Positions 1-37,402 of a stretch of 37,402 nucleotides of DNA are shown here, one piece after another. How positions within the stretch are numbered: the first letter of the stretch is position 1; the number at the start of each line of letters is the position of its first letter. The DNA is from a virus: IMG/VR virus record IMGVR_UViG_3300042731_004712, positions 1 to 37,402 of that record; one strand, given 5' to 3'. The notes under the pieces were generated by a model. The model was not told the origin of the DNA. It searched no databases and saw only the letters and a program-made list of their open reading frames with translations. The translations under genes were made by a program, and so were the position numbers.

Positions 1-1033
1 TGCTCGAGCCTACGACCAGCACCTTGCGTCCAAACTGTACGGCATCGATGCAGTCCTGGACAATCATCCAGAGCCGTTGTCTCCACCTGCCGAAGTACTT
101 GAACACCTTCGACGAGTGAATCTCCCTGTTCTTGTCGAGCACATCACACTGTGGGTCCGTCAGGTCCAGCTCTAGCCCGGTCCAGTAGAAGATGAACCGT
201 GCCTTCAGTGGCTGCGTGAGGTCCTTGTGCAGGATTTCGCCGACGTGTAGGTCGGCAATGATGTGGTAGCCATCCACGCGCTCGGGAGTCGCAGTCAGGC
301 AGTACCGCTGCCCGTAGAATAGAGGGGCAGTTTTCGAGAACACGGGCGCGCTGAGGTGATGTCCCTCGTCCCAGTAGACGTTGCCGTAGAATCGGCGCAC
401 CTCTTCAGGCATGCTCTCCGCCCAGTTGGCGACGGAGATGTAGGTCCCGAGTACGAGACCCTTCTTCCAGTCCTTCTTCCCCTCGGCAATAATGCCAATG
501 CCTCCCGGTACGATGAGGAACTGGTCAATTTCCTTCTGCCACTGCTCGAGTAGCTGGGTGTTGTCCACCATCACCAGTGCGGGCATCTGAGCGTCTGCAA
601 TGTGGCGAAGGGCGACCGGAGTCTTGCCCTTGCCACACGCGAGCTGCAGCACTCCGCCCATCGCCATCTGCATGGCGTTGAGCGACTTGCGTTGGACGTC
701 ATCACCCGTAGGTAGCAACTCATGTGCTCCCTTCAGGTTCTCCTGCAGCCGGTGGTCCAGCTTGATGCGTGAGGCGAAGTTCACCTGCTCGTAGTTGAGC
801 GGACGACAGTCCACCACCTCGAACGGGAGCTCGGCCGGGGTCCAGAAGGCTCGTGGTACCAGCAAGTGGTACGGAGCCTCCTGGAACAGCTCGATGACCT
901 TCATGCCTCCTCCCCTGTCGGTGAAGACATGGGTCAAGCTCTGCTTGGTGCCATCGACGTTGATGTAGCTGCGAGGCACCCAGAGCCATGTGTCGATGTA
1001 CCCCTTGTTGGGGTCACGCTTCACAACGTACAT
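1..1033 (-). CDS. SF2 DNA helicase, N-terminal part (runs off the left edge)
   Basis: My translation from the ATG at 1033 down to base 1 gives about 344 residues without a stop. Superfamily 2 helicase motifs appear in order: motif I LACGKGKT (Walker A), the motif Ia region (LVMVDNTQLLEQW), motif II WDEGHH (DEAH-type Walker B) and motif III LTATPERVDG. This resembles the UvsW/XPB-like phage helicases that unwind branched DNA or R-loops during replication and recombination. The C-terminal RecA lobe with motifs IV-VI is outside the window; the sequence ends at KVLVVGSS, where motif IV would begin. It lies 18 bases after the Pro/Gln-rich gene, so the two are probably co-transcribed. Only a weak GGTGG stands upstream of this ATG. 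The family assignment is secure; the exact role is inferred. Confidence 0.9.
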   Translation of the reverse strand, partial: MYVVKRDPNKGYIDTWLWVPRSYINVDGTKQSLTHVFTDRGGGMKVIELFQEAPYHLLVPRAFWTPAELPFEVVDCRPLNYEQVNFASRIKLDHRLQENLKGAHELLPTGDDVQRKSLNAMQMAMGGVLQLACGKGKTPVALRHIADAQMPALVMVDNTQLLEQWQKEIDQFLIVPGGIGIIAEGKKDWKKGLVLGTYISVANWAESMPEEVRRFYGNVYWDEGHHLSAPVFSKTAPLFYGQRYCLTATPERVDGYHIIADLHVGEILHKDLTQPLKARFIFYWTGLELDLTDPQCDVLDKNREIHSSKVFKYFGRWRQRLWMIVQDCIDAVQFGRKVLVVGSS

Positions 1034-1051
1034 GTGCGGGTTGTACCACCG

Positions 1052-1663
1052 TTAGTCTTGGCGGTGTCTTCCAATCGGGTTGAAGTCTATGAAGTTGGCC
1101 AACGTCATGAACGCGGCCTTGCCCATCGCGCGGTAGGTGTTCCGCCAGAGCCTGGCGGACCAGGGGACTTCCTCGTCCTCTGGCTCGGGCACCATCAGGA
1201 AACTGTTGGTCTGGGCGCCCTGCATCGTCTGGTTCATCGGAACCATGGTCGGCATAGCAGCATGGATTGGCTGCGTGTAGGGTTGATTGCCAACGTAGGC
1301 AATCTGCTGTGCCGGTGGCGGTCCATGAATCACCCTCGGCTGCTGGGGTTGCGCCTGCGCCTGGGGCACGATGGCGGTCATCGGTGCTGGTGGGGCAACC
1401 ACGCTCGGTGCAGGTGGCCTCACCAGAGACTGCTGAGAGAGCAGTGGCGATTGTACTGGCGGTGGTGGAGGCACCACCTTCGCAGCGCTCTGGAGGCGCT
1501 GGTGATTCGTCGCTGCAGAACACTGGGAGTACCACCGACACATCTCCCGGCGGTTGCCCCCGTTCTGCGGGTGGGCGTAGTTGGGGTCGAGGCCCCCACG
1601 ACATTCGACTGCGTTGGCGTCCCACTGCACCCCGAAACAGCCGGGTTGTCCGTTCTGACTCAT
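1052..1663 (-). CDS. Pro/Gln-rich protein of unknown function
   Basis: A 203-residue protein that I do not recognise. The start is supported by a strong AGGAGG six bases upstream of the ATG. The N-terminal 50 residues carry four cysteines (CFG, VECRGG, MCRW, SQCS) and could form a small metal-binding or disulphide fold. Residues about 60-145 are a low-complexity Pro/Gln/Ala linker, including a run of prolines. The C-terminus (from about 165) is more ordinary, with an EPEDEEVPW acidic patch and an aromatic-rich tail. This layout of folded end, disordered linker, folded end suggests a tether or adaptor. It is the first gene of a minus-strand unit with the helicase and diverges from the virion operon at 1771. 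Confidence 0.75.
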   Translation of the reverse strand: MSQNGQPGCFGVQWDANAVECRGGLDPNYAHPQNGGNRREMCRWYSQCSAATNHQRLQSAAKVVPPPPPVQSPLLSQQSLVRPPAPSVVAPPAPMTAIVPQAQAQPQQPRVIHGPPPAQQIAYVGNQPYTQPIHAAMPTMVPMNQTMQGAQTNSFLMVPEPEDEEVPWSARLWRNTYRAMGKAAFMTLANFIDFNPIGRHRQD

Positions 1664-1770
1664 TCGTCCTCCTATGGCTACTATGGCCTCTTGTCCGATT
1701 CCCTTATCCCCGGGCCCCGATGTACTCTTGCAAGTGCAGTTCTGCGCGATTACGCTCCCCTGGAGGACCC

Positions 1771-2292
1771 ATGGAGAAGCTCAGCGGCCTGGTCATCGAC
1801 GCCGGCGACGACTACAACGGGGCGGTTCTTCGTTCCATCTTCCCGACCCAAGAGTCCGTACCCGACCTCATCAAGAACGCTGAGCATCTACCACCAGAGC
1901 GACGGGCCGAGCTGCCCGACGACCTGTACGCGTTGGTGTTGCAGGATGGAGACGTGGAGCTCCGCAAGTTCGCCTGCAGTGATGCTGGCAACACCGCACT
2001 CAGCGTCGAGTACTTCATGAAGACCGCAGACAAGCTGCCCGTGGTGGCGCAGAAGACTGCGGCAGCCAACCTCGTCAAGGCATGTGGGTGGTATGGCATC
2101 GAGCCCCCGGAGGAGCTGGAGAAGATTGCTCTGGGGCTGGCTCGTGCTGCACACTTGGCCTTGGTCGGACCGGAAGCCGTCAAGAGCACGAAGGCGGGCA
2201 TCCAGCGAAACCTCGCCCAGGCACGTCAGTCTGGTAGCATGGTGAATCCGAACGTCCTCGGCGGGAAGCCGCCGGTGACTGGCACGGGGTGA
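1771..2292 (+). CDS. Putative virion protein, 173 aa
   Basis: First gene of the plus-strand virion operon. The ATG at 1771 has GGAGG four bases upstream; longer in-frame extensions run back through the divergent gene and are rejected. It is mostly helical. Residues about 71-114 align without gaps to a 44-residue stretch of the next protein, sharing YFM-x-T and NLVK-x-(A/C), so the two probably share a domain. It also carries copies of the (L/F)-x-K-x-A motif seen in the virion proteins here (YFMKTAD, AQKTAAA, ELEKIAL). Its stop overlaps the next start (GTGA). The function is unknown; the operon position just upstream of the portal suggests a head or neck role. Confidence 0.8.
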   Translation: MEKLSGLVIDAGDDYNGAVLRSIFPTQESVPDLIKNAEHLPPERRAELPDDLYALVLQDGDVELRKFACSDAGNTALSVEYFMKTADKLPVVAQKTAAANLVKACGWYGIEPPEELEKIALGLARAAHLALVGPEAVKSTKAGIQRNLAQARQSGSMVNPNVLGGKPPVTGTG

Positions 2293-3320
2293 AGATGGAA
2301 CGGGTACACAAGATTCAACTCTGGAAGCGCATCGGTGGGGACGTGCTCGAGAAGGGAGCCGAGCTCGCCGAGACGTACGACATGACGTCTCAGAGCGTGC
2401 CCAGCAAGGACAACGACCCGAAGAAGCGCGAGAAGTTCGTCATCCCGAAGACGGCTTCTGCCGTGAAGCAGGAGTCCCAGGGTGACTCATCCATCGACGC
2501 ATTCCACAGGGCCATCATGGATGAGGAGGAGAACCCCGTTGCGGGAGAGCAGCCGCCGAAGCTGCCGCAAATGGGTGCTCTTCAGCCTCATGTCGATGTC
2601 ACCAGCCATGAGCCGCCGAAGGTGGTGCAGGAGAAGAAGGCCCAGCACTACGCGCTTCCCGAGCGAGAGATGTACCCGCTGGACAACTACCTGCAGGTCA
2701 AGGAAGCGGCCCGCTACTTCATGGACACCTGGAAGTTCATGCAGCCGGCGGACCGTCACACCTACTGTGGGAATCTGGTGAAGCGGGCCAGTGCCCTGGA
2801 CATCTACACCGACCCACTCATCGAGAAGTACGGGTCGGTGACCTACGCCCCTGAGTCCGACATCCAGGTCTGCCTCGAGGCTCGCCAGTCGAACATCCTG
2901 GATGAGGGCCACAAGGCGGTGCTCAGCAAGCTGGCTGAGTGCAGGGCTGCCATGCCTCCAGAGGACTGGGCTCTCGCCCTGCAGGAGTTCGACAAGGCGG
3001 CATGCCTGCAGCAGCACTACGGCGACATCCCGGACGCGTACTACACCACCTTCGGCAAGACTGCAGCACAAGGGAACAAGGAAGACCCACAAGCAGCCAT
3101 CGTCATCGGAAATGAGTACATCACTCGCCGTCGACTGACCGAGTACCTGGCGAACAACGTCTCGACGCTCAAGCAGCGCTTCGGAGCTGAGGTGGCGGAA
3201 GAGATGTCCAAGGACCCACAGGCCATCTTCAACAGCCTGCCGCGTGACCAGAGGCTGGTCATCATGCGGATGGCGAACAACGACGACTCACCGGTGCAAC
3301 AGGCTGAGCAGAGCGCATGA
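2289..3320 (+). CDS. Putative virion protein, about 343 aa
   Basis: I do not recognise the family. A GTG at 2289 overlaps the preceding stop (GTGA); an ATG two codons later (2295) is an equally possible start. The N-terminus has VLEKGAEL and VIPKTASA, followed by a disordered acidic, Pro-rich stretch (about 60-115). The second half is helical and includes the segment shared with the 173-residue neighbour (EAARYFM, NLVKRASALDI). TFGKTAAQG lies about 80 residues before the C-terminus. The repeated K-x-A sites would fit proteolytic processing during head maturation, but that is inference. It is translationally coupled on both sides and lies three genes upstream of the portal. Confidence 0.8.
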   Translation: MKMERVHKIQLWKRIGGDVLEKGAELAETYDMTSQSVPSKDNDPKKREKFVIPKTASAVKQESQGDSSIDAFHRAIMDEEENPVAGEQPPKLPQMGALQPHVDVTSHEPPKVVQEKKAQHYALPEREMYPLDNYLQVKEAARYFMDTWKFMQPADRHTYCGNLVKRASALDIYTDPLIEKYGSVTYAPESDIQVCLEARQSNILDEGHKAVLSKLAECRAAMPPEDWALALQEFDKAACLQQHYGDIPDAYYTTFGKTAAQGNKEDPQAAIVIGNEYITRRRLTEYLANNVSTLKQRFGAEVAEEMSKDPQAIFNSLPRDQRLVIMRMANNDDSPVQQAEQSA

Positions 3321-4156
3321 CTCTGCCGTCCGTCGACTTCGGGGAGCGCTTCAAACGCGCTGCCACGAGCTTGGGGCTCAGCAAGCTCGCTGCGGAGTCG
3401 GTGGAGGACAACGAGACGGTCACGGCCCGTGAGGACAACATCACGGACCTCGATGAGACCACACAGGGGGTCACGGACGAGTCGGTGGGCGTGCCTGCAC
3501 CGGATGAGAAGCCGAGCCCCGTCACAGCCAAGAACATCTTCCAGCACCCCGATACTCACCCCATCATGCTGGACCTCATTCTGCTTCGGGAGTACGGCCC
3601 GGAGTGGATGACGTGGGAGCCCGAGACGCTCGAGTGGCGCATTCCTCAGGACTTTGGTGGCCAGAACATCAGTGATGCCAACATGCACAAGGTGCAGGCC
3701 CTCAAGACGCTGCACTTCAACGACAACTTCTGGGAGGAGTGGGAGGTGTTCGTCTGGTGCTGCATGGCGTTCAACGGCGTGCCCCCGGACTTCGAGGTGA
3801 TGCAGGTGCCCACGGTGGCGCAAGCGATGGTGGCGGTGGATGTAGCCAACCGGGTACGACAGGACGTGGAGTTCAGTGAGGAGCTCAACGACTTCCTTGA
3901 GCAGGTCCACATGTTCAATGGGACGTTCTGCCCCATCGAGCCACTCGAGTGGGTGACGATGGATGACGTTGAGGACTACCCAGTCGACTGTGAAGAGGTC
4001 AAAGAGCTCTGGCCGGAGGTGCGGAAGAGCGGCAAGGCACCCACCGGCGATACCGTCACTGATGAGCAGCTCAGACGCATGCTGGATGTGCGAGAATACC
4101 TCGAGGAGAGCCGAGCCGCGCTGCGGGCGCAGCTACCGCTGACGACGCATGTCTGA
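3317..4156 (+). CDS. Putative virion protein, 279 aa
   Basis: The start ATG overlaps the previous stop (ATGA). The N-terminal 65 residues are polar and probably disordered, after a basic helix (FGERFKRAATSLGLSKLAAES) that holds the recurrent K-L-A motif. From about residue 75 there is a globular, tryptophan-rich domain with several WE pairs, then a very acidic section and a charged C-terminal helix. I do not recognise it. Its place in a tightly overlapped series ending at the portal suggests a structural or assembly role. Confidence 0.75.
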   Translation: MTLPSVDFGERFKRAATSLGLSKLAAESVEDNETVTAREDNITDLDETTQGVTDESVGVPAPDEKPSPVTAKNIFQHPDTHPIMLDLILLREYGPEWMTWEPETLEWRIPQDFGGQNISDANMHKVQALKTLHFNDNFWEEWEVFVWCCMAFNGVPPDFEVMQVPTVAQAMVAVDVANRVRQDVEFSEELNDFLEQVHMFNGTFCPIEPLEWVTMDDVEDYPVDCEEVKELWPEVRKSGKAPTGDTVTDEQLRRMLDVREYLEESRAALRAQLPLTTHV

Positions 4157-5186
4157 CCCCAAGGAAGTCATGATGCTCGCGTTCAACGACGAGCTCGAGA
4201 AGGTGGGAGCCCCTGCTGGGATTCTGCAACGACTGGGTCAGAGAGCGCTGGCTGGGGGTTCTACCGCTGCTCTGGGCGGCACCGCCGGCGCTGGGCTGGG
4301 CGCCCTTGCCGGGGGAGTCAAAGGCTATCGGCAGGCCAAGGAGCAGGGTGGCTCTGGTCTGGCGGGCGCCCTCGCCGGCGGGATGCGCGGTGCGGCCCTG
4401 GGCGGTGGTCTGGGCGCCGCTGCCGGTGGCGCGGGTGGCATGCTGGCCGGCAAGCGAGGCATTCAGCACGCCCGCCAGATGGCCAAGCGAGAGGGCGCTC
4501 TGGGCGCCATCAGTCGCTTCGGCCAGCGTCAGGTCCATGGCGTCACAGGGGCGCTCCCGGGCGGCTTCCGCTCCCGCAGCGCCGCCGTGCGCTCCATAGG
4601 CGCCGGGGGCGCAGACATCAGCAAGCGCCTGTCGGAGACGGGCAAGTCTCTTAGGACGGCCAAGGGGCCGGCCAGGAAGAAGCTGATGGCCCAGCGGCAG
4701 TCCCTGCGCAAGGCTGAACAGCACGCCCGAAAGGCGGAAGAGCTCGGGATGACCAGCGTCCCTGGCTTCTTCCGCACCATGGCTACTGGTAAGGGCATCG
4801 AAGGGATGAAGGCCACCCTCGGGCAGCAGTGGCATGGCTCCCCTTCCGTGGGTGGCAAGCTAATGACGTTCGGCATGCCCGCTGGGTTCATGGCGGCCGA
4901 GGCGGCTCGGAAGAGTCAGCCTGGCGAGTCCAGCCGGGGCGCGCGGGCGGCGCAGAGCTTCGTGGACATGGCCCCCTACACGCTGACCGCCATGCCGCTC
5001 GCCGGCGCCACGTTGCTGGGCACCGGCCTGTCGGCGGGAGGCAAGGCGGTGGGCAGGCTGCTCAGGCGGAAGCGCCCGGCGGAGCCGCCACCATACCCTG
5101 AGGAGGCTGAGGGTCAGGCGGCGCCAGCGGAGCGTATCGAATCACCCTCGGTTCAGGGTAGGCTTCCAGAAGGGTTCGGCGGATGA
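4149..5186 (+). CDS. Glycine-zipper virion protein, possible ejection protein
   Basis: A 345-residue basic, Gly/Ala-rich protein whose start overlaps the end of the previous gene by 8 bases. The N-terminus reads MLAFNDELEKVGAPAG, a short amphipathic helix with the recurrent E-x-E-K-x-x-A signature. Residues about 35-100 are glycine-zipper-like (GAGLGALAGG, GGGLGAAAGGAGG), a pattern common in peptides that insert into or oligomerise in membranes. A lysine/arginine-rich coiled region follows. A second hydrophobic stretch lies near 275-305 (TLTAMPLAGATLLGTGLSAG), then a Pro/Glu-rich tail. It directly precedes the portal with an ATGA overlap. A virion protein that interacts with membrane during DNA entry is plausible but unproven. 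Confidence 0.75.
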   Translation: MSDPKEVMMLAFNDELEKVGAPAGILQRLGQRALAGGSTAALGGTAGAGLGALAGGVKGYRQAKEQGGSGLAGALAGGMRGAALGGGLGAAAGGAGGMLAGKRGIQHARQMAKREGALGAISRFGQRQVHGVTGALPGGFRSRSAAVRSIGAGGADISKRLSETGKSLRTAKGPARKKLMAQRQSLRKAEQHARKAEELGMTSVPGFFRTMATGKGIEGMKATLGQQWHGSPSVGGKLMTFGMPAGFMAAEAARKSQPGESSRGARAAQSFVDMAPYTLTAMPLAGATLLGTGLSAGGKAVGRLLRRKRPAEPPPYPEEAEGQAAPAERIESPSVQGRLPEGFGG

Positions 5187-7252
5187 CGTTTCCAGGCGTC
5201 TGCAGTTTCAACTTCGGCACCTCTCCGATGGGGCCAGGCCGGGGTGGCGCTGGCGTAACGCGTGGGCGCATCCAGGGCAGCATGTTGAACGGGGTGAACT
5301 ACCCCAACCCGTTCTTCGACATTGCACACACGTACTTGCCGACGACGGTCAAGGAGCTGTTCAAGTACTGCCGCTACTACTTCCTCACCAACCCGCTCAT
5401 CAACGCCACGGTCTTCAAACTGGCGGAGTATCCCATCACGGACATCATCGTCGACCACGACAGTGGCGAGGTGAAGCGTCGGTGGGAGGAGTACTACCAT
5501 GACCACCTTCTCTTCCGCTCCTTCCAGGTGGAGGCGGGTCTGGACTATGGCTGCTACGGCAACTGCCCGGTCAGCATCAGTTTCCCGTTCCAGAAGTACA
5601 TCTCCTGCCGTCAGTGTGGGTGGACCGAGCGTGCCAGCAAGGTGCGTCAGTTCTGGACGTTCACCAACTACGGCTTCCGGTTGAACTGCCCGAGCTGCGG
5701 GAACATCGAGGAAGCTGAAGTCAAGGACGTGTACTACAAGAACGCGTCCGGCATCCGTCTCGTCCGGTGGAACGTCGAAGACATCGAAATCACCTACAAC
5801 GACATCACTGGTGAGAGTACCTACTTCTACAACATCCCCGGGCCCCTTCGCAGCGACATCGTCATCGGCAAGAAGGATGTGGTCGAGGGCATCCCTCAAA
5901 TCTTCATCCAGGCCCTACGTCAGCAGAAGGGCATCGTCTTCAGCAAGGACAACTTCTTCCACCTGAAGCGCCCGACGCTGGCGTGGCAGGACCGAGGCTG
6001 GGGCATCCCGCTCATCCTGCCGGTGCTCAAGGACGCGTTCTACCTGCAGCTCATGAAGAAGGCCCAAGAGGCCATCCTGCTCGAGCACATCGTCCCGCTG
6101 CGCGTGCTGTTCCCGCAGGCGGCGAGTGGGACCACCGACCCCTTCAGCACCATCAACCTCACGCAGTGGAAGGAACAGGTCGCTGCGGAGATTGCGCGCT
6201 GGCGCTACGACCACAACTACATCCCCATCATGCCACTGCCACTGGGCAACCAGAGCATCGGTGGTGATGGCAAGGCCCTGCTGCTCTTCCAGGAGATGCA
6301 GATGCACTCCGAGCAGCTCATCATGGGTATGGGCGTGCCGCGCGAGTTCCTCCAGGGCGGGATGAGCTACGCCGGCACCAACGTCTCGATGCGCATGCTC
6401 GAGAATGCGTTCATCGGCTACGTCCTGCGACAGAAGCTCATGGCCAACTGGGTCATGAAGATGATTGCCAACTACCTCGATTGGCCGGAGGCGAACATCC
6501 GCTTCAAGCCTTTCAAGATGGCCGACGACATCCAGCGCAAGGCGTACCTCTTCCAGCTCAACCAGGCACAGAAGATTTCGGACACCACCCTCCTCGCAGA
6601 CGCTGACCTCAGTCAGGAAGACGAGGACGAAATCATGATGCGAGAAATCGACAAGCGGCTGCAGTCGACGCGCAAGCAGCAGCTAGCCATGGCCGAAGTG
6701 CAGGGAGAGGCACAGAAGGTCATGATGAAGTACCAGGCCGAAGCGCAGGCTGGGATGATGTCCGAGCAAGGTGCTCCAGCCCCAGGTGAACCTGGTGGTC
6801 CAGAAGGGGCGATGGACCCTGCCATGGCTGCGCAGATGGGCGCCCAGCCGCCACCCGGCCCGCTCAATGCCGCTGGGGCCATGCCTCCAGCGCAGGGCGG
6901 TGTACCGATGGGTCCGGCGCCACAGCCCGTGGCAGGCATGCCCGGCGGGGGACCCCTGAGCGCGCTCGGCCAGGAGGCACAGAGCCAGCTCGGTATGGGC
7001 AACCGCCTCGAGGATGGTCAGATGGGTGGCGACCCGCTGGCTATGGCCCAGGGCTACGCTCAGCAGATTTCCCAGCTCCCGCCCGACCAGCAGCAGATGG
7101 CGCTGGAGGCACTCGAGGCTCAGTCCCCCGAGCTCGCTCAGCTCGTTGCGCAGATGCTCAGCCACCTACAGCAGGGTGGAGGTGGCCCGCAGGTGGATAT
7201 GCGCCCGCTGCCAGAGCAGCGCCCACCACGTAGAGAGGCAGCGCCGGTATGA
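5183..7252 (+). CDS. Portal protein with zinc-ribbon insertion
   Basis: A 689-residue protein that I assign as the portal, the dodecameric ring through which DNA is pumped and the tail attaches. Typical portal features are the N-terminal helical wing region, an inner section with KRPTLAWQDRGWGIPLILPVLKDAFY, and a C-terminal Gln/Met/Pro-rich tail from about residue 520. Unusually, the wing contains two Cys pairs (C142/C145 in CRQCGW and C169/C172 in CPSCG), which should form a zinc ribbon. The start ATG overlaps the previous stop, and the stop overlaps the next start at 7249. TerL lies far away at 28503, so packaging genes are split in this genome. The portal call rests on overall pattern and length; a homology search would settle it. 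Confidence 0.8.
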   Translation: MTFPGVCSFNFGTSPMGPGRGGAGVTRGRIQGSMLNGVNYPNPFFDIAHTYLPTTVKELFKYCRYYFLTNPLINATVFKLAEYPITDIIVDHDSGEVKRRWEEYYHDHLLFRSFQVEAGLDYGCYGNCPVSISFPFQKYISCRQCGWTERASKVRQFWTFTNYGFRLNCPSCGNIEEAEVKDVYYKNASGIRLVRWNVEDIEITYNDITGESTYFYNIPGPLRSDIVIGKKDVVEGIPQIFIQALRQQKGIVFSKDNFFHLKRPTLAWQDRGWGIPLILPVLKDAFYLQLMKKAQEAILLEHIVPLRVLFPQAASGTTDPFSTINLTQWKEQVAAEIARWRYDHNYIPIMPLPLGNQSIGGDGKALLLFQEMQMHSEQLIMGMGVPREFLQGGMSYAGTNVSMRMLENAFIGYVLRQKLMANWVMKMIANYLDWPEANIRFKPFKMADDIQRKAYLFQLNQAQKISDTTLLADADLSQEDEDEIMMREIDKRLQSTRKQQLAMAEVQGEAQKVMMKYQAEAQAGMMSEQGAPAPGEPGGPEGAMDPAMAAQMGAQPPPGPLNAAGAMPPAQGGVPMGPAPQPVAGMPGGGPLSALGQEAQSQLGMGNRLEDGQMGGDPLAMAQGYAQQISQLPPDQQQMALEALEAQSPELAQLVAQMLSHLQQGGGGPQVDMRPLPEQRPPRREAAPV

Positions 7253-8109
7253 CTCCCTGGGTGAGTATGTCCGGGATGAGCTCCGAGCTGATGAAGGTCG
7301 CTCGGAATCGAAAGCGCGACCTCGAGCTGCAGGACCGTCGTGAGCAGCTCGGCGGTACGTTGGTGGCAATGGGTGGCCCCCGTGCCACGCGTGGCGCTGG
7401 AATGGCGCTCGGCCACGCTGCCATCACCGGTGGCGAGTCACTGTCGGACCCGAAGCTGACCAAGAAGATGCTGAGAGGTTCCGGCCACAAGGCGTTTGCG
7501 GGCCCCAAGGACTCCGGCTTCGACGCCCACGCCATGCCGAAGGGGTTCATGCCGAAGTTCATCCGCAAGCACATCGAGCAGGCGGCCAAGAGCGAGAAGG
7601 ACCCAGTCAAGCGCCAGCAGATGCAGAGGGTGGTGAAGCAGCTCCGTGAGGGTGTGTACCTGAAGGGCCGTGCAGCCCACGCCCCAACCATCGCCGCCCA
7701 CGAGCTCGGACACATGGACATCGGTGCCAGCCGGGCCGGACGACTGCTGCAGAACCTGCCCACCGCGCTCGCGCTCCGGCTGTCCCCCGCTGCCGGCCTG
7801 GCCTCGGGGGTAGTCTCCGGGCTCAAGTCCGACAAGGAGGACGAGGGGGCCGCGCGCAAGGCTATGATTGCTCCTGCTGCGGCAGCCGCTCCAGGGTTGG
7901 GCTACGAGGGTCTGGCTCATGCGAAGGGCATCAAGCACCTGCGCCGGGCCGGCATGAAGCCAGGCCAGATTGCCAAGCAGATGCTGCGGTCCAACCTACC
8001 CGCCTACCTCACCTATGCCACGCTGCCGGCCGCTGGCGCGGCCTCGGCCTACGGGAGCACCAAGGCCATCCAGGCGTGGCGCCGCCGGCAGGCCCGCAAG
8101 GAAGAGTAG
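7249..8109 (+). CDS. HELGH-motif virion protein, putative zinc peptidase
   Basis: The start overlaps the portal stop (ATGA). The 286-residue product is basic and contains APTIAAHELGHMDIG, a zincin HExxH motif (H151, E152, H155). In zinc peptidases these residues bind the metal and supply the general base; the third ligand is not obvious to me. Downstream are hydrophobic, Gly/Ala-rich segments (about 160-190 and 205-225, 255-270) and a very basic C-terminus (RRRQARKEE). Possible roles are a virion-associated protease or an ejected protein that uses the hydrophobic segments in the host envelope. It is the last gene of this operon and is followed by the hairpin array. Confidence 0.7.
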   Translation: MTPWVSMSGMSSELMKVARNRKRDLELQDRREQLGGTLVAMGGPRATRGAGMALGHAAITGGESLSDPKLTKKMLRGSGHKAFAGPKDSGFDAHAMPKGFMPKFIRKHIEQAAKSEKDPVKRQQMQRVVKQLREGVYLKGRAAHAPTIAAHELGHMDIGASRAGRLLQNLPTALALRLSPAAGLASGVVSGLKSDKEDEGAARKAMIAPAAAAAPGLGYEGLAHAKGIKHLRRAGMKPGQIAKQMLRSNLPAYLTYATLPAAGAASAYGSTKAIQAWRRRQARKEE

Positions 8110-8144
8110 CCGGCCCGAGCTAGATTTGAATCCCCATCGGAGGG

Positions 8145-8196
8145 CCCAGCGTTCCATGCTAGGCCCGTGGGACGGGCCTAGCATGGAACTGCTGGG
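8145..8196. repeat. Long perfect hairpin, copy 1
   Basis: A 17-bp perfect stem (8152-8168 with 8172-8188) closes a GGG loop, and outer arms CCCAGC/GCTGGG extend it by six pairs. Copy 2 at 8295-8344 is nearly identical: the stem differs only in compensated end pairs (TTCC/GGAA against CTCC/GGAG). Compensated change supports selection for the RNA or DNA structure. No U-run follows, so a simple intrinsic terminator is not obvious. It begins 36 bases after the last virion gene of the operon. Confidence 0.85.
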
Positions 8197-8201
8197 TCGA
8201 A

Positions 8202-8234
8202 CCCGTGCAGCCTTCCCGACGAACGCTGCACGGG
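8202..8234. repeat. Companion hairpin after copy 1
   Basis: A 10-bp perfect stem CCCGTGCAGC/GCTGCACGGG with a 13-base loop starts six bases after the first long hairpin. A companion of different sequence but similar shape follows copy 2 at 8350-8384, so the repeated unit is a long stem followed by a 10-bp stem. Confidence 0.7.
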
Positions 8235-8294
8235 CTCACCGAACGCCTGTCAAGTACCCTCAGCCGGGGGCAGTCTGGGGGCAGTTCACATGGT

Positions 8295-8344
8295 CCAGCG
8301 CTCCATGCTAGGCCCGTGGGACGGGCCTAGCATGGAGCTGCTGG
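8295..8344. repeat. Long perfect hairpin, copy 2
   Basis: Second copy of the 17-bp stem with GGG loop (8301-8317 with 8321-8337) and outer arms CCAGC/GCTGG. The stem core is identical to copy 1 and the terminal pairs show compensated change. The spacing between copies is 149-150 bases. Confidence 0.85.
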
Positions 8345-8349
8345 GTTCT

Positions 8350-8384
8350 GCATCTGCAGCGTTCGGGCGATTCTCTGCAGATGC
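8350..8384. repeat. Companion hairpin after copy 2
   Basis: A 10-bp perfect stem GCATCTGCAG/CTGCAGATGC with a 15-base loop. It occupies the same relative position as 8202-8234 after copy 1 but with unrelated bases, so shape rather than sequence appears to be kept. Confidence 0.7.
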
Positions 8385-8463
8385 GCGGCGCCGCAGGTCG
8401 TGACAGGCGCGGCCTGTAGGCCGGGAGTTTTGTCCGGGACTGGAGGGCTCCCGTTACGCTGAG

Positions 8464-8495
8464 CGGTGGTACGCCTGCCAGCAGGCGTACCACCG
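8464..8495. repeat. 15-bp perfect inverted repeat
   Basis: CGGTGGTACGCCTGC and its exact complement are separated by two bases. It is part of the non-coding hairpin array 8145-8682 and could act as a cruciform, an RNase III site or a terminator; no U-tract follows on either strand. Confidence 0.75.
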
Positions 8496-8517
8496 GACCC
8501 CGGGCGATGTCTCCCAA

Positions 8518-8543
8518 GGCTGAGAGCACACATCGTCTCAGCC
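8518..8543. repeat. Short hairpin
   Basis: An 8-bp stem GGCTGAGA/TCTCAGCC with a 10-base loop, within the hairpin array. Confidence 0.6.
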
Positions 8544-8571
8544 TACGTTCTCAGCTCCGCACAAGGGGTTG

Positions 8572-13530: not shown

Positions 13531-14714
13531 TGGATGAGTCCTGCGAACTTGGCGTAGCCACTGCGGCCGAGCTTGAGGATGACCTCTCGCGCCGCCTGCT
13601 TCAAGCTCGGATTGGGGCTGGTGTGCCCCAGGTTCTTGCCGAGCAGCGCGCTCGCTGGCTTCATGGCGACGTCGGCCAGTCCGGCGTCGAACACACGGTC
13701 CACCAGGCCCCAAGCGGGGATGGCATACTGCTGCTGCGCCTGCAGGTCCTTCATGTCGCAGACCCACATCGACATCGAGGTGAGTGCGGCCATGGTGATG
13801 TCCAGACGCTGGGTGTCCGGCATCCAGTTCTTCTGGAGCATGTCCCTCGGGTGAGGTAAGTCGGCCTTGCTGACCCACTCAATCCACTCAGGCAGTACCC
13901 CTTCACCTACGCAGCCAGCGATGAGCTTGTTCTCGATGTCGCCAGGCATCCCCAGGCAGCGCGAAGCAGCGATTCCACGCCCGGCCCAGTGCCACATGCG
14001 TGGGCTACGCCACGGTCCACTAGCGTCTGGGTCATCGGGTTTGGGCTGCTGGTGGAGCTGCGACTGGTTCGATTCCATGAACCCAACCATGAGTCCACGG
14101 AGTTGTGACCAGTGCTCATCCCAGCCTGCCAGAATCTTCTGCTCTGCGTTGACCACGCTCTCGAGGTGGTGCTGAGGTTGCCCAGTGAGCCAATCGGTCC
14201 ACTCACTCACGGTAGGCATGTCGTATGTGACGTGCATCATGCGGTTCGCCAGCGGAGCTTCCAGAGTGAAGCCACCGGCGGCGTACTCGGTGGGGTTCAT
14301 TGCCGTGACGACGCGAACCCTGGGAGGAAGTAGATGGTCACCGACGCGGCGGTCGTTGACCAAGCCCAGCGCCGACGCCTGGACTGCAGGACGTGCGGTG
14401 CTGAGCTCATCAATCGCCAGGACACCCTGACCGAGGTCCCGCAGCTTGTTGGCTTGAGGGAGAATGCACTCGATGATGATGCCATCTGCTGACATGAACG
14501 GCGCGCCGCCGAAGTCCTCCGGCTGCTTCGACGCTGGAAACACAACGAAGAGCGGCAGGCCAACGGCGGCACATGCTTGAGCGATGCGCTCGGACTTCCC
14601 GCCTCCAGAGAGCCCCACGATGTTCAGCGGCAACCCCCAGACACACGCTGCGTCCCTGGGGTCGTGCCTCGGAGTCATGAGGCAGGTGGCGATTACCTGT
14701 TCCAATGTAGCCAT
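13527..14714 (-). CDS. MoxR-family AAA+ ATPase
   Basis: 395 residues. Walker A is GLSGGGKS (K40), Walker B GVLAIDELS (D102, E103), sensor 1 lies in VRVVTAMNP and the arginine-finger region in APLANRMMHV. These are the landmarks of MoxR/RavA-type AAA+ proteins, which form hexamers that act on vWA-domain partners. The expected partner is the DUF2201/vWA protein, whose start overlaps this stop (ATGA). AGGAG lies nine bases before the ATG. The next vWA protein downstream is Ro60, so it is a second candidate partner. The linker before the C-terminal part (about 180-240) is Gln/His-rich. Confidence 0.92.
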   Translation of the reverse strand: MATLEQVIATCLMTPRHDPRDAACVWGLPLNIVGLSGGGKSERIAQACAAVGLPLFVVFPASKQPEDFGGAPFMSADGIIIECILPQANKLRDLGQGVLAIDELSTARPAVQASALGLVNDRRVGDHLLPPRVRVVTAMNPTEYAAGGFTLEAPLANRMMHVTYDMPTVSEWTDWLTGQPQHHLESVVNAEQKILAGWDEHWSQLRGLMVGFMESNQSQLHQQPKPDDPDASGPWRSPRMWHWAGRGIAASRCLGMPGDIENKLIAGCVGEGVLPEWIEWVSKADLPHPRDMLQKNWMPDTQRLDITMAALTSMSMWVCDMKDLQAQQQYAIPAWGLVDRVFDAGLADVAMKPASALLGKNLGHTSPNPSLKQAAREVILKLGRSGYAKFAGLIQ

Positions 14715-14726
14715 GCGTTCGTTCTC

Positions 14727-15344
14727 CTATTCGTCATCCTCATCAGAGGGGTCTTCATACTCGTGTTGGCATACCGCACCGGTGCGCCAGATTCTGTCGT
14801 AGGTACAACCGGGACACTCACCGCTATACGAGATGTGGTCCCACAGGCCCATGATTTCTTCATTCAACGAGCGGATGCAAGACAGGCACAGCAGCTCTCG
14901 CCCGTTGGGATAGGTGTAGAACGTCGGCGTGTGAATGCCGTCTGGTGACCGCTGGCTCGCTCGAAGCTCACCATGGGACACCAGCGCTGCAGGCTCACCG
15001 ACTCGGAGCCCGCTGCAACACAGCTTGCAGGTCATGAAGCTGTGGTCGTCGTGTACTGCGTGGCAGTCGTACTCGCTCAGCAGCTTGTCGAGCGCCTCGT
15101 TGTTGGCTGCCCAGCACTCTGCATGAAAGAAGTAGGGTTCGTAGGCGTACCCACCGTCCGCTCTCTCGAACGGCATGTAGAGTACCTGGCGAAGCTCGTT
15201 CGCCGTCGGCATCACGATTTGGAGAAGCACCGCTGCTTCCGTGAGCATGATGTTCTTTCCGCACTCAGGGCAGAGCTTCTCCGAGTCGTAGTTGATGGGC
15301 GCGAGCCCACTCGCTACTGCTGCATGTCCGAAACTCTGGACCAT
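14727..15344 (-). CDS. Cys-rich (zinc-finger-like) protein, 205 aa
   Basis: The ATG at 15344 has AAAGGAG nine bases upstream and is preferred to a longer frame. The protein contains CPECGKN near the N-terminus, FHAECW in the middle, then CKLCCSG, LCLSC and CPGC, giving at least four potential metal-binding pairs. The C-terminus is acidic (DPSDEDDE). I do not recognise the family. The paired cysteines suggest one or two treble-clef or zinc-ribbon folds, so nucleic-acid or protein binding is possible. It lies 12 bases before the MoxR gene and overlaps the gene ahead of it by 31 bases, so all are probably one transcription unit. Confidence 0.75.
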   Translation of the reverse strand: MVQSFGHAAVASGLAPINYDSEKLCPECGKNIMLTEAAVLLQIVMPTANELRQVLYMPFERADGGYAYEPYFFHAECWAANNEALDKLLSEYDCHAVHDDHSFMTCKLCCSGLRVGEPAALVSHGELRASQRSPDGIHTPTFYTYPNGRELLCLSCIRSLNEEIMGLWDHISYSGECPGCTYDRIWRTGAVCQHEYEDPSDEDDE

Positions 15345-15910
15345 ATCAGTCTTCTCCTTTCGACTTGTACCCAACGACGTCGCAGAGTTTCCATCCTGGT
15401 GTCGGGGGCATAGTTGGTATCGGGGTCACGGTCCCAGAGAAGCAACAGCAGCTCCTCCTGGTCGTTGTTGTCTTCGAGATGAACTCTCCTGCTCAGCTCA
15501 ACACCGTCTGGGATGAGCCCGTTGTACTGCTGGCGGAGCATGAGCTCTCGCTCGTACAGGTCATCGAGCAGGTCATCGTCGTCACAGCAGATGCCGAACC
15601 ACCCTTCCTCGAACGAGTTGATGCCGGGGTAGCGAGATTCGGTCCAGGGGCACCACTGGCCTGGCTGGGCTATGTCCAGCAGCAGCTCCAGGTCTCGTTG
15701 GTTCACGAAGCTAACGAAACCCTTTTCGTCGACCAGCTTGGCTCGGATGCCGTTGAGAGCCCGGCCGACGGGCGCGAACAGGTTGGTGATGGTCCAGTTG
15801 CGCCCGGCGCGGCGGGGGTCCTCGATGAGGACCCCCACCAAGCCAAAGCTCTCAGTCAGCATTCGGGTCCCTGGCAGGACGGGTACGCCTTGCATGGGAT
15901 TGAGAAGCAC
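15314..15910 (-). CDS. Unknown acidic protein, 198 aa
   Basis: A GTG at 15910 is supported by GGAGG six bases upstream; an ATG five codons in is the alternative. The protein has a beta-rich N-terminal half (ESFGLVGVLIEDPRRAGRNWTITNLF, then a conserved-looking FVSFVNQRDLELLLDIA) and a C-terminal half with DDDDLLDDLYERE and DNNDQEELLLLLWDRD, both strongly acidic and probably helical. I do not recognise it. It overlaps the zinc-finger-like gene downstream and precedes the MoxR/vWA genes in the same direction. Confidence 0.7.
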   Translation of the reverse strand: MLLNPMQGVPVLPGTRMLTESFGLVGVLIEDPRRAGRNWTITNLFAPVGRALNGIRAKLVDEKGFVSFVNQRDLELLLDIAQPGQWCPWTESRYPGINSFEEGWFGICCDDDDLLDDLYERELMLRQQYNGLIPDGVELSRRVHLEDNNDQEELLLLLWDRDPDTNYAPDTRMETLRRRWVQVERRRLIWSRVSDMQQ

Positions 15911-15973
15911 TGACTACCTCCATCAGAAACAGCGTCACCCCCTGGGCTACGCCTGCGAGAAACGGCAACCACA

Positions 15974-16105
15974 TCAGTCGTCGTCCCCGTCATCATCGTC
16001 AGAATCCGTGTCCTCCTCGTCCTCCTCTTCGGACTGGCCGTCTTCACTGTAGATGTCGTCCAACTCGTCCTCGAGGAGTGCTCCTGTGTTGCCTGGTCCT
16101 GACAT
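15974..16105 (-). CDS. 43-residue hyper-acidic peptide
   Basis: MSGPGNTGALLEDELDDIYS is followed by 23 residues that are nearly all Asp, Glu and Ser, ending in GDDD. The ATG at 16105 has AAAGGAAG close upstream, which supports expression. It would be strongly negatively charged. Such tails occur in DNA mimics, in RNA polymerase-binding phage peptides and in some protein chaperones. It is transcribed divergently from the polymerase gene with 108 bases between the starts. Function unknown; an effect on the neighbouring polymerase is a guess from position. Confidence 0.65.
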   Translation of the reverse strand: MSGPGNTGALLEDELDDIYSEDGQSEEEDEEDTDSDDDDGDDD

Positions 16106-16197
16106 GCTTCCTTTCTGAAAGGCGGATGAGCCACCTTCACGCCTCTTATCCCGGTGTTCATCAACTCCTTGCAGCGCCTTTCCGCCATGAAGTACGC

Positions 16198-16203
16198 TAG
16201 AAT
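16198..16203 (+). promoter_or_regulatory. Possible -10 element of a leaderless polymerase transcript
   Basis: TAGAAT lies ten bases before the polymerase ATG, and no Shine-Dalgarno is visible between it and the start. A start site about six bases downstream of it would give an almost leaderless mRNA. No well-placed -35 is visible, so the call is weak. Confidence 0.25.
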
Positions 16204-16213
16204 CGACTAGCCC

Positions 16214-19200
16214 ATGGCGTACCTGGACCACGACGAGGCGTTTGCGGATTTCAAGGAGCGGGCGCTGGAAGGAATCCGCTCCCACTTCCCGGTCGAGGGA
16301 CGAGAGCAGTCGCTCGTCCTGAAGGACCTGGACGTGCAGATGGAGAAAGCCGACTCCGATGACATCGAGGGTCAGCACAAGGCCAAGGTGGAGGGCGGCA
16401 CTTTCAGCCGACCGGTGTACGCCACCATGGCCCTCAAGGACCACAAGACAGGTAAGGAGACCACTCAGCGGATGAAGGTGGCGGAGCTGCCCGTGCTCAC
16501 CCGTCGCTACAGCTACATCGTGGGCGGTCAGGAATACCAGGCTGACAACCAGTGGCAGCTCAAGCCAGGGGTCTACACCCGACGCCGTCAGAGTGGTGAG
16601 CTCGAGACCAGGTTCAACATCGCCAACCGTCCGGCATTCGACATCACTTTCAATCCTGAGAAGAAGACCTTCCTTATGGAGCGGGGGAAGTCGAAGAGCA
16701 TCCCCGTCTACCCCATCATGAAGGCGATGGGGGTCGACGATGACACGCTCGAGCGGCAATGGGGCAAGGACGTCCTCGAGGCCAACAAGAATGCGCGTGG
16801 CGCCGGTACCGCGCTCGAGCGCTTCTTCAAGGCCGACCGCAAGTTCGCGCCCAAGGACAGGGAGGCGGCCGAGGCGTACGTGCGGGACACCCTGATGGCC
16901 TCGGAGGTCCGACCCGATGCCACCGAGCTCACGCTGGGCAAGAAGTTCGACCGAGTGGAGGGTGACGCCTTCACCAGGGCCACCTCCAAGATGCTCAAGG
17001 TCCAGGCCGGCGCGCCAGAGGACGACCGGGACAACTTGGTGTTCAAGGACCTGCGCAGCGTAGGCGACTACGCTCACGACAAGCTGACCGATTGGAAGAC
17101 GGCCAAGTCCATCCGCAACAAGATGCTGCGGCAAATCAACAACGCCAGTTCACCAAGAGACGTCGTCCGCAGTGAGGTGTTCAACAAGCCCGTGCAGGAC
17201 ACCTTCAGGAAGAACTCGGCGATGCGGGTGGCGGACCAGGTCAATCCTGTAGAGATGATGGCCTCGTCGATGTCCACCACCATCATGGGCCCAGGTGGCA
17301 TTCAGAGCGAGAACGCCATCATGGATGAGGCGAAGCTCATCAACCCCAGCCACTTCGGGTTCGTTGACCCACTGCATACCCCTGAGGGCCAGAAGACTGG
17401 CGTGACGCTTCACTTGCCAATGGGTGTGAAGAAGGTGGGGAAAGAACCACGCATTCCGGTATACAACTTGAAAACTGGCAAGAAGGAGCTCATCGGACCA
17501 GGCACTTTCGTCAAGTCGAACGTGGTTCTGCCAGACCAGGTGAAGTGGGAAGGTGGCAAACCCACAGCGGTAGGCTCAAAGGTGAAGGTCTCCTCGAAGG
17601 CGAACGAGCTCGAGGAGATGAGTATGAAGGACGCCCAGTACGCGATGTTCCACCCATCGCAGGCGTTCAGCATGACGAGCAACCTCATCCCCTTCATGGG
17701 GAACAACTCAGGCAACCGCGCCAGCTACGCGACCCACCACATCGAGCAGGCCATCAGCTTGAAGGACCGTGAAGAGCCACTGGTACAGGTTGGCACCGGC
17801 TCGGGCCGCAAGGGTGTTCGCAGCTTCGAGGAGTTCATCGGTCGACAGTCTGGGCACATGTCGCCGGTGGATGGGACTGTGGAGAAGGTCACCAAGAAGG
17901 GAGTCGTGCTCAAGGACTCCAAGGGCAAGGCTCACACCGTCCAGCTCTACGACAACTTCCCCCTGAACGACGCCAAGTCCGTTCTCAACTCCGAGGCCAC
18001 GGTCAAGCCGGGCCAGAAGGTCAAGGCTGGTCAGCCTGTAGCCGACACCAACTTCACCAAGAAAGGCAAGCTGGCGTTGGGTGCCAACCTCAACGTCGCC
18101 TACATCCCCTGGAAGGGATACAACTTCGAGGATGGCGTCGTCATCAGTGAGAGCGCTGCCAAGAAGTTGCGCAGCGAGCACATGCACAAGCCGAGTGTGA
18201 AGCTCACCGACCAGGACGTCACCGCTCCGAAGAAGTTCCAGGTGCAGCACCCGGAGTCCTACAAGAAGGAGCAGTACGGGAAGCTGGGTGATGATGGTGT
18301 GGTGAAGGTCGGTCAGCATGTGAATCCAGGTGACCCTCTGGTATTGGCGACACGTCCCGTGCAAATCACCGACCGTTCGGGCATCGCTCGCATCCGAAAG
18401 AGCCTCGCTGGGCAGCACAGTGACGCCTCACTCAAGTGGGACAGCGACTACGGTGGAAAGGTCGTAGGCGTCCACAAGAACAAGAAGGGCGAGGTCACCG
18501 TACACGTCAAGACCGAGGAGCAGATGCAGGTCGGCGACAAGCTCACCGGCCGTCATGGCAACAAGGGCATCGTGACCAAGGTCGTACCTGACGAGGAGAT
18601 GCCACGTACCAAGTCCGGCGAGGTCGTGCAGGTGGCCCTCAATCCATCGGGCGTGCCCGGACGTATGAACGTCGGTCAGGTGCTGGAGACAGCACTGGGC
18701 AAGGTGGCCAAGAAGACTGGCAAGCCCATCGTCATCGACAACTTCGAGCACGGTGTGGACCAGGTCGACCGAGTGAAGAAGGAGCTCAAGAGGCACGGCC
18801 TGAGTGACCAAGAGGAGCTCGTAGACCCGAGGACGGGGAAGAGCCTGGGCAAGGCTCTGGTTGGACCCCAGCACATGCTCAAGCTGCAGCACCAGGTGGA
18901 CAAGAAGGTCAGCGTCCGCTCTGGTCTGACGCTCAAGGGCGAGACGCCCGAGACCTACGACGTCAACCTCATGCCCACCAGTGGAGGCAAGAGTGGCGGG
19001 CAGTCGTTCGGCAATCTCGGACTCAACGTACTGCTGGCCCATGGAGCGAAGGCCAACATCCGTGAGGCGCAGACGTGGAAGTCCCAGGGCCCCGACCCTG
19101 CACCCGAGGCGAAGAAGTTCCCCAGTCAGCACCATGAGGTGTGGAACTCCATCCAGCTAGGTGAGCCACTGCCTACTCCCAAGCCCACCTTCGCCTTCCG

Positions 19201-22200
19201 CAAGTTCACCGACATGCTGCGTGCCTCCGGTGTGAATGTGGAGAAGAAGGGCCACCGGATGCAGCTCAGCCCGCTCACGGATGCTGAGGTGATGAAGATG
19301 TCCTCGGGTGAGCTCAAGCAGCCCAGCCGCTTGACCTACTCAAAGGTGGACAAGGAGGGCAACCTCAAGCCTCTACCAGGAGGATTGTTCGACGAGAAGG
19401 TGACTGGTGGTGTGGGCGGCAAGAAGTGGAGTCACATGAAGCTCGCCGAGCCCATGCCGAACCCGATGTTCGAGGGTGCCATCCAGAAGGTGCTCGGCCT
19501 CACTGGTAGGCAGTACAACGACGTGGTCAATGGTGACAAGGCTCTGGACAAGAAGGGCAACGTCGTTGCACTAGGCAAGGGTGATACTGGTGGGGCAGCA
19601 ATCGCCGGCGCGCTGAAAGGGCTCAGCGTCGACAAGGCCCTCGACCAAGCCAAGAAGGACTTGCATGCTGCCAACATCCCCTCAGGGTTTGCTCATGGAG
19701 CCAACACCCAGAAGCTCGACAATGCTCTGAAGCGGGTGAAGTACCTCAGCCTGCTCAAGGAGAAGGGGGTCAGTCCCGACGACGCGTACACCGTCAAGAA
19801 CCTCCCCGTGCTTCCTCCTGCCATGCGCCCACCGAGCATCATGAAGGATGGCAACGTGCGCTGGGAGGACCTCAACGGTCTCTACTCCAACTTCGCTCAG
19901 AACAACGGTCAGCTCAAAGAGCTCAAGGGTAAGGCACACCTCGGTATCGGGGATGCCGACCTGAAGGAGCACCGCCGAGAGATGTACGATGGCCTGAAGG
20001 CCCTGGTTGGTGTCGGGCAGTCCAGCTCGGAGAAGGGTACCAAGAAGGCCAAGGGCGTCATGGAGCTCATCTCCGGCGCGTCACCTAAGGAAGGTTACTT
20101 CCAGAAGACGCTGCTCAGTCGACGTCAGGACATGAGCATGCGCTCGACCATCGTGCCAGAGCCGGGCATGGGGTTGGATGACGTGGGCGTCCCTCAGGAG
20201 AAGGCGCTGAAATTGTTCCGACCGTTCGTGGTCAAGAAGATGACCGAGCTCGGCGTTGCGCCCAGCGCCCTCGAGGCGCAGGAGATGCTGACGAAGAAGG
20301 GTGTGCATCGAGACAAGAACGTCCAGCGTGCGCTCGACATGGTGATGGAGGAACGGCCGCTGCTCATGAAGCGCGACCCAGCTTTGCACAAGCACAGCAT
20401 CCAGGCGTTCAAGGCTCATCGGGTGAAGGGCAAGGCCATCAAGATTCATCCGCTCACCGTCTCTGGGTACAACGCCGACTTCGATGGCGACCAGATGAGC
20501 ATGTACGTGCCGATAAGCGACGAGGCAGTCGAAGAGGCTCGCGGCATGATGCCTTCCAGGAACCTCTTCAATGAGGCGACTGGGCGCGTGGCGTACACCC
20601 CCACGCTCGAGAGCGCGCTCGGTCTCTACAAGATGACTCAGGTGCGTGGTACCGGTAACCGAAGGTTCGGCAGCCCCGCTGATGCACTGAAGGCTGTGCA
20701 GTCGGGCAAGCTCGGCATCGATGAGCTGGCGCAAATCAAGGGGCTAGGCAAGACGACACCGGGTCGAGCTCTGCTGTCGACCGCGCTGCCCAAGCCGATG
20801 CAGCAGCGCGTGTTGACAGACCACAAGTTCCAGCTCAACGGCAGGGGTATCGATGAGCTGTACGGTGAGCTGGCAAGGAAGCACCCTCAGGAGTTTGGGG
20901 ATGCAGCCAACAAGCTCAAGGACTTTGGCTTCGATGCCTCCTATGGACAGATTCGGTTGAAGCACCCAGGCAAGCATGTGGGTCCTGGTGCAATCGACGC
21001 AGCGGAGAATCCCAAGAAGGTTCAAACCCTTCCCGTCGGTACCCACTCGCTCAGCCTCGATGACCTGACACCTGACAGGAAGGTTCGAGACCCCATCATC
21101 CGAGCCACGCAGCGGCGTGTGGACATGATAAACAACTCTGGGTTGACCAAGGCTCAGAAGGAGCAGCGTGCCATTGCCGAGTGGGGTAAGGCCACCACTC
21201 AGATGCAGCAGAAGCACCTGTCTGGTGCCACCAAGAACCCGGACAACCTCTTCAGGATGCACGATGCTGGCATCAAGCCGAAGTGGTCACAGTACCAGCA
21301 GCTCAAGCTGGCACCGATGCTCCTCGAGGATGCTGCTGGGCGAACCATACCGATGCCGGTGACGAAGTCCTACTCCGAAGGACTCGACGTGGCGGGGTAC
21401 TGGACCCAGTCCAGCGGTGCCCGCAAGGGCTCCATCCAGAAGGTGCAGGAGGTTCAGGACCCGGGGTACTTCTCCAAGCAGCTCATCAACACCACGATGA
21501 ACATGGTGGTGAATGGTGACGATTGTGGTACCCAGCGTGGTGTTGGCCTGCCTATAGGCAGCAAGGACGTGCACGACCGCGAGCTCGCGACGGACTTGAA
21601 GGTGCGTGGTCGCACTTTCAAGAAGGGGACCATCATGTCCCCAGACGTGGTCGGTCAGATTCGCCGGCTCGACAAGAACGCGCAGGCTGTCGTGCGCTCG
21701 ACCCTGAAGTGTGAGCATGGAGAGGGTCTCTGCCAGAAGTGCGCTGGGCTCAGTCCTACAGGTCAGTACTACGACAAGGGCACCAACGTCGGCGTGCTCG
21801 GAGCGCAGTCTCTCGGTGAGCGCTCGGTGCAGCTCGCGCTGAAGGCATTCCATTCAGGTGGTGTGAAAGCAGAGGGTGGTGGAACGCTCGGCATGTTCGA
21901 CCGCACCAAGCAGCTCACGCTGCTGCCGAAGCGCATCCCGGACTCTGCCTCTCTAGCCATGAAATCTGGTACCGTCGACAAGGTGGAGACGGGTCGTACT
22001 GGTACCAACATCTTCATCGATGGGATGAAGCACTTCGTTCCAAAGGACCGAACTGGTAGGTCACTTCATACCTCACTACCTAACATGCAGGCGCCTGGTT
22101 GGACTCCGCCGAAGGTGGGTATGAAGGTCGAGGCTGGTCAGCAGCTCAGTGACCCCGCCCGTACCTTCGTGAACCCACACGACTTGTACAAGGCCACCAA

Positions 22201-22675
22201 CAACATGGAGCGCGTGCAGAACTACCTGACGGACGAGCTCCATGGCATCTTCAAGAACGAGGGCGTGCGCCGCCAGCACATCGAGACGGTGGTGAAGGGG
22301 ATGAGCAACCTCACACGTGTACGCTCTCCAGGAGGTGCGTCCGGTATCCTGAAGGGTGAGTACCAGCCCACCTCGAAGGTCCGAGCGGTGAACTCCCAGC
22401 TCGTGAAATCCGGCAAGAAGCCCATCACCCACGCTCCCATCATGAAGGGTATTGATGTGATGCCCCGGGCGATGCAAGAAGACTGGATGGCCAAGCTGAA
22501 CTACAACCGGCTGACCAAGACCCTGACCGACGCTGCGGCAGAGGGCTCGGCGAGCGACCTTCATGGATTGCATCCCATTCCGGGTGCGGCCTACGGTGCG
22601 GAGTTCGGCATGACGAAGAAGCGCCACCACTTCAAGGCGCCTCATCTGAAGGGTCTGCCCGAGTGGGGGTACTAG
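16214..22675 (+). CDS. Single-chain fused beta/beta-prime RNA polymerase
   Basis: A 2153-residue multisubunit-type RNA polymerase in one polypeptide. The beta half has ELPVLTRRYSYIVGG (protrusion), YNFEDGVVISES (638-640), TGRHGNKGIV (779-785), GVPGRMNVGQVLE and the C-terminal GGKSGGQSFGNLGL clamp. The beta-prime half starts near 960-1050 with GGLFDE (1057) and contains MRSTIVPEPGMGLDDVGVP, the catalytic NADFDGDQM (Asp 1422, 1424, 1426), the trigger loop YSEGLDVAGYWTQSSGARKG, and a four-Cys zinc site (C1771, C1833, C1840, C1843). The N-terminal beta-prime zinc finger is missing and the trigger-loop His is Ser1734. No alpha or omega subunit is present. Giant-phage polymerases of this class are usually split into several genes. 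Its place among virion genes suggests packaging in the virion. Confidence 0.95.
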   Translation: MAYLDHDEAFADFKERALEGIRSHFPVEGREQSLVLKDLDVQMEKADSDDIEGQHKAKVEGGTFSRPVYATMALKDHKTGKETTQRMKVAELPVLTRRYSYIVGGQEYQADNQWQLKPGVYTRRRQSGELETRFNIANRPAFDITFNPEKKTFLMERGKSKSIPVYPIMKAMGVDDDTLERQWGKDVLEANKNARGAGTALERFFKADRKFAPKDREAAEAYVRDTLMASEVRPDATELTLGKKFDRVEGDAFTRATSKMLKVQAGAPEDDRDNLVFKDLRSVGDYAHDKLTDWKTAKSIRNKMLRQINNASSPRDVVRSEVFNKPVQDTFRKNSAMRVADQVNPVEMMASSMSTTIMGPGGIQSENAIMDEAKLINPSHFGFVDPLHTPEGQKTGVTLHLPMGVKKVGKEPRIPVYNLKTGKKELIGPGTFVKSNVVLPDQVKWEGGKPTAVGSKVKVSSKANELEEMSMKDAQYAMFHPSQAFSMTSNLIPFMGNNSGNRASYATHHIEQAISLKDREEPLVQVGTGSGRKGVRSFEEFIGRQSGHMSPVDGTVEKVTKKGVVLKDSKGKAHTVQLYDNFPLNDAKSVLNSEATVKPGQKVKAGQPVADTNFTKKGKLALGANLNVAYIPWKGYNFEDGVVISESAAKKLRSEHMHKPSVKLTDQDVTAPKKFQVQHPESYKKEQYGKLGDDGVVKVGQHVNPGDPLVLATRPVQITDRSGIARIRKSLAGQHSDASLKWDSDYGGKVVGVHKNKKGEVTVHVKTEEQMQVGDKLTGRHGNKGIVTKVVPDEEMPRTKSGEVVQVALNPSGVPGRMNVGQVLETALGKVAKKTGKPIVIDNFEHGVDQVDRVKKELKRHGLSDQEELVDPRTGKSLGKALVGPQHMLKLQHQVDKKVSVRSGLTLKGETPETYDVNLMPTSGGKSGGQSFGNLGLNVLLAHGAKANIREAQTWKSQGPDPAPEAKKFPSQHHEVWNSIQLGEPLPTPKPTFAFRKFTDMLRASGVNVEKKGHRMQLSPLTDAEVMKMSSGELKQPSRLTYSKVDKEGNLKPLPGGLFDEKVTGGVGGKKWSHMKLAEPMPNPMFEGAIQKVLGLTGRQYNDVVNGDKALDKKGNVVALGKGDTGGAAIAGALKGLSVDKALDQAKKDLHAANIPSGFAHGANTQKLDNALKRVKYLSLLKEKGVSPDDAYTVKNLPVLPPAMRPPSIMKDGNVRWEDLNGLYSNFAQNNGQLKELKGKAHLGIGDADLKEHRREMYDGLKALVGVGQSSSEKGTKKAKGVMELISGASPKEGYFQKTLLSRRQDMSMRSTIVPEPGMGLDDVGVPQEKALKLFRPFVVKKMTELGVAPSALEAQEMLTKKGVHRDKNVQRALDMVMEERPLLMKRDPALHKHSIQAFKAHRVKGKAIKIHPLTVSGYNADFDGDQMSMYVPISDEAVEEARGMMPSRNLFNEATGRVAYTPTLESALGLYKMTQVRGTGNRRFGSPADALKAVQSGKLGIDELAQIKGLGKTTPGRALLSTALPKPMQQRVLTDHKFQLNGRGIDELYGELARKHPQEFGDAANKLKDFGFDASYGQIRLKHPGKHVGPGAIDAAENPKKVQTLPVGTHSLSLDDLTPDRKVRDPIIRATQRRVDMINNSGLTKAQKEQRAIAEWGKATTQMQQKHLSGATKNPDNLFRMHDAGIKPKWSQYQQLKLAPMLLEDAAGRTIPMPVTKSYSEGLDVAGYWTQSSGARKGSIQKVQEVQDPGYFSKQLINTTMNMVVNGDDCGTQRGVGLPIGSKDVHDRELATDLKVRGRTFKKGTIMSPDVVGQIRRLDKNAQAVVRSTLKCEHGEGLCQKCAGLSPTGQYYDKGTNVGVLGAQSLGERSVQLALKAFHSGGVKAEGGGTLGMFDRTKQLTLLPKRIPDSASLAMKSGTVDKVETGRTGTNIFIDGMKHFVPKDRTGRSLHTSLPNMQAPGWTPPKVGMKVEAGQQLSDPARTFVNPHDLYKATNNMERVQNYLTDELHGIFKNEGVRRQHIETVVKGMSNLTRVRSPGGASGILKGEYQPTSKVRAVNSQLVKSGKKPITHAPIMKGIDVMPRAMQEDWMAKLNYNRLTKTLTDAAAEGSASDLHGLHPIPGAAYGAEFGMTKKRHHFKAPHLKGLPEWGY

Positions 22676-23938
22676 ATGCCCGCACTCAAGGGCATGTACA
22701 CCGACTACTTCAACCCACTGGCGTGGAGTAGCTTCGCTCGTTCATCGTGGACTCAGCCTGAGGGTGCAGTCGCCGCCTACGTTCACGAGGCGCGTATCTT
22801 CAACGTCAACATGACCAACTGGACGGTGGACGTCGCCACCATCTTCGACCAGAAGGTCATGCTCGACCTGCAGGTTGCGAGTCCCTACATGAACGCCAAC
22901 CAGGGTGAGGGTCTCTACGTTGTACCGGAGGTAGGAGCGAAGTGTCTCATCTGCATTCCTTCGGACGGGCCGCCGCCGTTTGTCCTGGCCTTCATCATGC
23001 CTATGGTGACGATTCCCGATACCTCAAGCGAGGAGGCCCCTGCGGGAACCTCACCGGATGCGGCGGGCAATACGGAGAGTACCAGCGACTACACGTACGC
23101 AGGTGGCAGGACTCGTGGGAAGCCGGGCGACATCGTAGCCCGAACGAGAGATGGGAACTTCATGATTTTGCATCGTGGAGGAGTGGCCCAATTTGGCGCG
23201 ACCCCACTCGCACAACGGATTTGCATCCCGCTGCAGAACCTCGTCACCGACATCAGCCAGAAGTACAACCACTTCAACTCGGGCGGCTCCATCAACTGGG
23301 GTGTGCAGGACCGGGGTAACGACGACCCGGATACGGAATGGCGTCACACCGTGCGCGTGTTCGCCAACGATGAGTATGCAGACATGCGTTTCGCCATGGG
23401 TCGAGTACGTTCTCCAGTACCGGAGCCCACTGGTGATGCTGGTGAGGATTCAAACAACAACCAGCTCGAGATTGGGACTGACGAGGACACAGTCTTCGAG
23501 ATGGTGCTGGCCCGCAACGGGTTTGAGACGGATGCGGGTGAATTCAAGGCAGACGCTGAGGATGTGAAGCTGCGCATCTTCGTAGACCGTGCAGGCAACA
23601 TGATGGGGCGCTGGGAAGGCTCAGTGAACCTGCGGGTGAAGAAGAAGCTCCGGCTCACCGTGGACGACAACATCGAAATCTTCTGCAAGAAGAACGTGTC
23701 CGTCGAAGCCGAGGGCTCGGTGAAGCTCATCGGCAAGAGTGGTGCGGAGCTGGGCACGGCCGGAGGTGGCCTGGTGCTCAATGGTGGCGGAAAGCCGGTG
23801 GCATCGGTAGGCTCGACGGTACGCGTGGCCATCACGATTCCAATTGCCATCACCACACCGCAGGGACCAGGTACCATCCTCTCCGGTCAGTTCCTCGAAG
23901 GGGTCATCTCTACAGGTAACCCCACCATCCTCGTCTGA
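22676..23938 (+). CDS. Baseplate central spike (gp5/gpV-like)
   Basis: 420 residues. Residues about 35-105 fit the OB-fold domain of phage spike proteins (EARIFNVNMTNWTVDVA..., a bulk-solvent loop, then LYVVPEVGAKCLICIPSDGPPPFVLAFI), where the sequence V-P-E-V-G-x-x-C is typical. Residues about 320-365 (RLTVDDNIEIFCKKNVSVEA, SVKLIGKSGAELG) have the alternating pattern of the triple-stranded beta-helix that forms the membrane-piercing needle. The C-terminus is a glycine-rich end without a clear metal-binding HxH tip. Such spikes occur in contractile-tailed phages and type VI secretion. The ATG follows the polymerase stop directly. Confidence 0.85.
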   Translation: MPALKGMYTDYFNPLAWSSFARSSWTQPEGAVAAYVHEARIFNVNMTNWTVDVATIFDQKVMLDLQVASPYMNANQGEGLYVVPEVGAKCLICIPSDGPPPFVLAFIMPMVTIPDTSSEEAPAGTSPDAAGNTESTSDYTYAGGRTRGKPGDIVARTRDGNFMILHRGGVAQFGATPLAQRICIPLQNLVTDISQKYNHFNSGGSINWGVQDRGNDDPDTEWRHTVRVFANDEYADMRFAMGRVRSPVPEPTGDAGEDSNNNQLEIGTDEDTVFEMVLARNGFETDAGEFKADAEDVKLRIFVDRAGNMMGRWEGSVNLRVKKKLRLTVDDNIEIFCKKNVSVEAEGSVKLIGKSGAELGTAGGGLVLNGGGKPVASVGSTVRVAITIPIAITTPQGPGTILSGQFLEGVISTGNPTILV

Positions 23939-23941
23939 TTC

Positions 23942-24613
23942 ATGGCTCTACCCGACGCCTACCGCGCTATCAATCTCATCGACTTCAACGTCGGTGCGGC
24001 TGCAGCCGTCGCTCTGTTGAACCCACTGGGTGCTCAGATAGACGCGCTGCTCGCTCTCGGCCTCGGTCCATTCCAGGTTGCGCTGGCAGCACAGTTCAAC
24101 GCTGCGCTGGCAGCACAAGCTAGCCTGTCACTGAGTATCTCCATCGGCGACATCGGCATCATCGGTGCACTCAAGGCATCCATTGCTGCACTGGCTCAAC
24201 TGCAGGTTGCACTGGCTGGTGCTCTGTCACTCGGGCTTCCACCCATTCAGCTCAGTCTCGGTGCCGAGCTCGCTGCCACGGCGGCATTGGCTGCGACGCT
24301 ACAAGTACAACTTGGTGGGCTGCAGTTGCTCATCAAGGCTGCGCTGGCCATCAAGATTCCGGCGATTCAAGCTGCTGCCTCACTCACCGCTGCGCTCGGC
24401 GTGGGGCCGTTCTACATCATTTCCTTCTCTGGAACTACGGTGGGAGCAGTCTCCGCATGGCTGGCGGCCCAGGCTCCACAGCTACAGTCACCAGTGGATA
24501 CTGGGGTGCCTCCACTACCCTTCAGCCAGCCCGACGTCTTCGGGGTCCTCATCTTCGGGCCCACACCTTCTGCTAAAGCCAGCTTCGATGCCATAATCAG
24601 CGTACCGCCGTGA
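23942..24613 (+). CDS. Ala/Leu-rich hydrophobic protein next to the spike
   Basis: 223 residues of very biased composition: mostly Ala, Leu, Gly, Gln and Ile with almost no charge (for example ALAAQFNAALAAQASLSLSI). Repeated segments of about 20-25 residues begin with GL-P-x-Q or similar (LGPFQVALAAQF, LPPIQLSLGAEL, KIPAIQAAASL), which suggests an internal tandem repeat. The last 60 residues are more ordinary (SWLAAQAPQLQSPVD, Pro-rich end). No signal peptide is evident. I do not recognise it. Sitting between the spike and a large virion protein, it may be a tail-tip or tube-lumen protein that meets membrane. Confidence 0.7.
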   Translation: MALPDAYRAINLIDFNVGAAAAVALLNPLGAQIDALLALGLGPFQVALAAQFNAALAAQASLSLSISIGDIGIIGALKASIAALAQLQVALAGALSLGLPPIQLSLGAELAATAALAATLQVQLGGLQLLIKAALAIKIPAIQAAASLTAALGVGPFYIISFSGTTVGAVSAWLAAQAPQLQSPVDTGVPPLPFSQPDVFGVLIFGPTPSAKASFDAIISVPP

Positions 24614-24621
24614 GGAAAGAC

Positions 24622-26805
24622 ATGACGCAGCCTCTGTTCATCCAGCCTGAAGTCGCGCTCGAGAAGACCGCCGGTGAAGTCGACCTTCCCGAGGACCCGA
24701 ACCAGTGGCCGCAGGAAATCCTGCAGGAGCTGTACAAGCAGGTCCCGTACATCGCCGACTTCGAGCCTCACGTGACGATGGAGCGTGTGGACAGCGAGCG
24801 CGGCTACGGGATGGGGCAGGTCGAAATCTCGAGCAAGAGCGAAGCTCAGATGGGGACCAGCCCGGACATGATGGAGGCAGCCGGCATTCGTGCCGTCCGC
24901 ATCCCCGTCATCATCCGCGAGCGCAAGCTGGCTCCGTTCGACCTGCTCGTGAACGACACGGGCAAGGTGCTCCCGCTGACCGAGGCGCGCCTGCGTCAGG
25001 CGCTGTTCCGTCCTCAGGCGTTCGACGTCACCTCACAGACGCCTGGTGACCAGTCCATGATTTCGCAGCTCTACCCACCGTACCGTCAGAACTACGGCTT
25101 CGGTGGTGGTGGCGTGGCGATGAATGCTGGCATGGGCAAGCAGAGCTCGGTGCTCGAGGAGTACCTCATCAAGGAGCTAGAAGAGAAGGATGCCGGCTTC
25201 CGAAAGCCGCCCACCACGAAGGAGAAGACTGCCTCTGCCAAGGTCGCCTTCCACAGGACTGCCTCTCTCACTGCTGCTCTCATCACTACCTTCAACGAAT
25301 CCGACGTGGACTCGTTCTTCGAGAAGCTGGGCTCGGATGAGAGCCTGCAGGCAGCCTACCAGCACAACAACAGCGCTACGGTTGGACCGCTGGGAATCCT
25401 TGCCAAGTACGAGCCGGTGAGTCAGGAGAAGCGCGCCTCTGCACTGGCCTCCAACATCAAGCCGACGGTGGTCCAGCTCATCAAGCAGCCTGACGGCTAC
25501 CTCATGAAGACGGCCAGCGTCCTGTATTGGAGGCCGACCACCGTACCTGTGAGCCGCCGGGATGTGGTGCAGCACTTCGGTGAGAAGGTGGCGCTGGCAG
25601 CGGATGAGTCTGGCCAGGTCACCATGACCGAGGGCGCCACTGCCCAGCCTGATGAGGGTGCTCTCGACCAGGAGCAGCCTGAGGTCATCAACGAGGCGGG
25701 CCTATACAAGGTGACCGACGAACAGAGTGGGAAGGAGCTCATCGGCTTCGTCATCCCGAACCTGCTCGATGTCGATGGCACTCCCCTCCCTCTGGCGATG
25801 TTCACGAATGGCTCTCACTCGGCGATGCAGCCGGACATCATGGGCGTGCCTGCCGGCGACGGCGGCAACCTTCCTACAGGGGAGCCTGGTGGTTCTGGTG
25901 CCTTCTTCAGCTACACCGATGAGGGTGAGCTGCAGGCCACCATTCCGCTCGAGCTGCAGGGTGGTTCCTATGCCTCGCCGGGTGAGCCTCCTACCCTGAT
26001 GGGCAACACCTTCGACGGCCGGCCCGTGGAGGTGAGCATCCAGCCCAACATCCAGACGGTGCTTCAGTCACCCGAGGGCAAGGTGCTGATTCCCCAGCAC
26101 TGGCAGTGGACTCCGCTGGGCGCTGCGGATGCCGTGGCCCTGGTTGGCTCCGAGGAGCCTCAGGGCGAGGCCCCCGAGGACTGGCACGAGTCCGCCCCGG
26201 AGGGTGTCCCCGAGGGTATGGAGAGCAACGAGCCTGAGGAGGGCGAGGAGCAGAAGGAGAGCCACGTCTGGGTGCGAGGCGCCGAGGACTGCTTCAGCTT
26301 CGCCGGCCCGGCCGTGTCCAAGCTCGCCAGCGCGGAGACCCAGATGGTGGACCTGGACCAGGCGATGTTCCTCCTGGCGGCACTCGGGGTGGAGCAGGCC
26401 CACGGGGTCCAGAAGCTGGCTCACTCCCTGAACGAGCCTGTGAAAGTGGTGACGGGTCGACCCATCCGGCTGGCTGAGGAGCAGGACAAGTTGGCCCGCG
26501 CTCGGGCTCAGGAGCTCGTGGTCATCGCTGGGCGCCTACGTCGCGACCTCACGAAGGAGGCGGCGGTCATTCCCGACCCCACCGCTGTCGACACGGTCCT
26601 GAGCCTCGGGTTCATCAACCCCGAGAACATCATGAGCTTCGTGAGCTACATGCCCTCCATTGAGGAAGCACAGCAGAAACTCTGCGATTTGTTGCTGGCT
26701 GCCCGCGTTGGCATGGACCTGCCGACCACGGCGCTCGAGCGCGCAGTGCGCACGGTTGAAGAGGTCCTCGAGGGGCTCAAGGTTCTGGCATTCCAGGGTC
26801 AGTAG
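24622..26805 (+). CDS. Large virion protein, 727 aa
   Basis: The ATG at 24622 is preceded by GAGGAAAG; a GTG four codons earlier is the alternative. The N-terminus MTQPLFIQPEVALEKTAGEV carries the recurrent L-E-K-T-A motif. A basic, K/A-rich region near 195-220 has three more K-T-A or R-T-A sites (EKTASAKVAFHRTASLTAAL), and others follow (QEKRASAL, LMKTASVLYW). The middle is beta-rich and the region 520-560 is strongly acidic (EPEEGEEQKES). The C-terminal 200 residues are helical. I do not recognise the family; its length and position next to the spike indicate a tail or head-core component. Confidence 0.8.
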   Translation: MTQPLFIQPEVALEKTAGEVDLPEDPNQWPQEILQELYKQVPYIADFEPHVTMERVDSERGYGMGQVEISSKSEAQMGTSPDMMEAAGIRAVRIPVIIRERKLAPFDLLVNDTGKVLPLTEARLRQALFRPQAFDVTSQTPGDQSMISQLYPPYRQNYGFGGGGVAMNAGMGKQSSVLEEYLIKELEEKDAGFRKPPTTKEKTASAKVAFHRTASLTAALITTFNESDVDSFFEKLGSDESLQAAYQHNNSATVGPLGILAKYEPVSQEKRASALASNIKPTVVQLIKQPDGYLMKTASVLYWRPTTVPVSRRDVVQHFGEKVALAADESGQVTMTEGATAQPDEGALDQEQPEVINEAGLYKVTDEQSGKELIGFVIPNLLDVDGTPLPLAMFTNGSHSAMQPDIMGVPAGDGGNLPTGEPGGSGAFFSYTDEGELQATIPLELQGGSYASPGEPPTLMGNTFDGRPVEVSIQPNIQTVLQSPEGKVLIPQHWQWTPLGAADAVALVGSEEPQGEAPEDWHESAPEGVPEGMESNEPEEGEEQKESHVWVRGAEDCFSFAGPAVSKLASAETQMVDLDQAMFLLAALGVEQAHGVQKLAHSLNEPVKVVTGRPIRLAEEQDKLARARAQELVVIAGRLRRDLTKEAAVIPDPTAVDTVLSLGFINPENIMSFVSYMPSIEEAQQKLCDLLLAARVGMDLPTTALERAVRTVEEVLEGLKVLAFQGQ

Positions 26806-26852
26806 CACGAACTACTTGAGCATTCTCTCCGTCTGGTACATCTTCGGAGGGG

Positions 26853-27788
26853 ATGATTCGCCGCAGCCCGTGCGAGGTGTACATCAAGTACCTACTGGTA
26901 CACCCGGACAACTACAGCAATGATGACGTCATAGACCTGCTGCGGCTCAAGCAGCTCGATTTTCTCAGCCCCTCCTACCTGGACCGCCTGCGGCGTGGCC
27001 TAAAGCTGCCAAAGAACTTCCGGCCCCACGACCTATTGCACTCCGCGTCCAGCCGCTTCTTGGCGAAGCACTGCATCCACTACCTCTTCCACCCCAACAA
27101 GCCGGTGCGGCAGGCCCTGGAGATTCTCGAGGACCCCAGGGCCAAGGAGGACATGGAGGCGATGCTCATCACGGATGACCCTCTCGCTCTCATCTCTCAT
27201 CGGATGAAGGCACTAGGGCACGGTTGTGATGTGGAGGCTGTAGGACGCTACAAGTTCTTTTTCTTCAACACGAGCACTCTCGACAGCACTGAGCTGCGAG
27301 CCATCCTCCGACTGCGCGTGGACTTCGTTCATCCAGACTCGGATGAGTACGAAGACCAGATGCGCGCTGCGATGAAGAAGTCAGCCTATCGTGACCCACG
27401 GCGCATGATGGCGGACCAGCCTACGAGGACCATGGGCACCATCCTCAACCAGATGCGGATGGGGTACATGCCGAACCAGCTAGACCTGTCACGTCTGCTA
27501 ACGGCTACCAGAGCGTCCACCATGCTGCAGGCATTCACTTCGTCTCAGGTGGGCGGACACAGCGGTGCTTCGGAGACCAGGGACTACGTACTCGCCAGCA
27601 AGATGCTTGGGGAGATGATGAATGACATCGGCAGTCCAGACTCGGACCTGCAGGCTGAGCTGCAGGCCATTGCCTTGAAGACGGACAAGGAGGACGTGCC
27701 ATACATCGGTGAGCTCACTTCAGGAGAGCACACCGTAGACGTGATGCCGATTGCCAGCCCAGAGGAGTCAGCAGATGTCGAACGATGA
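26853..27788 (+). CDS. Unknown protein, 311 aa
   Basis: The ATG at 26853 follows a GGAGG only two bases upstream, a tight but usable ribosome site. The protein is mostly helical, with an N-terminal HPDNYSNDDVIDLLRLKQLDFLSPSYLDRLR segment, a FHPNKPVRQALEILEDPR helix and a C-terminal acidic tail. The middle (VGRYKFFFFNTSTLDS) is hydrophobic. The start resembles small HTH or adaptor domains but I see no firm motif. It precedes TerL by two small genes, so a packaging-related role, such as small terminase, is possible by position only. Confidence 0.7.
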   Translation: MIRRSPCEVYIKYLLVHPDNYSNDDVIDLLRLKQLDFLSPSYLDRLRRGLKLPKNFRPHDLLHSASSRFLAKHCIHYLFHPNKPVRQALEILEDPRAKEDMEAMLITDDPLALISHRMKALGHGCDVEAVGRYKFFFFNTSTLDSTELRAILRLRVDFVHPDSDEYEDQMRAAMKKSAYRDPRRMMADQPTRTMGTILNQMRMGYMPNQLDLSRLLTATRASTMLQAFTSSQVGGHSGASETRDYVLASKMLGEMMNDIGSPDSDLQAELQAIALKTDKEDVPYIGELTSGEHTVDVMPIASPEESADVER

Positions 27789-28248
27789 ACGAACGGTGGC
27801 GTTGCAGGGAGTGCCTGAGGACAAGGTGGTTGGGATGCTCGGTTCGGAGAGCAGGCTCATGGAAGGAACGGAAGCGGATGTGGTGAGGGCCGTGCCAAGG
27901 TTCGTGCGCACGGAGCTCCCACACTTCATCGCCGAGTTCACCGTCATAGATGGCGACCTCGTCATTCACTTCTTCCTGCCGAAGGCGGCGGGGGACCTGA
28001 GAAAAGCTGATGCCAATCAGCAGAAGAGATGGGAAGCCTACTGGCTGGAGCACTTCCCTCAGGTGCTGAGCCCGGTCGCCATGGAGTTCTTCCAAGCTGA
28101 CAAGCGCAGGCTGGTGGCAAAGTACACCCCTGACCTGGTGAGCTGGTACTTTCGGGCTCGGGGGTTTGGGAACGTGGTGGACCCAGCGACCCTCGCCGGG
28201 CAGTTCTACGCGGCGCTGAACGGTAGGTTGTCTCTGGGCGACACCTGA
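27775..28248 (+). CDS. Unknown protein, 157 aa
   Basis: The ATG at 27775 has AGGAG nine bases upstream and overlaps the previous gene by 14 bases; an earlier in-frame start (27751) lacks such a site. The protein begins MSNDERTVALQGVPEDKV and has an alpha/beta look: ELPHFIAEFTVIDGDLVIHFFLPK, then an aromatic helix (RWEAYWLEHFPQVLSP) and a second (DLVSWYFRARGFGNV). No recognised motif. Confidence 0.7.
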   Translation: MSNDERTVALQGVPEDKVVGMLGSESRLMEGTEADVVRAVPRFVRTELPHFIAEFTVIDGDLVIHFFLPKAAGDLRKADANQQKRWEAYWLEHFPQVLSPVAMEFFQADKRRLVAKYTPDLVSWYFRARGFGNVVDPATLAGQFYAALNGRLSLGDT

Positions 28249-28285
28249 ACTCGAATCGACCTGCACGAAATCGGAAGCGGTCGAC

Positions 28286-28513
28286 GTGCCATCCACACTC
28301 TCTCAGATACCCCTTAGTGTAAGCACTGAAGTGTTCACGGAGCTCTTTTGCGACGGGTTCTACAAGTTGCAGCGCTATCCAGTCACCATCAGGGTCCTCC
28401 GCAAAAGCGACTTGCCCGCTGAGGTTTGGTACGGCAGCGAACAGAGATTCACCGAGCCATTGAACTGCTTGACCCAGGTCGTCTGTGAACCTCGGAGGGT
28501 ACATGGCGGCTGA
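28286..28513 (+). CDS. Possible small gene before TerL (uncertain strand)
   Basis: The 254 bases between the 157-residue gene and TerL contain two candidate frames. A plus-strand GTG frame (75 residues, with TEVFTELFCDGFYKLQRYPV) ends by overlapping the TerL start, in keeping with the coupling used elsewhere in this operon. An opposing minus-strand frame starting at 28504 also looks protein-like in its first 80 residues (AFAEDPDGDWIALQLVEPVA) but then runs into the gene at 27775-28248. Neither has a good ribosome site. I favour the plus strand weakly. Confidence 0.3.
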   Translation: MPSTLSQIPLSVSTEVFTELFCDGFYKLQRYPVTIRVLRKSDLPAEVWYGSEQRFTEPLNCLTQVVCEPRRVHGG

Positions 28514-30314
28514 ACCAGTCTACGTCGAACCCGAGGACGAGTGGGACGATACTTGGTACGACGACCGCATTTGGATACCTGAGCCGGAGCTCGTCGAAGA
28601 CCCCATAGTCCTGCAGAACGCTAGGAAGAAGCAGGAGAAGATACCCGCTCTGACTCCAGCGGACTTCACCTCCTACGCGTTCTGGATGCCACGAGCGGAG
28701 AAGTTCATCGATGAAGATGGCAACGAAGACGAGCGCGTCAAGATAGACAAGTTCAGCTTCGAGGGTCGCCGGCACATGGTGCGTTGCTACAACACGCCGG
28801 CGAAGCGGCTGCTGTTGTTCTGTGGACGCCAGGTCGAGAAGAGCACTCTGCTGGGCAACATCATCATCTGCTACATGAGCCTCATCCCGACGTACAAGGC
28901 TCTGTATGTCAGTCCATCAGCTACGCAGACGAAGACCTTCAGCAACGACCGTGTGAAGGAACCCATCGAGACCAGCCCCGTGCTGCGTCGGTTCACCACG
29001 ACGATGCTGTCGCAGAACATCTTCGAGAAGCAGTTCATCAACCGCTCGAAGATTACGCTGCGCTACGCCTACCTGAATGCTGACCGCACGCGCGGCATCC
29101 CAGCCTACATGCTGGCCATCGATGAGTTCCAGGATGTGCTGCAGGACAACGTCCCGGTCATCGAGCAGTGTCTCAGCCACGCTCCCAAGACGTTGAAGCG
29201 CCAGGTGTACTCGGGGACACCGAAGAGTCTGGACAATCACCTCGAGTACTACCGCGCGAACATGAGCACCCAGAACGAGTGGGTGGTCCCTTGTGATGCT
29301 CATGGAGGAGAAGCAGGTAGGTTCTGGAACGTCCTTGGTGAGAAGAACATCGGCAAGCGTGGGCTCATCTGTGAGAAGTGCAAGCGGCTCATCAACCCGA
29401 TGCACCCAGACGCGACGTGGATGAGGATGGTGAAGGAGGCTCCTTGGGAGAGCTACCGCATCCCTCAGCTCATGGTGCCGTGGGTCGACTGGCAGAACGA
29501 CATCCTCCACAACTACGAGCACTACCCCCGAGAGAAGTTCTACAACGAGTGCCTCGGGCTCTCCTACGACTCCGGTCTTCGTCCACTCACCACCCGCCAA
29601 CTGAGAGACGCCTGCAAGGGCGAGCTGAAGATGGCGGACATGGAGAACTACCGCAAGCTCAGCTATGCGCAGGGCGTGTATGCCGGTATCGACTGGGGCA
29701 CAGGAGAGCACAGCTACACCGTCATCTTCCTCGGGATGTACATCGACATGAAGTTCCGGGTCATCTTCGCCCACCGGTTCGTGGGTGAGGAGGTGGACCC
29801 CGACGTGCAAATCGAGCGCATCATCGAGCTCATCCGGTTCTTCAACGTGAAGTGGATTGGCTCCGACTACGGCGGAGGATTTAGCAGCAACTACAAGTTG
29901 GTGAAGACGTTCGGCGCTCAGCGCGTGCGCAAGTTCCAGTACTTGGCTCGCTCTGCTCGAGGCAAGGTGGTGTGGGATGGGAAGCTGCAGCGCTACCTAG
30001 TGAGCCGCACTGAGGTAATGAGCGACATCTTCAACGCCATCAAGCGTGGCAAGTGTGAGTTCCCACGGTGGCAGGACTTCCGTGACCCCTTCGGTCAGGA
30101 CATGCTCAACATCTTCAGTGAGTACAACGAGAACCTGAAGATGATTCAGTACAAGCACGGCGTCGACAAGCCGGACGACTCCTTCCACGCGTTCTTGTAC
30201 TGCTGGCTCGCATCGATGTTCGACCACCCGCGCCCGGACATCATCGCGCCGGACACCGAGGACGCCCACGGCTTCCGCAAGCAGAACTGGCCGGGGCCAA
30301 TCGACCAGGGCTAG
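28503..30314 (+). CDS. terL: Terminase large subunit (TerL)
   Basis: 603 residues from the ATG at 28503, which follows GGAGGG. The ATPase half has a Walker A of unusual form, CGRQVEKST (108-115, Glu112 where Gly is common), and Walker B MLAIDEFQD (D207, E208). The RNase H-like nuclease half has its three acidic sites: GIDWGTGEH (D397), GSDYGGG (D455) and KPDDSFHA (D558/D559). Between the halves a CDAHGG...CEKC segment may bind zinc. Packaging motors of this type pump DNA through the portal and cut concatemers. The TAG stop overlaps the stop of the convergent HTH gene (CTAG). Confidence 0.95.
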   Translation: MAAEPVYVEPEDEWDDTWYDDRIWIPEPELVEDPIVLQNARKKQEKIPALTPADFTSYAFWMPRAEKFIDEDGNEDERVKIDKFSFEGRRHMVRCYNTPAKRLLLFCGRQVEKSTLLGNIIICYMSLIPTYKALYVSPSATQTKTFSNDRVKEPIETSPVLRRFTTTMLSQNIFEKQFINRSKITLRYAYLNADRTRGIPAYMLAIDEFQDVLQDNVPVIEQCLSHAPKTLKRQVYSGTPKSLDNHLEYYRANMSTQNEWVVPCDAHGGEAGRFWNVLGEKNIGKRGLICEKCKRLINPMHPDATWMRMVKEAPWESYRIPQLMVPWVDWQNDILHNYEHYPREKFYNECLGLSYDSGLRPLTTRQLRDACKGELKMADMENYRKLSYAQGVYAGIDWGTGEHSYTVIFLGMYIDMKFRVIFAHRFVGEEVDPDVQIERIIELIRFFNVKWIGSDYGGGFSSNYKLVKTFGAQRVRKFQYLARSARGKVVWDGKLQRYLVSRTEVMSDIFNAIKRGKCEFPRWQDFRDPFGQDMLNIFSEYNENLKMIQYKHGVDKPDDSFHAFLYCWLASMFDHPRPDIIAPDTEDAHGFRKQNWPGPIDQG

Positions 30315-31030
30315 CGGTTCGTCACCGCGTAGCGCATGATGCGGTACATCTCACCGCCGAACTCCTGAGGGAATGCCTTCCTCGCTTTTCTAACTCCGAA
30401 TTTGGCACTGAGGTAGGTGAAGAAGGATTGCCGGAATGCAGCTCTGGATGCTGTCAACTGGTGGTAGGCGTGCCGCAGCAGTGGGTTGTGGGCGGCCTCA
30501 TCGTAGTCGGCATTCTTGGCGAGTCGCCTCATCAGGGTGAGGTAGGGCTCCCATGGCTCCTCGGTCTTCATCACTTCAGCTACATGCTCCATGTAGATGT
30601 CGCAGATGCCGAAGAACTTGTCAGCCCAGTAGCTGACTCGCTCCTCACCGTTGATGACCCGCTTGCAATCCTCCTCCGCCTCGAGGTGCAGAGCGCGCAC
30701 GGACTCTGGGTCCGTGCTCAGCGACGGACCGTACCCAAACGCACGCATTAGCATGTCCGCCTTCCTCTGTGCTACACGCGCGGAGGCATAGGCTACCTTG
30801 GCGGTCATGGCAACGTCGGAGAGCTTCTCTCCACGCTCATGCGCTTCGGCTAGGGCCGCCACTTCCTCTCGGTCGTACATGAGCCTACCGAGTGGGTCCC
30901 CGTCGACTGGGTGGGCCTTGAGGATTTCCTTGTCTGTCCAGTAGGTTACCATCTTGACGGTGGTGCCCAAGATGGCTGCGGCCTCCTTGCGGCTGACCAG
31001 GTCCTCGCTTCCCATGCTCAATAGGTACAT
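30311..31030 (-). CDS. MerR/excisionase-like HTH protein
   Basis: 239 residues on the strand opposite its neighbours. Residues about 10-62 form a winged-helix or HTH_17-type domain: DLVSRKEAAAILGTTVKMVTYWTDKEIL, then GRLMYDREEVAALAEA. This layout, with an A-A-x-x-L-G-T helix-turn-helix and a V-x-Y-W-x-D recognition helix, is that of MerR and excisionase-like proteins. The remaining 170 residues are helical, with many basic residues at the end, and are not recognised. Start alternatives are 31030 and 31015; neither has a clear Shine-Dalgarno. It may regulate late genes or be a DNA-recognition subunit such as small terminase, which often has an HTH and lies beside TerL. Confidence 0.75.
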   Translation of the reverse strand: MYLLSMGSEDLVSRKEAAAILGTTVKMVTYWTDKEILKAHPVDGDPLGRLMYDREEVAALAEAHERGEKLSDVAMTAKVAYASARVAQRKADMLMRAFGYGPSLSTDPESVRALHLEAEEDCKRVINGEERVSYWADKFFGICDIYMEHVAEVMKTEEPWEPYLTLMRRLAKNADYDEAAHNPLLRHAYHQLTASRAAFRQSFFTYLSAKFGVRKARKAFPQEFGGEMYRIMRYAVTNR

Positions 31031-31065
31031 GGTACTTCTGTAGAGGACAACTGAAAGGGTTTCCG

Positions 31066-37402: not shown

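Follow-up and report, generated by a model that had tools for sequence, protein, structure and literature searches.

The closest described relatives of the RNA polymerase analyzed here come from Salmonella phage Arash, with Gp206, Gp216 (beta'C) and Gp10 (sigma), and from Vibrio phage D69. The accessible text of the Arash paper labels Gp206 'subunit beta' and leaves a fusion unremarked (PMC10585845). Vibrio phages D148 and D181 are grouped with the Arash-type systems. The multisubunit-type polymerases of phiKZ and AR9 also do without alpha or omega, and a virion form exists (PMC7598289). Below, we describe a viral gene that joins beta and beta-prime, found on a 37,402-nucleotide stretch of DNA (IMG/VR record IMGVR_UViG_3300042731_004712, hereafter the window).

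A polymerase core in one polypeptide

The gene is one uninterrupted ORF with an ATG start and no internal stops in the window ORF analysis (Table 1). Along its 2153 codons the Pfam domains of both subunits follow in order (Rpb2_3, Rpb2_6, Rpb1_1, Rpb1_2 and Rpb1_5, with the Rpb1_1 match scoring under the Pfam curated cut-off), which bears out the first-pass annotation of beta and beta-prime in a single gene. Bacterial subunits align across most of the chain (E down to 4e-104), bacterial beta-prime gives the top PDB hits (E 4e-104), and the beta half matches bacterial beta in Foldseek with an E-value of 2e-58. A second contig from this virus (L004, 145.8 kb; DNA 99.996% identical) also carries the intact gene, and a third contig, L005, covers residues 705-2153 at 99.9%.

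Table 1. Features of the polymerase gene and its surroundings, in window coordinates
Feature	Position	Strand	Evidence
Portal protein, conserved upstream neighbor	5183..7252	+	blastp to Arash gp204 portal, E 2.5e-87
Single-chain RNA polymerase core, beta then beta-prime, 2153 aa	16214..22675	+	ORF, Pfam, homologue searches, family loci
Beta half, residues 1-1013: protrusion, fork, DPBB-B	16214..19252	+	Pfam Rpb2_3/Rpb2_6, residue mapping, Foldseek
Rifampicin-pocket equivalent, residues 338-358	17225..17287	+	Residue mapping
Linkerless beta/beta-prime junction, residues 1007-1020, predicted beta-hairpin	19232..19273	+	Alignment with bacterial termini, models
Beta-prime half, residues 1014-2153	19253..22672	+	Pfam, homology, residue mapping
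Position of missing bacterial zinc finger 1	19418..19423	+	Alignment, residue mapping
Catalytic NADFDGD motif, residues 1420-1426	20471..20491	+	Residue mapping
Zinc site 2, Cys 1771, 1833, 1840, 1843	21524..21742	+	Residue mapping
Trigger-loop His H1880 (E. coli H936)	21851..21853	+	Residue mapping
Baseplate spike/hub-like gene, directly downstream	22676..23938	+	Weak Phage_base_V, E 0.0011, below cut-off
Terminase large subunit	28485..30314	+	PF05876
Relative of Arash gp222	33104..34840	+	Similarity to Arash gp222

The full catalytic set of both large subunits, also claimed from the window, extends to the relatives. The active-site residues of the beta half are K776, K784, R817 and H893. Beta K1065, K1073, R1106 and H1237 and beta-prime R425, D460, D462, D464 and H936 (all E. 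coli numbering) are identical in 16/16 fused proteins and 21/21 bacteria, under a mapping that took Salmonella RpoB in E. coli numbering as the beta reference and left out Carin-5, YerA41, RHph_Y65 and Va2. The features of a cellular-type two-barrel core (the DxDxD of DPBB-A, the lysines of DPBB-B and the trigger-loop histidine) are present, with 16/16 matching the 21 bacteria. The four cysteines of zinc site 2 are invariant in 16/16. Zinc finger 1 (E. coli beta-prime about 68-99, four cysteines) is lost in the window chain, as are the rifampicin contacts H526 (to S) and S531 (to T).

Alignment to bacterial beta C-termini and beta-prime N-termini places the two halves next to each other without a linker, and in the predicted structure the final beta strand passes directly into the first beta-prime strand as a hairpin. 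Model 1 has the strands at 1008-1012 and 1015-1019 with low pLDDT, and model 2 at 1007-1012 and 1015-1020 with pLDDT blocks of 86, 67 and 91; this second AF2 model was used for local features only, because its pTM is 0.41 and its Foldseek TM about 0.27.

A probable partner of the core and a proposed mechanism

The gene is predicted to encode a DNA-dependent RNA polymerase core of the bacterial two-barrel type that is complete and competent for catalysis. We favor, with a probability of about 0.68, a packaged virion polymerase in which this one chain and a phage sigma transcribe early genes. The core would be packaged in the virion along with a divergent phage sigma that works with it and recognizes phage promoters; both would be delivered to the cell along with the DNA to transcribe the early genes, and the phage would later produce fresh enzyme to load into progeny virions. 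Bacterial RNA polymerase assembles on a platform formed by the alpha dimer. The tight turn predicted here would join the last beta strand to the first beta-prime strand, which in bacteria are the end and start of separate chains, so that the halves may fold as one unit and the alpha dimer may be unnecessary. To our knowledge, known phage enzymes without alpha are either highly diverged or split.

The absence of alpha and omega genes noted for the window extends to larger records: alpha (PF01000) and omega (PF01192) were matched in 0/12 of them by searches that matched 13 and 14 of 14 control genomes. The sigma partner was invisible to the first-pass annotation because its gene is located outside the window. 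A divergent sigma related to Arash Gp10 is encoded on this virus's longer contig, where the homologous gene occupies 4785-5615(-) (contig G001; E 3.6e-15 against Gp10). With the Arash virion sigma as query, since Pfam sigma models by themselves missed most records' sigma, homologues were found in 9/16 records and in 7/8 of those of at least 170 kb. None was found by this search in 7/16 records, including G003 (170.8 kb) and G010 (150.2 kb); G009 carries a canonical sigma instead. The sigma profile matches solved SigA across regions 2-4 (E 1.8e-15). Of the features of a bacterial holoenzyme, a sigma-type initiation factor is thus present, as judged from sequence, and may bind the core. A motif count in 39 upstream regions gave no convincing shared promoter motif.

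Host alpha or omega could still be recruited, and the failure to find phage genes for either in the 12 records agrees with a hybrid holoenzyme in which the chain requires host alpha and/or omega, or a host sigma. A precedent is the beta/beta-prime fusion of Helicobacter pylori, which belongs to a cellular enzyme that is otherwise bacterial and has alpha, omega and sigma70 of its own. We regard such a hybrid as unlikely, given that a phage sigma is present and that catalysis by the AR9 nvRNAP core does not require alpha (review, PMC7598289). The chances are evenly balanced for a packaged two-polypeptide holoenzyme, that is, a cellular-type beta/beta-prime chain without alpha or omega plus a divergent virion sigma. 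Such an enzyme, if real, would rank as the simplest cellular-type RNA polymerase that depends on a sigma, and would make early phage transcription insensitive to rifampicin and independent of the host polymerase.

Evidence for packaging

Arash Gp206, which comprises beta plus beta'N and is 32% identical to the window chain, gave 3516 spectra in virion mass spectrometry, the most of all proteins, with 1210 for Gp216 and 467 for Gp10 (PMC10585845). Per residue, these counts become 2.31, 2.00 and 2.00, ranks 4, 5 and 6 of the 39 Arash proteins included in the length correction and above the portal and major tail protein, although spectral counts saturate and equal counts are no proof of a complex. 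RNAP subunits and sigma also occur in particles of YerA41, a more distant relative. By orthology with Arash, packaging of core and sigma is likely in this phage too. The virion polymerase suggested by the first-pass annotation is thus made likely by a relative's proteomics; because beta'C is a separate gene in Arash and D69, the enzyme detected in the Arash virion was in two parts and not the complete single chain.

The Arash particle list runs to 116 proteins, including reductases, ligases and a primase, and its authors name lysate carry-over as possible (PMC10585845). These many metabolic enzymes fit an alternative in which the polymerase is not a virion component but is synthesized in the infected cell to serve middle or late genes, and reached the Arash particles by carry-over. 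This account is unlikely in view of the spectra of Gp206, which top those of all proteins and stay above portal and major tail protein after length correction, of the YerA41 particles, and of the result that the window protein, used as query against 12 records, turned up no further polymerase of its type. All matches in a record fell in a single gene or, for Arash and D69, in the two pieces of a divided gene, in a search that could miss very divergent enzymes; T7-type RNAP gave 0 matches in the records but also 0 in the controls, so that search was uninformative. The position of the gene also argues for a virion polymerase. It was described as in line with virion genes, and the order is kept in relatives, with a portal gene upstream (29/35 family loci) and the spike-like gene directly downstream (32/35). 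Arash gp222, which has a relative in the window, was detected in the Arash virion (PMC10585845, Table 2).

Clade and class of the polymerase

In both beta and beta-prime trees, the window enzyme forms a clade with Arash and D69 apart from 21 sampled bacteria. The trees were built by a quick method without bootstrap from 16 of 32 fused proteins (intein-bearing, truncated and most near-duplicate sequences left out) and 21 of 70 bacteria, with AR9, phiKZ, D148, D181, archaea and eukaryotes not in them; the beta tree carries a long-branch warning where the Carin-5/YerA41 branch meets the bacteria.

The gene had been assigned to the class of jumbo-phage polymerases, and an unsplit vRNAP or nvRNAP of the phiKZ/AR9 class would likewise do without alpha and omega. 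In Arash and D69, the break between the two genes falls at about E. coli beta-prime 551-554, just past the DPBB, and in this also resembles that of jumbo phages (PMC7598289). We rejected this assignment on sequence and architecture and consider it very improbable: the AR9 match spans 12% of the query (E 7e-8) and those of other jumbo phages span less, whereas bacterial subunits cover most of it, and phiKZ-class phages are described as having no recognizable initiation-factor homologue (PMC7598289), while this virus has a sigma. The AR9/phiKZ subunits match short stretches only, and the window enzyme falls in another clade. The word 'jumbo' itself is not borne out, because family contigs reach 184.9 kb and Arash 180.8 kb, for genomes of about 180 kb; the usual limit is >200 kb.

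Fusion across the family

Beta and beta-prime share one ORF in all 32 judged loci of the 35 IMG/VR family loci, the other three (L025, L028 and L029) being too truncated to judge. Fusion is thus the rule in the window enzyme's clade. Among 81 bacterial rpoBC control loci, 70 have separate ORFs of at least 900 aa each, 11 are unjudgeable, and none shows a single ORF spanning both subunits in an ORF-based count; loci initially scored as fused had arisen where tblastn read through a stop.

Apparent split genes in L015, L017, L022 and others proved to be in-frame inteins that appear as long gaps. L015 and L017 have LAGLIDADG matches, with a weak intein-splicing match in L017 and the NADFDGD motif as the insertion point in both, and some relatives carry up to three inteins at catalytic sites. 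In D148, a homing endonuclease gene is situated within beta. Together, these elements may hint at how such genes become split.

An assembly or frameshift artefact joining two neighboring genes has next to no chance of explaining the fusion and was rejected with nothing found in its favor, because a single ORF crosses the junction in all 32 loci that include it, which form 24 clusters at 90% identity, two independently sequenced isolates show the same, and K1011, G1013 and P1020 are invariant across the junction in the family alignment.

Comparison with known systems

Literature searches found no published report of this fusion with its sigma. What is new here, as predicted from sequence, is the divergent sigma encoded on the longer contig of the virus that has the single-chain core. 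A cellular-type chain whose halves meet without a linker and that has a sigma partner would be a compact setting in which to study why alpha and omega are needed. It would also connect an early-transcription strategy that can be tested with a group of tailed phages about which little is known, but for which isolates such as Arash are available. For Arash Gp206, the label 'beta' is corrected to beta plus beta'N.

RpoB and RpoC are also fused in Wolbachia. As here, H. pylori has beta and beta-prime in one chain, and E. coli subunits fused by engineering still form a working polymerase (PMC1750930). The phiKZ/AR9 enzymes are split in four or five genes (PMC7598289), are far more divergent, and come as two per genome, virion and non-virion, whereas the present family has one ORF and one enzyme per record. 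The crAss-like phage phi14:2 has gp66, a virion-borne single-chain two-barrel RNAP that is very divergent and shares QDE-1-type features (PMC10770324, PMC7481178); the window chain is closest to cellular beta/beta-prime, and gp66 is absent from the best 60 of its 224 matches. P23-45 gp96 is another single-chain two-barrel virion enzyme, but it is fused to the tail tape measure, lacks the clamp and belongs to another clade; the accessible text of that paper mentions multisubunit derivatives with fused DPBB domains and leaves them unnamed (PMC10770324).

Compared by description, the RNAP-encoding Caudovirales (mReC; Weinheimer and Aylward 2020, PMC7481178) are likewise tailed phages with bacterial-type beta and beta-prime carrying NADFDGD, on a deep branch apart from bacteria, and the accessible text contains no statement of a beta/beta-prime fusion. 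Their usual, though not strictly defining, capsid and terminase are PF07068 and PF03237 (PMC7481178); here, the terminase is PF05876, and no Pfam family matched the capsid (L142:2475-3599(-)) even with E allowed up to 1. Arash and D69 remain nearest, in the same clade in both trees. Like the window virus, Arash has beta fused to beta'N, a portal gene upstream and a homologous sigma, and in Arash the enzyme is found in virions; the differences are a separate beta'C gene and an identity of about 32%.

Architecture and conservation of the fused polymerase

The polymerase gene of the window reads as 2153 codons without interruption, and Pfam places the beta domains first and the beta-prime domains after them. 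Bacterial beta-prime in the PDB matches residues 1124-2135 (E 4e-104), and in Foldseek both AlphaFold models match bacterial beta and beta-prime. The window's record is a 37.4-kb piece only; a second contig of this virus (L004/G001, 145.8 kb) is 99.996% identical in DNA across 26.5 kb. Among 35 IMG/VR loci collected with the window protein as query, a single ORF spans the beta/beta-prime junction in all 32 that include it (24 clusters at 90% identity). Together with the uninterrupted ORF, this upholds the single chain proposed by the first-pass annotation. Bacterial control loci (n = 81) carried separate ORFs in 70 cases and fused ones in none, 11 being not judgeable. In the isolates Arash (Salmonella phage) and D69 (Vibrio phage), beta is joined to the N-terminal half of beta-prime and the C-terminal part is a separate gene, the split lying near E. 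coli beta-prime 551-554, immediately past the DPBB.

Coordinates of features in the window, the polymerase chain and related records
Feature	Position	Remark
Portal gene	5183-7252	similarity to Arash gp204, E 2.5e-87
Two tandem tRNA genes	8695-8848(+)	both called Phe, anticodon AAA (unusual)
Two RNAs	9430-9595(-), 9663-9763(-)	adjoin Ro60/TROVE-vWA gene
Ro60/TROVE-vWA gene	9943-11790(-)	
vWA/metallopeptidase-like gene	12091-13878(-)	
AAA gene	13527-14714(-)	
Polymerase gene	16214-22675(+)	
Rpb2_3 (beta)	residues 339-401	Pfam
Rpb2_6 (beta)	residues 552-903	Pfam
Rpb1_1 (beta-prime)		Pfam; C-terminal to beta domains
Rpb1_2 (beta-prime)	residues 1303-1446	Pfam
Rpb1_5 (beta-prime)	residues 1723-2045	Pfam
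Arash Gp10 homologue	G001 4785-5615(-)	E 3.6e-15
Canonical sigma70 ORF	G009:C1:104954-105475	206 aa, regions 2 and 4
Intein-bearing polymerase ORF	L015:9971-19747(+)	3259 aa
Broken beta gene, Vibrio phage D148	L153:956-6470	two ORFs

The Salmonella beta C-terminus, SLGINIELEDE, aligns to ASGVNVEKK of the window chain, and the beta-prime start, FDAIKIALASPDMI after about 16 residues, aligns to HRMQLSPLTDAEV. By this alignment, the junction contains no added linker. Strands at about 1007-1012 and 1015-1020 form a hairpin in both AlphaFold models, which were built from overlapping parts; the first has low confidence at the junction, and the second reaches moderate to good values there (pLDDT blocks 86, 67, 91). 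The corresponding bacterial strands would also pair, between separate chains.

Several relatives carry insertions. The L015 ORF holds three in-frame inteins, of which one directly follows the catalytic DFDGD and another sits in the trigger loop, past the His936 equivalent. In-frame inserts also occur near residue 957 (L022, L023, L024, L032) and past DFDGD (L017, L028, L029, L030); those read, in L017 and L022, are inteins. In D148, a homing endonuclease gene separates the two beta ORFs.

Catalytic residues and phylogenetic placement

With positions mapped onto Salmonella RpoB/RpoC, the beta active-site lysines, R1106 and H1237, and beta-prime R425, the three catalytic aspartates and H936, are identical in 16/16 fused proteins and 21/21 bacteria. 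In all 16 fused proteins, zinc site 2 retains its four cysteines and zinc finger 1 has lost its own. The H526 position is never His and the S531 position is Thr in all 16, so rifampicin resistance is predicted from these replacements. Compared with Brevibacillus, short segments of beta-prime are absent, as is a portion of the beta lobe region (287-374).

Phylogeny of each half, a check proposed by the first-pass annotation, sets the fused proteins apart from bacteria. In quick maximum-likelihood trees, built without archaea and hence unrooted as to deeper order, the 16 fused proteins, D69 and Arash form one group and the 21 bacteria another (SH-aLRT 99-100), with the phages YerA41 and Carin-5 on a separate long branch. 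Assignment to the jumbo-phage (phiKZ/AR9) class does not stand, as AR9 and phiKZ-type subunits match the window chain only weakly over short stretches.

Genomic setting, sigma and probable packaging

A portal gene lies upstream of the polymerase in 29/35 loci (in the other six, no more than 3.3 kb precedes the match) and a spike-like gene downstream in 32/35 (at most 1.3 kb follows the match in the other three), supporting the proposed setting among virion genes.

The Ro60/TROVE-vWA gene and its adjacent RNAs, which score as tRNA-like (49 bits) and YrlA-like (32.6 bits, below its cut-off), probably constitute a phage Ro60-Y RNA module. The vWA/metallopeptidase-like and AAA gene pair is common to several close relatives.

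The window virus itself encodes, on its G001 contig, a homologue of Arash Gp10, a protein annotated as a sigma and detected in Arash virions (PMC10585845). A three-protein sigma profile matches 9 of 16 records, including 7 of the 8 of 170 kb or more, and a nine-protein profile matches solved SigA across regions 2 to 4 (E 1.8e-15). The seven records lacking a match to the three-protein profile, G003 (170.8 kb), G010 (150.2), G008 (143.0), G009 (133.5), G011 (79.1), G012 (62.7) and G014 (53.6), may be fragments. G009, which lacks the Arash-type sigma, encodes the canonical sigma70 ORF. Neither alpha nor omega turned up in the 12 records searched, as first noted for the window.

In the Arash virion data (PMC10585845), Gp206 (beta with N-terminal beta-prime) has 3516 spectra, the highest of all virion proteins, Gp216 (C-terminal beta-prime) 1210 and Gp10 467. 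Per length these give 2.31, 2.00 and 2.00, ranks 4 to 6 among the 39 of the 116 reported proteins whose lengths were available; carry-over is a possibility that the authors raise. RNAP subunits and a sigma are also present in particles of YerA41. Orthology with Arash suggests that the window phage packages its polymerase. Most likely, the single chain would fold into a self-sufficient core and be packaged along with its sigma; both, we infer, would then enter with the DNA and begin early transcription.

Comparison with known polymerases

The crAss gp66 protein is a known single-chain two-barrel phage polymerase. Another is that of P23-45 (PMC10770324), and a cellular beta/beta-prime fusion is known in H. 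pylori (PMC1750930). The mReC phages form a known clade with cellular-type RNAP (PMC7481178), and the branch position of the window family fits mReC; however, its terminase and capsid families differ from those described for mReC, a comparison by description rather than sequence, so membership is not claimed. A literature search returned no report of this linkerless beta/beta-prime fusion together with a virion sigma.
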